From Anaeropeptidivorans aminofermentans (lineage in GTDB: Bacteria; Bacillota; Clostridia; Lachnospirales; UBA5962): 64,000 nucleotides of DNA. Every line of letters starts with the position of its first letter. Positions within the stretch are counted from its first letter, which is position 1. A program made the translations under genes and the position numbers. Of the stretch, positions 1-64,000 are shown one piece after another. Below the pieces are notes generated by a model. The model saw nothing but the letters and a program-made list of their open reading frames with translations. It did not search any database and was not told where the DNA came from. The DNA lies in contig NZ_OW711693.1 in the NCBI RefSeq assembly GCF_940670685.1, positions 186,001 to 250,000 of the forward strand. Direction: 5' to 3'.

Positions 1-251
1 AGTGTAAATAATTCAATGACCGTCATATTTACTAAAATAAAATATAATAGAGTAAAGGACTTGTTTCAAAACGCAGATAAACTTACTCCGCCTAATTAGA
101 TGCATAGGTATATATGTTATATTAATCAAACTTAAAAAGGACTTGTTTGGTAAACGATAAATACGATATTATAAGGATAGGAGATATAAGTACATTTCCT
201 CATGGAAATGTGTTCTATCATCATATTCATTAATTTTAGGGAGGGATTTTT
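1..251. other. Leading intergenic region
   Basis: No gene is visible in the first 251 bases. Bases 124-155 hold a short imperfect palindrome (AATCAAACTT ... TTGTTTGGTAAAC) that resembles the one in the D insert near 8.6 and 35.65 kb. A GGGAGGG ribosome site lies at 239-245, just ahead of the first gene. Confidence 0.5.
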
Positions 252-836
252 CTGGATATTAATATTTTGCTTTTTGACGATTTTGAGACTCTGGATGCTT
301 TTGGCCCCGCGGAAGTTTTTGGCGGCTTTGAGGCATATGCGCTTAAATACTTTTCTTTAAAAGGCGGTACAATTACATCAAGGCATAATACGGTAATAGA
401 AACTTTAGCTTTAAACGAAATTAAAAACCATGACGTATTTCTTATCCCCGGCGGATTAGGCACAAGAAGCCTTGTAAATAATGAAACATTCATAGAAAAA
501 ATAAAAGAAGAAGCACAGAAAAGCAAATACGTATTAACCGTATGCACAGGCTCTGCTCTGCTTGGAAAAACAGGGCTATTAGACGGCATAGAGGCTACAT
601 CTAATAAAAAAGCCTTTGCGTTTGCCAAGGATTCGGGGCCGAAAGTAAAATGGATTTACGAAGCTCGCTGGGTAAAGGACGGAAAATATTATACCTCCTC
701 AGGAATTTCTGCCGGCATCGATATGGCCCTTGATTTTGTGGCAGATCATCTTGGTGTAAAATCAGCAGAGGAAAGAGCCTCTCACATGGAATATATTTGG
801 AATAAAGATAAAAGCTACGACCCCTTTGCACTATAA
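252..836 (+). CDS. DJ-1/PfpI family protein
   Basis: A 194-residue DJ-1/PfpI (type-1 glutamine-amidotransferase-like) protein. The N-terminus reads ILLFDDFETLDAFGPAEVF, typical of the subfamily in which a Glu precedes the catalytic Cys. IPGG and then VCTGS follow, the latter being the nucleophile elbow with Cys98. Members act as small-molecule hydrolases, isomerases or chaperones; the substrate here cannot be told. The family N-terminus needs the residues before the first TTG (267). A CTG codon at 252, six bases after GGGAGGG (239-245), supplies them, so I start there; TTG at 267 is the conservative alternative. The gene stands alone and is closed by a strong terminator five bases downstream. 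Confidence 0.85.
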   Translation: MDINILLFDDFETLDAFGPAEVFGGFEAYALKYFSLKGGTITSRHNTVIETLALNEIKNHDVFLIPGGLGTRSLVNNETFIEKIKEEAQKSKYVLTVCTGSALLGKTGLLDGIEATSNKKAFAFAKDSGPKVKWIYEARWVKDGKYYTSSGISAGIDMALDFVADHLGVKSAEERASHMEYIWNKDKSYDPFAL

Positions 837-840
837 ATGA

Positions 841-880
841 TATAAAAAGCCGCAGGGCATATGCCCTGCGGCTTTTTATA
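841..880. terminator. Bidirectional rho-independent terminator
   Basis: A perfect 40-bp palindrome with a GC-rich core (GCCGCAGGGC/GCCCTGCGGC) flanked by an A-run and a T-run, directly after the DJ-1/PfpI gene. It can terminate in both directions. Confidence 0.9.
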
Positions 881-950
881 ATAAGAAGATACTCTTCTGA
901 ATTTTAAATACCTAATTCCCTATGCCGGCCCTTTGCAGTTGAATTTAAAT

Positions 951-1099
951 AAAATAGCAGCATAATCAATTTGCTCTTCTCTTATTTGCTACAGACTTAA
1001 GGAAATCTTATTAAAGTTAAAAATCAAAAATTAATTTTAATTAAGTATACCCGCTAAAGTTAAATGCTTACAGCGATATAAAAGCAAATTGACTATAAG
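951..1099. repeat. Family C palindromic repeat, long variant
   Basis: It opens with a leader like that of other C copies (AAATAGCAGCAT), then AATCAATTTGCTCTTCTC, and closes with AAAAGCAAATTGACTATA. The middle is longer and more diverged than in the usual copy of about 75 bp. Between here and the next gene there is a second small inverted repeat (ATGGTAAATTA ... TAATTTACCAT, 1169-1206) and an AGCCG hairpin near 1212-1240. Confidence 0.6.
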
Positions 1100-1267
1100 T
1101 TCTTGCATCCTCAATGTGTGCATAGAATGAAACCAGAATACTATTTTTAAGTTCGCTGAATAGAGAATATGGTAAATTAACTGAAAGAATAAGCTAATTT
1201 ACCATAAATATAAACGGCTTCAATAAATAAAGCCGCTTTTAAAAGGCCTGCGGCTTGGAGGGATAAG

Positions 1268-2041
1268 ATGAAAAAAATAAAGTTACTTTTAGCCTTTTTG
1301 GCTTTGGCTCTTATAATATGGTCAGGGGTAGAAAAAGGGGTATTTTACAAAACAGGCAGAAAAATCATAAGATATAATATGCTGAATTCCGTTTCTGAGT
1401 ATAGTAAAAAAAGCTTTTACCATTCGGATATTTACTACGGTAAAGGCAGCGAGGATTACATAGGCCTTATAGGCACCAATACGGATTATTTTTTCTCTGT
1501 ATACAAAAAGGAATTCAATATGGAAGATATGGAGAAGGTCAGCATCATACTCTATCCCGATGAATATGCCCTTTCCGATGCCATAGGCATAGATTACAGC
1601 AAAAAGCCCCCCTTAGGCGTTTATTACGCGGGAATCATAAGCTTAATGTCGCCGGAAACGGTTTTTAAAGGAAAGGAGGCCTATATAAAGGACGATTTTC
1701 TTAAAAACGGACCTATCGCCCATGAAATAGCCCATTATTTTCTTGATACTAAAACAGGGGGCAATTATGAAGCATGGTTTAGTGAAGGGGTGGCTTTATA
1801 TTATGAATATAAATATACGGGCTTTGAGTGGCGGAAGGATTTAAAGGGAGCGGCTGAGAATATAGATATAACTAAAATCAATAGGGAATTTAAAGAGATG
1901 GACCAAGCTCTTGCCTATCGATGCGCCTTCGAAATCGTCTTAGATATTACTTATAGGCATGGAGATTCGGCCCTTGGAGAAATATTCGACGGCCTTGAAA
2001 AAGGGGAAAGCCTTAAATCCATACTGAAAGCGTATTTATAA
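1268..2041 (+). CDS. Membrane-anchored gluzincin metallopeptidase (peptidase MA-like)
   Basis: A 257-residue protein with an N-terminal hydrophobic segment (about residues 4-21) that acts as an uncleaved anchor or signal peptide. HEIAH at 152-156 supplies the two zinc-binding histidines and the catalytic glutamate. Glu173 in WFSEGVA sits 17 residues after the second histidine, the gluzincin arrangement. A hydrolytic role on the outer face of the membrane is inferred; the substrate is unknown. The start is the ATG after TTGGAGGGATAAG. The gene is solitary, with repeats on both sides. Confidence 0.75.
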   Translation: MKKIKLLLAFLALALIIWSGVEKGVFYKTGRKIIRYNMLNSVSEYSKKSFYHSDIYYGKGSEDYIGLIGTNTDYFFSVYKKEFNMEDMEKVSIILYPDEYALSDAIGIDYSKKPPLGVYYAGIISLMSPETVFKGKEAYIKDDFLKNGPIAHEIAHYFLDTKTGGNYEAWFSEGVALYYEYKYTGFEWRKDLKGAAENIDITKINREFKEMDQALAYRCAFEIVLDITYRHGDSALGEIFDGLEKGESLKSILKAYL

Positions 2042-2084
2042 GCTATTTCATAAAATAAGACTAAAGATTCCGGATTTTAGGCAT

Positions 2085-2315
2085 ATAGTAAAATAATTTG
2101 ATTACAGTAATAAAAACCGTATATTTTATACTTAGTAAACCTGAAAACACTTACAGGGAAGCTGTAAAAGAGTTTTCAGATGAACATTTCCTTATAGTCA
2201 ACAAAGCTCTTTTCTTCTTTGTTGATTTTGAATGGTTGAATATAAGCGCTTCTATTATATTAAGCTGTTTATGAAAAATAAGTTTTTGTTTGCTGCCTTA
2301 AAGCTATTTTACTAT
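2085..2315. repeat. Family B palindromic element, long form
   Basis: Ends are ATAGTAAAATA and TATTTTACTAT, with TA outside both. Its inside is the reverse complement of the long B copy at 40237-40465, including the GTTGACTATAAGG / CTTATAGTCAAC part and the block containing CTTACAGGGAAGCTG. It is about 100 bp longer than the short form at 56437-56564. Confidence 0.8.
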
Positions 2316-2600
2316 AAAACTTCTTACAGGAAATTTATGCCTTAATTTTTAAACTACATATTAAAAGAATATGGCATTAAACAAGAGAACGCCTTATTTT
2401 TGCATGCTTGGGCGGTTTCAAGATAAGGGACGAGGTTTCTCTACGTATAGGCCTCTTGCTGGCCGGGGTATGGACAAAGGAGGATATTATTTATATAATA
2501 AAGGGTAAAGCAGGTTTGTTTTTGTAAGTTCGCAGCTTTTAGCATGTTTTAGAGCATGTTCTTTAAAGGCGGAAAATTCCAGATATGGAGGGAGAAAGAC
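2316..2600. other. Unexplained segment before walR
   Basis: There is no gene I can name. Bases 2385-2480 are richer in GC than the other gaps (ending in CTTGCTGGCCGGGGTATGG). They hold no frame with a family signature and no obvious riboswitch core. Bases 2535-2565 carry AGCATGTTTTAGAGCATGTT, which resembles the ends of the IS5-type remnant at 46334. The walR ribosome site GGAGGG lies at 2587-2592. Confidence 0.4.
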
Positions 2601-3296
2601 ATGTCTAAAAAAGTTCTCGTAATAGACGATGAGAAAAATATAGTTGATATAGTTGAATTTAACCTGAAGAAAGAAGGTTATGAAATTCTTAAGGCTTTCG
2701 ATGGTGAGGCAGGTCTTAAATCAGCTCTTGAGGAGGACCCCGACCTTATCCTTTTAGATATTATGATGCCTAAAATGGACGGCTTTGAGGTATGTAAGAA
2801 AGTAAGGGAGAAAAAGGATACTCCTATTATTATGCTGACTGCCAGGGCAGAAGAGGTAGACAAGGTTCTCGGCCTTGAGCTTGGGGCAGATGATTATGTT
2901 ACGAAGCCTTTTGGTGTAAGAGAGCTTATGGCAAGGGTTAAAGCCAATATAAGAAGAAGCGATTCTGTTTCTGCCGGAGAAACTTCCGAAGGGGATATTA
3001 AAAGCTACGGAGAAATAACCATAGATTCCAAGCGCTACGAGGTAAGGAGAAACGGCGAGCTCATGAACCTTACCAGAAGGGAATTTGAGCTTATACGCTT
3101 TCTTGCGGCTCAAAGAGGACAGGTTTTCTCAAGGGAAAGCCTTCTTGAAAAGGTTTGGGGATATGAGTATTTCGGCGATGTTCGTACAGTAGACGTTACT
3201 GTAAGACGGTTAAGGGCTAAAATAGAAGCCAATCCCGAATATCCCCGATATGTTCTTACAAAAAGAGGCGTAGGATACTACTTCAGCGAAGAATAG
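2601..3296 (+). CDS. walR: Response regulator WalR-like (OmpR/PhoB class)
   Basis: A 231-residue OmpR-class regulator. The receiver domain spans residues 1-120 with the acidic pair DD at 9-10, the phosphoacceptor Asp53 in LLDIMMP, and the switch lysine in YVTKPFG. A winged-helix DNA-binding domain follows from about 140 to the end (RREFELIRFLA, VDVTVRRLRAKIE, TKRGVGYYF). Length and the very conserved receiver match WalR/YycF, which controls cell-wall metabolism genes. Identity is supported by the kinase and YycH/YycI-type genes that follow. The ATG at 2601 has GGAGGG eight bases upstream; an in-frame ATG at 2556 lacks a good site. Confidence 0.9.
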   Translation: MSKKVLVIDDEKNIVDIVEFNLKKEGYEILKAFDGEAGLKSALEEDPDLILLDIMMPKMDGFEVCKKVREKKDTPIIMLTARAEEVDKVLGLELGADDYVTKPFGVRELMARVKANIRRSDSVSAGETSEGDIKSYGEITIDSKRYEVRRNGELMNLTRREFELIRFLAAQRGQVFSRESLLEKVWGYEYFGDVRTVDVTVRRLRAKIEANPEYPRYVLTKRGVGYYFSEE

Positions 3297-3317
3297 ATGA
3301 TGAAATAAGAGGCTTAG

Positions 3318-5135
3318 ATGAAAGAAAAGACCTTAAAAACCAATATATTCAACAGTATTATGACAAGGCTTATTATGCTTTATATGGCGCTTGTTTTTAT
3401 TGTTATGATTATAAGCGGAACATTTATTTATATGAGTATAAGGGATCAGGAAGCAAGAAACGTTGAAGAAGAGCTTAAAAGCAATATTAAGCATATGAGT
3501 GAGCTTTTTGAAAAATATGATGATGTTTTGCAGATTTATGAGAAAATGACCAACCCCAAGAGCACCGATGCCCCTGTTCCCTTAGGGGGAAGAAGCGACA
3601 TAGAGCTTCTTGTGCTGAATGCCGACGGTCTGGCTTTGGCCCCGAAAGAGGTAGAGGGCAGAAGGTATTATAATGATTCCGTAATCATAAGCGCTGCCAG
3701 CGGAACGGCTAAATTTGAAGCATGGGAAAAGGGCCTTGGGAAAGTTTCAGGCTCCGTAATCAAGGTGTGGATGAAACATGCCACCCCTGTATACGACGAA
3801 GAAGGGAATGTAAAATATATTGTATATATTGCAAGAAATGCCGATGACCTTCTTGAAAAGCTTGATGCAATCATAAGGACTATTATCGTAGCCGTAGCCA
3901 TTGCCATGGTTTTAGCGGCAATCCTTGGCGTGCTTTTTTCCACCACCATTACAGGGCCGATTTCTTCTCTAACAAAAATTGCGGGAGAAATGGCAGGAGG
4001 TAATCTGGAACAGGAAATATCCGTAAAAAGCAATGATGAAATAGGCCAGCTCACCCTAAGCTTCGGAAACATGGCAAAGAGCCTTGCCATGACCATGTCC
4101 GACATATCCATAGAAAAAAGCCGAATAGAAATTATTCTTAATAATATGACCGACGGGGTGCTTGCTTACGATTCTTTAAATAATCTCGTCCATGCAAATA
4201 ATGCTTCCATGGAAATGCTTGACCTTAAGGATATATCCAATCTGCAGTTTGATAAGGTGATGGCAATGCTTGGCCTTCCCCTTAAAGCTTCCGGGGATTT
4301 TCAAAGCTATGTAATGAAGGATAATATTATCGCAATAAAGAATAAATATATTTCCATCAATTACAGCCCCTACAGCAGCCAGACAGGAACCATAGAAGGC
4401 ATTGTTATCGTTCTTCAGGACGTTACGAAGCATACGAAGCTTGACAATATGCGAAAGGAATTTGTTGCCAACGTTTCCCACGAAATCAGGACCCCGCTTA
4501 CTACCATAAAAACCTATACGGAGACTTTGCTTGAAGGGGCTCTGGACGACAGGCAAACAGCGGAAAACTTCCTCCAGACCATCAATATGGAAACCGACAG
4601 AATGACCGTGCTTACGACGGACCTTCTGGAATTAAGCCATTTTGATAATAAACAGCTTAAAATGGAAATGGAAGAGGCAAATCTTATTTCCATAATCAAT
4701 AACAGCCTTAGGCAGAATACTGTATTGGCCCAGAAAAAAGGCCAGAAGCTTTCCTTCTGCGTAGATAATGGCGATGCGTTTATATGCTGTGATCCGGCGA
4801 GGATAAACCAGGTAATCAATAATATCGTTTCAAATGCCATAAAATACAGCGGTGAAAATACAGAAATAAAAATATCCGTAGAGGAAGAAGCGGATATTTA
4901 CAAGGTTTCTATTTCCGACGAAGGCATGGGTATACCGGAAGAGGATCTTGACAGAATCTTTGAAAGGTTTTACAGAGTCGATAAAGCCAGAAGCAGGCTG
5001 ATGGGCGGGACAGGCCTTGGCCTTTCCATTGTAAAAGAAATTATGGAGGCCCACGGCGGAAGTGTAAAAGCCCTTAGGAACCCGGATAAGGGAACGACGA
5101 TGGTATTAAAATTCAATAAAAGCTTTCGAGAATAA
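3318..5135 (+). CDS. walK: Sensor histidine kinase WalK-like
   Basis: A 605-residue membrane kinase, close to the length of WalK of Bacillus. Order: TM1 (about 15-38), an extracellular sensor loop, TM2 (about 187-210), a HAMP domain (ITGPISSLTKIAGEMAGG), a PAS domain, then the dimerisation domain with phospho-accepting His388 in VSHEIRTPL. The ATP domain carries the N box (NNIVSNAIKYS), G1 (DEGMGIPEED) and G2 (GGTGLGLSIV). It starts 21 bases after walR and is co-transcribed with it. The TxxT/N residues just after the H box (TPLTTIKT) fit kinases that also dephosphorylate their partner. Confidence 0.9.
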   Translation: MKEKTLKTNIFNSIMTRLIMLYMALVFIVMIISGTFIYMSIRDQEARNVEEELKSNIKHMSELFEKYDDVLQIYEKMTNPKSTDAPVPLGGRSDIELLVLNADGLALAPKEVEGRRYYNDSVIISAASGTAKFEAWEKGLGKVSGSVIKVWMKHATPVYDEEGNVKYIVYIARNADDLLEKLDAIIRTIIVAVAIAMVLAAILGVLFSTTITGPISSLTKIAGEMAGGNLEQEISVKSNDEIGQLTLSFGNMAKSLAMTMSDISIEKSRIEIILNNMTDGVLAYDSLNNLVHANNASMEMLDLKDISNLQFDKVMAMLGLPLKASGDFQSYVMKDNIIAIKNKYISINYSPYSSQTGTIEGIVIVLQDVTKHTKLDNMRKEFVANVSHEIRTPLTTIKTYTETLLEGALDDRQTAENFLQTINMETDRMTVLTTDLLELSHFDNKQLKMEMEEANLISIINNSLRQNTVLAQKKGQKLSFCVDNGDAFICCDPARINQVINNIVSNAIKYSGENTEIKISVEEEADIYKVSISDEGMGIPEEDLDRIFERFYRVDKARSRLMGGTGLGLSIVKEIMEAHGGSVKALRNPDKGTTMVLKFNKSFRE

Positions 5136-5265
5136 TAAATGATTTTTATAGTTTTAGGCATACTATATATAAAGAGTGATTTTAACCGTATCTTAAATTT
5201 ATTTAGCATTCTTATCTTTCAATAATGGCGGACAGGCATACATGTTAGATAAAATTAAAGAAGGC

Positions 5266-5297
5266 GTAACACGAATGTAACACTAAGGATATATACT
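5266..5297 (+). promoter_or_regulatory. Putative WalR box and -10 element inside the wal operon
   Basis: On the minus strand, bases 5282-5266 read TGTTAC-N5-TGTTAC, an exact match to the published WalR consensus TGTWAH-N5-TGTWAH. A -10-like TATACT lies at 5292-5297. The box thus covers the -35 position, as expected for an OmpR-class activator. It sits 74-100 bases upstream of the secreted-protein gene and suggests an internal promoter controlled by WalR. Confidence 0.55.
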
Positions 5298-5370
5298 ATA
5301 GTATATGAAAGGTCTATATATTAAGCAGAACCGTTAATAGGGCTTAAAATATTTTCAGGGAGGTGGTTTT

Positions 5371-5892
5371 ATGAGGAATAAGGGCTTGTTATTTTTTACA
5401 TTTATTTTTGTACTCTTTTTACAGGTTTATGCCTTTGCCAATTCCGGCAGTATAAAAGAGGCCAAAGCCTTTGAAATAACCTCCGGCTTCGGTGAAAAGG
5501 AAAGCGAAACAACCTTCGATACTTCAAGGACTTTAACAGGCCGCGGCTTAAAAGGAACAGAAGTTAAAATCACAGTTTCCGTGCCGAACCCTGAATTTGA
5601 TGAGAAACTTCCCGAAAGCGAAGAAAATGCCAAAGAAATAATTAAAGAAACTTACGAAATAAACATAGGCGCCTTAGGCTTTTTCAGCCAAGACATCGAT
5701 CTTTTGAAAGGCGAAAATATAATTAAAGTTAATGCCGAAAAAGGCGGCGTAAAATACCAGTTTAGCTATACTATAAACCGTAAAAGCCTTGAAATCAAAC
5801 AGGAGCTGGAAGAAAATAATATTATCCTTCCCGGCCAGATTCAGGCGGCATCGGGTTTAAAGTCAAAACTAGAGTTCACAAAGGTGAAGTAA
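5371..5892 (+). CDS. Secreted protein of the wal operon, unknown function
   Basis: A 173-residue exported protein with a clear signal peptide (MRNKGLLFFTFIFVLFLQVYAFA). The mature part looks like a compact beta-sandwich: alternating strands, a charged loop near residues 70-90, and LLKGENIIKVNAEKGG, as seen in Ig-like or filamin-like folds. I recognise no family. The ribosome site GGGAGGTGG precedes the ATG. The stop codon abuts the next ATG (TAAATG), so translation is probably coupled to the yycH-like gene. It occupies the slot between walK and yycH and has a WalR box upstream, which points to a function tied to envelope sensing. Confidence 0.7.
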   Translation: MRNKGLLFFTFIFVLFLQVYAFANSGSIKEAKAFEITSGFGEKESETTFDTSRTLTGRGLKGTEVKITVSVPNPEFDEKLPESEENAKEIIKETYEINIGALGFFSQDIDLLKGENIIKVNAEKGGVKYQFSYTINRKSLEIKQELEENNIILPGQIQAASGLKSKLEFTKVK

Positions 5893-7344
5893 ATGTATCT
5901 TAACTTTAGCAGGATAAAAAGTATTTTTATATGCTTGCTGGTGGTTTTGGCTGTTTACCAGACCAATAGGTTATGGTTTGAGGATTCCTTGAACCATAGC
6001 TTTTTTTATTCTTTTTTAAACACCGGCGAAGACATGGTGGGCGAAGGGGAAGCCGACAGCTTTGGCGTGCCTTGGCGTCTTGTGCTTAATTTTTCCGACG
6101 CGGATAATAAGCTGAATATTGATTACAGCAATATAGCCCAAAAGGATATCTATATAGAAGCCGATAAAGCCGTTACGGAGGCCGTTGAAAACGGCCAGTA
6201 TGAAGGCTCTTTTCCTGTGGATTACAGCCTTCTGCTTGAAGGCCGTTCCGTCATATTTGAATATGCTTTTTATATGTCTACGGATATTTTTTCGTCCTTA
6301 AAGGGTCAGCGGACCGGGCAGCTTTCAGGAAGGCTTGAGGGCTTTAACAGCATTATCATAGCCCCTGATGATTATTCCTCAAATCTTATTAAAATTTATT
6401 TTATTGATTTGGAAAATAATAAGGCTCATCAATATTTAGTTAAAAACGTTACCTTATGCGATAATATTAAAAATGGCATTCAGCTCAGCAGAAGAAATAG
6501 GGCCGCTGACGATATATATTATATTTCAAGCAGAATGGCCATGGGGAAGAATTTCTACTTTCCTGAATGGCTGGGGGCTGCATATAGCTACAATCCCCTT
6601 AAAATAAAAATGAATTACTATTCCGAGGATGTTTCCAGAAATGAAATAGAAAAAAACATTAATTTGTTTTTTGATAATCCTTCCGCAAAGTGGTATTATA
6701 TGACCGATGATGAGGTTATTACCTACAGCGATTCAAACATAGCCGTAAAATATTATGATACGGATATATTAGAATACTCCAATTATAAAATGGATTCCCG
6801 AAAGAAGGGCTCAAGCCTTCTTCAAGATTATGCTGAGGCCATAAGCTTTCTTAAAAGAGACACCCTTTTGGGAGATAATGAATATTACCTTGCAGGCTAT
6901 AAAGAAGAAGATAATATAAGATATTTTTATTTCGACTTTGTTTTTAACAATTTTCCCGTGTTTATCGATTTTCCCATGCTTTTTTCCAGTGACAGATTAT
7001 TGGAAGAAGGCGAGGAAAAAAATGTGGAAATGGAGCATGGCATGGAAATAACCGTAGAGGACGGAACCTTGGTCAATTATAAAAAGCTCTGCTATAATTT
7101 TGAGAAGGCGGATATTTCCGAAAGCCTTACGTTAGATATTATATCTCATATGAACGATATGGATATGAGTCCTGACACCATAGATGATGTTACCTTAGGC
7201 TATTACTTAAATAAAAAATACGACTGGATTTACAGCTCTCTCAATAGCACCGGTGAAGATAATATCTCAGGGGAAAACACTTCGGGCCTTTATTATTTCA
7301 TAAAGCAGTCTGACGGCGCACTGTACAAAAGAAGCGGAAGATAA
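5893..7344 (+). CDS. yycH: YycH-like regulator of WalRK
   Basis: A 483-residue membrane-anchored protein: a short cytoplasmic start, one TM helix (about 10-24) and a large extracytoplasmic domain, the YycH topology. Position after walRK and before a YycI-like protein is the main support; primary sequence in this family diverges quickly. In Bacillus, YycH and YycI form a membrane complex that restrains WalK. The start codon directly follows the previous stop. No catalytic motif is seen, as expected for a regulatory protein. Confidence 0.65.
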   Translation: MYLNFSRIKSIFICLLVVLAVYQTNRLWFEDSLNHSFFYSFLNTGEDMVGEGEADSFGVPWRLVLNFSDADNKLNIDYSNIAQKDIYIEADKAVTEAVENGQYEGSFPVDYSLLLEGRSVIFEYAFYMSTDIFSSLKGQRTGQLSGRLEGFNSIIIAPDDYSSNLIKIYFIDLENNKAHQYLVKNVTLCDNIKNGIQLSRRNRAADDIYYISSRMAMGKNFYFPEWLGAAYSYNPLKIKMNYYSEDVSRNEIEKNINLFFDNPSAKWYYMTDDEVITYSDSNIAVKYYDTDILEYSNYKMDSRKKGSSLLQDYAEAISFLKRDTLLGDNEYYLAGYKEEDNIRYFYFDFVFNNFPVFIDFPMLFSSDRLLEEGEEKNVEMEHGMEITVEDGTLVNYKKLCYNFEKADISESLTLDIISHMNDMDMSPDTIDDVTLGYYLNKKYDWIYSSLNSTGEDNISGENTSGLYYFIKQSDGALYKRSGR

Positions 7345-7348
7345 AATA

Positions 7349-7472
7349 TAGTCAATTTGTTTTTATGACACCGTAGGTCCTCGCTTTAGAACGTATACTT
7401 ATTAAACTTAAAACTGTCTTTTAGTTTTTAAGTTTATTTGTGATACGTCATAAAAGAAAAGTAAATTGACAG
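7349..7472. repeat. Family C-like palindrome inside the wal operon
   Basis: Long inverted repeat: TAGTCAATTTG ... TTTATGAC at the left pairs with GTCATAAAA ... GTAAATTGACA at the right. The ends match family C but the interior is different. It fills the gap between the yycH-like and yycI-like genes and would fold into a hairpin in the operon mRNA. Confidence 0.65.
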
Positions 7473-7514
7473 TGTTTCTATATTCATATGAATTTAAATA
7501 TAGGCGGTGGCTAC

Positions 7515-8381
7515 ATGGAATGGGAAAAGGCAAAAACCATAGTAATTGTGTTTTTAGTTATTTTAAATAGTATCCTTGGCTTTCTTTGGTATAAAAACAG
7601 CCTTAAATATACATTAGACGACGAGCAGAAAAAAAACATCATAACACTTTTGGAAAATAAGGATATATCCCTTAATACAGACTTTATAGAAAAGCATGAC
7701 CCTATGAAAAAGCTGGAGCTTACGGTAAACCTTTATGATGAAAGAGATATTTTGAAGATTTTTTTCAAAGAAGGTGCTTCACCGGAAAATAAAGGGGATA
7801 ATTACCGCCCTGTATATGAAACGGGAGATGAGGTTCTTGCCATAAATCAAAATATTATATTATACAGCAGCAATATGAAAGGGGAAAAATTAGCCCTTGA
7901 CAGAAAGGCTGCTTTGAAGCTTTGCCAGGATTTCATTGACAAAATGGGAGATAAGGGAAAAGGATATAAGCTTGATATTATCCCTGAAGATATTTCCCAA
8001 GGGGGCACTATCATTTATACTCAAAGGATAAACAAAAACATCATATATAATAATTATATTAAATTCACTGTGGGAGAATACGGTATAAGCAATGTAGAAT
8101 ATTCCTACGGCCTTCCTGTAGGATATTCCGGCGATACGAGAGAAATTGCCTCCTGTGATGAGGCGCTCTTTACCTTCATGGTAACCATCAGAAACGAAAC
8201 CACCGAGAAAATCAGTATCGAGAAAATAGATTTAGTTTATTTCAAAGAAGAAGATACCCAAACAGGCTTTACGGCAGTTCCCTGTTACAGAGTTTTATAT
8301 AAAAGGGAAAACACCCCTGAAGGAAGCTATAATATCATGCTTATTAATGCTTATACGAATAAAATAGAGGGGCATGAATAA
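7515..8381 (+). CDS. yycI: YycI-like regulator of WalRK
   Basis: A 288-residue protein beginning MEWEKAKTIVIVFLVILN, the usual YycI opening (a W-x-x-(A/T)-K motif followed by one TM helix). A long extracytoplasmic domain follows, with a two-layer alpha/beta look near the end. It is thought to act with YycH on WalK. The ATG at 7515 has AGGCGGTGG just upstream; the earlier ATG at 7488 lacks one. It closes the operon and is followed by a terminator. Confidence 0.7.
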   Translation: MEWEKAKTIVIVFLVILNSILGFLWYKNSLKYTLDDEQKKNIITLLENKDISLNTDFIEKHDPMKKLELTVNLYDERDILKIFFKEGASPENKGDNYRPVYETGDEVLAINQNIILYSSNMKGEKLALDRKAALKLCQDFIDKMGDKGKGYKLDIIPEDISQGGTIIYTQRINKNIIYNNYIKFTVGEYGISNVEYSYGLPVGYSGDTREIASCDEALFTFMVTIRNETTEKISIEKIDLVYFKEEDTQTGFTAVPCYRVLYKRENTPEGSYNIMLINAYTNKIEGHE

Positions 8382-8421
8382 AGGCTTTCTTATTCTTAGA
8401 AGATATAAATAAATAGAAAAT

Positions 8422-8455
8422 AAAAAGGCTGCATTATGATAATACGGCCTTTTTT
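8422..8455 (+). terminator. Terminator of the wal operon
   Basis: Imperfect hairpin from AAAAAGGC to GGCCTTTTTT, 40 bases after the yycI-like stop. Confidence 0.7.
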
Positions 8456-8530
8456 GTTAGAAACTTTTATTTATACCAGGCAGACTTGGAAAAAGATATA
8501 AGGATAAGCATGGATAGTCAATTGGCTTTT

Positions 8531-8769
8531 ATGGTAAATTTCTTATAAAAAAGTAACAAAAACCGATTCACTGCGGATTCATGGTTATCAAACAAAAACA
8601 AGTTTGATAACCATAAGAAACCGCTCACTTAAAAAAGATTTGCAGGCTTACGCCTGCATTCTTTTCCAAGTTTGCGTAGTATAAAAACACAGATTTCCTT
8701 TGGAAACGGTACACTTTTGAGTCTCCATAAATATACGGTTTTGTTACTGTTTAACGCTAAGTTTACTAT
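8531..8769. repeat. Family A element carrying a D insert
   Basis: The outer parts match family A: ATGGTAAATTTC at the left, TTTCCTTTGGAAACGGTAC in the core, and GTTTACTAT at the right. The left arm is interrupted at about 8581-8680 by a 100-bp block containing its own palindrome (GGTTATCAAAC ... GTTTGATAACC) and GCAGGCTTACGCCTGC. The same block, reversed, interrupts the A-like copy near 35.6 kb. The open frame crossing this region is repeat sequence, not a gene. Confidence 0.7.
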
Positions 8770-8896
8770 GGTTATCAAACTCATTTTTAAGTTTGGTAAC
8801 TATAAAGAACAGAATATGGAACCCGAAAGATTTTTGGGGATAATACAGACCGTTCTTATACCAACAGGCATATTTTCGCTAAAATTCGCAGCAATT

Positions 8897-10465
8897 TTAC
8901 TTCCATCGCATATTATTGATATATAATATCCCGGAAGGGCTCGCCTTTACTCCGTCAAGGTCTTTATGATAAGCATGATGTATTTTGCTTATATAAATAG
9001 GGACGGCGGGGGAAGTGGAATCCAATATTTCCGATGCTTTTTTAATTGCGTCTATTTTAGCTGCTTCATTAAAGGCGTTGGAAGCTTCCTTTAGGGCATT
9101 GTCAAAATCTTCATTGGAATATCTCACAAAATTAGAGCCGCCGATAGAGGAAGAAGCGAAACCAGATTTCAAAAAAGAAAAAATATGGGGAAAGCTTCTT
9201 TCGTTTATGGCAAGAGTATAGTCTCCTCTTAAAACAAGGTCAAGATATGCCGCATAATCGAGGTTTCTTATGGTGGTGCTTATTCCCGCCGATGCAAGGT
9301 CCGATTGTACAATCTGGGCTATTTTTTCGGCGATTTCTCCCGAACAGAGTATTTCTAAATTTAATTGGGAAATGTCTATTTCTGATTCTGCAATGAATTT
9401 TGCTGCCTCTTGAGGATTATAATAAAAAGTATCATTATTCATCAAGGAAGTTTCATATATTATAGGTATTTGGCTGGAAGGGATATCTGCAGAGCCGCCG
9501 GAGGCAACGATAGATATGCCCTCTTTGTCGATAAGGGAATGGATGGCTTTCCTGAATGGAATATAATCAAAGGGGGGGTTTTCATTATTCATTAAAAGAG
9601 TGGTTAAATGAATTCCCTTTGTCTCTAAAATTACGATATCTTTATCATCCTTAATAAGATTCAGGCTTTCTGTAGGAGTGTCATAAAGATAATCTATTTC
9701 CCCAGTTTTTAATGCCAGTGCCCTGTAGTTATCGTCATAGATAAACTTTATTTCGGCATTTTTAATCTGGGGTTTGTTTTCTGCATCAAAATAGTCCTCA
9801 AAGGCTGTGAAGGTTATGCTTTCACCCTTTTTATATTCAGTAAGGCTGTAAGGGCCTGTACCTATGGGAGCACTGCCGAAATCATGAGAGCCTTCAATAA
9901 GCTCTTTGGGAAGAATATAGCAGGCTGTCGCCGAAAGGTAGTATGGAAGGCTTGAAGAAGATTCTTTCGCAGATATTGTAAAGTGAAGCTCATCTATGAC
10001 GGAAATCTCTCCGATAGCATCTGTATAGGCATATGTTCCGGGAAGCTTCTTTACCAAATCCAAGGTTGCTTTTACATCTTCTGAACGAAGGGGATTCCCA
10101 TTATGAAATTTAATGCCTTCTTTAAGAGTAAATGCCCATTGCCCGTTGTCATTTTCGGAATATTCTGCAATGAGGTCCGGCTCAGGTTCAAGGAAAGTAT
10201 TGAGCTTAAATAAGCCGTTATACATCATCGAGGCGATTTCAGGGGTATTATTTTCATAAGGGGCTAGGGAACTGGGATCATATTTTATTCCGGCTCTAAT
10301 CCATTCACCGGACGCTATTTCCACAGGTGCCTGAGACGCTTCTGTTTCTTCCAGGGCATCGGGGGGAATGTTCGCTTCCTTCGGAGGATTGCAGGAGGCG
10401 AAAATAAAAGGGATTATAGTTACTAAAAGCATGCATTTCAGACATTTTAAGGTTTTATTTTTCAT
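8897..10465 (-). CDS. Family-5 extracellular solute-binding lipoprotein
   Basis: A 522-residue periplasmic-type binding protein of the peptide/nickel (SBP_bac_5) family. It has a lipoprotein signal with lipobox FASC and lipidated Cys25, so it is tethered to the outer face of the membrane. The family signature WAFTLKEGIKFHNG, followed by PLRSEDVKATLDL, lies near residues 115-145. Such proteins bring oligopeptides or similar ligands to an ABC importer. No permease or ATPase gene is adjacent, so it either serves a transporter encoded elsewhere or is an orphan. The start is the ATG after AAGGAGTCCCAT; an upstream ATG (10510) has no such site. Confidence 0.85.
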   Translation of the reverse strand: MKNKTLKCLKCMLLVTIIPFIFASCNPPKEANIPPDALEETEASQAPVEIASGEWIRAGIKYDPSSLAPYENNTPEIASMMYNGLFKLNTFLEPEPDLIAEYSENDNGQWAFTLKEGIKFHNGNPLRSEDVKATLDLVKKLPGTYAYTDAIGEISVIDELHFTISAKESSSSLPYYLSATACYILPKELIEGSHDFGSAPIGTGPYSLTEYKKGESITFTAFEDYFDAENKPQIKNAEIKFIYDDNYRALALKTGEIDYLYDTPTESLNLIKDDKDIVILETKGIHLTTLLMNNENPPFDYIPFRKAIHSLIDKEGISIVASGGSADIPSSQIPIIYETSLMNNDTFYYNPQEAAKFIAESEIDISQLNLEILCSGEIAEKIAQIVQSDLASAGISTTIRNLDYAAYLDLVLRGDYTLAINERSFPHIFSFLKSGFASSSIGGSNFVRYSNEDFDNALKEASNAFNEAAKIDAIKKASEILDSTSPAVPIYISKIHHAYHKDLDGVKASPSGILYINNMRWK

Positions 10466-10829
10466 ATGGGACTCCTTATGTGCGTATTTCAGCTTGTTCT
10501 TATCTTCCAATTCTACGCTATTTCAAAATTATATTCAATTAATTATAAATTTACAATATATCCATATACTATCCTTTATGTTAAAGCTAATTTATTTGCC
10601 TTCGTAAAATGGCAATGGTGCGGGTTTATCTTATCCTTAATAAGCTTTTTAAAGACGTGATAACAGGGCAGATGATTTTAAATAATCACTGGCTTGAATC
10701 AAAAATCAGAAGATTTCGACAAGAATCTCTTTATTATTTTCAGAAGATTTTATATAATATATTTATTGCAGGTAAAAACATCGTGTAAAATGTCCGGCTT
10801 GGGACGAAACCATCTAAGGGGGAAGGGAA
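10466..10829. promoter_or_regulatory. Divergent upstream region of the giant surface gene
   Basis: This AT-rich gap separates divergent genes. TATAAT at 10753-10758 is a plausible -10 for the surface-protein gene, but I see no good -35 at the right distance. The ribosome site AGGGGGAAGGG lies right before ATG 10830. No repeat element of the families seen elsewhere is present here. Confidence 0.4.
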
Positions 10830-13800
10830 ATGCCTAAAAAAAATCATGGATTTTCAAAACGTTTAATAAGCGGTTTAATGGCTTTGTGCATATTTATATC
10901 CAACCTTATTATAACTTATTCAAATGAAGACAATGGGAAAGGGGACATTTTTGCCAGAGTATTGGATTCAAACAAAAATCCTTATCCCAATATCTCTGTA
11001 ATGCTTTACGGAAGAGGAGAGAGTCGGGATCAGCTGATATCCACATCAAGCTCCGATAATTACGGCAATGTTTTATTTGATGCAGATGAGTTGGACAGAG
11101 CAGGGGAATTTACAGAGTATTATTTGATTATCAATCAAAATAGCCTTAAAGAGCAGCCTTATACGATTCAAGAGGGCGCATTGATGCCATGGGAAGATTA
11201 TCTTTTTACTGGGGAAACAAGGACAGATAATATGAATAATCAGCAATTTTATGTAACCCCCGAAGCCCCTGCTGAAGGCGGGGAAACAGAAGCCCCTGCG
11301 GAAGGCGGGGAAACAGAAACTCCTACAGAAGGCGGAGAAGCAGAAACGCCCGCTGAAGGTGAAGATACAGAAGAAGCTGAGCAAGAAGGCGAAGTTTCCG
11401 AAGAAAACATAGATGCAGAAGAAAATCAGGAAGAAAATCAGGAAGAAAATCAGCAGGAGGAATTGCCTTCTGAAGAAAAGACAGAAGAAAACAGCCCCGG
11501 TGAAGATTCACAAGGAGAAGTTCAGGCAAAGGGTTTTATCAATCATGTATATGAAACCTTTATAGGCACAGTATTCGGCCTTAAAACCGTTTATGGAGAA
11601 GAACTTTCAGAAGAAAGCCCTGAAGATGAAAATATTCCGGTTGAACCCGAAACCCCGGGAGAGCCAGAAGAAGAAACAGGCCAAAGCGCCCCTACAGAAA
11701 ATCCTGAGGAAGAAAACATTCCGGAAGAAACCCCAGAACATAGAGAAGAAGAAAAAACTACGGATACTATAGACCCTAAACTAGAAGAGCCTTCAACAAT
11801 AAGCGAAAACGCCCTTTGCTGGAAGCTTGAGGTTCAAAGGCTTCCCTGGGAAGATATTGAAGCATTACCCATACCTTACGACAAAAGCAGCTTTTTCACT
11901 ACCGATATCTCTTATAAATACGGCGGAGAAGATGCGCCCTTCTTTCCCGACGGAGACGAGGAATTTGAAATTCCAAGCGGCGCAATCGTTAATGTCAGGC
12001 TTGAGGTTGTGCCTGCTTTAAGAGCCGCAATTAAAAATATAGGCTATACGGAAATAGTTTATGAATTTAATATACCTACAGAATATAGAAATTATATTAA
12101 ATCTATAAAAGCGGATAAGGTTGCGGGCCTTGCAGGCGAAATATCTGTGTCTGTAGAGGAAAGGCTTGATGAGGGGATTGTTTCTGTTAAGCTTACTGCC
12201 GACAGAACAAACAGCATAAGAGGCCAGGCCGTAATCCCACTGTCTTTAGAGTTTGCAAAAGGGGAAATACCCAATGACGCTGATTTTATAGTCGAAGGGA
12301 AATTCATTAGCGCCAAGGCTGTAAACAGCAACGGGGAATATAGAAATATCGTATATGATATTGTTCCCGAAATAGAAGAGGAAGCCGCGCTTTTACCAAT
12401 AAAGGGAAAAGTGAAGGCTTACGAAGAATGGAAAATTGAAAACAGCGTTATTTTAGCCCCTATAGAGAAAGAAAAACCTATAAAGGCGGCATTTAACTTA
12501 AAAACATCTATCGATAATATTCTTAGGGATAATAATTTAACCATAACTAAGAATCAGGTTGGAAGGCTTTATTTCGAGGGCTTTGAATCCAATGACAGCC
12601 AAAGCGCTTATGCCGTAAAAGGCAGCTTTACAGGCCTGAAAGACGGAACAAAAATAAAAATTACCTCTGTTAAAATAAAGGGAACCGAAGAGGAACTCAT
12701 AGGGACAGATTTTTTAAGCTTCAGCAATGGGCCTGTTAGCGAAGCCTTTGAGCTTTCAAACGGCGAAGAATTTATCATAAGTAAATTCGATACGGAAACA
12801 GTTGACGGAAAAGAGGCCCCCTATGCCACAGAATATATCATAGAAACAGAGCTTCAATTCAGCGATTATTTAGAGCTTGACCATACAAAGCCGGAGCCGG
12901 ATAAGGCTACAATAAAATTAGATTCAACACTTGATTATACTTTAATAGGAGAAGAATCTGCAAAAAAAGAAGACGCTTCGGAGTTTATCGTGGGAGGCTA
13001 TTTCGGAAGCCTTGTAACTGGCAGTATCACTGTGGAGAAAAAAATTACAGGAGCAGGCGGCCTTTCAAACAGTCCATACAGTAGTCATATAATACAAAGC
13101 TTTGGATTTAAGCCCGGTGTATTTAAATTCTATCTTTTAAATAAAATACCTGATAACAATATGGCAGGAGCTGAGCTTCAAGGCTTTCTTGATAATGAAG
13201 AAAACTATGCAAAAAGGCAAAAGGAAGACGGATCCGGCTTTGAGCCTGTGGCGCCTTCCAATAATCTTAATGCAGAAGGCAAATTAGTTTTTACAAATAT
13301 TGTAGAGGGCACTTACTATCTTTACGAAGCAATTACCGATGAGGAATATTCTGATTATATTTGGGCAGGTAACGGGGAAGCAGTATCCGTAGGCCCTAAC
13401 AACAGAGAAAGGCAAATTACGGTTCATAATATAAGCCAAGAGCGTATCGGTTTAAACTTCACAAAGAAGGTCTATGACGAAAAGCTTAACGATGTAACGT
13501 CTGATTATTATAATGATATTGAATTTACCCTTACAGGTCCTGGAGGAACCAAAACATTTATCCCCAACCAGTACAGCGGTTTAATTGAAATGCGAAATTT
13601 ACCGATAGGAACCTATACTTTAAAAGAAAGTAAAACGCCTGACGGTTTTGTGGGCATGGGTGAAATCACATTTACAATCACAAGCCAAGCTTCTGCCAAC
13701 AGCATTTATAATTTATTTACCGCTACAGGGGTAACGGTAACAATACCTCCGGGAAGCGAGACTCTTTACGATAAAAACAGCAGTATTCTATATAATTTTA

Positions 13801-16800
13801 AGGATACGGGAATTTTAAAAATAGTAAAATCCTATGCCCCCATATCAGGCTATACTCCTGAGCTTGGAGCGGAATTCCTTATAAAACCTTCAGCAGGCGA
13901 AACGAGAACAGTAAATATGAAAGACGGCAAAAGAGAAGGTGATACTCAGGTATTATATGTTTCCCTGCCTGCCGGAACCTATACCGTAACAGAAACCAAT
14001 GATACTGCAAATAATAAGCGGTATTATAATGTCAATAACAAAGAAAGCACCTCTTATACCGTAAAACCCCTTGCCGTATCAGGTATGAATAATATTGTGA
14101 CCCATACCGAAGAAAACGGAACAGAGCTTCAGAAAATCACCCTTAAAATAGGAAAATACGGTATCAGCGGAAGCTTTAGAGGAACCCTTAAAGTAAACGG
14201 CATTGGGGGAAGTGTAAATAATGAAATTTTTGACGCCCAAGGCAAAAAGATAAATAATACTGTTATCACAGTAAGCGATAAGGGAATAGAGCTTTATCTT
14301 CCAAAGGGAAGCTATCAGGCGGAAAGTGTTACCATAACGGGAGATTCAACTTACTATGCCCTTCCCAGCCAGCGGTTTAATGTGGAAGAAGACGGGGAAT
14401 ATCAATTTGATTTGCCGAAGCTCGGCGCAGTAGAGGTTAAATCTTATAAAAGTGATACAAACGGTTCTTTTTCTACCGCTAAATATACAATTTATAAAAA
14501 TGGAACAAAGAATACTGACATGACTTTAAGCGGCACCGTAAGTAAGACCACAGGGGCGATTGTTGTCCCCGGGGCAGACTATAGGGTTAAGGAAAACAGC
14601 ATAGACAAGGGATATAATCCCAACACGGATTTCACGGCAGATACGGAAAATACAGTTAACACAAAAACCGGTGAGGCCTATGCCACAACCAATAAATACG
14701 GTTACCCGGATGCGGTAAATTCAAATATACCGAATTTGATATTTGATATAGCCCATAGTAAGCAGCCTGTTTTAACGGTTAAGGTTACAGACGTATATGT
14801 ATCAAGTATAGCCAGAGCCGGTGAAATAGAAATAAAAGATGCTGATGGCAATATAATTAAAAATGCTTCCGGTGCTGATAGGCATAAAATTACCAATAAG
14901 GATACACAAATCTATCTTGAAAAGCCCGGAACCTATACCATTACCTTCTTTCATACTTCGGAAAGCGGCCTTTCTCCTGCATATATAGATAACAGCGGAA
15001 ATGTAGACCATAAGGATAAATTAAGCGAAGAAAAAAGAACCGCAACAATTACCGTTACGGAAAACGGCCCCAATAGAGCTGAATTCTATGCCATAGGCGC
15101 GGGAAACATCAACTTTCAGAAAGTTTTGAAAGATTTATATGCTCAAAGAAGCCATGATGAAATCATAAACTTCACGATGTATAAGGAAGATAAAGACGGA
15201 AACCGCATAGGAGAAGGCGTAAAGATTTCTACAGATGCAAACGGCTTTGTTAAGGCCCAAAACCTTGACCCAAGATACAGCTATGTATTTGTTGAAGAAG
15301 AATCGAATCAGTACGAGCCTCTTACCCTTGAGGGGAAATTTAATATAAAGAAGGCGGCGGATTACGCCTTAACCATAGGCCCTGCTGTAAATGAAACGCT
15401 TTACAGACAGATTGAAATTACAAAAGGCGGATATAAAACCATGAAGGTTTCCGATGAATATTATCCGCAAAAGGGCGAAAACCCGATTTATGACCCAAAA
15501 GCCGAAAGACCGGATATTGTTACCACAGACCGCATGGCCTATAACGGACTGTTTAGAATTTATCGACTGACAGATGAACTTAAGATAAAGGCAGAAAACG
15601 GAACAATCACAAGCTCAGATATGGCCGGCGCAGTGCTTGTAGACCGGGTATATACGGGAACAACACAAGAGGAAAATAACAAAGGCTTATCCAGGCTTCT
15701 TCCTTACGGGGATTATTTAATTGTAGAAGAAGGCCCTGTGAATACAGGTGCGCTTTATCCTTATTTTGACCCTACGGATAAAATCCCGGCCTACGGCGAA
15801 GACACGGTATATAATTATTACAAAGACGGTTCCAAGCATTATTTCTATACCACGGTTTCCATATCGAAGGCTATAGATAAGAACGATTATGCCAAGAGAA
15901 CGTTTTATAATCCTTTTAATGACGAATACGGCGGCGGAGGCAATAAGCTTGTATTTGCCCAGGTGAAAATAAAGAAATATGATTTGAAATCAAGTAATCT
16001 TATTAATAATGCCGTATTTGATTTATACAGGGCGGAAGCGGACGAAAACGGAAAGATTCTTGATTTTAACGAAAGCCTTGAAAAGATTCAGGAAGGCCTT
16101 ACTTCGGGAACCGCAGGAAACGGCATGGGCATCTCTATCGTCGACCTTGTTGTAACAGTAGATAAGGACGGCAAAGTATCCCCTTATCAGAATTTAACCA
16201 ATGTTATTCAAAGAGGGGACCAGTATTTTGCCTGCTATTACCTTGTAGAGGTCAGCGCACCCAATGGATACAGCCTTTGGACGACGCCGATTCTTGTGGA
16301 AGTGCCTTTGGATACGAAAAGTGCAGGACCTATGATAAATAGCTCCAAAGAAGTTTCAATATCCAATTCAATGGAGGAATTCACCTTAACCATTGAAAAA
16401 TACGGCTATACGGATATCAGCCTCAGGAATTACGTGGCCATGAAAGACGTTGAAATCGTCGTAACAGGCTCAAACGGAGACCAATATACCTATAAAACAG
16501 GCTACAGATATAAAGACGGAAAGGAAGCAGGTCCTTCCGGCTCTGATGCCGCCCTTATTGTTGAAGGCTTTAGAAAGTTAAGCCCTTCCTATACAGTGAA
16601 GGAAAAGTCTTTGCCTTCAAAATATGAAAATGACTATACCTTAAGAGGGGACGAAATTGAAGTTATATTCAATGACACCGCCCGTACAGCGAAGGCCCAG
16701 ATATTCAATTTTCCGAAGGTTGCATTTAAAGCTGTAAAAACAGACATCAACGGCAATGCCATTCAGGAAAATCTTACGGCTTCCTTTGATGTTTATAAAA

Positions 16801-19800
16801 ATGAAGGCACATCTGCAATCCCTTCATGGGTAAAGATAGGAAATATAAATGCCAATTTAAAAAACGGCAATGACTATTATATGGTATTAGGCCAAAAATT
16901 AGGTTTCGGTGAATATAAATTTACTGAACTGGCTGCCCCATCAGGCTACCTGCCAACGGCAGACGGAAAGCCTGCCGAGATATATTTCTTATATGAAAGA
17001 AATGGAAACAGCGTATCAGTAAAATATAAATTATCTCAAGAAGAAGGCTATCAAGCTTATTCAGAGAATTTAGCTAGCCTTCCGAAATTTAAAAATGACA
17101 GAAAGAACCAAATCGAATTTTATAAGAAATATGTAGGCCCAGACGGCGCCGAGCTTACAGGAAACAGCCTTATCAATGCGTTAAATGAGACTCGATTTGC
17201 ATTGTATCAAAGTCAAGCAGATGCTCAGACAGAAGAAAACCCCATAGCAATCGCCGAATATCATAAGGGCATAGACGCAACGGGAAAGGTTACCTTCACA
17301 GGCCTTGAGAAAAATACCCCTTATTACGTGAAAGAGATTAAAGGGGCAGAAGGCTATACCCTTGACGAGCGTATCATTACTGTTCCGGCTATAGATGAAG
17401 CAAATCAAATAATAAGATTAGAGGATTTTATAAACCCCTCTAAAAAGGGCAGTTTAATTGTTAACAAGAAGGATATGAATAGCAGCTTTATTATGGAAGA
17501 AGTGTTATTCACTATTATTCCCGCAGAGAGAAATGATGGCAGCTTTGTTCTTAACGAAGTGGATTCTTCCGCATTAAAGCTTACGACAGGAAAAGGCTCC
17601 CGTGAGCTTGACCCGGGCTGGTACAGAATATTTGAGGCAAAGGCTCCAGCGGGATACGATATCTCTGCCAAAATAAGCCCGGATAATAATAACAACATTG
17701 TTATTGAAGATGAGGGCGCCTACGTCTATATTGAACCTTCAAAGAGCATAGAAATCACATTCCAAAACGGTCTCTTAGGTTCGGCTGAAATATTTAAGTA
17801 TACAGCACTAAACAATACGGAATGGGGCTTAAACGGCGTAAAGCTTGCCCTTATAAAAATAGAAAAAGATAGGAACGGCAATTGGCAGGTTGCAGAAAAT
17901 GCAGATGCTCATGAGGCTGTTACTTCAGCTAAAAACGGGCAGGCAGGATATGCATCCTTCACAGGCCTTAAACACGGCAGCTATTGGATTATTGAGAAAG
18001 AAAGCATCTCAGGCTATAAGATACCGGCTTATCTTTCAGAAGAAGGCTTTAAGGATTATCTGAACAATGAGGATTATAAATCCAATATTATAACCGTAAG
18101 CGATATAAATCCTTCGGCTCCTCTTGTGAAGCTTAAAAACGACCCCAGCGGCGGTCATCTTATAATCAATAAATATGACATCAGCCAGAAGGGAGAAGAC
18201 GGCAAGCCTTTAGCAGATGCAGAACCTCTTAGAAAAGAAGGAACGAAATTCAGTATTTATAAAGACACGAACGGTACCGTAGACAGAAATAATCCGCTGA
18301 TTGTTCTTGACTTAAAATATGGCACCATGAATACAGTTCTTGAAGAAGGGGATTATCTCATTGCTGAAACTTCCTTCCCAGCAGGCTATCCTTCTGCGGA
18401 CCATGAAAGCGCTCTTGAAAGCCAAAGAGAGGGAGCGGAAGGAAAGAAAATCACTGTAAAAGCCGGAGAAACCCAAGTTTTGGATTTCTTTAATGAAAAA
18501 TTGCGCGTTCCTGACGGAACGATATCAAAAACCATCGTGTCCGTTGACGGTGAAGCGATTAATGCTATGAATGCAAGCGCTAAATCGCTTCTTAAAAATG
18601 AGATAAATGCGGTTTTCAGGCTTTCAGGGCTTTTCAAGACGGATTCCAATGGCAATGAAGTAAAAAATAATACGCCTATAAGAGACGTATATGTCACAGA
18701 CGAAAATATTAAATATTTAAGCATTGCAGACGGGGATACCTCTATTATCAATATTACAGGAAATGCCTATCATCAGGCCTACAGGATAAAATCCGTGAAT
18801 ATAGGAGCAGCTTCAGACATTGACGGCCCTGTTTACGGAAGGCTTTATGTAAAATCCTTCGGTTCTGAACAGTGGGTTCTTTACGGAAGCCCTGTATTTC
18901 TTGATGATTCTAAAGAAATCAATATTGACGGTGAAACTGTTAAGAGCATAAAGGTAGAATATATTAAATATAACGGAGAGAATGCCGTAACTGCCTTAAA
19001 TAAAGGCTTTACCGCTGGAGATATTGATATTTCCGTTGTGTTCCCCAAATGGAAAACCGGCGAAAGCCTTCCAGAAGTAAAACAGATTATAAATTCGGCT
19101 TCTGTTCATTTTGCCTATGTAAATGAAGGAAATACGCCTTCCGAAATAAGCAAAAACAGCAATGTAATTCGGATTAATCCTGAGGTTCAAAGAATAGAAA
19201 AGGCGAAGTTCAGCCTTGACAAATATACTGCCGACGGAAGAAATTCCTATAAGGCAGGAGAAGACGTTAAATTTATTATAAGGGCTAAAAATATCAGCCA
19301 GAATATTTGGCGGTCGCCTATTATAGCAGACCAAGTTCCCGCTTCTTTATATACGCCGGATTCCAGTGGGTATTATGCAGTTCGATATAATGGAGCTGCC
19401 TATACCGGAAAGATAGAATTCGGTAAAGGCGAGACCACAGATCATAAAGAGCTTCTCTTATGGTATATGCCGGAGCTTGAAATGAAGCCCAATGACGAGC
19501 TTATCGTTGAGCTTACCCTTAAAAGCAGGGAATATATCTATGTATCTGAATCCAATACGGCATTTGCTTCAAGCGGCTTCTTCTATGCCCCTACCGCTGA
19601 AAATGCAAAGGGATTTTCAATAGATATAGCCCAAAACATGGGAAATCCCAATATTACAAATTCAATTGATAAGCTTCTTGAAAATATCGGCGCAAAGCCC
19701 ACAGGAGATATTAAGGAAGATTTCAGCAATAACACCTACGCCGCATCAACGCTCCAATACACCGTATCCTTTGCAGAAGGAACCGTTGGGTATAAACTTG

Positions 19801-22800
19801 TAAAGGGCGATATGGACAGAGAATATACAAATAAGGTGGGTTCTTCCACTTTCGGCGGAACAGTAAGCTATAAAATAGGGGTAGCAAACACCACGGAAAA
19901 AACCGTAAAGGCAACAAGACTCTTCGACCTTCTGCCAAAATACAATGAGGACACAAGCTATAAGGGAGAAGTGAATTTATCAAAGATTATCATAGATTCC
20001 GTCTTTGACAATAATAAAATTAAGGTTTACGGTTCAAAAACTGCCGAGGATTTATCAGCCCTTGAAATGTTCTTTGCAAATAAGAACGGAACATTTACAA
20101 ATCCTCTTGCAGGTCCGGAGCTTCAACAAATTAATCCGGCAGATTTTACCAATGAAACTGTGCTTTCAAATTACAGGGCGATTGTATTTGAATATACGGG
20201 AGAAATACAAAAAGGCAGGGCATTTTATGCCGAGCTTGAATTTGACCTTCCGAAGCCGGTCTTTACAGGCACCGAAGCGGAACAGGCCGCCCAGTATCAG
20301 AGCGCAATCACAAGTAAAATTCAAAACACGGCCCAGTCGGTATTTATCTCAGGAAACGAAGGCACAAGAGGCAATCAGGTGTCTGCCGATTCCAGAGTAA
20401 TCGGCATGAACGCGGCGATAAGCGGCTATGTATGGCATGATAAAGACGGCGACGGCTTATTTAATTACCAGGGAAATGATATACGGCCTACGGGCTCAGA
20501 CGAAAAACCGCTGAAAGATGTAAAAGTATCTCTTACCCAGTATGTTAACGGCAATAAGACTACCTTCTATCAGGAAGCGACAACCGATGAAAACGGATAT
20601 TTCGTATTTGAGGATTTACCGGCTACGGTGCTTATCAATAATGCACCTCAGGGCAGCAGATACGAATATCAGATAGAAGTAGACCCATTAACCGGTGAGG
20701 CTGCGGAATATAATTCCTTTACAATTAAGGGAGAAGACAATACCATCAGCAATAATTCCAAGGTTACAAATGAGGGTATTTCGGATATAGTTGAGCTTGG
20801 CGTTCAGGGGAGAGAATTCCTTAACGCAGGTCTTCTCAATAAATATAAAATAACTATTGAAAAGGAATTCCTTGCAGGGGAAATGCTTATTGAAAGAGAA
20901 GGTTCCATAATACTGAACCTTGTTAATGCCGATACCAAAAAAATCGTAAGTTCATTTTCTGTTAATAGCCAAAGCTCAAGGCTTTCTGCGACGGTAAGCG
21001 ATATTCCTTCAGGCAGATATTATATTGAAGAAACCTTTGAAAATTCTCCGGAGGTATTTGCCGGAATTAAAGTAACCGTAGACGGGACTGAAATAGGAAA
21101 TACAAACGGTAACATCTACAGGACAGAAGATTTCGATATTAGCTCAAAAGATGCCCAAATATATATTAAAGTTAAAAACGAAAGGGCAAAAGACGGAGAA
21201 CTTGTACTCATAAAGCAAGTGGATCATTTGGTATCCCAAAATGACAAATTTAGTTTTAGAGTAGAAGGCCCGGGAGAATTTGCCCAAGGAAAGGTATATG
21301 AGCTTTCCGGAAGCAATGGTTTTAGACAGACCCTTCAAAATATTCCAAGGGGACTCTATACCGTTACCGAGATTTTAAGCGACGCGTCTGATTATTTACT
21401 GAATGAAATAAGCGTGGAGGGCACAAGCCCCGTATCACAGGATATTTCAAAGAAGCAGGTTCAGGTTTATATAAACGGCGGCGGAAGCAGCCCTGTTGAA
21501 CTTACTTTCAGTAATATAAGCAAAACCAGAACTGTAATATTTGAAAAAGAGCTTAAGGATTCTTTTGATATTCCCGAAGCTTCCGAGAAGATATTTGTAT
21601 TTAATTTATACAAATATAATTCCGGAACAAAGGCTTATGATTTATTTGAAGAAGGCTTCACTGTATCCAATCAGAGACCTTCCGCCCCTATGGAGATTCC
21701 CTTCGGAGACTATCTCATTGCAGAGGTTTCTGAAAACAATCAATCCTACGATATAAGCAAAAAATACGATGTAAGCTTTTATCAAGGTGACAGGAAGCTT
21801 GACGAAATGAATTATGAAGGCTATTCCGGCGCCGCTTTCTCTATAAACGCCCAGACAGACCAAGAGGGCATAACAATTAAAACCCTCAATAAAGAAAAGA
21901 ATAACGGAAGCCTTATCATTACTAAAAACCTTACAGTTCCAAACCTTGAAAACCCGGGCAGCCATAAGGGAACCGTTTACGAAATAAAAATCGTAAGGGA
22001 ATCGGACAATGAAAATACGGCTTATTCCGCAACAAAATATATTCAAATAAAGGATAGCTTGTCGGAAAGCGTTACCTTTACAGACCTTCCTGCGGGAGCC
22101 TACAAAGTAATGGAGCTTGCTTATTACTACGGCGAACATCTTTCATGGGTTGACGAAAACAATGAGCCTCTCGGAGGAACGAGAGTTGAATTTATGGATA
22201 ATTTTTCATTGCATTATATCTCCCAAGGTTCGTCGGAAAATATAGTTATTGTTAACGAAGCCGAAAGGGAAGAACCGCAAGCTTTTACCATAACAAATAT
22301 TGCAAAGAATTATGACGTGGAAATCATTAAAAAGCTTAAAGGCTATGAAAACCTTGACAATAAATTCAGCGGCACGGAGTTTATGCTTTTCAATACTGAA
22401 ACAAATGATTTCTACGAAGCCAAGGTTTCATCAGGGAAGGCCTTATTTACCAATGTTTCCGAAGGAAAATATGAGCTTAGGGAATATGTTTCCGATAGCA
22501 ATAAGGGCTATGAGCCGGAAGGTAATTGGACTCTTCGGCACGAAACAGAAGGCGACAGATATTATTATTTGTTTAATGATGAAATCATTTTAAACAGAGA
22601 TACAATCCTTGAAGAAAATGGTGAAAGCCGTCTCCTTTACCGTAAAGAGGTAGTCAATAAGGACTTGGCTGCTTCCTTAGTTGTTGAAAAGGATTTCGAT
22701 ACCTCGACTCCTTCGGAAATTCTTAAGGCCATGATAGAAAATAAGGATATTGAATTCTATCTCCTTCCCGGAAAGGACAATACGGATATTAAAGCAGCAG

Positions 22801-25448
22801 ATGCTCTGCCTCTTATTTATGACAGCACTTTGGAGGGATATGTATTTAAGCTTGAAAATATCGATATTTCCGCAGTTAAGGACTATACCCTTGTGGAAAT
22901 AAGCCCCGCAGGCTTTACAGCAAAAGACTGGACATCAGCCGAGGTATTTGAAAAAGACGGCAGAATTTTCAATAAGCTTTATACCACAGTGACCTTCCAT
23001 AATGGGGAGGATGCACTCTTATCTTCCGGTGAAGCGGGTACTTCTCATTTGATTATAAAGCATGTATCTGTGGAGAATATTGAGGAAAAGGGCATTGTGG
23101 CCGTATTAAAGACCTTTGATGCAAACAGTGTTTCTCAAGATAAGCTTTCGGATGCGGCCAAGAATATAAGGTTTGCCCTTGTAAGCGAAGAAGGAACGAT
23201 GATTTCAGGCCTTAAAGAATTAAAGCCTGTTAATATGGATAATCTTATCAATTCCATGGAAAATGAAGCTTTTAAGGCAGAATATAAAGAAGACGGCCTT
23301 CTGAAAACCTTATTTGAAAAATTCAACGGCAATGCCAAAGAAGCATTGGGCTTTGAAGTAAGCGGATTGGCCCACGGTTCTTATAGGATTTATGAGTTTA
23401 CAACAGATTATTTTGCCCCGAAAGATTGGACCCTTGAAGATAATGACGGCCTTATAGCAAGCGCCGGTCTCGACCCGGATTTATATAATGCTTATTATAA
23501 AACGATAGATATCGGGGTAAACAGCGATTCCTACGAGCCGAATCAGACCGGAAGCGCCTTAATCCATGTAATAGACCTTGACAATCAGATTGAAAAGATG
23601 GACCTTGAGGTAATCAAGAGGGGAACAGACGGCTTCTGGGATACCATGAAGCAGCTTATCGGTGCCGAAGAAAAAATTACTATGCGGTTTGCTCTTGAAA
23701 GGTATGCAGAAAACGGCGAACTTACCGGCATTAATATAGTTTACAAAGAAAACTCCGTAAACTTTGAGAATCTTATTGATAATGATATTACCGTAGCGTT
23801 TAAGGGCCTTGAACCTGGAAGATACAGACTTACGGAATTCAGCTCCAAGGCATACGGCCCTGAAGAATATAATCAAGAGCAATGGTCTTTTGACGGGGTA
23901 GACGAGTATGACGGCGACGGCGGGGAATACTATCTCTATTCAAGAGATATAGAAATTGCGCCGCAGTCGGAAGATGTTTTAGCGCCTCAGTCAATCCGTG
24001 TTACAAACGGTATGCAAACGGCTTCTATCATCATAGAAAAGACGATGTTTAACTATGACGAAGGCGCTCAAGAGGGATATGCTCAAATTACAGATATGAC
24101 AGACCGAATAACCTTCGCCCTCTATAAATTTGAAGAAGGAAAGGATTATTCGGAGCTTGAGAAGCTTGAAGGCGTAAGCGACGTTAAAACCGGCAAGGAC
24201 GGAAAGGCCATATTTGCGGATATCCCTCACGGCAGATATGTGATTAAAGAAGTGAACCGCCCCGCAGGCTATAAGACCCACTGGGCAAATGATTACAGCA
24301 AAGTAATCAGTATCCCTGAGGATACGGAAATCCGTGAAAAGGAAAATCAGGCAGGCGAAGCCTATGTATCTGTAGAATACAGTGAAAATCTTGAAAATAA
24401 AATAGGCTTCGGAAGAATTGAAGTTGAAAAGATATTAAATCTTACGCCTGATATCGCGGATTCTGAAAGACCTGCCAATACCAGTGACAATATCACATTT
24501 AAGCTTACAGGCCCTTATCATAAGGAGACCGGTGCAGAGCTTGAAGGTTACGGCGAAAGAACGGCAGAAACAGTTAACGGGAAATTTGTATTTGAAAATC
24601 TTCCTTACGGAAGATATACCCTAGAGGAACTATGGCCTGATAATCCTCCGGAAAACTATCTTACCATATGGTCGGCTAAAGATGCTTCCGGCAATGAAAT
24701 AATCATAGAAGCTAACAGCAGAAGAAGAACCGTAGATATAGAAGAGATAAAAAGCGCTGACGGAGCTATGGAAGGCCTTACGGAAATATCCTATAAGGTT
24801 GAAAACAGGGTTAATCTTGGCACCATTGAAGTTACAAAAACCATTGCTTCAAATTCCACCGATTTCTATAGAAATGAGACCTTTGAAATAATCCTCTATA
24901 AAGTGGAAGGTGAAAGGGAAATATTCGTGGAAAGGGTTTATTTAAGAGGAGATGAAAGCCATATTTTCACAAACCTCAAGCCGGGAACTTATAAGGTAAT
25001 AGAAGAAAACAATTCCCTTAGCTGGCGCAGAATCTTCGGAGATAACGATACTTTATACACCTTAGGCGGAAGCAGCAGCTATAACAGAAAAGTAGTAATT
25101 ACCAATGAATACAGGTATGATCCTTATATACCGCCTGTAGGGCCTGTAATCCCTACGAGACCGGTAACGCCTACAACACCAACCACTCCGGGAACGGTCA
25201 CACCGCCGCCGGGATTCGTAGAAATTCCTGCGCCGGAGGTACCGCTGGGACCGGCAGATATTATAGTTCCTCCTGTTACTGAGGAAGATCCTTTAATAGA
25301 AATCATTGAAGAGGAAGTGCCTTTAGGCTCCAAACTCTTTAAAAACAATCCGAAAACAGGGGTTTATATTGACTCTGCCGGAAGCTCAATGATGCTTTTA
25401 ATTGCAGGCTCTTTGGGTCTGTTCTTAGGAATAAGAAAGAAGAAGTAA
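10830..25448 (+). CDS. Giant Cna-B repeat, sortase-anchored surface protein
   Basis: A 4872-residue cell-wall-anchored protein. Order: signal peptide (about 1-32); a first structured part; an acidic Pro/Glu-rich linker (about 145-320) with four 9-residue repeats like EAPAEGGET; an adhesin-like part (about 320-720); then a long run of Cna-B/SpaA-type beta-sandwiches. By eye I count about 26 ends of the form G-x-Y-x-(V/I/L)-x-E. These domains commonly form Lys-Asn/Asp isopeptide bonds. Residues about 2790-3190 resemble DUF11/isopeptide-D2 modules, and an SdrD-B-like domain with HDKDGDGLF starts near 3195. A Pro/Thr stalk precedes NPKTG (4840-4844), a hydrophobic helix and a KKK tail, the sortase signal. 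No sortase gene is in the window. The role is probably adhesion or a long surface stalk. Confidence 0.92.
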   Translation: MPKKNHGFSKRLISGLMALCIFISNLIITYSNEDNGKGDIFARVLDSNKNPYPNISVMLYGRGESRDQLISTSSSDNYGNVLFDADELDRAGEFTEYYLIINQNSLKEQPYTIQEGALMPWEDYLFTGETRTDNMNNQQFYVTPEAPAEGGETEAPAEGGETETPTEGGEAETPAEGEDTEEAEQEGEVSEENIDAEENQEENQEENQQEELPSEEKTEENSPGEDSQGEVQAKGFINHVYETFIGTVFGLKTVYGEELSEESPEDENIPVEPETPGEPEEETGQSAPTENPEEENIPEETPEHREEEKTTDTIDPKLEEPSTISENALCWKLEVQRLPWEDIEALPIPYDKSSFFTTDISYKYGGEDAPFFPDGDEEFEIPSGAIVNVRLEVVPALRAAIKNIGYTEIVYEFNIPTEYRNYIKSIKADKVAGLAGEISVSVEERLDEGIVSVKLTADRTNSIRGQAVIPLSLEFAKGEIPNDADFIVEGKFISAKAVNSNGEYRNIVYDIVPEIEEEAALLPIKGKVKAYEEWKIENSVILAPIEKEKPIKAAFNLKTSIDNILRDNNLTITKNQVGRLYFEGFESNDSQSAYAVKGSFTGLKDGTKIKITSVKIKGTEEELIGTDFLSFSNGPVSEAFELSNGEEFIISKFDTETVDGKEAPYATEYIIETELQFSDYLELDHTKPEPDKATIKLDSTLDYTLIGEESAKKEDASEFIVGGYFGSLVTGSITVEKKITGAGGLSNSPYSSHIIQSFGFKPGVFKFYLLNKIPDNNMAGAELQGFLDNEENYAKRQKEDGSGFEPVAPSNNLNAEGKLVFTNIVEGTYYLYEAITDEEYSDYIWAGNGEAVSVGPNNRERQITVHNISQERIGLNFTKKVYDEKLNDVTSDYYNDIEFTLTGPGGTKTFIPNQYSGLIEMRNLPIGTYTLKESKTPDGFVGMGEITFTITSQASANSIYNLFTATGVTVTIPPGSETLYDKNSSILYNFKDTGILKIVKSYAPISGYTPELGAEFLIKPSAGETRTVNMKDGKREGDTQVLYVSLPAGTYTVTETNDTANNKRYYNVNNKESTSYTVKPLAVSGMNNIVTHTEENGTELQKITLKIGKYGISGSFRGTLKVNGIGGSVNNEIFDAQGKKINNTVITVSDKGIELYLPKGSYQAESVTITGDSTYYALPSQRFNVEEDGEYQFDLPKLGAVEVKSYKSDTNGSFSTAKYTIYKNGTKNTDMTLSGTVSKTTGAIVVPGADYRVKENSIDKGYNPNTDFTADTENTVNTKTGEAYATTNKYGYPDAVNSNIPNLIFDIAHSKQPVLTVKVTDVYVSSIARAGEIEIKDADGNIIKNASGADRHKITNKDTQIYLEKPGTYTITFFHTSESGLSPAYIDNSGNVDHKDKLSEEKRTATITVTENGPNRAEFYAIGAGNINFQKVLKDLYAQRSHDEIINFTMYKEDKDGNRIGEGVKISTDANGFVKAQNLDPRYSYVFVEEESNQYEPLTLEGKFNIKKAADYALTIGPAVNETLYRQIEITKGGYKTMKVSDEYYPQKGENPIYDPKAERPDIVTTDRMAYNGLFRIYRLTDELKIKAENGTITSSDMAGAVLVDRVYTGTTQEENNKGLSRLLPYGDYLIVEEGPVNTGALYPYFDPTDKIPAYGEDTVYNYYKDGSKHYFYTTVSISKAIDKNDYAKRTFYNPFNDEYGGGGNKLVFAQVKIKKYDLKSSNLINNAVFDLYRAEADENGKILDFNESLEKIQEGLTSGTAGNGMGISIVDLVVTVDKDGKVSPYQNLTNVIQRGDQYFACYYLVEVSAPNGYSLWTTPILVEVPLDTKSAGPMINSSKEVSISNSMEEFTLTIEKYGYTDISLRNYVAMKDVEIVVTGSNGDQYTYKTGYRYKDGKEAGPSGSDAALIVEGFRKLSPSYTVKEKSLPSKYENDYTLRGDEIEVIFNDTARTAKAQIFNFPKVAFKAVKTDINGNAIQENLTASFDVYKNEGTSAIPSWVKIGNINANLKNGNDYYMVLGQKLGFGEYKFTELAAPSGYLPTADGKPAEIYFLYERNGNSVSVKYKLSQEEGYQAYSENLASLPKFKNDRKNQIEFYKKYVGPDGAELTGNSLINALNETRFALYQSQADAQTEENPIAIAEYHKGIDATGKVTFTGLEKNTPYYVKEIKGAEGYTLDERIITVPAIDEANQIIRLEDFINPSKKGSLIVNKKDMNSSFIMEEVLFTIIPAERNDGSFVLNEVDSSALKLTTGKGSRELDPGWYRIFEAKAPAGYDISAKISPDNNNNIVIEDEGAYVYIEPSKSIEITFQNGLLGSAEIFKYTALNNTEWGLNGVKLALIKIEKDRNGNWQVAENADAHEAVTSAKNGQAGYASFTGLKHGSYWIIEKESISGYKIPAYLSEEGFKDYLNNEDYKSNIITVSDINPSAPLVKLKNDPSGGHLIINKYDISQKGEDGKPLADAEPLRKEGTKFSIYKDTNGTVDRNNPLIVLDLKYGTMNTVLEEGDYLIAETSFPAGYPSADHESALESQREGAEGKKITVKAGETQVLDFFNEKLRVPDGTISKTIVSVDGEAINAMNASAKSLLKNEINAVFRLSGLFKTDSNGNEVKNNTPIRDVYVTDENIKYLSIADGDTSIINITGNAYHQAYRIKSVNIGAASDIDGPVYGRLYVKSFGSEQWVLYGSPVFLDDSKEINIDGETVKSIKVEYIKYNGENAVTALNKGFTAGDIDISVVFPKWKTGESLPEVKQIINSASVHFAYVNEGNTPSEISKNSNVIRINPEVQRIEKAKFSLDKYTADGRNSYKAGEDVKFIIRAKNISQNIWRSPIIADQVPASLYTPDSSGYYAVRYNGAAYTGKIEFGKGETTDHKELLLWYMPELEMKPNDELIVELTLKSREYIYVSESNTAFASSGFFYAPTAENAKGFSIDIAQNMGNPNITNSIDKLLENIGAKPTGDIKEDFSNNTYAASTLQYTVSFAEGTVGYKLVKGDMDREYTNKVGSSTFGGTVSYKIGVANTTEKTVKATRLFDLLPKYNEDTSYKGEVNLSKIIIDSVFDNNKIKVYGSKTAEDLSALEMFFANKNGTFTNPLAGPELQQINPADFTNETVLSNYRAIVFEYTGEIQKGRAFYAELEFDLPKPVFTGTEAEQAAQYQSAITSKIQNTAQSVFISGNEGTRGNQVSADSRVIGMNAAISGYVWHDKDGDGLFNYQGNDIRPTGSDEKPLKDVKVSLTQYVNGNKTTFYQEATTDENGYFVFEDLPATVLINNAPQGSRYEYQIEVDPLTGEAAEYNSFTIKGEDNTISNNSKVTNEGISDIVELGVQGREFLNAGLLNKYKITIEKEFLAGEMLIEREGSIILNLVNADTKKIVSSFSVNSQSSRLSATVSDIPSGRYYIEETFENSPEVFAGIKVTVDGTEIGNTNGNIYRTEDFDISSKDAQIYIKVKNERAKDGELVLIKQVDHLVSQNDKFSFRVEGPGEFAQGKVYELSGSNGFRQTLQNIPRGLYTVTEILSDASDYLLNEISVEGTSPVSQDISKKQVQVYINGGGSSPVELTFSNISKTRTVIFEKELKDSFDIPEASEKIFVFNLYKYNSGTKAYDLFEEGFTVSNQRPSAPMEIPFGDYLIAEVSENNQSYDISKKYDVSFYQGDRKLDEMNYEGYSGAAFSINAQTDQEGITIKTLNKEKNNGSLIITKNLTVPNLENPGSHKGTVYEIKIVRESDNENTAYSATKYIQIKDSLSESVTFTDLPAGAYKVMELAYYYGEHLSWVDENNEPLGGTRVEFMDNFSLHYISQGSSENIVIVNEAEREEPQAFTITNIAKNYDVEIIKKLKGYENLDNKFSGTEFMLFNTETNDFYEAKVSSGKALFTNVSEGKYELREYVSDSNKGYEPEGNWTLRHETEGDRYYYLFNDEIILNRDTILEENGESRLLYRKEVVNKDLAASLVVEKDFDTSTPSEILKAMIENKDIEFYLLPGKDNTDIKAADALPLIYDSTLEGYVFKLENIDISAVKDYTLVEISPAGFTAKDWTSAEVFEKDGRIFNKLYTTVTFHNGEDALLSSGEAGTSHLIIKHVSVENIEEKGIVAVLKTFDANSVSQDKLSDAAKNIRFALVSEEGTMISGLKELKPVNMDNLINSMENEAFKAEYKEDGLLKTLFEKFNGNAKEALGFEVSGLAHGSYRIYEFTTDYFAPKDWTLEDNDGLIASAGLDPDLYNAYYKTIDIGVNSDSYEPNQTGSALIHVIDLDNQIEKMDLEVIKRGTDGFWDTMKQLIGAEEKITMRFALERYAENGELTGINIVYKENSVNFENLIDNDITVAFKGLEPGRYRLTEFSSKAYGPEEYNQEQWSFDGVDEYDGDGGEYYLYSRDIEIAPQSEDVLAPQSIRVTNGMQTASIIIEKTMFNYDEGAQEGYAQITDMTDRITFALYKFEEGKDYSELEKLEGVSDVKTGKDGKAIFADIPHGRYVIKEVNRPAGYKTHWANDYSKVISIPEDTEIREKENQAGEAYVSVEYSENLENKIGFGRIEVEKILNLTPDIADSERPANTSDNITFKLTGPYHKETGAELEGYGERTAETVNGKFVFENLPYGRYTLEELWPDNPPENYLTIWSAKDASGNEIIIEANSRRRTVDIEEIKSADGAMEGLTEISYKVENRVNLGTIEVTKTIASNSTDFYRNETFEIILYKVEGEREIFVERVYLRGDESHIFTNLKPGTYKVIEENNSLSWRRIFGDNDTLYTLGGSSSYNRKVVITNEYRYDPYIPPVGPVIPTRPVTPTTPTTPGTVTPPPGFVEIPAPEVPLGPADIIVPPVTEEDPLIEIIEEEVPLGSKLFKNNPKTGVYIDSAGSSMMLLIAGSLGLFLGIRKKK
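11262..11369 (+). repeat. 27-bp tandem repeat, four units
   Basis: Four in-frame 27-base units encode EAPAEGGET-type nonapeptides in the linker of the giant surface protein. A second run of three 12-base units (EENQ) lies at 11418-11453. Both are the kind of repeat that changes copy number between strains. Confidence 0.8.
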
Positions 25449-25453
25449 AAATC

Positions 25454-25487
25454 AACAGCCGGAAAACCATAGTTTTCCGGCTGTTTT
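25454..25487 (+). terminator. Terminator of the giant surface gene
   Basis: Perfect stem ACAGCCGGAAAAC / GTTTTCCGGCTGT with a four-base loop and a T-run, just after the stop codon. Confidence 0.9.
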
Positions 25488-25529
25488 ATAAAAATATTTT
25501 AAAAAGTCAAATTAAAGTTTTTATACTTA

Positions 25530-25620
25530 AATAAATATGAAATAGTAGGTTTTTAATTTCCTTTTCTCTTATTTTATACCCTTTAAAGCCAAATCTTACG
25601 GCAGAATAAAAGGAAATTGC
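25530..25620. repeat. Family C palindromic repeat
   Basis: A C copy with the usual leader (AAATATGAAATAGTAG), CCTTTTCTCTTATTTTA, a CCCTTTAAAGCC middle and GCAGAATAAAAGGAAATTG at the right. It is followed by a small hairpin, GCCTCTATGATAACAGAGGC. Confidence 0.75.
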
Positions 25621-25743
25621 CTCTATGATAACAGAGGCAAGCTGCTTGTACGAAGAGAACTTGAAAATTCTTTCAACGAAAAATTAAGATATTTTGGCAT
25701 TATTTACCCAAACGGATTTTTTGTATGCTCCGTTATAAAATAC

Positions 25744-25772
25744 TTGTAAATAGAAAGCCATTGTGATATAAT
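25744..25772 (+). promoter_or_regulatory. Promoter of tRNA-Arg
   Basis: TTGTAA at 25744-25749, a 17-base spacer, then TATAAT at 25767-25772 preceded by TG (extended -10). It lies 39 bases before the tRNA. Confidence 0.7.
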
Positions 25773-25811
25773 AACATTTGCCGTTTAAGAAGGCTTGTAT
25801 TTTAATATTAT

Positions 25812-25885
<74 letters not shown>

Positions 25886-25908
25886 TTACTATGAAAAGGA
25901 TGTTCTTT

Positions 25909-26292
25909 ATGAATCTGAACCGTATTGATCATTTGGTATTAAATGTTTCGAATGTTCAGAAATCCATCGATTTTTATGTCAATATCCTGGGTATGACATT
26001 AAAGCAAGAGTCCGAAAATATTTCCCTGCTATTCGGGAACTGCAAGCTGAATCTGCACGCTATCCCTGCCACGGCATTCCCGGTGGCAAAAGAGCTGGTA
26101 TATGGCAGCCAGGATTTTTGTATCATTGCCGATGGGAATATTCAAACCATCTATCAGGAATTGCAAAACAAGAATGCTCCATTGGAGCCCGGTCTTGGAA
26201 TCGTTCAGCGCACAGGTGCCTTAGGCTCCATGCAAAGTATTTATCTGCGCGACCCGGATGGAAATTTAATTGAAATCAGTGTTTATTGCTAA
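25909..26292 (+). CDS. VOC family (glyoxalase/bleomycin-resistance fold) protein
   Basis: A 127-residue single vicinal-oxygen-chelate domain: IDHLVLNVSNVQKSIDFYVNILGM at the start and MQSIYLRDPDGNLIEISVY at the end, with His (IDH) and Glu (IEI) at typical metal-ligand positions. Members include lyases, dioxygenases and antibiotic-binding proteins; the substrate is not evident. The ATG at 25909 has AAAAGGA eight bases upstream; the frame continues back into the tRNA and those residues are not real. It is the first of a series of small solitary genes following the tRNA. Confidence 0.85.
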   Translation: MNLNRIDHLVLNVSNVQKSIDFYVNILGMTLKQESENISLLFGNCKLNLHAIPATAFPVAKELVYGSQDFCIIADGNIQTIYQELQNKNAPLEPGLGIVQRTGALGSMQSIYLRDPDGNLIEISVYC

Positions 26293-26555
26293 AGCAGAAA
26301 CCATTATGTGCCACTTTGGCCGCTTCTGTTTGACCAAATGTCACGCCAGCGTGACGCTGGACCTAATCCGCGCTTCTCACTTTGTGGGAAGCGTTTTAAT
26401 TTGTGCCCGCCGCCGAACACCTGCATCTGTTTTGACCGAATGATGCAAAAAGAGATAACTTTTCCGCCAAGGAGACGCTATGCTTTTTTTATATGAAAAA
26501 TTCTGGTATGATAGTAGCAGAGTTGATTAAATAGAAAATGAAGAGGATCAAAGCC
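26293..26555. other. Gap with short direct repeats and a probable promoter
   Basis: CTGTTTGACCAAATG (about 26326) and CTGTTTTGACCGAATG (about 26427) are near-identical. TCACGCCAGCGTGA near 26341 is a small palindrome. GGTATGATAG near 26505 offers a -10-like TATGAT for the next gene. The composition is more GC-rich than other gaps in the window. Confidence 0.4.
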
Positions 26556-27227
26556 ATGAAGCGTAAACTGTTAATTCAATCGTGCACCCAGTTTCTGATG
26601 GGGCTCAGTACCGTTAGCTTGCTATTGTTTTTGCCGGCAGGATCGATTGACTATTGGAATGCATGGATTTTTATAGGGTTGCTTTTTATACCGATGCTTA
26701 TAACCGGTATTATTCTCCTATTGAAAGCACCTGATTTACTTGCAAAACGGCTGAATACCAAAGAAAAAGAAATTGAACAAAAGCAGGTCATTACATTGTC
26801 TGTATTTATGTTCGCAGGTGGTTTTATCGTTGCGGCATTAGATTTTAAATATAGTTGGAGTAACCTTCCCGACTGGGTAATCATAGCAGCGGCAGTAATT
26901 TTTTTAACTTCATATGGGCTATATGCGGAAATTATGAGAGAAAACGCTTATTTATCACGAACGGTTGAAGTGCAGGAAAGCCAAAAAGTGATTGACACGG
27001 GTTTATATGGGATTGTAAGGCACCCCATGTACTTTGTAACCATCACCCTGTTTTTATCTATGCCGCTTATCTTGGGTTCTGTCTATTCGTTTATTATTTT
27101 CTTGATTTATCCAATACTTATTATAAAGCGAATTAAGAATGAAGAAGCGGTATTGAGAGAAAAACTTAATGGATATATAGAATACAGCAAAAAAGTTAAG
27201 TATCGTCTTATCCCCTATATTTGGTAA
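26556..27227 (+). CDS. Membrane methyltransferase, isoprenylcysteine carboxyl methyltransferase (ICMT) family
   Basis: A 223-residue integral membrane protein with about five hydrophobic segments. The family signature GLYGIVRHPMY lies near residue 155. NEEAVLREKLNGYIEYSKKV follows near the C-terminus, the conserved E-E and Y parts of the ICMT/PEMT fold that bind S-adenosylmethionine. Bacterial members methylate small molecules or lipids; since bacteria do not carry prenylated CaaX proteins as standard, the true substrate is unknown. The ATG at 26556 is eight bases after GAGGA. A terminator follows, so it is probably monocistronic. Confidence 0.8.
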   Translation: MKRKLLIQSCTQFLMGLSTVSLLLFLPAGSIDYWNAWIFIGLLFIPMLITGIILLLKAPDLLAKRLNTKEKEIEQKQVITLSVFMFAGGFIVAALDFKYSWSNLPDWVIIAAAVIFLTSYGLYAEIMRENAYLSRTVEVQESQKVIDTGLYGIVRHPMYFVTITLFLSMPLILGSVYSFIIFLIYPILIIKRIKNEEAVLREKLNGYIEYSKKVKYRLIPYIW

Positions 27228-27310
27228 ACGGCCATCGAATCCAGTTTATCGAACCGCCTGATACACCACCGCTTCAAAAATCTTTTTTCCACAGCGTTTA
27301 TAAGGTTATC

Positions 27311-27355
27311 AGGTTGAAATGGATGCTGAATTGTATCTGTTTCAACCTAATTTTT
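27311..27355 (+). terminator. Terminator after the ICMT-like gene
   Basis: Stem AGGTTGAAA / TTTCAACCT (9 bp, 20-base loop) followed by AATTTTTT. Confidence 0.7.
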
Positions 27356-27409
27356 TATGTTATACTTTAGTAAAATGATGGAAGAATTGGATTATTGGAG
27401 AATAATATT

Positions 27410-27883
27410 ATGGAACAATTAATGATTAAGAGCAAAGCTTTTGATGAAGGTGGCTGGATACCTGTAAAATATACAGCTCGTGGAGCAGATATTTCTCCTG
27501 ATTTTGAAATAAGCAATATTTCTCCCAATGCGAAATCAATTGCAATTACATTGGATGATGCTTCACATCCCATTTTCCCAAACTATAACCATTGGGTGAT
27601 ATGGAATATATCCATACAGTCCGTCATTCCTGAAGGGATAGCTCACGGCAAATATGTAGACGGTCTAGGTGCAACGCAAGGTATTGCTTACGGAAGAAAT
27701 AAATATAAAGGTCCAAAACCACCATTCAAGTTGATACATACATATGTGTTTACTGTTTATGTACTGGATTGTACCCTGGATTTAGCTGCAAGTTGCAGAA
27801 AGCGGGATTTTATAAATAATATTGATGGTCATATCTTGCAACAGGCAACTTTATCTGGAAAGTTTCAAAGCCGAAGAAAGTAA
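27410..27883 (+). CDS. PEBP/YbhB family protein
   Basis: A 157-residue phosphatidylethanolamine-binding-protein-like (YbhB/YbcL) domain. Signatures are ITLDDASHP followed by HWVIWNI, then GIAYGRNKYKGPKPP and HTYVFTVYVLD, which build the anion-binding pocket. No signal peptide, so cytoplasmic. Bacterial members have no settled function. The ATG at 27410 is preceded by GGAG nine bases upstream; the in-frame TTG at 27395 overlaps that site and is less likely. It has its own terminator, like its neighbours. Confidence 0.85.
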   Translation: MEQLMIKSKAFDEGGWIPVKYTARGADISPDFEISNISPNAKSIAITLDDASHPIFPNYNHWVIWNISIQSVIPEGIAHGKYVDGLGATQGIAYGRNKYKGPKPPFKLIHTYVFTVYVLDCTLDLAASCRKRDFINNIDGHILQQATLSGKFQSRRK

Positions 27884-27915
27884 CGAACTATATCTATTTT
27901 GGCTTGGCGGCATAA

Positions 27916-27957
27916 ACAAACCGACAAGCTTCGAAATGAAATTTGCCGGTTGTTTTT
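27916..27957 (+). terminator. Terminator after the PEBP gene
   Basis: AACCGACAA pairs imperfectly with TTTGCCGGTT and is followed by GTTTTT. The right arm is nearly the same as in the terminator at 28457-28498. Confidence 0.65.
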
Positions 27958-28081
27958 ATACTTCATATGCCACAATGTATTGATATAGCATAAAAAGCTA
28001 AACCTTTCCCAACTTAGTGAAGAGAAAGGCCTATATACATTAAAAGAGGGAAGTCAACTGCTAAATAAGAATAGGAAATCA

Positions 28082-28423
28082 ATGTTTTATATCTTGCTTA
28101 CCCCACTATATTTATTGCTTTTTGTGTGCCTAATGGGAATGAGCATGGGAAGTGTTGAATGGCTTAATGCTGCATTTATTGCATTTGTGATAATCATCGC
28201 CGCTTGGGGGCTGATTAAAGAAAACAGCATATTTATAAATATAATTGGGCTGTTATGTTTTATAAGCCTCGGTGTATATTTCATCTACCCGGCATTGACA
28301 CGAACGGAATGTATAGGTCCATGGACAATAAATATTTGCGCTGGAGCGACACTTGTGCTTTGGGGTCTGATAGCTTTTGCCTATGATATCAAAAAATTAA
28401 TATCTAAGTACAAAAAGCAATAA
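28082..28423 (+). CDS. Small membrane protein, unknown
   Basis: A 113-residue protein made almost entirely of four hydrophobic segments (about 3-22, 30-46, 52-69 and 84-100) with a short lysine-rich tail, inside-positive at the C-terminus. It contains two cysteines (TECIGPW and NICAG) near the third/fourth segment loop. I recognise no family. AGGAAA lies a few bases before the ATG. It has its own terminator and is probably a single-gene unit. Confidence 0.65.
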   Translation: MFYILLTPLYLLLFVCLMGMSMGSVEWLNAAFIAFVIIIAAWGLIKENSIFINIIGLLCFISLGVYFIYPALTRTECIGPWTINICAGATLVLWGLIAFAYDIKKLISKYKKQ

Positions 28424-28456
28424 ATGTTCCGAGCACCTATATTCACCTAACCTGCC

Positions 28457-28498
28457 AAAGAAATCGGCAAAACTCGATGAATTTGCCGGTTTCTTTTT
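28457..28498 (+). terminator. Terminator after the small membrane protein gene
   Basis: AAAGAAATCGGCAAA pairs with TTTGCCGGTTTCTTT around a 10-base loop, followed by T residues. Confidence 0.85.
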
Positions 28499-28575
28499 GC
28501 TTTTCAGTCAGCTATAATAGAAGCAGGGTACTTTCATAGCACATAGATAAATAAGAGTTTAGCGAGGATAAAGCA

Positions 28576-29049
28576 ATGGGTCATTTGGGCTTTTCATACA
28601 CGGGGCTGATTTTCTTGCTGATGCTGATAATCCCTAATCTTATATGGGTAAGGCATCAGCCGAAGGGATATAATTATCAGAATGAAAACAAGATATTGCT
28701 GATCTTTGAGCGTGTCGGTCAGGTTCTTGTAACATGTACTGCGCTTATTTTTTCGGACTTTAATCTTCGTCCTTGGTCAATATGGACGCTCTGGCTGCTT
28801 GCCGCAGTGATACTAATGATAATGTATGAATGCTGGTGGCTTAGATATTTTAAAAGTCAAAAGCGATTGAAGGACTTTTACAGCAGTTTTTGCGGTATTC
28901 CTGTAGCCGGTGCGACATTGCCTGTTATGGCGTTTTTTCTCCTTGGCATATATGGGAAAGTGGTCTGGCTTCTGATTTCAACAGCAGTTCTGGGAATCGG
29001 GCATATCGGCATTCATCTACAGCACCGCAGAAAAATCGATAATCGATGA
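28576..29049 (+). CDS. Four-TM membrane protein, unknown
   Basis: A 157-residue protein with four predicted TM helices (about 8-25, 48-65, 72-88 and 112-143). A conserved-looking motif IIPNLIWVRHQPKGY follows the first helix. That pattern, with a Pro-Asn in the first helix and a basic loop, recurs in small uncharacterised Firmicutes membrane proteins, but I cannot assign a function. The ATG follows GAGGATAAAGCA. It sits in the run of solitary genes after the tRNA. Confidence 0.7.
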   Translation: MGHLGFSYTGLIFLLMLIIPNLIWVRHQPKGYNYQNENKILLIFERVGQVLVTCTALIFSDFNLRPWSIWTLWLLAAVILMIMYECWWLRYFKSQKRLKDFYSSFCGIPVAGATLPVMAFFLLGIYGKVVWLLISTAVLGIGHIGIHLQHRRKIDNR

Positions 29050-29230
29050 ATAAATTTCAACTTATTGAGAAGACAATACATAAATTCCTGCAGATTTATA
29101 TAAATCTTTTCTCATCATTGTTTCAGCATGTTTGTCGAAGCAGTAGTCGGTTGTTGCGGTCGGCTTCTTTTATTTTATATGCTGCAAGTAAGCATAGGAG
29201 TTACTTATAGTCTACAAAAGAGGTGCAGAT

Positions 29231-29650
29231 ATGATTTGTGTAACGCCAAACCTTCACTTTTCGGGAAATTGCAAACAAGCAATAAAATTATATGAAACAG
29301 CTTTTGGAGCAGAGCTTAAGGTACTATTGTGTAACTCAGATGCAAATCCGCAAGATTTATAATCCCATAATGATGATAATGCTCTTGTCTACCATGCGGA
29401 AATATTAATTGGAAACCAGCGTATTCTGATGACTGATGATACCGGCAATACTGTACCGAAAGGAAATACAGTATCTCTGGTACTTACCTTTGAAACAGCC
29501 CATGAGGTTAAGGCAGCATACGAAAAAATATCAAAAGGATATGAAATTATCCATCCGATGCAGCGTACATCCTATAGTTCCTGCTTTGTTTCATTGATTG
29601 ATAAATTTGGTATACGATGGGAGTTAATGACCGAGCAGACCGAAAAATAA
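29231..29650 (+). pseudogene. PhnB-like VOC gene with an in-frame stop
   Basis: Reading from ATG 29231 gives a PhnB/glyoxalase-type start (VTPNLHFSGNCKQAIKLYETAFGA). After 43 codons a TAA at 29360-29362 interrupts it. The same frame then continues without a shift (ALVYHAEILIGNQRILMTDD ... FGIRWELM), so one base change accounts for the break. TAA excludes selenocysteine or pyrrolysine recoding. A shorter product from ATG 29429 is possible but would lack the first half of the fold. Confidence 0.8.
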
Positions 29651-29751
29651 GAGCCACTTAATAAAATAAGCTGGGTAGCAGAATCTTTTTTGTCAGTGGA
29701 TACAGCGGATGAAGGGCTGTATCTATTTTATACGAATAATACAGAGTTTAC

Positions 29752-29778
29752 GGAGCTTTCATAAGCTCCTTTTTTATT
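29752..29778 (+). terminator. Terminator after the broken VOC gene
   Basis: Stem GGAGCTT / AAGCTCC with a four-base loop and TTTTTT. It faces the nagA terminator a few bases away. Confidence 0.8.
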
Positions 29779-29782
29779 CCGT

Positions 29783-29816
29783 AAAAAACCATAGGGCCTG
29801 ATTACAGGCCCTATGG
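29783..29816 (-). terminator. Terminator of nanE-nagA
   Basis: On the minus strand, perfect stem CCATAGGGCCTG / CAGGCCCTATGG with a four-base loop and TTTTTT, just after the nagA stop. Confidence 0.9.
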
Positions 29817-29826
29817 GAAAACATCT

Positions 29827-30939
29827 TTATTCACATCCAACAACGTTATTCCCCATGGTATAAGCTGCTATCACATTAAACGCATCATCGCATACAACAA
29901 TATCTGCGTCTTTACCTTGTTCTATGGAGCCTTTTCTATGGCTTTCGCCTACATATACTGCAGGATTGATGGTAGCGGCATTGATGGCTGTTTCAAAGGG
30001 AAGCCCTGCTTTATAGATAAGGTTATAGACGCCTTTATTTACCCTGAGGGCAGAGCCTGTCAGCCTTCCGTCTTTTGTGAAAAAAGCTTCACTGCCTTTT
30101 TCACCGTTCTCATATTCTTTGTAAACGCTTGAATCTGTAACCAAAATAAGTTTATCTTTGCCTTTCATGCGGCCTATCATTTTTACGATTCCAAAATGAA
30201 TATGCATGCCGTCTGCGATTACCTCTGCATAAAGGTCATCAAGTAAAAGGGCTGCGCCGAAGGTTCCAGGCTCTCTGTGATGTATGCCAAGCATGGCATT
30301 TCCTGTATGGGTGGCCGCCTTTACACCGTATTTTATAGATTCTGCGACAATTTCATATTTTGCTCCCGAATGGGCTACAGAAACAGGAATCCCCATCTCC
30401 TTGGCGGCTTTGCAAAATTCGAAGCCTTCGTCTTTTTCTACAGCACAGGCTACACTTTTAATCCGGCCTTCTGCAAGGGCATGGTATTCTCGCAGAATTT
30501 CAGGATTGGGCGGGATTATTGTATAAGGGTCCTGTGCCCCGCGGAATTCATGGGAGATGAAATTGCCTTCAATATTGATTCCTAAAATTTCTGCCCCGTC
30601 TCCCGTTTCATCATAAAGACGGGATATTGTTTTAAAGGCATTGACATTATCTTCATAGGCCTGTGTGCTTGTGGTGGCAAGAAATGAAGTAACCCCTTCA
30701 TAAGGCATATGATGCATCCACTCTCTTAAACTCTCTTCAGTGGGATTATTGGCGCTGATGCCTTTATATCCGTGGCAATGGATATCTATGAAGCCGGGAA
30801 GTATCATAAGCTCGCCAAAATCCTTGTCAATAGGCTTTGAACCGTATTCATGGAGGGCAATTATTTTTTTATCCTCTATTTCTATTTGCATAGGGATAAA
30901 GCTTTCCTTAATCCAGACTTTTTTACTTTGAATAATCAA
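29827..30939 (-). CDS. nagA: N-acetylglucosamine-6-phosphate deacetylase
   Basis: A 370-residue amidohydrolase-fold enzyme that removes the acetyl group from GlcNAc-6-P (cytoplasm, amino-sugar catabolism). Motifs: PGFIDIHCHG (metal-binding H-x-H region), GINIEGNF (metal-ligand Glu), VAHSGA and THTGNAM (metal and substrate His), VTDSS (catalytic Asp). Many family members have THLFNAM in place of THTGNAM, so substrate specificity may differ a little. The start is TTG 30939, giving the usual MII-x-x N-terminus, with AGGTGA five bases upstream; GTG 30948 lies within that site. It is downstream of nanE, separated from it by an inserted A element. Confidence 0.85.
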   Translation of the reverse strand: MIIQSKKVWIKESFIPMQIEIEDKKIIALHEYGSKPIDKDFGELMILPGFIDIHCHGYKGISANNPTEESLREWMHHMPYEGVTSFLATTSTQAYEDNVNAFKTISRLYDETGDGAEILGINIEGNFISHEFRGAQDPYTIIPPNPEILREYHALAEGRIKSVACAVEKDEGFEFCKAAKEMGIPVSVAHSGAKYEIVAESIKYGVKAATHTGNAMLGIHHREPGTFGAALLLDDLYAEVIADGMHIHFGIVKMIGRMKGKDKLILVTDSSVYKEYENGEKGSEAFFTKDGRLTGSALRVNKGVYNLIYKAGLPFETAINAATINPAVYVGESHRKGSIEQGKDADIVVCDDAFNVIAAYTMGNNVVGCE

Positions 30940-30973
30940 TAGGTTCACCTGTCCTTTTATGGATTCTCTTTGT

Positions 30974-31110
30974 ATAGTAAATTTCATATAAAGAAGCAGC
31001 AAAAGCCTATTCCCTTAAGGCTCAAAAATACGGATTTCCTTCGGAAACGGTACATTTTTGAGCCTTCGTGAATATACGGCTTTGCTACTATTTAACTTTA
31101 AATTTACTAT
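30974..31110. repeat. Family A element between nanE and nagA
   Basis: Full-length 137-bp A element (ATAGTAAATTT ... AAATTTACTAT) flanked by TA. Its core is the TTTCCTTCGGAAAC hairpin inside a long palindrome. It lies over the 3' end of nanE and supplies that gene's last residues and its stop codon. Confidence 0.9.
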
Positions 31111-31801
31111 ACTTTTCATAATAATTTATGAATCTTTCGGCTATTAAATGAGGCCTTGTTATGGCAGTTCCGATGGTTATCATATCCGCGCCGGCATCAA
31201 GAACATTTTTAAGGTCTGTTAAGTCCCATATTCTGCCTTCGGCATTTATAGGCAGGTCAATATGCTTTTTCATTTCTATGAGGATATTGATATCCGGCCC
31301 TTCTGTATTTTCTGATACCATACCGCTTAAAGTTGACGATACAATATCAACAAAACCTGTTTCAGCGGCGAATATTCCTTCTTCAAGGGTAGCGCAGTCG
31401 GCCATGATTGCTGTTTCAGGGTATGCGGCCTTTATTTCTTTTAAAAGAGCGCAAAGGACGTCTTTTCCCCTAAAGGGTCTTAAGGTGCAGTCAAGGGCAA
31501 GAATATTGCTTCCGGCTTCTATCACTTGAGCCGCCGACTGAAAGGTAGGGGTTATAATAATCTGGTCTCTTATGCTTTTTGTACTGTCGATTATTTTGTT
31601 CAGGCCGATAATGGGAAAATCGCCAAGCTGCCGTATGGCCTTGATATCCTGGGGCCAGCAGGCCCGTATGGCTTTGGCTCCTCCTTTAAGGACCGATTCC
31701 GCCATAATCTTCATATTTTCCGGCCCGTAAAGCGGGGTGTCTTCATAGGCCTGGCAGGATACGATTACCTGTCCCATGCATTTTTCAACATATTTATTCA
31801 A
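31088..31801 (-). CDS. nanE: N-acylmannosamine-6-phosphate 2-epimerase
   Basis: A 237-residue TIM-barrel enzyme that turns ManNAc-6-P into GlcNAc-6-P, the substrate of the NagA encoded next. Signatures: GQVIVSCQAYEDTPLYG at the start, IRACWPQDIKAIRQ, LALDCTLRPFRG, MADCATLEEG, INAEGRIWD and DMITIGTAITRP at the phosphate-binding end. The start is TTG 31801, five bases after GGGAGGG; an ATG at 31861 has no good site. The last residues (KFKVK) and the TAG stop are encoded by the A element. Without the insertion the frame would end YEKYKENP and stop 17 bases before nagA. Confidence 0.88.
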   Translation of the reverse strand: MNKYVEKCMGQVIVSCQAYEDTPLYGPENMKIMAESVLKGGAKAIRACWPQDIKAIRQLGDFPIIGLNKIIDSTKSIRDQIIITPTFQSAAQVIEAGSNILALDCTLRPFRGKDVLCALLKEIKAAYPETAIMADCATLEEGIFAAETGFVDIVSSTLSGMVSENTEGPDINILIEMKKHIDLPINAEGRIWDLTDLKNVLDAGADMITIGTAITRPHLIAERFINYYEKYSKFKVK

Positions 31802-32064
31802 TTGGACCCTCCCATCTTTGAAAAATGAATCTTCATCATCATGAAACCTTAAAATAATCATTTGTAAATAAAGCTTACAGCCCGTTTGTTTTTATTCTGC
31901 GGCAAGTATTCGGTGCAGAAGGCATCAAACAAGAGAAGAGCAATAAGAATCTTTGCTCGGTAAAACCGTAAACAGTATTTTAATCTGGTTAGGATTTTCT
32001 TCTGTTTCATTTGACAATGGGACTATTTCATATACATCAAGTATACTTGGTTTAAGGAAGCAAT

Positions 32065-32100
32065 TCAAAGAAAGAGGCTGAAGGCAAAGACTCCAGCCTC
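32065..32100 (-). terminator. Terminator of the first mannose-family PTS operon
   Basis: On the minus strand, stem GAGGCTG / CAGCCTC with a 13-base loop and TTTCTTTG, directly after the IID gene. Confidence 0.75.
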
Positions 32101-32106
32101 CTATTC

Positions 32107-32928
32107 TTATACCGCAAGAAAGCCGGTAAAATATCCTACAACAGCGACAACAAGATAAAGGAGTATTACTTTTACAATAGACCAGTTCTTTTTGGCCACG
32201 AGGAAATAAGTTCCCAAGGCGGCGAGAAGAACCGGAAGCTTAGGCCATATGCCGTTTAATACATCATTTATATTAAGCATATAATCTCCGTTAACATATG
32301 TCCAGCCTATATTTATATTTGCGTAGGAACAGCTGATGGCGCCTACGACGCTGATGCCTATAATGCTGATGCCTCTGATGATATCATCTTTAATATTGCT
32401 GCCGAGAACAAGCTCCGCCGCCTTTGCTCCGAGGGTACAGCCCTTGGAAAAGAGAAACCATGTAAGAGGAATCATAATACCTAAGAAAGTGACAATATAG
32501 AATAAAATGCCTGTAACAGACCCGTCACTGCTTAAGCCTAAGCCGATGGAAAGGAGTATGGGTATCAGCGTCCCTGGAAGAAGAGCGTCTCCGATGCCTG
32601 CAAACGGCCCCATAAGGGCGCTTTTAATGGCTACAATCAAATCGTCCGGCACATCGGAGCCGGAAGCCTTTTCGGCTTCCATTCCAAGAATAATGCCTGG
32701 GATAATAGCCCCTAAGAAAGGTTCGGTATTAAAAAAAGGAAGATGTCTTTCCATAAGCTCTTTTTGCTTTTCGCTGTCTTCAGGGTAGAGCTCTTCTCTT
32801 AAATCCCCCACCATTTTAACAACGGCCGGTGCCTGCATGGTTTCAGGCTGGTAAAGAGAGAGGTTCCACAGCATCCAGTTTATGTAAGACTTTTGAATCA
32901 TTTTCTTTGTGAGTTTAGTGCCTTCCAT
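32107..32928 (-). CDS. PTS mannose-family IID component (set 1)
   Basis: A 273-residue EIID membrane subunit. The family opening LTKKMIQKSYINWMLWN and the conserved FFNTEPF and LMGPFAGIGDALLPGTLIPI segments are present, with hydrophobic helices toward the C-terminus. With IIC it forms the sugar channel of a mannose-type phosphotransferase system. Its ATG overlaps the IIC stop by one base (TAATG), so the two are translationally coupled. Downstream nanE and nagA suggest an N-acetylated amino sugar as substrate, but that is inference. Confidence 0.92.
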   Translation of the reverse strand: MEGTKLTKKMIQKSYINWMLWNLSLYQPETMQAPAVVKMVGDLREELYPEDSEKQKELMERHLPFFNTEPFLGAIIPGIILGMEAEKASGSDVPDDLIVAIKSALMGPFAGIGDALLPGTLIPILLSIGLGLSSDGSVTGILFYIVTFLGIMIPLTWFLFSKGCTLGAKAAELVLGSNIKDDIIRGISIIGISVVGAISCSYANINIGWTYVNGDYMLNINDVLNGIWPKLPVLLAALGTYFLVAKKNWSIVKVILLYLVVAVVGYFTGFLAV

Positions 32929-33692
32929 TATGCATCAGCCCCCTTTGCATACTTAGCCATTTTGAAATCAACATAAGCGAAAACGGCTGCGAAAATAACG
33001 ACGGTTATAATATTTACGCCGAATACTGCGATTAGAGCAAATCCCAGCAGATAGTATACGAATTCAAATTTATCCTTTACCATCATTTTAAGCAGTATGG
33101 CAAAGCCTACAAGAGGCATTGGACGGCCGAATATTGTGAGAATGTCTACAAGCCATGCGGGGCTGTTGTTAACAACATTGCTCAGGAAATCCTGCCCGAA
33201 ATAACAGCAGAGAAAAATAGGAAGGAAACGGAATAAAAATTTTACAGAATGGCCGTAAATAGGAACAAGAGTAGCTTGCCGTAATTTTCCCTTTTCAACA
33301 AGGTTTGCCTGATGGTGGGCCACTGCAATCATACATGCATGGCAGGGCTGGGATAAAATTGTGGCAAGGATTCCTATAGGGGCCGCCATAGCAACGGTGA
33401 TGCCGGCACCGGCCCCTGCAAGAAGGCCAAGAGGAACGGCAATCCATGTAGCGAGGTTCATATCCGGAGAAATGGAACCTCCCGGGGTTACGAGGCCGAT
33501 ATATAGGGCCTGAACGGCACAGGCAAGGATGATTGCGCCCTGTACGTCTCCAAGAATAAGACCGATGACAAGGCCGGATACAAGGGGCCTGCCTAATGTA
33601 TACCAGCCTAAAAGGCCGCCGCCGAAAAACGGTGTATGGGTATGGCCTAACCAGCCAAAGATACCTAATAAGAACGCCTGTAACAGTGTCAT
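32928..33692 (-). CDS. PTS mannose-family IIC component (set 1)
   Basis: A 254-residue EIIC (PTS_EIIC_4 type) membrane subunit. Conserved parts are LGRPLVSGLVIGLILGDVQ near residue 35, VQALYIGLVTPGGSISPD, and a C-terminal multi-helix region. It starts with ATG after AAGGAGGTCTAT, ten bases beyond the IIB stop, and overlaps IID. It forms the transport pathway together with IID; phosphate comes from IIB. Confidence 0.92.
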   Translation of the reverse strand: MTLLQAFLLGIFGWLGHTHTPFFGGGLLGWYTLGRPLVSGLVIGLILGDVQGAIILACAVQALYIGLVTPGGSISPDMNLATWIAVPLGLLAGAGAGITVAMAAPIGILATILSQPCHACMIAVAHHQANLVEKGKLRQATLVPIYGHSVKFLFRFLPIFLCCYFGQDFLSNVVNNSPAWLVDILTIFGRPMPLVGFAILLKMMVKDKFEFVYYLLGFALIAVFGVNIITVVIFAAVFAYVDFKMAKYAKGADA

Positions 33693-33702
33693 ATAGACCT
33701 CC

Positions 33703-34188
33703 TTACTTCAACTTCTTCTTAACATCGTCCCATGAGAGTTTTTTCTCCCCGGGCACGATTTGGAAGAAAACGTCTACGTCGTTTTGAACCAAAGATTCAA
33801 TTACACAAATATCTTCTTTGCTTAGGTAGGTTCCTGTGTTAACCTCCTGAGCCCCCGGTCTTTTTGCCACAGGGCCGATATTCATGATCTTGGGTAAATC
33901 TTCGACATTTTCCATAAGTGATTTGTAAATGACGGGGCTTCTGAAGAGAACCAGCGTATTTTGGCTGTCTGAAACAGCTTTTCTGATAGGTTCGTAAGAT
34001 TCTAAGACGGTATACACGTTTGCCTTCATAGAAGGCGGTACGGCCTTTTCGAATACAAGTTTCATAACGGAATTGGTGGCTGTAAAATCATCTACGACTA
34101 TAATAGACTTGATGAAATATTCCTGTACGATTTTCGTCATGCACTGGCCGTGAATCAGCCTGTCGTCACAACGGACCAAACGAATCAA
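33703..34188 (-). CDS. PTS mannose-family IIB component (set 1)
   Basis: A 161-residue PTS IIB subunit of the sorbose/mannose type. It opens with the family motif RLVRCDDRLIHGQC, where His13 is the phosphate carrier, and ends with FFQIVPGEKKLSW. It passes phosphate from IIA to the incoming sugar. The start is TTG 34188, four bases after a strong AAAGGGGGAGA site; an upstream ATG (34230) would add residues foreign to the family. No IIA domain is fused; the nearest free IIA genes are at 35863 and 44501 on the other strand. Confidence 0.9.
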   Translation of the reverse strand: MIRLVRCDDRLIHGQCMTKIVQEYFIKSIIVVDDFTATNSVMKLVFEKAVPPSMKANVYTVLESYEPIRKAVSDSQNTLVLFRSPVIYKSLMENVEDLPKIMNIGPVAKRPGAQEVNTGTYLSKEDICVIESLVQNDVDVFFQIVPGEKKLSWDDVKKKLK

Positions 34189-34287
34189 TGAATCTCCCCC
34201 CTTTGAATGCTTAAAAATTCTGGATAACAACGTGGTATGCAGTCAATTAAGATTGAAACGGTCCCCTTGCTAATTTGCTTTTGTCTT

Positions 34288-34350
34288 AAAGTGAACAAAG
34301 CTGAAAAAATGTTTTGTTCACTTTAAGGAGGTGCTCAGCTGAAAAACCAT
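34288..34350. repeat. Palindromic module related to long family B
   Basis: TTAAAGTGAACAA pairs with TTGTTCACTTTAA, followed by GGAGGTGCTCAGCTGAAAA. It resembles the inner module of long B elements (GTCAACAAAGCTGA ... TTGTTGAC ... CTGAAAA) and is immediately followed by a short B copy. Confidence 0.55.
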
Positions 34351-34352
34351 AT

Positions 34353-34480
34353 ATAGTAAATTTCAAATTAAACAGGAATAAAAATCATATATTTTGAATG
34401 GCTTAAACATAGGGATTCTATATGTTTAAGTCGTTTATGAAAATAGATTTTTATTGCATCCTTCTGTGAAACTTATTATA
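34353..34480. repeat. Family B element, short form, diverged right end
   Basis: Starts ATAGTAAATTTC, contains TTTTGAATGGCTTAAACAT ... ATGTTTAAG and TTTATGAAAATAGATTTTTATTGC, and ends AACTTATTAT. Partial C sequence follows (about 34505-34577). Confidence 0.65.
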
Positions 34481-34504
34481 AGCGAAGCTTACAAGTGGTT
34501 TTTC

Positions 34505-34577
34505 ATCTTCCTTTGGTATATTTTATGCCCTCTAAAACCAAATACTTAACAGGGGGATAAAAACAAGTTGACTGTAG
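34505..34577. repeat. Family C repeat, partial
   Basis: TATTTTATGCCCTCTAAAACC and GGATAAAAACAAGTTGACTGTA match the middle and right end of family C; the left end is degenerate. Confidence 0.55.
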
Positions 34578-34593
34578 GGTGATTTAAGTAAAC

Positions 34594-34690
34594 TTGAAGA
34601 AGACACAGGCTAAGCTTATGGGTATCAATGTCTGGGTTTTGGTGGGTTACCATAGAGCTTTGCCTGTGAAATCATCTTCTTTATTATATT
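34594..34690. other. Long imperfect stem-loop
   Basis: GAAGAAGA, ACAGGCTAAGCT and TATGGGTA on the left pair with TACCATA, AGCTTTGCCTGT and TCTTCTT on the right, around a G/T-rich loop. No coding potential is seen. It could be a structured RNA, a leader or another repeat type; no second copy was noticed in the window. Confidence 0.45.
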
Positions 34691-35009
34691 GAAGGGAACA
34701 AAATAATATGAGATAAATGGGAAAAACATTCCCAAAATACAATTATATTTCAATCAATGTAGGAGATGGATTAATATCGAATATATAGCAATTCTTTCGA
34801 CAATATAGTTTAATATTTTAGTAATACTATCTAAATTATAGGCGTATTATCGGTTGAAATATTAAAATATGGTGGTTTTTATAATCATTAAAGGATTTAT
34901 ATTGTTCATAAGATATATCATGTACTTGACTAAGAGATAATTATTGATTAAAATAAGGGCATATTGAATAAACACTTTGTTTTGCCGGATTTTATTTTAA
35001 TAATTTCTT
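34691..35009. other. AT-rich spacer
   Basis: About 320 bases with no gene or repeat that I can name. The only structure seen is a small GGGAA ... TTCCC hairpin near 34718-34733. Confidence 0.4.
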
Positions 35010-35220
35010 AAAGCGTGTCCGAAAAACCCAAAACCCGTCTGTTTTGCCATAAAAGCGCGACCTTATCGTTGAAAATACCTAAAATATAACCTGCAGTTTT
35101 GACGCAAGGTGTCAAAACTTTATGCTCAATATTACATAAAACAAAAATGCAGAGGTATGCTATTTCTGGGGTTTTCTACTCAGAAACTTTGCTTCGTAAA
35201 GTCCTGAGTAGAATGCCTTG
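35010..35220. repeat. Family E element, right end lost
   Basis: It begins AAGCGTGTCCGAAAAAC, then TTTTGCCATAAAAGCGCGACC, as in the E copy at 51205. Two small palindromes interrupt it (AGTTTTGACGC ... GTGTCAAAACT and CTACTCAGAA ... TCCTGAGTAG). The normal right end is not found. The open frame across it is not a gene. Confidence 0.6.
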
Positions 35221-35319
35221 GTATTATGCTTTATATTCGGATTTCCTTCTGATTCTGCTTGAATTCAGGTTTTATGGTAACTATAGTAAATTAAAAGTTA
35301 CCAGTAGGAAAGCTGTATA

Positions 35320-35420
35320 TCTCTTGAATTTATATAAAATAGCAGCATTGTCAATTTGTTTTTTCCTATTTTATGTCCCCTAAAACCAGATGCTTATAAA
35401 GGTATTAAAGTAAATTAACG
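35320..35420. repeat. Family C palindromic repeat
   Basis: Leader CTTGAATTTATATAAAATAG, then AGCAGCATTGTCAATTTG, TATTTTATGTCCCCTAAAACC and AAAGTAAATTAAC. Confidence 0.75.
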
Positions 35421-35529
35421 ATACCTAGGCTCAAAGATGTATTTAAGAATAAATATAATAATGGCTTTTGTAAAACTGCTTTTATTTGATTATATATATT
35501 GAAAGCCCTGTGTCTATTGCAGTATAAAG

Positions 35530-35716
35530 GCAATTTTACTGTATTTCCGAAGGAAATTCATGTTTTTTTATGAAGCAAACTTGGAAAGGAATATAGGCGT
35601 AAGCCCAGAACTCTTTTTTAGCAAGGGTATTCTTAGCTTTATCAAACTTATTTTTGTTTGGTAACGATGAATCTGCCGGAATAGGCTTTTGAGGCTTCTT
35701 TATAATAAATTTACTA
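35530..35716. repeat. Family A-like copy carrying a D insert
   Basis: GTATTTCCGAAGGAAAT (A core) and GAATAGGCTTTTGAGGCTTC ... TAAATTTACTAT (A right part) are separated by a block of about 100 bp with AAACTTGGAAAGGAAT, GGCGTAAGCC and TATCAAACTTATTTTTGTTTGG. The same block, reversed, lies in the copy at 8531-8769. The left terminal part is missing. Confidence 0.6.
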
Positions 35717-35862
35717 TTGTACTTTATGAGCTTAAAGCTTATAAATATATTTCTGATGCAAAATATAAAATAAACTTTAGTTTATTTTATATTCTTGTGG
35801 CTTTGGCTATTTTCAGATACTGTCTAGTTCAGCTTAAAATTATGGATATGGGGAGGTTTGTT

Positions 35863-36270
35863 ATGGGAAACGCCGCTGTTATGGTTTGCAGCCATGGGAA
35901 GTTTGCTGAATACGCAATGGAAAGCGTTGAAATGATTATAGGAAAGCAAGAAAATTTCAGAACATTATCTGTTGACATAGGCTCTGCTTTAGAAGATATT
36001 TTTAAAGAAATGGAAGCCCTTGCTTCAACCCTTGATATATCCTCAGGAATGATAATGCTTGTTGATATTTACGGCGGCACCCCAAGCAATGTAGGCAGCG
36101 CTTACTGTCTTACTTATGAGAATGTGCTTCTTTACAGCGGCTTTAATATGCCGGTGCTTCTTGAAATTTTTCTTAACAGAGATAAACCCCTTAAAGAAAT
36201 GAACATTTTAATAGAAGAGGCCTATAGAAACGGCTTTACTAATATTTCAAAAACCCTTAGAGAAAATTAA
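35863..36270 (+). CDS. PTS mannose-family IIA component
   Basis: A 135-residue free IIA subunit. His11 in MVCSHGKFAE is the site phosphorylated by HPr, and MLVDIYGGTPSN is the conserved second motif of the fold. It hands phosphate to a IIB partner. The ATG at 35863 has GGGGAGG six bases upstream; the frame runs back into repeat sequence, which is not coding. Two IIB genes are nearby (34188 on the other strand and 39746), so the partner is not certain. Confidence 0.9.
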   Translation: MGNAAVMVCSHGKFAEYAMESVEMIIGKQENFRTLSVDIGSALEDIFKEMEALASTLDISSGMIMLVDIYGGTPSNVGSAYCLTYENVLLYSGFNMPVLLEIFLNRDKPLKEMNILIEEAYRNGFTNISKTLREN

Positions 36271-36492
36271 TACCGGTTCAACCGGAGGAAAAAGGCTTGA
36301 AGGCGGTATTGTAAAAATACTATTCATATGAAGGACTTTATAAACATTTCATAGATGCTGTTATTTATTCATATGTAAGTTTTTTTAAAGTCTGTAGTAA
36401 ATAAGTTTGAGCTTTTTTAGTTTATTTACTATAAATATTTATTGTGAAGTCACAGGTTAATTACAGTAGCGTTTATCAAAGGACTGATATTT
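36271..36492. other. Gap with a TAGTAAATAA hairpin
   Basis: TAGTAAATAA ... TTTATTTACTA at about 36401-36435 is a short hairpin with ends like the A/B families. AAAGGA lies nine bases before the next start. Confidence 0.4.
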
Positions 36493-37179
36493 ATGGGTAA
36501 ATTGTATTTATGTCCTTCTATGATGTGTGCTGATTTTTCGAAGCTTGAATTTGTGATGAAGGATTTGAACGACGCCGGTGTGGATATCTATCATATGGAC
36601 CTTATGGACGGAAGCTTCGTACCTAATTTTTCATTGGGCTTTGAAGATATAAAAGCCGTAAGAAAGCTTACGGATAAGCCTATGGATATCCATATGATGG
36701 TAAATGACCCGGGAAGATACATAAAGCAAATTTATGATATGGGAATTAATATTGTTTATATTCACCCGGAGTCGGATATTCACCCCGCAAGAACCCTTGA
36801 CAGTATTAAAGCTTTGGGCATGAAAGCAGGTATTGCCGTAAACCCCGGCACCTCCTTTGAAACCGTAAGCCAATTGCTCTACATTGCAGATTCTGTTTTG
36901 GTAATGACGGTAAACCCCGGATATTCGGGCCAAAAATACTTAGACTATGTGGATATAAAAATCGAACAATTTATTAAAAATAAGGAATACTTTGCTTATG
37001 AAGTTTTTATAGACGGCGCCCTATGGCCCGGAAAAATCATAAATCTTTATGATAAGGGGGCTGACGGCTTTATTCTCGGAACCTCAGCATTATTTAAAGG
37101 CGATAAAGATTATAAAGAAGCCATTGCCTATATAAAAAGAAATGCCAAACGCTTACGCTTTTCAAATATGAAAAAGTAA
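36493..37179 (+). CDS. Ribulose-phosphate 3-epimerase family, D-allulose-6-phosphate epimerase-like
   Basis: A 228-residue TIM-barrel epimerase. Motifs: LCPSMMCADF, HMDLMDGSFVPNFSLG (metal His and Asp), DIHMMV, VMTVNPGYSGQKY, FIDGA (Asp of the acid/base pair) and LGTSALF (phosphate site). The CPSMMC, IHPE, VMTVNPG and GTSALF variants are closer to AlsE (D-allulose-6-P 3-epimerase) than to the pentose-phosphate-pathway enzyme Rpe. It sits between a PTS IIA gene and a HAD phosphatase, so it probably works on a sugar phosphate delivered by these PTS systems. Confidence 0.8.
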   Translation: MGKLYLCPSMMCADFSKLEFVMKDLNDAGVDIYHMDLMDGSFVPNFSLGFEDIKAVRKLTDKPMDIHMMVNDPGRYIKQIYDMGINIVYIHPESDIHPARTLDSIKALGMKAGIAVNPGTSFETVSQLLYIADSVLVMTVNPGYSGQKYLDYVDIKIEQFIKNKEYFAYEVFIDGALWPGKIINLYDKGADGFILGTSALFKGDKDYKEAIAYIKRNAKRLRFSNMKK

Positions 37180-37272
37180 TGTACAATTAATCTAATAGGG
37201 AATAAAATATTCAAAAGTCAATTTTATTTGCCCTTTTATAGCATTATAGAAATGAAACTCAGGAGGGCGAGT

Positions 37273-38082
37273 ATGCCGATTAGATTAATTGCCGTTGATA
37301 TGGACGGTACGTTTTTAGATGACCGGAAGGAATATGACCGTAATCTTTTTTTAAGCCAATATAATGAAATGAAAAGAAAAGGGATAAAATTTGCCGTTGC
37401 AAGCGGAAACCAGTATTACCAGCTGATTTCCTTTTTTCCGGAAATAAAAGATGAAATAGCCTTTGTTGCGGAAAACGGGGCATATATTGTCGATAGCGGT
37501 AAAGAAATATTCTGCGGTGAGCTGGAAAAGGCATCTGCAGATAAAGTAATCAAAGTCCTTGAAAGCTTTGAGGGGATAAACTTTGTCATCTGCGGGAAAC
37601 AGAGTGCTTATGTTAAAAGCACAGTTTCAGATAATTTTATAAGCTCTATCAGGCATTATTACCATAAGCTTATGATTGTAGAGGATTTATATGCCATAGA
37701 AGACAGGATATTTAAGCTTTGCGCCAGTGTTCCTAAGCATCAGGCCTTTGAATACGTCAGGGAATATGAGAAGCTTGTAGGAGGCATGGTTACTCCCGTA
37801 TCCAGCGGAAGCGGATTTATTGATTTTATAATACCGGGCTTACATAAGGCAAACGGTATTGGTCTGTTGCAGAGCCTATGGAATATCGGCATGGACGAAA
37901 CGGCAGCTTTTGGTGACGGAAGCAATGATTTAGAAATGCTTAAATCTGCAAAATATAGCTTTGCCATGGAAAACGGGCAGGAAATTGTAAAAAGCTCTGC
38001 GCAATTTATTGCTCCTTCCAATAATAATAAAGGTGTCCTTAAAACAATTGACGAAATATTAAAGGGGAAATATAATGAGTAA
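37273..38082 (+). CDS. HAD phosphatase, Cof type
   Basis: A 269-residue HAD-superfamily hydrolase of the Cof/YidA type. Motif I VDMDGTFLDD (nucleophile and acid/base Asp), motif II Ser in AVASGN, and motif IV FGDGSNDLEM are in place with the C2 cap between them. These enzymes dephosphorylate sugar phosphates or other small phosphates. ATG 37273 has AGGAGGG just upstream. It follows the epimerase by 93 bases, probably in the same transcript. Confidence 0.85.
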   Translation: MPIRLIAVDMDGTFLDDRKEYDRNLFLSQYNEMKRKGIKFAVASGNQYYQLISFFPEIKDEIAFVAENGAYIVDSGKEIFCGELEKASADKVIKVLESFEGINFVICGKQSAYVKSTVSDNFISSIRHYYHKLMIVEDLYAIEDRIFKLCASVPKHQAFEYVREYEKLVGGMVTPVSSGSGFIDFIIPGLHKANGIGLLQSLWNIGMDETAAFGDGSNDLEMLKSAKYSFAMENGQEIVKSSAQFIAPSNNNKGVLKTIDEILKGKYNE

Positions 38083-38123
38083 ACTTAAAAATGAGGTTTA
38101 GTCTTGTACTTTTTCTTTATTTT

Positions 38124-38165
38124 ATAAGAGTGCTGCTGCAAATAGAATTTGCAGCAGCACTTTTA
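38124..38165. terminator. Bidirectional terminator between convergent genes
   Basis: Stem AGTGCTGCTGCAAAT / ATTTGCAGCAGCACT with a three-base loop and a T-run on the plus side; A/T-rich flank on the other. It lies between the HAD gene and the convergent SIS gene. Confidence 0.85.
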
Positions 38166-38256
38166 TATTAATAGAAAACATGAAATTAGAGAACAGGGTA
38201 TCTTGGATTAAAAATGCCCTGTGAATTTATTGATAAAAGAATACTTTGAAGGCATA

Positions 38257-39363
38257 TTAGTCCACCACTGTATTTTTATAATTAGGGGTTTTGCTTGCGG
38301 CGGCATCGTCCATTTTTTTATGGAGAGGGCATCTTGTCCATCTGTTATTTTCATCTGTAACCTTATAAGCAATTATCTGTACAAAAGGAAGGAAGCACAG
38401 AGGCGTAATCAGCTCATTCATTTCAAAAGGCACTGTAAGGATGCCTTCTCCCTGGTATTTTTCATTGTTTGTAAGCAAATAAGAATAATCGGTTACAAAA
38501 CGGGAGGCCTTGAAAATCTCATGAACTCTGTCGCTTGCGCAGCCTCCTTCTATAAAGAAGAGGTGATAAGTTGGGTCAAGCTGCAAGGAGGGACCATGGA
38601 TAAGCTCTTCTGTCTCATAGGCAACGGCAGGTATCTGAACGGTTTCTCCGATTTTTAATGCGCCTTCAAGAGCCGTGCCGTAGTTTGCGCCGCAGCCCAT
38701 GACATAGACCTTATTCATGGCAATTAAGGCTTTATAATGCTCCTCCATGAATTTAAGAGAGGCCTTTTGAACCTCTTTGTGAATTTCAGGAACCTTTTTA
38801 AGCTCATTCATCAGTTCCTTTGCATCGGATTCTGCCAGAAGACCCTTGGCCTTAGCTGCCTCAATGGTAAAAAGCATAAGGTATAAGGCGAAGGTGGTTA
38901 CACCCTTTGTTACGTATCCAACTTTTTCAATGCCCACACCGTATCCGATTAAAAGGTCCGCATAGTCTTTGAAATCGCTTTCCGTATTGCCTACGATGCC
39001 TATGGCCTTTCTTTTTTTGTTCTTTATGGCGGTTAAGGCTTCAATAGCATTTGTGCTCATGCCGCTTTGAGATACTACAAATACAAGGTCGTCATCGGTA
39101 AAGTCATTTTCGGTATTTACAAATGTAAAGGGAGAAATGATTTTAACCTCGCATTTTAAATATTTTCTCATAAACTGTCTTCCGCAGTAGGCGCCGTTAT
39201 AGGAGGAGCCGGAGGCGACAATCCATATGTTTTTGTAATTTCCTTCTACATATTCATTTACAAGGGATTTCGTAAGCTCAGCAGCATTTTTTATATTTTC
39301 TGCTACTGCTTCCGGTGACTGTTCAATATAGGTCATCATGGTTTCTTTTACGGCATTTTCCAT
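38257..39363 (-). CDS. Double-SIS sugar-phosphate isomerase/deglycase (GlmS-, AgaS- or FrlB-like)
   Basis: A 368-residue protein with two SIS (sugar isomerase) domains. The first has IVASGSSYNGAYCGR and VVSQSGMSTNAIEAL; the second has VMGCGANYGTALEGALK and AYETEELIHGPSL, the GlmS-like catalytic loop region. There is no glutaminase domain, so it is not GlmS itself. Relatives act as amino-sugar-phosphate deaminases/isomerases (AgaS) or deglycases of Amadori compounds (FrlB/GfrF). It is divergent from a PTS IIB-IIC-IID set and shares its upstream region, which suggests it acts on the imported substrate. ATG 39363 lies eight bases after AAGGAG. Confidence 0.82.
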   Translation of the reverse strand: MENAVKETMMTYIEQSPEAVAENIKNAAELTKSLVNEYVEGNYKNIWIVASGSSYNGAYCGRQFMRKYLKCEVKIISPFTFVNTENDFTDDDLVFVVSQSGMSTNAIEALTAIKNKKRKAIGIVGNTESDFKDYADLLIGYGVGIEKVGYVTKGVTTFALYLMLFTIEAAKAKGLLAESDAKELMNELKKVPEIHKEVQKASLKFMEEHYKALIAMNKVYVMGCGANYGTALEGALKIGETVQIPAVAYETEELIHGPSLQLDPTYHLFFIEGGCASDRVHEIFKASRFVTDYSYLLTNNEKYQGEGILTVPFEMNELITPLCFLPFVQIIAYKVTDENNRWTRCPLHKKMDDAAASKTPNYKNTVVD

Positions 39364-39432
39364 TTTCAACACTCCTTACATTTTGATTTGGGATACTTAC
39401 ATATTTTGAGTATATATGACATATTTTTTATA

Positions 39433-39478
39433 ATTTGTAATAACAAATGCTTATATAATTATTATAGTTAATTGGCAA
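39433..39478 (-). promoter_or_regulatory. Promoter and operator-like palindrome of the SIS gene
   Basis: On the minus strand TTGCCA (39478-39473), 17 bases, then TATAAG (39455-39450). Just downstream lies the palindrome ATTTGTAATAACAAAT (39433-39448), well placed for a repressor to block transcription. Confidence 0.5.
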
Positions 39479-39511
39479 AATAAATCAATATTTTTTCGGA
39501 TTTTAACAAAA

Positions 39512-39556
39512 TATTTGTAATTACATATTGACAATATCTTATTTAAGAAATAAAAT
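39512..39556 (+). promoter_or_regulatory. Promoter and operator-like palindrome of PTS set 2
   Basis: TTGACA at 39528-39533, a 17-base spacer, then TAAAAT at 39551-39556, about 190 bases before the IIB start. Immediately upstream lies ATTTGTAATTACATAT (39512-39527 region), containing the perfect palindrome TGTAATTACA. It shares ATTTGTAAT with the site on the SIS side. The GntR/UTRA regulator encoded at 43484 is the obvious candidate to bind both. Confidence 0.55.
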
Positions 39557-39745
39557 TTAGTTATGTAAAATCATTATAATTTGGCAAAGCTTAAATAAGG
39601 GTAATAAAAACTAATTTTCTCATAGGGCGCTATAAAGCAATATAGTTAATATAACCAAGAAATATAAATGTCATTATTGCTTTAAGAGCATGTAAGTTCC
39701 ATATTTTTAGCCGATTATATTGATTATTTGGAAGGAGATGGACAT

Positions 39746-40222
39746 ATGCCGAATATTTTATTAACACGAATTGACAATCGCTTGGTACATGGCCAGGTAG
39801 GCGTATCATGGGTAGGGATTACAGGCTGCAACCTTGTTGTAGTGGCTGATGATATGGCCGCAAATGACCCCATTCAGCAGTCTCTGATGAAAATGACTGC
39901 CGATTCTTCAGGCGTTGGCATTCGGTTTTTTACCATCGAAAAGACCATAGAAATCATTCATAAAGCCGCGCCTTCACAGAAAATATTTATCGTAGTAAGA
40001 GACCCTCAAAACGCCAGAAAGCTTATCGAAGGCGGTGTGCCCATTGATAAGCTTTGTATAGGCAATATGCATGTAAGCCCCGGCAAAAGGGTTTCCAATG
40101 AGCCTCATGTATATCTTGACGATAATGACCTTGAAGATTTAAGAGCTATAAGAAATAAGGGCGTAGACGTTTATATACAAATCACCCCAGGCGACAGAAA
40201 ATTTGATTTTGAACCAAAATAA
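39746..40222 (+). CDS. PTS mannose-family IIB component (set 2)
   Basis: A 158-residue IIB subunit. TRIDNRLVHGQVGVSWVG carries the phosphorylated His15, and the C-terminal VDVYIQITPGDRKF is typical of the sorbose/mannose/GalNAc type. ATG 39746 is six bases after AAGGAGATGG. It is the first gene of set 2, but the IIC gene does not follow directly: about 600 bp holding two repeat elements lie between. Confidence 0.92.
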   Translation: MPNILLTRIDNRLVHGQVGVSWVGITGCNLVVVADDMAANDPIQQSLMKMTADSSGVGIRFFTIEKTIEIIHKAAPSQKIFIVVRDPQNARKLIEGGVPIDKLCIGNMHVSPGKRVSNEPHVYLDDNDLEDLRAIRNKGVDVYIQITPGDRKFDFEPK

Positions 40223-40236
40223 ATATTTTGCTTCAT

Positions 40237-40465
40237 ATAGTAAAATAGCTTTAAGGCAGGAATAAAAACCTATTTTTCATAAATGGCTTAAATATAATAG
40301 AAATACTTATATTAAGCCATTCAAAGTCAACAAAGCTGAATGCTTTTTGTTGACTATAAGGGAATGTTCATCTGAAAACTCTTTTACAGCTTCCCTGTAA
40401 GTGTCTTCAGGTTCACTAAGTATAAAATATACGTTTTTTGTTACCGTATCAAATTATTTTACCAT
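40237..40465. repeat. Family B element, long form, inside the PTS operon
   Basis: ATAGTAAAATAG at the left and TATTTTACCAT at the right, flanked by TA; 229 bp. Its interior has AATGGCTTAAATATAATAG ... TTATATTAAGCCATT, then the module GTCAACAAAGCTGAA ... TTTTTGTTGACTATAAGG. It begins 14 bases after the IIB stop. Confidence 0.85.
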
Positions 40466-40572
40466 ATATGCTTGAATTCATATGAAACAGCAGCATTGTC
40501 AATTTGATTTTCTCTTATTTTATACCCTCTGAAGCCATATACTTACAGCAGAATAAAAGCAAATTGACTATA
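40466..40572. repeat. Family C palindromic repeat, inside the PTS operon
   Basis: The best-kept C copy: leader GCTTGAATTCATATGAAAC, then AGCAGCATTGTCAATTTG, TTTTCTCTTATTTTATACCC, GAAGCCATATACTTACAGC and GAATAAAAGCAAATTGACTA. It directly follows the B element. The rest of the gap (40573-40829) holds a GTCTTCGGAAGTGAG ... CCGAAGAC hairpin near 40780-40815 and the IIC ribosome site. Confidence 0.85.
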
Positions 40573-40829
40573 ACAGCTTTCCATTAATGTTTCCTTTACC
40601 TGATAGAAATATTGCGGATTTATTTACTGTACCTTTGCCGGCAGGTTTCTTAAAGGTTTCAATTCCAATTCAATAAGGCATTACAAAAGTATACACCTTA
40701 AGTATGGTTTTATAATGCTTTTCTGATGGATATAAGAAACTGCCTGAATAAGTTTTTGTGCCTTCGGGCTTAAAAATACTGTCTTCGGAAGTGAGAAGCC
40801 GAAGACTAAAACGAAAAGGAGGAGTATTT

Positions 40830-41624
40830 ATGCAAATCACGTTAGGTCAAGGCATTATGCTGGCCTTGGTGGCTTTCATCTGCGGAATTGATTCTAATAT
40901 GGAATCTTTTTTCTGGTTCAGGCCGCTTGTAACAGCATTTTTTGCAGGAATCGTCCTTGGGGACGTACAGCTCGGCCTTGCTGCCGGTGCAGTTGCGGAG
41001 CTTTCTTACCTGGGGCTTTTGACAGTGGGAGGAACGGTGCCTCCAGACCCTCTTACAGCAGGTATTATGACCACCGTTATTGCCTATACCACAGGCCAGT
41101 CGGCCGAGGCGGCGCTGGGTATGTCTCTTCCCTTTGCTTTGCTTGCACAGTGGATGGGTATTATCTGCAACACAACATTTGCAGGCTTCCTTAAACCTTT
41201 AGATGATGCGGCTGCCAAAGCAGATACGAAGAAATTTGCTTCTATTGTTATTTTTGGTCTTTTACTTAAAGCGGCTTTATATGGTGTACTTATTTTCCTT
41301 TCAGCTTACGCTTTGCAGACTCAAATTACCATATTTGTTAATTCATTCCCTGAATTTTTAATCCATGGCTTTGAAATCGCCGGTGGGCTTATGCCTGCAG
41401 TCGGCTTAGCGCTTCTGCTTGTTGTTATGCTTAAAAAGCAGAACATTGCTTATCTTTTCATAGGATTTATAATGGCTACGTTTATGGACTTGGGCAATAT
41501 TCTTCCCGTTGCAATCGCAGCTGTTGCAATCGCATTTCTTGATTACTTAAACGATCAGAATTTAATGAAGAAAGCAGAAGAATTGGCTGGTGCGAAAGGA
41601 GGTTCTGAAGATGTCGGTATCTAG
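40830..41624 (+). CDS. PTS mannose-family IIC component (set 2)
   Basis: A 264-residue EIIC subunit of the mannose/GalNAc type. Conserved features: RPLVTAFFAGIVLGDVQLGL, AELSYLGLLTVGGTVPPDP and multiple hydrophobic helices. The ATG follows AAAAGGAGGAGTATTT. The C-terminus overlaps the IID start by 14 bases, so the two are coupled. With IIB and IID it forms a full importer once a IIA supplies phosphate (candidate: 44501). Confidence 0.92.
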   Translation: MQITLGQGIMLALVAFICGIDSNMESFFWFRPLVTAFFAGIVLGDVQLGLAAGAVAELSYLGLLTVGGTVPPDPLTAGIMTTVIAYTTGQSAEAALGMSLPFALLAQWMGIICNTTFAGFLKPLDDAAAKADTKKFASIVIFGLLLKAALYGVLIFLSAYALQTQITIFVNSFPEFLIHGFEIAGGLMPAVGLALLLVVMLKKQNIAYLFIGFIMATFMDLGNILPVAIAAVAIAFLDYLNDQNLMKKAEELAGAKGGSEDVGI

Positions 41625-42402
41625 AAATAAATTAACTAAAAAAGATATTAATCAGATGAGCATGCTTTCTCTTTTAGAGCAGGCCTGCTTCAGCTTTGAA
41701 AGAATGCAGGCGCCCGGCTTCTGCCTCGGTATGATTCCTGGATTTAAAAAGATTTACGGCAATCAGAAGAAAGAAATCGCCGCCGCCATGCAAAACAATA
41801 TGGACTTTATCAATACAGAGCCCCATATGGCGACTTTCCTTCAGGGCCTTATTCTTTCTCTTGAAGAAAGCGGCCAGGACAGAGAACTTATAAAGAACGT
41901 AAAAACAGGTTTATTCGGGCCTCTTGCAGGCCTTGGGGATGCCATATTCTGGTTTACTCTTCTGCCCATATCGGCGGCTATCTGCTGCTCTCTTGCATCT
42001 AACGGCTCCGTAATGGGCCCTATACTTTATATGATAATCTGGGGCATTGCCGCCTTTTCAAGATTATGGTTCGGCAGCTTCGGCTATAAAATGGGTGTAG
42101 GAGCAGTGGATATTATCAGTAAAAACGCCGCCGCAATATCCAAAGCCGCAGGTATTTTAGGTATTATGGTTGTCGGAGGGCTTATTCCAAGCTATATTAA
42201 TTTCAGTTTTTCCGAAGCCCTTATCGCTCCGGGAGGCGTATCCGTTCAGAGCATATTTGACTCGATTCTTCCGAATATTTTAACCCTTGGGTTCGTATTT
42301 ATGCTTTATTGGCTCTTTAAGAAAAAGAATATGGGAACATTGAAGCTGATTGTTTTAATTATTGTTTTCTCCGTTATAATGTCCGCCCTTGGTATTATGT
42401 AA
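41611..42402 (+). CDS. PTS mannose-family IID component (set 2)
   Basis: A 263-residue EIID subunit: NKLTKKDINQMSMLSLLEQ at the start, FINTEPHMATFLQGL, LFGPLAGLGDAIFWFTLLPI in the middle and hydrophobic helices at the end. ATG 41611 has AAAGGAGG within the end of the IIC gene. It is the last gene before a hairpin. Confidence 0.92.
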   Translation: MSVSRNKLTKKDINQMSMLSLLEQACFSFERMQAPGFCLGMIPGFKKIYGNQKKEIAAAMQNNMDFINTEPHMATFLQGLILSLEESGQDRELIKNVKTGLFGPLAGLGDAIFWFTLLPISAAICCSLASNGSVMGPILYMIIWGIAAFSRLWFGSFGYKMGVGAVDIISKNAAAISKAAGILGIMVVGGLIPSYINFSFSEALIAPGGVSVQSIFDSILPNILTLGFVFMLYWLFKKKNMGTLKLIVLIIVFSVIMSALGIM

Positions 42403-42408
42403 TCAATT

Positions 42409-42439
42409 ATGGAGCGCTTCTTTCTTTGAAGCGCTCCAT
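42409..42439 (+). terminator. Hairpin after PTS set 2
   Basis: Stem GGAGCGCTTC / GAAGCGCTCC with a seven-base loop. The T-run is weak, so it may be a partial terminator or an mRNA-stabilising hairpin. Confidence 0.6.
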
Positions 42440-42668
42440 GCAGTTTAAAAAGAAATTAATATTTAATTATTTTAAATAGAAATAGATATAATAGGCTTAA
42501 ATCAGGCTTTGATTTTGATTAATTTTAAGCATAAATATATTTTCCGAAGGAAAATCTAGGAACGGCGCTTGAGACTATAAGACGATTCAAAATTGAATTT
42601 TATAAACTCTTTAAAATAAACAGGCAATATAAAATTTATCTGTAAAAATAGGCAAAGGCTGTGATATT

Positions 42669-43331
42669 TTGAACTTTCCAATTAATAAATATATTGACCA
42701 TACCATTCTATACCCCTACGCCTGCAATGAAGATATTAAAAAAGTATGCGATGAATGCAGAGCGTATGATTTTATGATGGTAGCGATTAACTCTGTTCAG
42801 GTTAAGCGCTGCAAGAAATACTTGGAAGGAACAGATGTGCATGTGGGGGCGGCAATTGGTTTTCCCTTGGGGCAGACGACTATCGACGTAAAGGCCTATG
42901 AGACAAAGAAGGCCATAGAAGACGGCGCCGATGAAATAGATTATGTAATCAATATTACAGAACTGAAAAATAAAAATTATAGCTACATTCAAAAGGAAAT
43001 GGAAGAAATTGTTTCTCTTTGCAAAAAAGCAAATGTTCTTTCAAAGGTTATTTTTGAAAACTGCTATCTTGAAAAGGATGAAATCATAAAGCTATGCGAA
43101 ATCGCAAAGATTGTTAAGCCTGATTTTATAAAAACCTCCACAGGCTTCGGTACGTCAGGGGCCAAGGCAGAAGATGTAAGGCTTATGAAGGAATCTGTGG
43201 GCCATGAAGTAAAGGTGAAGGCAGCCGGGGGAATCAGAGACTATAAGACCTTTATGGAAATGATTGAAGCCGGAGCAGAGCGTATAGGCACAAGCAAGAG
43301 CATTGACATTATGAAAGAAGCAGGCTTATAA
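42669..43331 (+). CDS. deoC: Deoxyribose-phosphate aldolase
   Basis: A 220-residue class I aldolase of the DeoC family, splitting 2-deoxyribose-5-P into glyceraldehyde-3-P and acetaldehyde. It has IDHTIL near the start, [15 protein letters not shown] (proton-relay Asp), the Schiff-base lysine K155 in FIKTSTGF, and [10 protein letters not shown] with the second lysine. It starts with TTG (42669) after a weak AAAGG site. It lies among PTS and sugar-phosphate genes rather than with nucleoside genes, so a role on another sugar phosphate is possible. Confidence 0.88.
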
Positions 43332-43333
43332 TT

Positions 43334-43440
43334 AGGGTATGTCTGAAAATTCAAGAATCTAGTCTGTTTTGTCATAGAAGCGCGGTTTTATCATTGAAAA
43401 TACGTGAATGCATGTTTTCTTGCAAAGGATATCTCTTTCA
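43334..43440. repeat. Family E element, left part only
   Basis: AGGGTATGTCTGAAAATTC, then TTTTGTCATAGAAGCGCGG and ATCATTGAAAATACG match the left half of E at 51205. The right half is missing. Confidence 0.6.
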
Positions 43441-43483
43441 GGCTATATTCGATTATTTGATAAATCCCTTTTAAGGAGTACCT

Positions 43484-44224
43484 ATGGATTATGTTAACAT
43501 AAATAAATTTAGCCCTGTGCCTTTACATGAGCAGATTAAATCCAGCGTAATAAAGGCAATGCGTGCAGGCATCATAAGCCCGGGGGAAAAATTGCCCACG
43601 GAAAATGAAATCTGCCAGAAATTCGGGGTATCCCGCCCTGTGGTGCGTCAGGCTTATAGCCGCCTCGCTCAGGATGGGCTTGTAGAGCGTAAAAGAGGCA
43701 TCGGAACCTTTGTCAAGCCTTTAAGTGTAGGGGAGTTTATAACCCATATTTTCAGTTATAAAGAAGAGCTTAATATTTTAGGCAAAAAGCCCGGAACGGT
43801 TCTGGTGGCTTCTGATATCATGGGCTTTGATGAAGACATATTTTCAAAACTGCATCTCGAAAAGAAAGACAAATGCCTAAAGATTGAAAGAATGCGCTAT
43901 GCAAATGACCAGCCCTTTACTTTTATAAAAAATTATGTGCCTATAAAGATTTTCCACGGTTTGGAAAAATACGATTTTTCCAAAGAATCTCTTTATCATA
44001 TTTTAACGACGCAATACGATGCAGAGCCTGTTAAATCCTACAGGACTCTTTATGCCGGCATTATTAACATCAAGGAAGCCGGGTATTTGCAGGTTTCAGT
44101 AAATTCCCCGATAAATATGCTTGAAAGCCTTACCTTTGATAAATATGACAGGCCCATTGATTACAGTATTGAAACTTATCCCGGCAATTACCATAGGTTT
44201 TCATTTATAGCCTATAAAGAATAA
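43484..44224 (+). CDS. GntR-family regulator with UTRA domain
   Basis: A 246-residue HutC/UTRA-type repressor. The winged helix spans residues 10-77 (PLHEQIKSSVIKAMRAGIIS, LPTENEICQKFGVSRPVVR, GLVERKRGIGTFV). The UTRA effector domain runs from about 95 to the end, where a sugar phosphate would bind. ATG follows AAGGAGTACCT. It is placed between deoC and a PTS IIA gene and is the only dedicated regulator of the carbohydrate region. Likely targets are the two ATTTGTAAT palindromes between the SIS gene and PTS set 2. Confidence 0.9.
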   Translation: MDYVNINKFSPVPLHEQIKSSVIKAMRAGIISPGEKLPTENEICQKFGVSRPVVRQAYSRLAQDGLVERKRGIGTFVKPLSVGEFITHIFSYKEELNILGKKPGTVLVASDIMGFDEDIFSKLHLEKKDKCLKIERMRYANDQPFTFIKNYVPIKIFHGLEKYDFSKESLYHILTTQYDAEPVKSYRTLYAGIINIKEAGYLQVSVNSPINMLESLTFDKYDRPIDYSIETYPGNYHRFSFIAYKE

Positions 44225-44243
44225 ATAGGAAATGATTTACGAA

Positions 44244-44416
44244 TATATTTAAATCAATATGGAACAGCAATATAATCAATGGAACAGAAAAAATCCAGAC
44301 TGGATTAAAATACCGCTTACGGTATTTTGCGAATTAAAAATCCTTATTGCTTTTTTCTTATTTCATGGTATTTAAAGCAAAATACCTGGGATGCAATAAA
44401 AGCAGATTGATATATG
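44244..44416. repeat. Family C repeat, long variant
   Basis: Leader TTAAATCAATATGGAACAGC, AATATAATCAATGG at the left and GCAATAAAAGCAGATTGATATA at the right. The left arm is interrupted by a palindromic block that includes AAAATACCGC ... GCGGTATTTT-like sequence near 44309-44333. Confidence 0.55.
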
Positions 44417-44500
44417 TTTCATCAAGGGAAAAATACATGTGCAAAACGACGTTCGGTGCTCCGTAATATGAAAATAATATGCCTATGAGAGGTGATAGGG

Positions 44501-44941
44501 ATGGCTGGAGTAATTATTACAGGCCATGGCAGATTTGCCGAAGGAATGGCAGATTCAATTCGTATGCTTATTGGAAAACAGGATTTTCTAAAGACTGTGA
44601 ATTTTGAAGACGGCCACAGCGAGGATATTTTAAAAGATAATTTGCTGAAGGCTTATGATGCTATTGAAAATAAAAATGCCGTTTTCATCTTATGCGATAT
44701 TTTAGGGGGTTCGCCCTTTAAAAACGCTGTGACGGCTTTTTTTCATCACGAAAATGTTAAAATATTATACGGTACCAATTTAGGCATGGCCATTGAGACG
44801 TGTATGAAATGCATGATATTGGAAGATAATTCAAATATAGATTATATTGCCGATGAAATAGCAGAAGCCGGTAAAACCAATGTAGGTAAATTTACTTATC
44901 AAGAACCTATTAGTGATGAAGAGCCGGAGGACGGCATTTAA
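44501..44941 (+). CDS. PTS mannose-family IIA component
   Basis: A 146-residue IIA subunit. His9 in GVIITGHGRFAEG is the phospho-carrier, and FILCDILGGSPF is the second conserved motif. ATG 44501 has AGAGGTGAT just upstream. Lying after the GntR gene and before a HAD gene, it is the probable phosphate donor for PTS set 2. Confidence 0.9.
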   Translation: MAGVIITGHGRFAEGMADSIRMLIGKQDFLKTVNFEDGHSEDILKDNLLKAYDAIENKNAVFILCDILGGSPFKNAVTAFFHHENVKILYGTNLGMAIETCMKCMILEDNSNIDYIADEIAEAGKTNVGKFTYQEPISDEEPEDGI

Positions 44942-45008
44942 TAAAGAATTTACAGCAGCGTATTTTTAATTATTTATGGATTTTCCAAATATCTTTTAAG
45001 GAGTTATC

Positions 45009-45665
45009 ATGATAAAGGCAGTTATTTTTGACATGGACGGCGTATTGATTGACAGTGAGATTGTCTATATAAACCATATATATGAAAGGCTTGTTAAAAG
45101 AAATCCGGAAATAAAGATAGAACAGCTTTATCCCACCGTAGGCTCCACCAATAAAAGAACCAAGGAAATTATATTTGAGCTGGCGGGAGAAAACCTTGAC
45201 TCAGAAGAATTTAATAAAGAATATGAAACCTTCTTTTTAGACTGTTCTGTAGATTATCCTTCCATATTAAGAAGAGATGTTTATGATGTATTAAACTATA
45301 TTAAAGAAAGAGGGTATAAAATAGGTCTTGCTTCTTCAACCTCACCGGAGGGTATAGAAAACGTTGTGACTTCCTGCGGTTTAAAACAATATTTTGACGC
45401 TATTATAAGCGGCGATATGTTTAAAGAAAGCAAACCCCACCCTGAAATATACATCCATACATCAAATCTTTTAAACGTATCCCCTGAGAACTGTCTTGTA
45501 ATAGAAGATTCCAACTATGGAATAAAGGCCGCCTGCAGGGCAGGAATGACTGTTGCAGCATATAAAGATGAAAGATTTGCCTTTGACCAGTCTTTAGCCC
45601 ATTACACTATTGAATCGTTAAGCGAAATACCGAGTTTATTGGATAAGCTCAATACAGTTATTTAA
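45009..45665 (+). CDS. HAD hydrolase, beta-phosphoglucomutase-like
   Basis: A 218-residue HAD enzyme with the small C1 cap. Motif I is FDMDGVLIDSE, motif II ASSTS, motif III the Lys in KESKPHPEIY, and motif IV VIEDSNYGIKAA. That pattern is shared by beta-phosphoglucomutases and sugar-phosphate phosphatases; which one applies is not decidable here. The ATG follows TTAAGGAGTTATC. It is the last gene of the carbohydrate region. Confidence 0.87.
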   Translation: MIKAVIFDMDGVLIDSEIVYINHIYERLVKRNPEIKIEQLYPTVGSTNKRTKEIIFELAGENLDSEEFNKEYETFFLDCSVDYPSILRRDVYDVLNYIKERGYKIGLASSTSPEGIENVVTSCGLKQYFDAIISGDMFKESKPHPEIYIHTSNLLNVSPENCLVIEDSNYGIKAACRAGMTVAAYKDERFAFDQSLAHYTIESLSEIPSLLDKLNTVI

Positions 45666-45786
45666 TTTCAAACGGTTAAATATAGTAACTTGAAAAAGAT
45701 TCAGTTTATTTGCTATAGACGGAAGGAAAACTAATTAAACTTAAAAATAAAAAGACTGTTTTCAAATTTATCAAGCATAACTATAG

Positions 45787-45823
45787 GGCGTATGTTAAGT
45801 TCAAGTACTTAATAAACGCCCTC
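45787..45823 (+). other. Hairpin in the gap after the HAD gene
   Basis: GGGCGT and ACGCCC pair around an imperfect AT-rich inner part. A short TAGTAA...TGCTATA palindrome lies at 45680-45718. Confidence 0.4.
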
Positions 45824-45861
45824 TGTGCGGTTTTGAACTAAAGTGACTATAAATTTAAAAT

Positions 45862-45919
45862 AGGCTCATAGGAGATACCGGCTCTGCTGGTTTTTAGATC
45901 AATTCCTATGGGCTTTTAT
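45862..45919 (+). terminator. Probable terminator with long loop
   Basis: AGGCTCATAGGA pairs with TCCTATGGGCTT (two G-T pairs) and is followed by TTATT. The loop is about 30 bases, so efficiency is uncertain. Confidence 0.45.
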
Positions 45920-45929
45920 TATGCTTGCT

Positions 45930-46022
45930 TTAATGCAAAATAGTATCATAGTCAATTTGCCTTTCTCTTATTTTAAGCCGTATCAACCTAAATATTCTCT
46001 TCAGAATAAGAGCAAATTGTGA
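45930..46022. repeat. Family C palindromic repeat
   Basis: ATAGTCAATTTGCCTTTCTC, TATTTTAAGCCG and AGAATAAGAGCAAATTGTG. It stands directly next to a second C copy in the same orientation. Confidence 0.75.
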
Positions 46023-46026
46023 TTAA

Positions 46027-46328
46027 TATGAAACGCTCCTATTGTCAATTCATTTACTTTATTTTAAGCCCTCTAAAGTCCGATATCTGCAGCGGAATAA
46101 AAGTATAGTAAATTTCACAGAAGGAAGCAATAAAAATCTATTTTTCATATACGGCTTAAACATAGCCCTTATAGCCAACAAAGATTAAAATATCTTTGTT
46201 GGCTATAAGGGGGCGTTCGCCTGAAAACACTTTAACAGTTTCCCTGTAAGTGTTTCCAGGCTTACTAAACATAAAATATACGATTTTTATTACTATTTCA
46301 TTTGAAATTTACTATAAGTTGACATATA
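46027..46328. mobile_element. Family C repeat interrupted by a B element
   Basis: The C copy starts AATATGAAACGCTCCTATTG, continues to GCGGAATAAAAGTA (46105), then resumes as TAAGTTGACATATAAC after 46315. Between lies a 209-bp B-type element (TAGTAAATTTC ... GAAATTTACTA). Removing it with one TA rebuilds AATAAAAGTAAGTTGACA, the normal C right end. Confidence 0.85.
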
Positions 46329-46333
46329 ACCTT

Positions 46334-46596
46334 AGAGCATGTTTTGAAACCTAAGTATTGTGGTAAAAGGAATCAAATATGATATACTAAAGCCTATGAG
46401 AAGACACGAAAGAACTCAAAGAAAACTGACTGGTGGCTTTATAAGGAACGGCATCTCGTAGAAAACCTTTTTCTTAAACTCAAAAATTACCGTCGTTTTG
46501 CTACTCGTTATGAAAAACTTCCTTCTTCCTTTTATTCTGTTTCCTATCTTTCCTGCATTCTCCTTTGGTTATTTTGATGGTTTCAAAATATGCTCT
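46334..46596 (+). mobile_element. Internally deleted IS5-type element
   Basis: Terminal inverted repeats AGAGCATGTTTTGAAACC and GGTTTCAAAATATGCTCT bound a 263-bp element; TA flanks both sides. Inside is the 3' end of a transposase gene. The rest of the IS is missing. Confidence 0.85.
46401..46577 (+). pseudogene. C-terminal fragment of an IS5-family transposase
   Basis: A 58-codon open stretch without a start codon. It ends at TGA 46575-46577. The translation contains WWLYKERHLVENLFLKLKN, in which the Glu is the last residue of the DDE triad, followed by YRRFATRYEKL and a hydrophobic end. This is the classic tail of IS5-family (IS427/ISL2-like) transposases. The first two-thirds of the gene are gone, so it is not active. 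Confidence 0.88.
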
Positions 46597-46610
46597 AGGG
46601 TGATACCCCA

Positions 46611-46662
46611 AAAATAAAAATCCGTCTTTAAGAAAACGAATCTCGAAGGCGGATTTTTATTT
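46611..46662. terminator. Terminator, both directions
   Basis: AAAAATCCG(T)CTT pairs with AAGGCGGATTTTT, flanked by A and T runs. It probably ends the minus-strand ABC operon. Confidence 0.8.
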
Positions 46663-46761
46663 ATATATATAGAGAAATAAAGGATTAAGTAAAACAAAGT
46701 AACAGGCCGTGTTGTAAAACTTAAATCTTAGCAGCTTTTATATTTTTAAACAAAGATGCAA

Positions 46762-48168
46762 TTACTCTGTTCTTATGGCAGCCAGGGCACTTAAATTCAT
46801 GGCCCTCTTCGCCGGGAAATAGCCTGATACAAGGCCAATGACACAGGCAAAGGCAAGAGCCGCAAGGCTAAGCCAAAGAGGGATTACGCTTACGGAAGAG
46901 CCACCGCCCATACCGCCGCCTGTAATGCCTGAAAGGAAAGACATGCCTGTATTATTTAAGAGAAATGAGATTAGATAGCTTAGGCCGAGGCCTGCCAGTC
47001 CTCCTATAAAGCCTATGAGGGCAGCTTCCAGAAGGAAAAGCTTCTTTATATCCTTTATGGAGGCGCCGATAACCTTCATAATACCAATTTCTCGTGTTCT
47101 TTCATAAATAGACATAATCATGGTATTGGTTATGCCGATGGCTGCAACAAATAATGAAACGGCGCCGATGGCTCCCAGGAAAAGCTGGAGGCTTCTGCTC
47201 ATTTCGTTCATTTGATTAAGCATATCGATGAAATAGCTGTCGGCATAAAATCCCATTTCTTCTATCTGCGCTTTCACAGCTTCTACATTTTTGACATCGT
47301 TTACTTTTATAAGAATATTGTCAAATTCATTGGTATTTGTGCTTCTTTGACCGCCGGAATAGCCGCCGCCGGAATTCTGGCTCTGTTCATATCGTGCCTG
47401 ATCGGCTTTAAGCTTTTGAACATCTTTAATGTTCATGAATACGTAATAGTCTGTATCCCAGTTCATAGGCTGTAAAACGCCTTTAACACTTAATTTTATA
47501 GGTTTGGGCTTTTGCTTTCCGGTTTCTTCCTCAGTGTAAAAAGGATTGCTTTGTTCCTGGCCGAAGCTCCAGTCATAGCTTACTTCTATTTTATCTTCCA
47601 TGACGTTTACAACAGGCTCCGTATTGTCCTTCATCCACCAGTTTCTGTCCTTTGGGTCACGGTAATTGCTTGCCGCTGTCGCACCAAATACAGCGGCGTA
47701 TTTTTCGTCGGACCTTAAAAGCTCGCCCTTATCTATTTTATATTCAAAGGCTTCCATAGCTTCAGGGTCAACACCTTTTATGTTAAGGCTGGTTACGTAT
47801 TTTCCTGATACGGATTGAAGATATATTTCCATCGTGGGGGTCGCCGCCACCACATTAGGAAGCTTTTTAAAGGTCTCAAGAGCTTTTTCGTCAAGGGTTA
47901 CTTTATCCTTTCCCCTTGAAGAGGAAGCGTTTGTGTCCATGGCATAATATCTTCCGTTTCCTCCGCTGGGGTTATATACGGTTAATATCCTGATATCCCC
48001 CATTGATGAAAGGCTGTCTTCAAAATTCTTATTTACGGCAATACCAAGGCTTATCATTACTATAATTGCGGCAGTACCTATAACAACCCCTAATATTGTA
48101 AGAAAGGTTCTGACCTTTCTTTTAAAGAGATTCCGGAGGCTCATTACGATAATATCGATACTACTCAT
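46762..48168 (-). CDS. MacB-type ABC permease
   Basis: A 468-residue FtsX/MacB permease. TM1 (about 20-42) is followed by a large extracytoplasmic MacB periplasmic-core domain (about 50-325), then three TM helices with the FtsX-domain signature ERTREIGIMKVIGAS. The end is AKRAMNLSALAAIRTE, the normal close of this family. It works with the ATPase encoded at the start of the operon as a mechanotransmission-type complex. Its start overlaps the preceding gene by eight bases. The extracellular domain has an unusual Gly/Ser/Gln-rich loop (QNSGGGYSGGQRST). Confidence 0.9.
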   Translation of the reverse strand: MSSIDIIVMSLRNLFKRKVRTFLTILGVVIGTAAIIVMISLGIAVNKNFEDSLSSMGDIRILTVYNPSGGNGRYYAMDTNASSSRGKDKVTLDEKALETFKKLPNVVAATPTMEIYLQSVSGKYVTSLNIKGVDPEAMEAFEYKIDKGELLRSDEKYAAVFGATAASNYRDPKDRNWWMKDNTEPVVNVMEDKIEVSYDWSFGQEQSNPFYTEEETGKQKPKPIKLSVKGVLQPMNWDTDYYVFMNIKDVQKLKADQARYEQSQNSGGGYSGGQRSTNTNEFDNILIKVNDVKNVEAVKAQIEEMGFYADSYFIDMLNQMNEMSRSLQLFLGAIGAVSLFVAAIGITNTMIMSIYERTREIGIMKVIGASIKDIKKLFLLEAALIGFIGGLAGLGLSYLISFLLNNTGMSFLSGITGGGMGGGSSVSVIPLWLSLAALAFACVIGLVSGYFPAKRAMNLSALAAIRTE

Positions 48169-50422
48169 TTAAATCAAAGCTTTCCTTTTTCTTTTTTCTT
48201 CTATACAGCACAGCGCCGCCTGCTGCCGCTGCTAATACAACTGCCCCTATGGCAACATATTTAATTATGCCGCCGCCTTTTTTAATAGGAAGGCCTGTTG
48301 CGGGATCGATAGGAAGGCCGGTTTCAGGGTCAAGGGGAAATCCGGTTTCAGGGTCAATCATCATGCCCATTCCCTCTTCCATCGGGGCGCTTTCCATTAT
48401 TTCTATGTTAAATTCTTTTACCTCTTCCACCTTTTCACCGGCGTCGTCTTCGTAGGAGATTACTATTTTACCTGTCTGGCTTCCGGCTTCCGTAGGAATC
48501 AGGGTATTGTCATAATATTCTGTACTGCTTGGGTTAAAGCTTCCGTAGTAAGTTGATTTCTGGTTGGCATCAAAATTACCTTCAACCTTAATCATCAGGT
48601 TTGAAAGGGTAACTTTACCTGTGTTGTACATCTCAAAATTAAGATAGATTGGCTGGCCTACAAAGCCTGTTTCATCGATTACAAATTCGCTTACGTCAAG
48701 CTTTGTTACCTGCTTTACGCTGATGCCTACGATTTCTGTGGTTTTATATTCGTTATTTTCCATATCTTCGTATTCGAAATTAACATTTATGGTATAAGTC
48801 TTAGGAGAAGCATCGGGTATTGTGTAAAAACGAAGGTTTTTCGTTACCTCGCCTTTAGGGGCCATTTGGTCTATATAAAAGGTATTGCTGCTGTTGACCG
48901 GTGAAAATACGCTTCCCTTTTTCTCGGTGCCTTCATCAACAGTAAGGTAGGCCTTTATATTTTTTATAGGCTTCTGAGCGTTGGTATTTAAAAAGGTCAT
49001 GGAAAGGTCGAATTCCTGTCCTGCCTTTACAATAACAGGGTCACTCTGGTAGGCTTTAACGATAATTTTAGGAACGCTTGTTTTTTCGTCCTTCTCTTCG
49101 TCTTTTTTATCCCCTTCGGGGTTCGATACATTAACTCCCTGATACTGGGTAAAGGAGATGACTTCCTTTGTGTCGTCGTCCTTTATTTTTCCCGTTTCAT
49201 ATTCAAGGGTAAAGCCGATAACATAGTTTTGCGTTTTTGAAGCCGCTGTGGGGGCAAAGGTAAAGGAAAGGTTTTGAGACTCTCCTGAATTAAGGTTATT
49301 AATCTGCAAAATAGCTGCCGATTTCGGTACGATAGCCCCTTCGCCTTCCGGTTTTGCAGTGATTTTTATATTTTTCGCGGCAGCAGCAGATGTGTTTTTT
49401 ACAACTGCCGTCATGGTAAAGTTCTGGCCTACGCCTATAGTAGAGTTAGGGGTAGAGATACTCTCTATGTATACTTCGGAGCTTGAGCCTTCCGATGCAG
49501 TGCCGTCATTTATGCTTACATAGTAGGAGTATTCTTTTGTCTGGCGAGCTTCTCCGCCGTTATCGTAAGAAAGCTTCAGGGTAATAGGGTAAGAGCCGTT
49601 TTTAAGCTTCTTATTGCTGCTTAAGTTTATTGAAAATTTATTTGAAATATTTTTATCCATAGTTGGATAGCTTACGATATTAGTCGAATTTTTAATAAAG
49701 ATTTCTTCGGATTTAAGACCATCTATAGAAACCTGAACGTCGGAAACAGATGAATTTCCCTTGTTTTCTATTATTCCTTCAAGGGTAAAATCGCTTCCGG
49801 CTTTAATGTTTTGAGGGCTGGTGGTTAAATTGTCTATTATTAAATTTCCAGCGGCAGTTTTATTGTCTACTTTTATTTGAATACTGCTGGTGTTTGTTTT
49901 TTCTTCGTTATTGGAATTAAGGTAGGCATGGGTAAACTCTAAAGCATAATATCCCGTTTTTACAGAAGTATCAACAGATATATTGAGTTTTGCTTTATAA
50001 GAAGCCTTGTTTCCAAGCTGGGAACGGTAACCGTCGGTTCCTTCAAATGAAGCAACTATGCCGGGAGTTGCTGATTTAACAGTAGTAAGTATATTCTTTG
50101 CAGAAGGACTTACAAGATTTTTAATGGTAATTGAGAATGTTTTGCTTGTATTTGCTTCTATATCTATGGAAAGAGGATCTACTACCATTATATACGGTTT
50201 TTCCGGAGTGGGATTTGAGGTTCCACCACCGGAATTGATAAGGTCTTCCAATTCTCTTATTTTATCCCTTTGATCAGAAACTGTTCTGTCAAGACTGTTA
50301 ATTTTATCTATAAGGTCCTGAATTTCTGAGGGCGTTTCCGTGCTTCCCCCATATGCATTTCCGCTGAAAGCCATAACGAAAGCCAGCATCATGGGCAGTA
50401 TTTTTGCAAATTTCTTCATCAT
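48161..50422 (-). CDS. Exported, membrane-anchored protein with repeated Ig-like (CARDB/NEW3-type) domains
   Basis: A 753-residue surface protein. Signal peptide (about 1-26); a short coiled coil (about 33-65, IQDLIDKINSLDRTVSDQ); then about five beta-sandwich domains of the COG1361/CARDB/NEW3 sort (repeated patterns such as GQNFTMTAVVKNTSA, AGQEFDLSMTFLNTNA and GQPIYLNFEMYNTGK). Next come three DP-(E/A)-TG-x-P repeats, one TM helix and a KKKK tail. It is encoded between the ATPase and permease of one operon, so it is probably the outer partner of that ABC complex. The function is unknown. RBS GAGGAGTAGAG precedes ATGATG. Confidence 0.82.
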   Translation of the reverse strand: MMKKFAKILPMMLAFVMAFSGNAYGGSTETPSEIQDLIDKINSLDRTVSDQRDKIRELEDLINSGGGTSNPTPEKPYIMVVDPLSIDIEANTSKTFSITIKNLVSPSAKNILTTVKSATPGIVASFEGTDGYRSQLGNKASYKAKLNISVDTSVKTGYYALEFTHAYLNSNNEEKTNTSSIQIKVDNKTAAGNLIIDNLTTSPQNIKAGSDFTLEGIIENKGNSSVSDVQVSIDGLKSEEIFIKNSTNIVSYPTMDKNISNKFSINLSSNKKLKNGSYPITLKLSYDNGGEARQTKEYSYYVSINDGTASEGSSSEVYIESISTPNSTIGVGQNFTMTAVVKNTSAAAAKNIKITAKPEGEGAIVPKSAAILQINNLNSGESQNLSFTFAPTAASKTQNYVIGFTLEYETGKIKDDDTKEVISFTQYQGVNVSNPEGDKKDEEKDEKTSVPKIIVKAYQSDPVIVKAGQEFDLSMTFLNTNAQKPIKNIKAYLTVDEGTEKKGSVFSPVNSSNTFYIDQMAPKGEVTKNLRFYTIPDASPKTYTINVNFEYEDMENNEYKTTEIVGISVKQVTKLDVSEFVIDETGFVGQPIYLNFEMYNTGKVTLSNLMIKVEGNFDANQKSTYYGSFNPSSTEYYDNTLIPTEAGSQTGKIVISYEDDAGEKVEEVKEFNIEIMESAPMEEGMGMMIDPETGFPLDPETGLPIDPATGLPIKKGGGIIKYVAIGAVVLAAAAGGAVLYRRKKKKESFDLNE

Positions 50423-50437
50423 CTCTACTCCTCTTTT

Positions 50438-51124
50438 TTAAATGTTTACAAATTGCTTAATTAAGTCTTCTTCAGAATAGTCCTCGGAATGTATTACCTT
50501 TTCAACGTTTCCGTCTCGGATACTTATGATTGTGTTGGCGTAATGGGCAATTTCCAGGTCATGAGTTACGATAATCAAGGTCTGATTATTTCTTTTAGCC
50601 ATACCCGTAATAAGCTCCATCATTTCAAGGGTGGTTTTCGTATCGAGGTTTCCTGTAGGCTCGTCGGCAAATACAATTTCCGGCTCGTTAATAAAGGCCC
50701 TCGCAATACTTACCCTTTGCTGCTGCCCGCCTGAAAGCTGAGAGGGCTTATGGTTCTCCCTTTTGTCAAGGCCTACGGCGTTTAGCATATCCTTTGCTTT
50801 TTTCATACGTGCTTTTTTGCTCACTTTTTTAAAAATAAGCGGCAATGTAACGTTTTCAAGCGCCGTAAAGGACGGCAGAAGATTAAAGGATTGGAAAACA
50901 AAGCCTATATATTTCTGCCTGTAGTCGGCAAGCTGTCTTTCGTTTAGTTTTTCTATGTGATAATTTTTAAAGATTATTTCGCCTTTTGTGGGCTTTTCAA
51001 GGCCGGCTATGAGGTTAAGCAAAGTAGATTTTCCGGAACCGGAGGTCCCTAAAAGGCAGTATATTTTTCCCTTTTCAAAATCAAGGTTTATATTGTCTAG
51101 GGCGATTATTTTTTCGTCTCCCAT
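50438..51124 (-). CDS. ABC transporter ATP-binding protein, LolD/MacB class
   Basis: An ATPase of at least 228 residues: Walker A GTSGSGKST (26-34), Q-loop FVFQSFNLLPSF, signature QLSGGQQQRVSIARAF, Walker B IVFADEPTGNLD and the switch His in IVTHD. It pairs with the MacB-type permease two genes downstream. The coordinates begin at the first ATG. The frame, however, continues upstream with family sequence (EPIISLKNVRKVYK), where no ATG, GTG, TTG or CTG exists. Translation may begin at a rare codon such as ATC 51169, a few bases after GGGGTGA. Confidence 0.9.
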   Translation of the reverse strand: MGDEKIIALDNINLDFEKGKIYCLLGTSGSGKSTLLNLIAGLEKPTKGEIIFKNYHIEKLNERQLADYRQKYIGFVFQSFNLLPSFTALENVTLPLIFKKVSKKARMKKAKDMLNAVGLDKRENHKPSQLSGGQQQRVSIARAFINEPEIVFADEPTGNLDTKTTLEMMELITGMAKRNNQTLIIVTHDLEIAHYANTIISIRDGNVEKVIHSEDYSEEDLIKQFVNI

Positions 51125-51204
51125 TTTATAGACCTTGCGTACATTTTTAAGAGAAATTATAGGTTCGATACGATCACCCCGTTTTATAATAATAAAAAAA
51201 TACT

Positions 51205-51366
51205 AGGGCGTGTCTGAAAACTCCAAACTCTAGGATATTTTGCCATAAAAGTGCGACTTCATCGTTGTAAATCCTCAAGATAGCGCTGCTATCTTTGCGG
51301 TTTTCTCCTCGAATTCACACTTTCTTACAAAATATCCGTCGGTTTTCCGGTTTTCAGACACTGCCT
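51205..51366. repeat. Family E element, complete
   Basis: 162 bp from AGGGCGTGTCTGAAAA to TTTTCAGACACTGCCT, flanked by CTA/TAG. The inner part has GATAGCGCTGCTATC and GGTTTTCTCCTCGAATTCAC. The ends resemble those of the IS5-type remnant at 46334. Confidence 0.85.
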
Positions 51367-52081
51367 AGGCAAAGCAAAAATACAAATCATCTACTCATAA
51401 GACGATATACCTATTAAAAAAGTTCCGCTTAAGTAAAAATTAATAAAAATGACAGAAATTTTATTACAGTTAGCATATATCATTTAAATGACTTTGTAAA
51501 CTGAAAAAGACAGCCTTTAAAAGCCAAAAGCTATATAAACCGCCATTTACGGGCCATAGGTACCATTCTTAAATTTTTATTAAATAATTATTTGAAACGA
51601 CAGATATTATTTAATAAATCCGCCAAAATTCGCCAAATAAACATAGAACCTTTAACAGAATATTAAATTGCCGAGAATTTAAGGGACTTTTGTTGAAATT
51701 CACGGTAAAAAACAGTTAATTATAATTTAATATCTGCCTTGTGGACAAAATTCGCCAAAGGCTTTATAATTATTTGAAGGCTAGGGTTAGCCCATATAAT
51801 TTTATTAAAGCTAGTTTTAGTAAATAATCATATATGGCCTTAACCCGCATAAAATCAAATGAAAGCAAAAAGAAAAATCATCTTTTAAGCATATAGTTTT
51901 ATAAAAACATTCATTATGAATGATGAAAGGCCGCGAACTTAGAGCGCAGGGCAGATGTAATTGAAAGATGGCCGGCGAATTTAGTAAACGGCAATTCAAA
52001 TTTGTCAAACAAATTAAATTTCACTTTGTTAGAAATTACCAAATGGCTCATAATAGATATTGCAGCGTGGGGGGCTATGCA
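51367..52081. other. Long AT-rich upstream region of the deacetylase gene
   Basis: I see no gene in this stretch. CGCCAAA occurs three times (about 51620, 51631 and 51753), twice as ATTCGCCAAA. A long hairpin pairs GGGTTAGCCCATATA (from 51784) with TATATGGCCTTAACCC (to about 51847). ATTCATTATGAATGAT near 51909 is a small palindrome. Several could be regulatory, but none is identifiable. Confidence 0.4.
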
Positions 52082-53269
52082 TTGAGGATGAATAAATTTA
52101 TAAATAAGATAGCCTTATGGGGGCTGTTGTTTTCCACGGCTTTTACAGGGTGCAGCGGTGTTGCCTCGGGAGAGCCTGTAAGTGCCGTTGCGGCAGTGAT
52201 AGAAAACAGCTCCGACTATAAGAAGGCCTTAGAAACGGAAAATAAAGAAAATCCCGAAAAGGAAAATACTGAACAAGAAGAAAATACCCAGCCTGAAACA
52301 CCTGTGCCTCCCAAGGAGGAAGGGGCGGCAGAACCGGAGCAAGAGCCTGAAAAGAAGCCCTTTGATCCTTCTCTTAAGCCCAATGAGGTTGGGAACGTTC
52401 TCATTATAATGTATCATCATATCGTAGAATACGATACCAATAAGAATCTTGAAAGAAGCGCCAAGGATTTCAGAAGCGATCTGGAAAGGCTCTATGACGA
52501 AGGCTACAGGCTTACTTCCATGGAAAGCCTGATTCAGAATAAAATAGAGGTGGAACCAGGGAAAAGCCCCGTCGTATTAACCTTCGACGATGGCTGGAGC
52601 ACAGCATTTTCTCTGGAAGAAACAGAAGAAGGCCTGAAACCTAAGAAAAATACCGCCGTAGAAATTATAAATACATTTTGCGATGAAAGGCCGGACTTCG
52701 GAAAGGCCGCCATATTTTACATCAACGGCTATCAAGGGGCATTCAGCGGTGCAGGGAATCTTTCGGAAAGATTTCAGTACCTTGTAGAAAACGGCTACGA
52801 AATAGGAAACCATACATACAGCCACAGCAATTTATCAAAATTAAATGCAGAAGGCATTCAAAATGAAATTGTAAGCCTTGACCTTTTTGTAAAGGATATA
52901 CTGCCGGACTATCAGATGACCTCTTTCTGTTATCCTTACGGCGTACGGCCGAAAGAGGAATTAAGGCCTTTGGCTCTTAAAGGAGAATTTCAGGGTAAAA
53001 CATATGAATATAAATGGGCTTTAAGGGAAGGCCCTACGAAGAATTCCGCCGCCCCTAACAGCATTAAATTTGACCCTTTGAATGTTCCGAGAGTAAGAGG
53101 AACCAATAATGAAGAAATGGATTTATGGTGGTTTCTTGATTACTACAAGGCAAATCCTCAGTTAAAATATATATCCGACGGAGAGCCGGACGTAATTTCA
53201 GTTCCTCTTGACAGAGAAAATCTTGTGAACAAAGAAAGCATAGGGGAAAAGACTCTGAATATTTATTAA
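52082..53269 (+). CDS. Polysaccharide deacetylase lipoprotein (NodB domain)
   Basis: A 395-residue exported enzyme of carbohydrate esterase family 4. The lipoprotein signal ends in AFTGC, so it is tethered outside. An acidic Pro/Glu linker (about 50-95) leads to the NodB domain: TFDDG (catalytic base and metal Asp), HTYSH (metal His pair) and FCYPYG. Family members remove acetyl groups from peptidoglycan or other GlcNAc polymers, helping resist lysozyme. An ATG at 52088 directly follows GAGG with no space; TTG 52082, seven bases after GGGGGG, is more likely, so I start there. Confidence 0.85.
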   Translation: MRMNKFINKIALWGLLFSTAFTGCSGVASGEPVSAVAAVIENSSDYKKALETENKENPEKENTEQEENTQPETPVPPKEEGAAEPEQEPEKKPFDPSLKPNEVGNVLIIMYHHIVEYDTNKNLERSAKDFRSDLERLYDEGYRLTSMESLIQNKIEVEPGKSPVVLTFDDGWSTAFSLEETEEGLKPKKNTAVEIINTFCDERPDFGKAAIFYINGYQGAFSGAGNLSERFQYLVENGYEIGNHTYSHSNLSKLNAEGIQNEIVSLDLFVKDILPDYQMTSFCYPYGVRPKEELRPLALKGEFQGKTYEYKWALREGPTKNSAAPNSIKFDPLNVPRVRGTNNEEMDLWWFLDYYKANPQLKYISDGEPDVISVPLDRENLVNKESIGEKTLNIY

Positions 53270-53272
53270 TGC

Positions 53273-53313
53273 AAATAAAGGCTAAGGCTTATAGGCTTTA
53301 GCCTTTATTTATA
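53273..53313 (+). terminator. Terminator after the deacetylase gene
   Basis: AAATAAAGGCTAA(G)GC pairs with GCTTTAGCCTTTATTT around a short loop. Confidence 0.85.
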
Positions 53314-53315
53314 TT

Positions 53316-53408
53316 TAAATATATATAAAATAGCAGTATAGTTAATTTGCTTTTCTCTTATTTTAAGTTCTTTGAAGCCAGCTGTTGATAGGGTCATAAA
53401 AGCAAATA
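53316..53408. repeat. Family C palindromic repeat
   Basis: Leader TTTAAATATATATAAAATAG, TAGTTAATTTGCTTTTCTC, TATTTTAAGTTC and ATAAAAGCAAATACAG. Confidence 0.7.
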
Positions 53409-53439
53409 CAGCTATACAGAAAATGAAGCGCTATCCTTG

Positions 53440-53530
53440 CTTTAATATGAAATGAGCATCGTCCATTTGCTTTTACTTTATTCCAAGCCGTTTAAAGCCC
53501 TATACCTGCAGCGGAATAAAAGTAACGGGC
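53440..53530. repeat. Family C palindromic repeat next to a start region
   Basis: TTTAATATGAAATGAGCATC, GTCCATTTGCTTTTACTTTA and GCAGCGGAATAAAAGTAAC. It ends about 20 bases before the AAGGAG site of the next gene, so transcription of that gene must cross it or start in it. Confidence 0.7.
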
Positions 53531-53552
53531 GATTTATCTTAAGGAGAATATT

Positions 53553-54932
53553 ATGGAAATATACAAAACCCTTATGAACTATAAAGAAAAGGGCATTTAT
53601 CCTTTTCATATGCCCGGGCATAAAAGAAATAAGGCTTTTTTAAGCCTTCATACGGAGCCTGCGGAAATTGATTTTACGGAAATACCGGAAATGGATAATC
53701 TTCACGACCCTAAGGAAATGATTTTTGAATCTCAAAAAAAATGTGCTGTGCTTTTCGGCGCAGAAAAATCCTATTATCTTATTAACGGAACTACCTCAGG
53801 CATTATCGCTTCCATCTGTGCTTTATGCCAGGAAGGAGAAAGTATAATTGTAGCAAGAAACAGCCATAAAAGCGTTTATTCGGCTTTAATCTATTCAGGG
53901 GCGAACCCTGTATATGTTTTTCCAAAGATTAATTCCTTCGGCATCCCTGCAGGCATAAGCCCTGAGGAGGTTAAGAAGGCGCTTTTAGAAAACCCCAAGG
54001 CAAAGGCGGTTTTTATTGTAAGCCCTACCTATGAAGGCTTTGTTTCAGATATTCAGGCCATAGCGGAAGAAGTTCATAAATATCATATCCCTCTTATTGT
54101 AGACGAGGCCCACGGTTCTCATTTCGCCTTCTCAGAATATTTTCCTAAAACAGCTCTTGAAATGGGTGCTGACATCTCTATCCAGAGTCTTCATAAAACA
54201 TTGCCTTCTTATACTCAGACCTCTGTTTTGCACACTCAGGGAAATCTTTTCGACGAAAGGCTTTTAAAGCTCCATTTATCCATGATTCAGACATCGAGCC
54301 CTTCTTATATCCTCATGGCCGGTATTGACAATTGCGTTGATTTATTATATAAAGACAAAAAGAAGATATTTGAAGATTATATCAGTATTCTAGAGGGATA
54401 CAGAAAAAAAGCCCTTTCTTATAAAAATTTCATCTTAATGGGAGAAGAGCAGGAAAATACCAGTCATATCCTTTCGGTAGATAAAGGAAAGCTTACCTTT
54501 GTTCTTAAAAGAGCATATCCCAATATAGAGCAGGAGCTTCTTGATAAATATAAAATACAGCTTGAAATGGCGGCAGAAAACCATTTTATCTTAATGACAA
54601 GCCCTGCGGACACAAAAGCAGGCTTTGACAGGCTTCACTTCGCCTTAAGTGAAATCGATGAAAAAATATCAAATTTCCCCTTGAAAGAGTTTAAAATTAC
54701 AAATCAATATCCTGTTCCGAAGCAAATAATTCACCCGAAAAAAGCCCTTTATAAAGCGCCTGAATCTATGATGCTAAAAGACGCTTTGGGTAAGGTCTCA
54801 GGGGATTTTGTAACGCCGTATCCGCCGGGAATCCCTTTAATAGCCCCCGGAGAGGAAATAACAAAGGAAACGTTAGAATATTTATCCGAAAAATACCTTT
54901 CGAAAAATATCAATACCATATCAATACAATAG
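53553..54932 (+). CDS. Orn/Lys/Arg decarboxylase family PLP enzyme
   Basis: A 459-residue fold-type I PLP enzyme like YaaO/SpeA-type decarboxylases of Firmicutes. FHMPGHKRN opens the family, LINGTTSGIIA binds the phosphate, IVDEAHGSHF holds the PLP-ring Asp, and K215 in SLHKTLPSYTQ forms the Schiff base. The C-terminal domain has SGDFVTPYPPGIPLIAPGE. Substrates are lysine, ornithine or arginine; which one cannot be told. ATG follows AAGGAGAATATT. The next gene starts ten bases after its stop. Confidence 0.88.
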   Translation: MEIYKTLMNYKEKGIYPFHMPGHKRNKAFLSLHTEPAEIDFTEIPEMDNLHDPKEMIFESQKKCAVLFGAEKSYYLINGTTSGIIASICALCQEGESIIVARNSHKSVYSALIYSGANPVYVFPKINSFGIPAGISPEEVKKALLENPKAKAVFIVSPTYEGFVSDIQAIAEEVHKYHIPLIVDEAHGSHFAFSEYFPKTALEMGADISIQSLHKTLPSYTQTSVLHTQGNLFDERLLKLHLSMIQTSSPSYILMAGIDNCVDLLYKDKKKIFEDYISILEGYRKKALSYKNFILMGEEQENTSHILSVDKGKLTFVLKRAYPNIEQELLDKYKIQLEMAAENHFILMTSPADTKAGFDRLHFALSEIDEKISNFPLKEFKITNQYPVPKQIIHPKKALYKAPESMMLKDALGKVSGDFVTPYPPGIPLIAPGEEITKETLEYLSEKYLSKNINTISIQ

Positions 54933-54942
54933 GAGGAGCCTG

Positions 54943-56202
54943 ATGGAAAGAGACAGTATTTACAAAGAGATAGGAAAGCGATTGGACGGTCTTTATATTT
55001 ATAATAATATAAAGGAAAATGAGATTATAAAGGCTCTCTATGCCCTTTGTGAAGAAGGAGGGAAAAACCAAAGGAGCTTCGTTCAAAAGCTTATTTTCGA
55101 AGCGGAAAAGGAAGGCCTTAGCGGCAATATATATAAAGACCTTATCATAAAAATATTTTTGCAGGACGAAAATTATTTCACTTTGGCCTTGGAAAGAAAA
55201 GAAAACATAGGAAACAAAAGCATATTACAGTTTGCCCATAAAGATATGGAGGCAATTTATTATATTTTGAGTATCCCGCCCGAATTTTTTCTGGGCTCCG
55301 ACGGAGAATATATAAAAGACTATAAAAGCCTTGAAGAAAGCAATTTGAATTTTTTAGAAGGCATCAATGCCCAAAGCTTTGATGAATTTTTTGAAAGCAC
55401 CGCTGATTATTATATGGAAAAGGGCTGCGGGGACCTGGCGGTTTATCCTGCCTTTCGGTATAATAGCGCTGCCAAGAATCTTGAGCCTGTGGAAAACTTT
55501 GATAAGGTATATTTTGATGAAATTATCGGCTGCGAGTATCAGAAAAAACAGCTTAAAAGCAATACCGAGGCCTTTTTGGAGGGCTTTCGGGCAAATAATG
55601 TTCTTTTGGCCGGGTCAAGGGGAACAGGAAAGTCCTCCTGTATCAAGGCTCTTTCAACGGAATACTATGCTAGGGGCCTTAGAATTATTGAAATAAAAAA
55701 GGAACAAATAATGGAGCTTTCCCGTATACTTAAATTGATTGAGAAAAGAGGGAAATATTTTATCATTTTTGTTGATGATTTATCCTTTGAGGATTTTGAA
55801 ATAGAATATAAGCATATGAAATCCCTTCTTGAAGGAAGCACCCAAGCGCGGCCTAAAAATGTGCTTTTTTATGCCACCAGCAACCGCCGTCACATTATTC
55901 AGGAGAAATGGAAGGATAAAATAACCGACCCTAATGATGAAGAGGTCCATACTTCCGATATGATGAATGAAAAGCTCTCCTTATCCGATCGGTTCGGCTT
56001 AACCCTCACTTTCGGCAGGCCGTCTCCCGACGAATTCGTAAATATCGTTGAAGGCATTGCAAGGCTTGAAGGAATGGATATTTCCAAGGAGGAGCTTTCA
56101 AAAAGAGCCTTTCAATGGGAGCTTACCCATAAAGGTCTTTCAGGAAGAACCGCAAGGCAGTTTATAGATAATTTATTATGGGAAAAGAACGCTAATCAAT
56201 AA
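54943..56202 (+). CDS. AAA+ ATPase, DUF815 type
   Basis: A 419-residue protein with a helical N-terminal part (1-195) and a DUF815 P-loop ATPase domain. Walker A GSRGTGKSS is at about 224-232, Walker B is FIIFVDDLSFE, and sensor-like ATSNRRH and DRFGLTLTF follow. The family is common in Firmicutes and proteobacteria but has no settled function. RBS AGGAGGAGCC precedes the ATG. Close spacing suggests co-transcription with the decarboxylase. Confidence 0.87.
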   Translation: MERDSIYKEIGKRLDGLYIYNNIKENEIIKALYALCEEGGKNQRSFVQKLIFEAEKEGLSGNIYKDLIIKIFLQDENYFTLALERKENIGNKSILQFAHKDMEAIYYILSIPPEFFLGSDGEYIKDYKSLEESNLNFLEGINAQSFDEFFESTADYYMEKGCGDLAVYPAFRYNSAAKNLEPVENFDKVYFDEIIGCEYQKKQLKSNTEAFLEGFRANNVLLAGSRGTGKSSCIKALSTEYYARGLRIIEIKKEQIMELSRILKLIEKRGKYFIIFVDDLSFEDFEIEYKHMKSLLEGSTQARPKNVLFYATSNRRHIIQEKWKDKITDPNDEEVHTSDMMNEKLSLSDRFGLTLTFGRPSPDEFVNIVEGIARLEGMDISKEELSKRAFQWELTHKGLSGRTARQFIDNLLWEKNANQ

Positions 56203-56385
56203 GGCCATGGGTTTTAATGCATTTCATTGTAAAAATTTAATTTTTATTAAAAATAATTTTTTATTATGAGGCATTCATGCTTTGACTATTTCATTATAGC
56301 GGTAAGCAAAAATAAAACTTTTACGTATATATTTATGTACCCCGATTGATAATATAACGAAGCCATTACTTATAAATGAAGGAGT

Positions 56386-56647
56386 ATAGTAAATTTAAAA
56401 TGAAACCGTAACAAAACCGTATATTCACGCAGATTTATAGTAAAATAGTATAATTACAGTAACAAAAATCGTATATTTTGAATGGCTTAATATAAATGTT
56501 TCTATTATATTAAGCCGGTTATGAAAAATAGTTTTTTGTTGCTGCCTTAAAGCTATTTTACTATAAAACATACTCTTTCCGAAGGAAAGCCGTACTTTTG
56601 TGTCTGCGGTGAATTAGTTTTGGTATTTCTTTATGAGAATTTGCTAT
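56386..56647. mobile_element. Family A element with a B element nested inside
   Basis: The A copy (reverse orientation) starts ATAGTAAATTT, runs to CACGCAGATTTA, is interrupted by a B element, and resumes as TAAAACATACTCTTTCCG up to TTTGCTAT. Removing B and one TA gives AGATTTAAAACATAC, matching AGATTCAAAAATGTAC of intact A copies. Confidence 0.9.
56437..56564. mobile_element. Family B element, short form, nested in A
   Basis: ATAGTAAAATAG ... CTATTTTACTAT with TA on both sides. Its inner palindrome GAATGGCTTAATATAA ... TTATATTAAGCC is characteristic of B. It lacks the extra module of about 100 bp in the long form. Confidence 0.9.
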
Positions 56648-56677
56648 AAAAATTCTTTAATTTCATCAAGGTTATAA

Positions 56678-56734
56678 AAGGCGTATCCGGAAAGTCAAGA
56701 TGCAATCGATTTGACTATTTTCAGGCACTGCCTA
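56678..56734. repeat. Family E element, minimal form
   Basis: AAGGCGTATCCGGAAAG and TTTTCAGGCACTGCCTAT enclose only about 20 bases (with CAATCGATTTG), an extreme internal deletion of E. Confidence 0.65.
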
Positions 56735-56799
56735 TGGGCTTAAAATATTTAAGCCTTTATGTCTTATACCGGAACTTTGAATTCCGGGGAGGTGTTTAT

Positions 56800-57174
56800 A
56801 TGTTTTTAGGAATAATGCCCTTTTCCGACTTTATATTTGCTGCAATAATAGCCTTTTTTCTTACATGGGCATATGTAAGCATATCCGGCTTTATGGAAAA
56901 GCTTAAGGAAAGAGGAATTGAGGACCAGTATCCCATCAATGAGCTTGAGCAGATTTTAAACAGGTGCTACGCTCTTTTTCCTCTGGAGCAGATAAGCTTC
57001 GACGGCTCTATGTTCAGAAGGGGAATGTATATACGTATTCGAACCATTCAGAATAAAACCTTTGAAGGAAGGTTTCTCGGCACAAATAATGATAATATGA
57101 TTTGTCTTATGACGAAAAAGTTTATCATAGCTCATGCGATTCAAAACATCGAAGAAATGGAAAAAATAGATTAA
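56800..57174 (+). CDS. Small membrane-anchored protein, unknown
   Basis: A 124-residue protein with one TM helix (about 10-28) and a cytoplasmic or external C-terminal domain of about 90 residues, mixed alpha then beta (ISFDGSMFRRGMYIRIRTIQ, FEGRFLGTNNDNMICLM). The basic beta part resembles small RNA- or ligand-binding barrels, but I cannot assign a family. ATG 56800 has GGGGAGGTG just upstream; the frame before it runs into an E repeat and is not coding. It is followed by its own terminator. Confidence 0.75.
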   Translation: MFLGIMPFSDFIFAAIIAFFLTWAYVSISGFMEKLKERGIEDQYPINELEQILNRCYALFPLEQISFDGSMFRRGMYIRIRTIQNKTFEGRFLGTNNDNMICLMTKKFIIAHAIQNIEEMEKID

Positions 57175-57175
57175 T

Positions 57176-57203
57176 AAAAGGGGTCTTTAAAGGCCCCTTT
57201 TAT
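57176..57203 (+). terminator. Terminator after the small membrane protein gene
   Basis: AAAAGGGG(T)C pairs with GGCCCCTTTT with a short loop and T/A-rich tail. Confidence 0.85.
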
Positions 57204-57248
57204 ATTTGTCTCTTTAGAGTAAAAAACCACTGGCTTTGCTAGTGGAAT

Positions 57249-57385
57249 ATAGTAAATTTATCATGAAGAAGTAGCAAAAGCCCATTCCCGGTAGGCTCAA
57301 AAACACAGATTTCCTTCGGAAGCGGCACATTTTTGAGCCTTTGTAAATATATGGTTTTGCTACTATTTAACTTTAAATTTACTAT
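57249..57385. repeat. Family A element, complete
   Basis: 137 bp, ATAGTAAATTTATC ... AACTTTAAATTTACTAT, TA on both sides, with the TTTCCTTCGGAA core. Nearly identical to the copy at 30974. Confidence 0.9.
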
Positions 57386-57582
57386 AAAACACTTCTAGCG
57401 CAAAGCAACCAGCGAAGGGAACAGATAAATTATTAAATCAAAGCTTTAATTTAAGAGAAATTACTGCTTTAGCAGCTGCAGGACCAATAATGCAATTTTA
57501 AAATATTCTGTGCGTCTTTGGATGCATCCAGTAATAAATCCTTCTAGGACTAGTGCAAACCACGCATTTAACGCGTGGTTTT
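57386..57582 (+). other. Region ending in an orphan terminator
   Basis: AAACCACGC / GCGTGGTTT with a seven-base loop and TTTT at 57557-57582 is a good terminator without a protein gene before it. The 170 bases upstream hold no frame or repeat I can name. A short transcript ending here is possible. Confidence 0.45.
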
Positions 57583-57774
57583 GATTTCTAAAATATACTA
57601 TTATTAAAGATTAAAAAAATTTTTAAATTGAAAAGTTTAAAAGCTTACTTGGTATATTTTATATTTCGCTTTATTTCAAATAAGATGATTTAAAGGCGAA
57701 AAAATGAACATAATAATATTAATCTTATTTTTATGCTTAACTGGCTTTTGAGCTTGTTAAGTTAGAGCTTACTT

Positions 57775-58079
57775 TAGGGCATGTTTGTAAAATCAAAACT
57801 CTAGTTTATTTTGCCTAAAAGATATGACTTCTTCGTTGAAAATCCTCAAGATATGCCGTATAGGTTTACCCATGGGTAAACCTGAAGCTGCACTTTTAGC
57901 ATTATGCTAAAAGTGTATGGCATGCTATCTCTGCGGTTTTCTCCTCGAATTCACACTTTTTTGCAAATAATACTTTTTCAGCTTTACAGCTGAAAAATGT
58001 ATTTCTGCTGTAAAATAATAAATAAAATTTAGTTTATTTATTATTTTTGTCGGTTTCTCTATTTACAAACAATGCCTAG
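57775..58079. repeat. Family E element enlarged by small palindromes
   Basis: Ends are TAGGGCATGTTTGTAAAATC and ATTTACAAACAATGCCTAG. E-type sequence (TTGAAAATCCTCAAGAT, GCGGTTTTCTCCTCGAATTC) is interrupted by four palindromes: AGGTTTACCCATGGGTAAACC, CACTTTTAGCATTATGC and its complement arm, TTTTTCAGC ... GCTGAAAAA, and AATAATAAAT ... TTTATTATT. Total 305 bp against 162 bp for the complete copy. Confidence 0.75.
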
Positions 58080-58099
58080 TTGAAAAAGGCTTATAAAGC

Positions 58100-58160
58100 A
58101 AAACAAGATTAAGCAGCAATAAAATCTGTTTTTCATGAATGGCTTAATTTAAGCCATGCT
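58100..58160. repeat. Family B fragment upstream of murA
   Basis: AAGCAGCAATAAAATCTG, TTTTTCATGAATGGCTTAA and TTAAGCCA match the left arm of B; the ends are missing. Confidence 0.5.
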
Positions 58161-58212
58161 TATATCCTTTTCAAATTCTCTGATTATAATATTATTATGT
58201 GGATGTGGTATT

Positions 58213-59505
58213 TTGGAAAAGTTTATTGTTGAGCAGTCGCCTCCTTTAAAGGGAAGAGTTAAGATAGGCGGCTCTAAAAATGCTGTGCTTCCTATCATGG
58301 CGGCCTCTTTACTTACAGAGGGCGGCTGCACCATAAAAGATGTTCCGCCTTTAAAAGATGTATATACAATGAAAGATATTTTGACGGATTTAGGCGCCGT
58401 CGTTATTTGGAATGAAAAAGAAGGCTCTGTGCATATTCAGGCCCAGAGTATTGCTAAAAAAGAGGCGTCTTATGAGCTGGTTTCAAAGATAAGAGCATCT
58501 TTTTTAATCATGGGGCCGATGCTTGCAAGATGGGGAGAAGCTAAGGTTCCTCTTCCCGGGGGCTGTTTGATTGGGGCAAGGCCCGTAGACCTGCATTTAA
58601 AAGGCTTCAGTGCTCTTGGGGCAGAAATAGAAATAGCCCATGGTATGGTTACGGCAAAAAGCAAAGGTCTTAAAGGCAACAAAATATATCTCGATTTTCC
58701 AAGTGTAGGGGCCACTGAAAACATAATGATGGCAGCGGTTCTTGCAGAAGGACAGACTGTAATAGAAAATGCCGCCACAGAGCCGGAAATAGTGGATTTA
58801 TCCAATTTCTTAAATAATCTTGGGGCTCAGATAAGAGGCGCCGGAACAGATACCGTAAAAATAACCGGGGTGGACAAGCTTAAATCTACAGAATATACGG
58901 TTATTCCCGACAGAATAGAAGCAGGGACCTTTATGACCTGTGTTGCCGCCTGCGGAGGAGATATAGAGCTTGAAAATATACTTGCAGAGCATTTAAAGCC
59001 CATGATAGCAAAGCTTAAAGAGGCGGCAATAGAGATTACGGAAATGCAGAACGGCATAAGAATCATTGCCGACCCTACAAGGCCCATTAAAGGAATAGAC
59101 ATTAAAACAATGCCTTATCCCGGCTTTCCTACGGATATGCAGGCTCAGTTTATGGCAATGCTGACAGGCTGCCAAGGTTCTGCTGTAATAACAGAAACCG
59201 TATTTGAAAACAGATTTATGCACGTTCCCGAGCTTTTAAGAATGGGCGCCGATATCAAAATTGAATCCAGAACGGCATTTGTAGAAGGGGTAAAGAACCT
59301 TACGGGAGCAAATGTAAAGGCCACGGATTTAAGGGCAGGAGCGGCCCTTGTAACAGCGGCTCTGAAGGCTCAGGGCGTTACGGAAATAAGCAATATTTAT
59401 CATATAGACAGAGGCTATTGCGGTTTTGATGAAAAGCTCAGAAGCCTCGGAGCAAAGATAACGCGGCTTGTTATGGAAGACATAAAAGAAGAACAGAATG
59501 AATAG
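58213..59505 (+). CDS. murA: UDP-N-acetylglucosamine 1-carboxyvinyltransferase
   Basis: A 430-residue EPSP-synthase-fold enzyme that adds enolpyruvate to UDP-GlcNAc, the first committed step of peptidoglycan synthesis, in the cytoplasm. Lys22 and Asn23 in GGSKNAVLP and the active-site Cys118 in PLPGGCLIGARPVDLHL are present, so it is of the fosfomycin-sensitive Cys type. MAAVLAEG and YPGFPTDMQAQ are further family motifs. It starts with TTG 58213 (giving MEKFIVEQ), preceded by a weak GGATGTGG; the frame before that is repeat sequence. It is monocistronic. Confidence 0.92.
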   Translation: MEKFIVEQSPPLKGRVKIGGSKNAVLPIMAASLLTEGGCTIKDVPPLKDVYTMKDILTDLGAVVIWNEKEGSVHIQAQSIAKKEASYELVSKIRASFLIMGPMLARWGEAKVPLPGGCLIGARPVDLHLKGFSALGAEIEIAHGMVTAKSKGLKGNKIYLDFPSVGATENIMMAAVLAEGQTVIENAATEPEIVDLSNFLNNLGAQIRGAGTDTVKITGVDKLKSTEYTVIPDRIEAGTFMTCVAACGGDIELENILAEHLKPMIAKLKEAAIEITEMQNGIRIIADPTRPIKGIDIKTMPYPGFPTDMQAQFMAMLTGCQGSAVITETVFENRFMHVPELLRMGADIKIESRTAFVEGVKNLTGANVKATDLRAGAALVTAALKAQGVTEISNIYHIDRGYCGFDEKLRSLGAKITRLVMEDIKEEQNE

Positions 59506-59761
59506 TATTCAGAAGAGCATACTGCTGTATTTTTAACAATATATGGAACTTGTTTGGAATAGGAAGAAGACGAATATACTATGAACAAGATTAAGCGCTG
59601 CTTAATTTTGTTCATGCATATATTTCTTAGAAGCAATATAGGAGAAAAACTTGTGCTTATCTTTTCCTTTATTTTCAGAAATTCAATAGAAGATAGTGGA
59701 TTATTTTATATTGAATAACAGTATAAGCCCTCGCCGGGAGCAGGCCATCTCTTACAGGGAA

Positions 59762-59890
59762 ATAGTAAATTTAAAGTAAAACAGTAACAAAAGCCTATAT
59801 TTTAGGTAAGCTTAAAAATGTACGGCTTTCAAAGAAAATCCATACTTTTAAGTTTGCGGTGAATAGGTTTTGTTGATTTTTTATAAGAAA
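59762..59890. repeat. Family A element, right end lost
   Basis: ATAGTAAATTTAAAG at the left; the copy runs to TTTTTTATAAGAAA and is cut by the next A copy before its own TTTACTAT end. Confidence 0.75.
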
Positions 59891-59891
59891 T

Positions 59892-60256
59892 ATAGTAAAT
59901 TTATCATGAAGAAGTAGCAAAAGCCTATTCCCTTAAGGCTCAAAAACACGGATTTCCTTCGGAAACATAGTGAAATTGCTTTTATACCATAACAGATATA
60001 AGCCTTTTAATATATAAAATCAAATAAAGGCAATTTCACAAAGGCGCTTTATTATATTTCTTCTATAGTTAAATAGTTTAATTACAGTAATAAAAATCGT
60101 ATATTTTGAATGGCTTAATATAAGCGTTTCTATTATATTAAGCCGTTTATGAAAAATAGATTTTTGTTACTTCCTGAAGGATATTTTACTCTAAAGCGCA
60201 TTTTTGAACCTTTGTGAATATACGGCTTTGCTACTATTTAACTTTAAATTTACTAT
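59892..60256. mobile_element. Family A element with two further elements inside
   Basis: A sequence runs from 59892 to GGAAAC (59966) and resumes at GCGCATTTTTGAACC (about 60197) to TTTACTAT (60256). Between lie a palindrome (ATAGTGAAATTGC ... GGCAATTTCAC, 59967-60040) and a short B element (60065-60192). Confidence 0.8.
60065..60192. mobile_element. Family B element, short form, nested
   Basis: ATAGTTAAATAG ... TATTTTACTCT with the GAATGGCTTAATATAAGC ... TTATATTAAGCC palindrome; very close to the copy at 56437. Confidence 0.8.
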
Positions 60257-60296
60257 GAACTGTAATCTAGTATTTTTATGCCGAAATTTATTTAAA

Positions 60297-60421
60297 ACAG
60301 AAAAAGAGCAGCCTTTAGCTGCTCTTTTTCTCTAATAAAGAAAAGGTATTATGGGGTTTACAGTTAGGACTACATATTTGGGGGATGTATCTACTGTAAA
60401 GTGAAAATTGGGGGTTTTCAC
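60297..60421 (-). ncRNA. Candidate small RNA with two C-rich loops
   Basis: On the minus strand TGATATAAT (TATAAT at 60433-60428) is an extended -10; the -35 is poor. Transcription would start near 60421, exactly where a hairpin begins: stem GTGAAAA/TTTTCAC, loop CCCCCAA (60421-60401). A second hairpin (60397-60360, ACAGT/ACTGT outer stem, ACAT/ATGT inner stem) shows the same CCCCCAA loop. A strong terminator closes it (GAGCAGC/GCTGCTC plus TTTTT, to about 60297). No open frame with a ribosome site is present. Repeated C-rich loops are typical of Firmicutes small RNAs that bind Shine-Dalgarno sequences, so a trans-acting regulator is inferred. About 125 nt. Confidence 0.55.
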
Positions 60422-60693
60422 AATTGTATTATATCACCTTTATTAATTTAAGTGTGCATAAATAATATTTTTTATAAAAAAACTTTTTAGTATATATTAT
60501 ACAGTATACATATGTTATAAAAGAATAAAGGATAAAAAGAAACCGGCAGTTAGTTATACTTTTAGCAAATTATCCTTAATACAAGAATTTAAAAACACAT
60601 AAGAAAAACTTTTATAGGATAAAAATAAGATTTTGAAACAGAGAAATTAATTTTACTGTTTCAAACTAAATGCAAGCTTCTTTTTAATATTTT
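60422..60693. other. AT-rich spacer with palindromes
   Basis: Contains the small RNA promoter and, at about 60490-60515, AGTATATATTATACAGTATACATATG, a run of overlapping TATA-type palindromes. Nothing else is recognised. Confidence 0.4.
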
Positions 60694-61287
60694 CTAGCTT
60701 GTGTAATCCTCCAAAAGCCGCATAAGAGCTTCTTCTCCTGAAATGGAAATACCATCGAGAAGCTTTTGCCTTTCATCTTCCGGCAAAGCGCTTACGGGGG
60801 TATCGGTGATTTCTTTGATTTTTGCTCCGTCTATTGCTTCATTATAAAAAACCGCCACATATCCATCTTGAACCCCTACAATATAGTTCTGGGCGGAGCT
60901 TCCCTCCATCTGCCTTCTCATGATGACTTCTTCTTCCGTAAATTTAACGATTTCCCACTGGTCGAAGGTAATCTCCATTTCTTCTTTTGTTTTTCCAATC
61001 ATAAAATGGGGCGGATCCTCTTCAGACCTTTCAGTGTTTCTGTCGTCTTTGTAATAATATTCGTAAATCATTTTTGTATAAGGCTTTATTTTTACTATTT
61101 CTTCTTCTTTTATATTATTGGCTTCAATGTCTGTATCCTTTGGCGTTTCCGGCAAGAGGGCAGTATTTGCTAACTGTTCCGGCTTCTGGGAAGGATTGTT
61201 GAATATGCCATAGCTGAAATACGCCCCGACGCCAAGAACGACTGCTCCTAATAAAACTAATATAATTGCTGCTGCAAGCCTTTTCAT
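60694..61287 (-). CDS. Membrane-anchored protein with BofC-like C-terminal domain
   Basis: A 197-residue protein: one N-terminal TM helix (about 5-27), a variable Glu/Lys-rich linker, then a domain ending in YIVGVQDGYVAVFYNEA, the PVSALPEDERQKLLDGI segment and LMRLLEDYTS. That pattern (GYVAV ... PVSxLP ... L-EDY-S) is shared with the C-terminal domain of BofC, an intercompartmental sporulation checkpoint protein. In clostridia such proteins are widespread and poorly known. ATG 61287 has GGGAGG six bases upstream; the longer frame reads through an A element and is not real. Confidence 0.78.
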   Translation of the reverse strand: MKRLAAAIILVLLGAVVLGVGAYFSYGIFNNPSQKPEQLANTALLPETPKDTDIEANNIKEEEIVKIKPYTKMIYEYYYKDDRNTERSEEDPPHFMIGKTKEEMEITFDQWEIVKFTEEEVIMRRQMEGSSAQNYIVGVQDGYVAVFYNEAIDGAKIKEITDTPVSALPEDERQKLLDGISISGEEALMRLLEDYTS

Positions 61288-61345
61288 TATATATACCTCC
61301 CTGTAAAGGCAATTAAGAAACTCAATTAAAATAACACGAAAGGTT

Positions 61346-61482
61346 ATAGTAAATTTCTCATAAAGGAGTAACAAAAACCTATTCACTAAAGACACAAAAA
61401 CACGGATTTTCTTCGAAAATAATACATTTTTGAATCGTCGCAGATATACGGTTTTGTTTTTATTCAAATTTAAATTTACTAT
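61346..61482. repeat. Family A element, complete
   Basis: 137 bp, ATAGTAAATTTCTC ... AAATTTAAATTTACTAT, flanked by TA. The core is diverged (TTTTCTTCGAAAAT). Confidence 0.85.
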
Positions 61483-61539
61483 ATGTATTATTTTTGCCAA
61501 ATTTTGAGAGTTTATACAATTATGCCGGTTGCCCTATGC

Positions 61540-61670
61540 AGCAATTTCTTATGAAGAAGTAACATAGCTTATCCGCTGCAGGCTTAAAAATACAGGTTTT
61601 CGTCGGGAAAGGTATACTTTGAGTCTATGCGAATGTACGATTTTGTTGCTGTTCACAGTAAATTTACTAT
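61540..61670. repeat. Family A element, degenerate
   Basis: GCAATTTCTTATGAAGAAG, AGGTTTTCGTCGGGAAAGG and GTAAATTTACTAT align with A; the left end is eroded. Confidence 0.65.
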
Positions 61671-61714
61671 AGCAAAGTATGGATAAAGCACAGAAAATAA
61701 GCCAATATAAAACA

Positions 61715-61743
61715 AAGGGAAATCTGTAATCAGATTTCCCTTA
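61715..61743 (-). terminator. Terminator of ddl-murI
   Basis: AAGGGAAATCTG / CAGATTTCCCTT with a four-base loop, followed on the minus strand by TGTTTTAT. Confidence 0.85.
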
Positions 61744-61773
61744 TCTATCTAAGTTAAATTTAAATAAAACCCT

Positions 61774-62577
61774 TTACAGGCATTCGATGTCTGCTTTATT
61801 TGCTTCATATTCCCTGCCAAGGGCAATTTTGCATATTTCTTTAAATTTAGGTGTCTGGTCGCTTAAATAAAAATCAGGCTCTTTGATTTCTTCATTGGGA
61901 TTAAGCATATCCTTTGAAGTTAAATATTCTTTTAATTTAAGAGCCGTAGCATAAGCAGGGTTTATTATTTTTATATTGTCTCCTGCCGCCCTTTTTATGC
62001 AATTATATAAAAGGGGATAGTGGGTACAGCCTAGAACAATGGAATCAATACCCTTTTCAATCATAGGATCGAGATATTCCTTAGCCGTAAGATAGGCTAT
62101 TTCGCAGTCCGTCCAGCCTTCTTCCGCTAAAGGAACAAAAAGGCCGCAGGCTACGCCATGTACCTTAATGCCCGGCATAAGTTCCGTAAGCTTTTTTTCA
62201 TAGGCATGGCTTTCGATGGTTGCCTGGGTTCCTGTGATGCCTACGATTTTATTTTTTGTTTCTTTGGCGCAGCTTTCTGCTCCGGGGGTGATTACCTCTA
62301 TAAATTTTATGTCAAATTCTTTCTGAAGGTCGTCGTAGCTGTTACTGCTTATGGTGTTGCAGGCAATTACAATAGCTTTTACGTCGAAGCTCATTAAAAA
62401 TTTTACAATCTGCTTACTGAAACGGGTTACTGCTTCTTTACTTTTTGTTCCATAAGGCAGCCTTGCCGTATCGCCGAAATAAACAATTTTTTCATTTGGA
62501 AGTGCTTTAATTATTTCAGCGGCTACCGTAAGGCCTCCCACGCCGGAATCGAAAACCCCGATTGGTCTTGTGTCCAT
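61774..62577 (-). CDS. murI: Glutamate racemase
   Basis: A 267-residue cofactor-free racemase that makes D-glutamate for peptidoglycan. VFDSGVGGLTV at the start, the two catalytic cysteines in IACNTISS and LGCTHYPLL, and YFGDTARLPYG are all present. Length is normal. ATG follows AAAGGGGAGTAAAC. It is the second gene after ddl, 15 bases apart, so both wall-precursor genes are co-expressed. Cytoplasmic. Confidence 0.95.
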   Translation of the reverse strand: MDTRPIGVFDSGVGGLTVAAEIIKALPNEKIVYFGDTARLPYGTKSKEAVTRFSKQIVKFLMSFDVKAIVIACNTISSNSYDDLQKEFDIKFIEVITPGAESCAKETKNKIVGITGTQATIESHAYEKKLTELMPGIKVHGVACGLFVPLAEEGWTDCEIAYLTAKEYLDPMIEKGIDSIVLGCTHYPLLYNCIKRAAGDNIKIINPAYATALKLKEYLTSKDMLNPNEEIKEPDFYLSDQTPKFKEICKIALGREYEANKADIECL

Positions 62578-62592
62578 GTTTACTCCCCTTTG

Positions 62593-63666
62593 TTAGCCTC
62601 TGTCGAGGGCTATTTCAATCAATCTGTCTATAAGCTTTCCTATTTCAAATCCGGCCTTTGCCATAAGCATGGGATACATGCTGATGTCCGTAAAGCCCGG
62701 TAAGGTATTAATCTCGTTAAATATGACTTTATTTGTTTCTGCTTCAAGGAAGAAATCAACCCTTGAAAGCCCGGAGCATTCTAGGGCCTTAAATATCTTT
62801 AATGCGGCCGCTCGGATTTCCTCAGCTTTTTCTGTGGTTATTTCAGCTTCAAGGAGGGTTTTGGAAGCCTCATTATTATATTTTGCGTCATAGTCGTAAA
62901 ATTCTGCCGCCGGAAGTATTTGGCCTACTCCTGATGCTATAGTGTCCTCTCCGCCGGAGCCTAAAACGGCGCATTCCAGCTCAAGGCCTTCAATGCTTTT
63001 TTCAACTATTATTTTATTATCGTGTTTAAATGCAAGGTTCAAGGCTTCTTTTAAATCGCTTTTGTTTTTAGCCTTTGTTATGCCCACAGAAGAGCCTGCC
63101 CTTGAAGGCTTCACAAAACATGGATAGCCTAATCTGTATCTTATGTTTTTAAGAATTTCTTCAAAGCTTTCGTCGTCATTTATATCTTCTTTTTTTATTT
63201 CCATGTGTTTTGCTTGAGCAATGTTTAAGGTGCTGACAATTTTTTTCGTAAAGGCCTTATCCATAGCCGCAGCAGAAGCTAAAATACCGCAGCCTACATA
63301 AGGCACTCCGCATAGTTCAAAAAGCCCCTGTATGGTTCCGTCTTCTCCGTTTTTTCCGTGAAGAACGGGGAAGGCGATATCGATAGGCACAAGCTTTACC
63401 TTTTCGCCGGAGATTCTTAAAAGACCCTTTTCACCGTTATCCGTATTGAGTATGCACTGATTTCCGAATTTTTCAAATTGAACCGTTTTTAAATTATCTA
63501 TATTTCCGTCGTAAAGGATCCATTTGCCTCTTTTTGTAATGTATACGGGAATAATATTATATTTTTCATCGTTCATATTGCTGATGATATTTGATGCAGA
63601 GTTTACAGAAACCTCATGCTCTGAGGACTTTCCTCCGAAAATTACCGCCACGTTTATTTTTCCCAT
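62593..63666 (-). CDS. ddl: D-alanine-D-alanine ligase
   Basis: A 357-residue ATP-grasp ligase joining two D-alanines for the peptidoglycan stem. GGKSSEHEVSVNSA at the start, LHGKNGEDGTIQGLFEL, the omega-loop FYDYDAKYNNEAS and NEINTLPGF near the end are diagnostic. The tyrosine in YDYDAKY marks D-Ala-D-Ala rather than D-Ala-D-Lac ligases, so the product would be the normal vancomycin target. ATG follows AGAGGGAAGTC. It is first in a two-gene operon with murI. Confidence 0.95.
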   Translation of the reverse strand: MGKINVAVIFGGKSSEHEVSVNSASNIISNMNDEKYNIIPVYITKRGKWILYDGNIDNLKTVQFEKFGNQCILNTDNGEKGLLRISGEKVKLVPIDIAFPVLHGKNGEDGTIQGLFELCGVPYVGCGILASAAAMDKAFTKKIVSTLNIAQAKHMEIKKEDINDDESFEEILKNIRYRLGYPCFVKPSRAGSSVGITKAKNKSDLKEALNLAFKHDNKIIVEKSIEGLELECAVLGSGGEDTIASGVGQILPAAEFYDYDAKYNNEASKTLLEAEITTEKAEEIRAAALKIFKALECSGLSRVDFFLEAETNKVIFNEINTLPGFTDISMYPMLMAKAGFEIGKLIDRLIEIALDRG

Positions 63667-63804
63667 GACTTCCCTCTTTCCATTTCTTTATAAATAAACA
63701 TTATAGTGCTTTATGAAGCTTAATACAATAATAGATTTATAACATTATATGTCAAGGGGGCGGCTTTGTGTTTGGCTACGGAGAAACAAATAAAAAATAT
63801 AAGT

Positions 63805-63941
63805 ATAGTAAATTTCTTATAAAGAAGTAACAAAAACCTATTCACTACAGATTCAAAAATACGGATTTCCTTCGGAAACGGTACATTTTTGAATCCTTGC
63901 GAATATACGGTTTTGTTACTGTTTAACTTTAAATTCACTAT
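63805..63941. repeat. Family A element, complete
   Basis: 137 bp, ATAGTAAATTTC ... AACTTTAAATTCACTAT, TA on both sides. A minus-strand open frame over it is only the repeat's own sequence. Confidence 0.9.
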
Positions 63942-63962
63942 ATATAAAAATATATAAAATAA

Positions 63963-64000
63963 AACAGTTTCAACACAGTAAAAAACTATCTTTCATAAAC
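63963..64000. repeat. Start of a family B-like element, cut by the window edge
   Basis: CAGTAAAAAACTATC and TTTCATAAAC resemble the left arm of B; the rest lies outside the window. Confidence 0.4.

Follow-up and report, generated by a model that had tools for sequence, protein, structure and literature searches.

The question raised by the minus strand at 60297-60433 of this Anaeropeptidivorans aminofermentans sequence is whether it encodes a small RNA and, if so, in what manner that RNA would act. In this interval of the window, the whole 64,000-nucleotide stretch of DNA that was analysed, a preliminary description had noted an extended -10 motif, two hairpins and a terminator, features that are confirmed by the sequence and its predicted fold. 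The predicted small RNA, approximately 122-124 nt in length, occupies 60299-60422 on the minus strand, with its first base at 60421 or 60422, as judged from its promoter, fold, terminator and homologues. On the same strand, it is preceded by a -35 region, TTTATGCACACTT (60450-60462), matching the TTTGTGAACACTT conserved in relatives, and by an extended -10, TGATATAAT (60428-60436), with the first hairpin beginning 5-6 nt downstream. Hairpin 1 (60401-60422), GTGAAAA-CCCCCAA-TTTTCAC, is evident both in the predicted fold and in homologues and has its loop, CCCCCAA, at 60408-60414; as RNA it would read UGUGAAAA-CCCCCAA-UUUUCAC, starting 5 nt after TGATATAAT at the predicted +1. Hairpin 2 (60357-60400), supported by the predicted fold and by covariation, displays the same loop at 60378-60384. 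It is followed by a single-stranded stretch, CCCCATAATACCTTTTCTTTATT (60334-60356), comprised of a third unpaired C-run, CCCC at 60356-60353, and a tail, AUACCUUUUCUUUAUU at 60349-60334, upstream of an intrinsic terminator with a 15-pair stem (60299-60331). The single contig of 3,757,330 bases that makes up the genome contains one copy of this sequence.

These parts recur in relatives with a regularity that, at the level of sequence, marks the locus as a stand-alone gene with its own promoter and intrinsic terminator. The extended -10 matches a strict pattern in 51 of 55 homologues, hairpin 1 follows it at 5 or 6 nt in 53 of 53, and a T-rich terminator, variable in sequence, is kept in 54 of 55. 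As had been claimed, no protein frame is present, there being no open reading frame (ORF) of at least 30 aa on the minus strand of the transcript. A small peptide product was likewise rejected, since the transcripts of 53 homologues have no ORF of note (longest complete ORF per homologue: median 13 aa, maximum 37 aa). In family f17, the promoters also carry a conserved GTCCCAC-like element between the -35 and -10 (TAGACA...GTCCCACRTGnTATAAT; loci L122-L126, L128, L129, L132, L133, L135, L137 and L284); such an element is not usual for a spacer and may mark a site for a regulator.

Homologues were identified computationally throughout. BLAST found a copy with 78% identity in a second genus of the family, likewise situated downstream of murI and a BofC_C-domain gene, then reached family f12 and gave partial matches in f17, amounting to 92 of 295 genomes with some of the matches weak and partial. 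A covariance model built from 23 sequences (R1) gave a single match in each of 83 genomes out of the order's 392, distributed as 45 in f12, 34 in f17, two in f1 and one each in f5 and f7. A second model trained on 67 matches (R2) extended this to 90 of 392, again one per genome, representing 30 genera and about seven families. Across the class, R1 matched three of 391 genomes, all three from the same order. The E-values are rough because the calibration was short, and weak matches consequently rest on inspection of their anatomy. Five R2 matches from outside the training set (G062, G188, G197, G212 and G264) were inspected and share the same anatomy: an extended -10 or a near match to it, the loop-1 C-run, a second hairpin, a second C-rich stretch, the AUACCUUCUC tail and the terminator. 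Such breadth is unusual for trans-acting small RNAs, which, according to the IsrR study, are usually poorly conserved (PMC9410917). Database records indicate that many of the hosts are uncultured animal-associated bacteria, and in a named collection the entries with a match to the conserved core are mostly clostridial assemblies from animal gut and rumen, Candidatus Gallispira among them. Comparison of these sequences indicates that the locus most probably encodes a genuine small RNA of approximately 125 bases, common to many genera of one clostridial order.

The predicted fold is markedly stable, with a minimum free energy of -36.2 kcal/mol against -14.1 ± 3.0 in dinucleotide shuffles (z = -7.4; none of 200 shuffles folded as well), but a strong terminator alone could give much of this z-score; conservation is the decisive evidence. 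In alignment A5, which was fitted to the covariance model and so leans towards the modelled structure, the covariation score is 0.265, compared to 0.109 ± 0.008 when shuffled and at most 0.064 with slid partners. Over the 56 distinct rows of this alignment, 95.3% of pair cells are standard pairs and two-sided changes are seen at 13 of 16 helix pairs. Helix 1 is 98.9% paired across the 56 distinct homologues, with two-sided changes at five pairs, and hairpin 2 has such changes at all eight of its modelled pairs. A MAFFT alignment of 26 close sequences by itself contains only two covarying pairs, because these sequences are too similar. The sequence of helix 1 is largely constant across f1, f12 and f17, and is replaced in G006 (AGUGAGGGA...), f11 and G062; the last of these, found by R2 and not used in model building, has a wholly different stem, GUAACC/GGUUAC around UACCCCAA, yet retains the AUACCUUCUC tail.

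The presence of CCCCCAA in both loops, which had been presented as a defining feature, is true of the window and peculiar to the A. aminofermentans genome; it was rejected as a definition, as relatives do not keep it. The features that are conserved are the loop-1 C-run, a second unpaired C-run and the near-invariant tail AUACCUUCUCUUU. Loop 1 is CTCCCCAATA in f17 and CCCCTAA or CCCTTAA in f12, the exceptions being CTCTTAA in one f12 variant and G006, where C-runs are found in loop 2 instead. The expectation that homologues would keep both loops and the terminator was borne out for the terminator and, nearly everywhere, for loop 1, whereas the C-run of loop 2 is retained in f1 and f12 but not in f17, which has no C-rich loop at this position. 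The linker 3' of hairpin 2 usually contains CCCC or CCC. Two or more runs of at least CCC are found in 51 of 53 homologues and were unpaired in the predicted folds inspected, in agreement with the model in which the C-rich motifs of the loops and linker are single-stranded. The tail, 13 nt long and near-invariant over several families, is intact as AUACCUUCUCUUU under a strict pattern in 49 of 55 homologues; the window's version, AUACCUUUUCUUU, differs by one change. This near-invariance raises the testable question of its binding partner.

Streptococcal csRNAs (RF02379) are likewise short RNAs with C-rich unpaired segments and a terminator. The proposal that the locus is an independent gene of this general Firmicutes kind is upheld by its conserved promoter spacing, terminators and C-runs. 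Nevertheless, it scores only 22.2 bits with the csRNA covariance model, against a gathering threshold of 57 bits, and 16.7 bits with that of RsaE/RoxS (RF01820), against 79 bits. Neither the window nor nine relative loci had a match at the locus in Rfam 15 at the gathering threshold, and families appearing at relaxed thresholds were rejected as chance matches, the only kind also seen with the f12 copy in L017. No description was found in Rfam or in the open-access literature searched. In its predicted mode of action the RNA resembles the small RNAs with C-rich segments known from Firmicutes, but it falls outside every catalogued family tested and constitutes a previously uncatalogued family absent from Rfam.

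Three characterized systems provide the closest parallels in layout. LhrC1-5 of Listeria similarly present a C/CU-rich motif several times over, first in one hairpin loop, again in a linker and once more in another loop, and pair at the Shine-Dalgarno region of lapB with Hfq being dispensable (PMC4132741); they differ in being multicopy, in carrying the third motif in the terminator loop and in having no sequence-model match. IsrR of Staphylococcus, compared by layout, has two 5' hairpins with C-rich loops and an unpaired C-rich region, together with conserved stems, little covariation, a variable terminator and wide conservation, but is Fur-regulated, belongs to a different order and has no CU-rich tail in the portion of the source drawn upon (PMC9410917). 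RsaE/RoxS and FsrA are also short, stand-alone RNAs that contact mRNA targets through C-rich regions, although RoxS is conserved in Bacilli and Staphylococci (PMC8216469). Multi-site antisense repression has been established experimentally for LhrC (PMC4132741), and the same type of repression is described for RoxS and FsrA (PMC8216469) and for IsrR (PMC9410917).

The C-rich loops and linker, CU-rich tail, terminator and general lack of an Hfq match fit this type of repression, and the RNA is considered probable to be an independently transcribed, trans-acting, Hfq-independent regulator that base-pairs through multiple sites at ribosome-binding sites. Transcription would begin from a sigma-A-type promoter, with its extended -10, at the base of hairpin 1; in this position the hairpin would shield the 5' end, and the terminator would close the transcript. 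The two hairpins and linker would keep the C-runs and the CU-rich tail (ACCUUCUCUUU) unpaired, allowing these segments to base-pair at Shine-Dalgarno regions that are G-rich or of the AAGG type, and so to block translation or alter mRNA stability, probably switching genes off. Several segments might act on different targets or on the same one, with no need for Hfq. We infer transcription, mRNA pairing, repression and target identity alike and, as computation yielded no target, pairing at ribosome-binding sites from anatomy and analogy. Hfq-dependent small RNAs need Hfq in the genome, and no Hfq match was found in 10 of the 11 genomes tested, the window's own included. The alignment and model offer a ready starting point for studying small RNAs in Clostridia that lack a detectable Hfq. 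Hfq was found in one genome bearing the small RNA (G012:C178:3204-3395).

Target prediction drew on sequence sampled at even intervals, about 400 kb from each genome. Within the genome of the window, every exposed segment had approximately three to five times more very strong matches in start regions than its shuffles, a weak enrichment given the wide spread of the shuffles and its inconsistency in G254 and G112. In each of the 12 genomes searched, the tail complement, AAAGAGAAGGTATT, was matched perfectly only at the small RNA gene itself, and matches with one mismatch stayed at the control level; with no conserved match beyond the gene, the idea that the tail has a long conserved target was rejected. 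One clear start-site case was present among the tail-complement matches inspected, a lipoprotein gene in G057 (L198, 1501, minus strand) whose Shine-Dalgarno region, AAAGAGAAGGTGTTTAAATG, fits the tail complement at 13 of 14 bases.

Mannose-family PTS operons might be the main conserved targets, as ptsG and manXYZ are of SgrS, and the mannose-PTS IIB gene at 34188 had been put forward as a target along with GGGGG-type sites in general. Its start region does pair strongly (3rd-5th percentile), and the top two linker pairings among 330 sampled start regions were with a IIB and with the mannose-type EIIA at 35862 (plus strand; TATGGGGAGGTTTG), the latter forming the strongest duplex at -20.5 kcal/mol. 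Yet this pattern was noticed post hoc, the plain 16S anti-Shine-Dalgarno sequence ranks PTS genes equally high, and shuffled loop-1 and linker segments equalled the preference in 19-22% of trials, with only loop 2 standing out (2 of 100 shuffles). Furthermore, such PTS are missing from four of eight other genomes bearing the small RNA, and these targets were rejected because Shine-Dalgarno strength accounts for the pairing and not all hosts share them, leaving this reading highly improbable. A regulatory or processed 3' UTR would instead tie the RNA to the BofC_C-domain membrane-protein gene just upstream (60694-61287, minus strand). In 53 of the 56 R1-positive genomes for which a BofC_C match is listed, this gene precedes the RNA on the same strand, mostly at a distance of 54-300 nt, and it is the sole widely common neighbour among 34 loci (27 loci), the other genes changing. 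Against such a UTR, the promoter is conserved at a fixed distance from the hairpin, and in the f5 genomes G197, G212 and G264 genes other than bofC precede the RNA, meaning that the association is not absolute. The start regions of bofC are at chance as pairing partners (mean percentile 0.40-0.54), and its mRNA was rejected as a target. BofC_C is also present in many genomes of the order in which no copy of the RNA was recognised; among 20 genomes lacking an R1 match, the sequence downstream of bofC yielded three diverged copies (L151, L160 and L167, the first two scoring weakly at rough R2 E-values of 0.003 and 0.03) and the other 17 regions had no recognisable copy. BofC_C is best viewed as a conserved neighbour separate from the RNA, whose origin as a UTR is improbable. 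None of GGGGG sites, mannose-PTS IIB and bofC is thus supported as a target beyond what Shine-Dalgarno strength provides. That the hairpins are fortuitous or a decayed repeat, as the dispersed repeats in the same intergenic region might suggest, is scarcely credible in view of the homologues, with their conservation, covariation and synteny.

The main rival to base-pairing with mRNA is a protein-binding or titrating RNA, in which hairpin 1 and the tail form a protein site and mRNA pairing is secondary. Both elements are more invariant than plain Shine-Dalgarno pairing demands, an excess that a bound protein would also fit, as would the absence of a long complementary target for the tail; the same proposal is made by the IsrR authors for its invariant stems (PMC9410917). 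Conversely, G006, G016 and G062 have replaced the sequence of hairpin 1 while still having an unpaired C-rich segment and a tail that can be recognised, which argues that the unpaired bases matter rather than the stem, and protein binding as the primary role is unlikely. An extension of this reading, quite doubtful at present, is that the RNA might be a core regulator of the entire order, in bacteria mostly without detectable Hfq, with AUACCUUCUCUUU and hairpin 1 bound by an RNA-binding protein or the ribosome and with a functional tie to BofC_C.

The window's genome harbours eleven IIB genes of the mannose-family PTS, of which two lie within the window (33.7 and 39.7 kb). A dispersed intergenic repeat containing ATAGTAAATTTNAAGTNAAA has 13 matches against 0.76 expected by chance, at 31091, 34353, 57366, 59762, 60237, 61463, 63922 and other positions, with copies on both sides of the small RNA.
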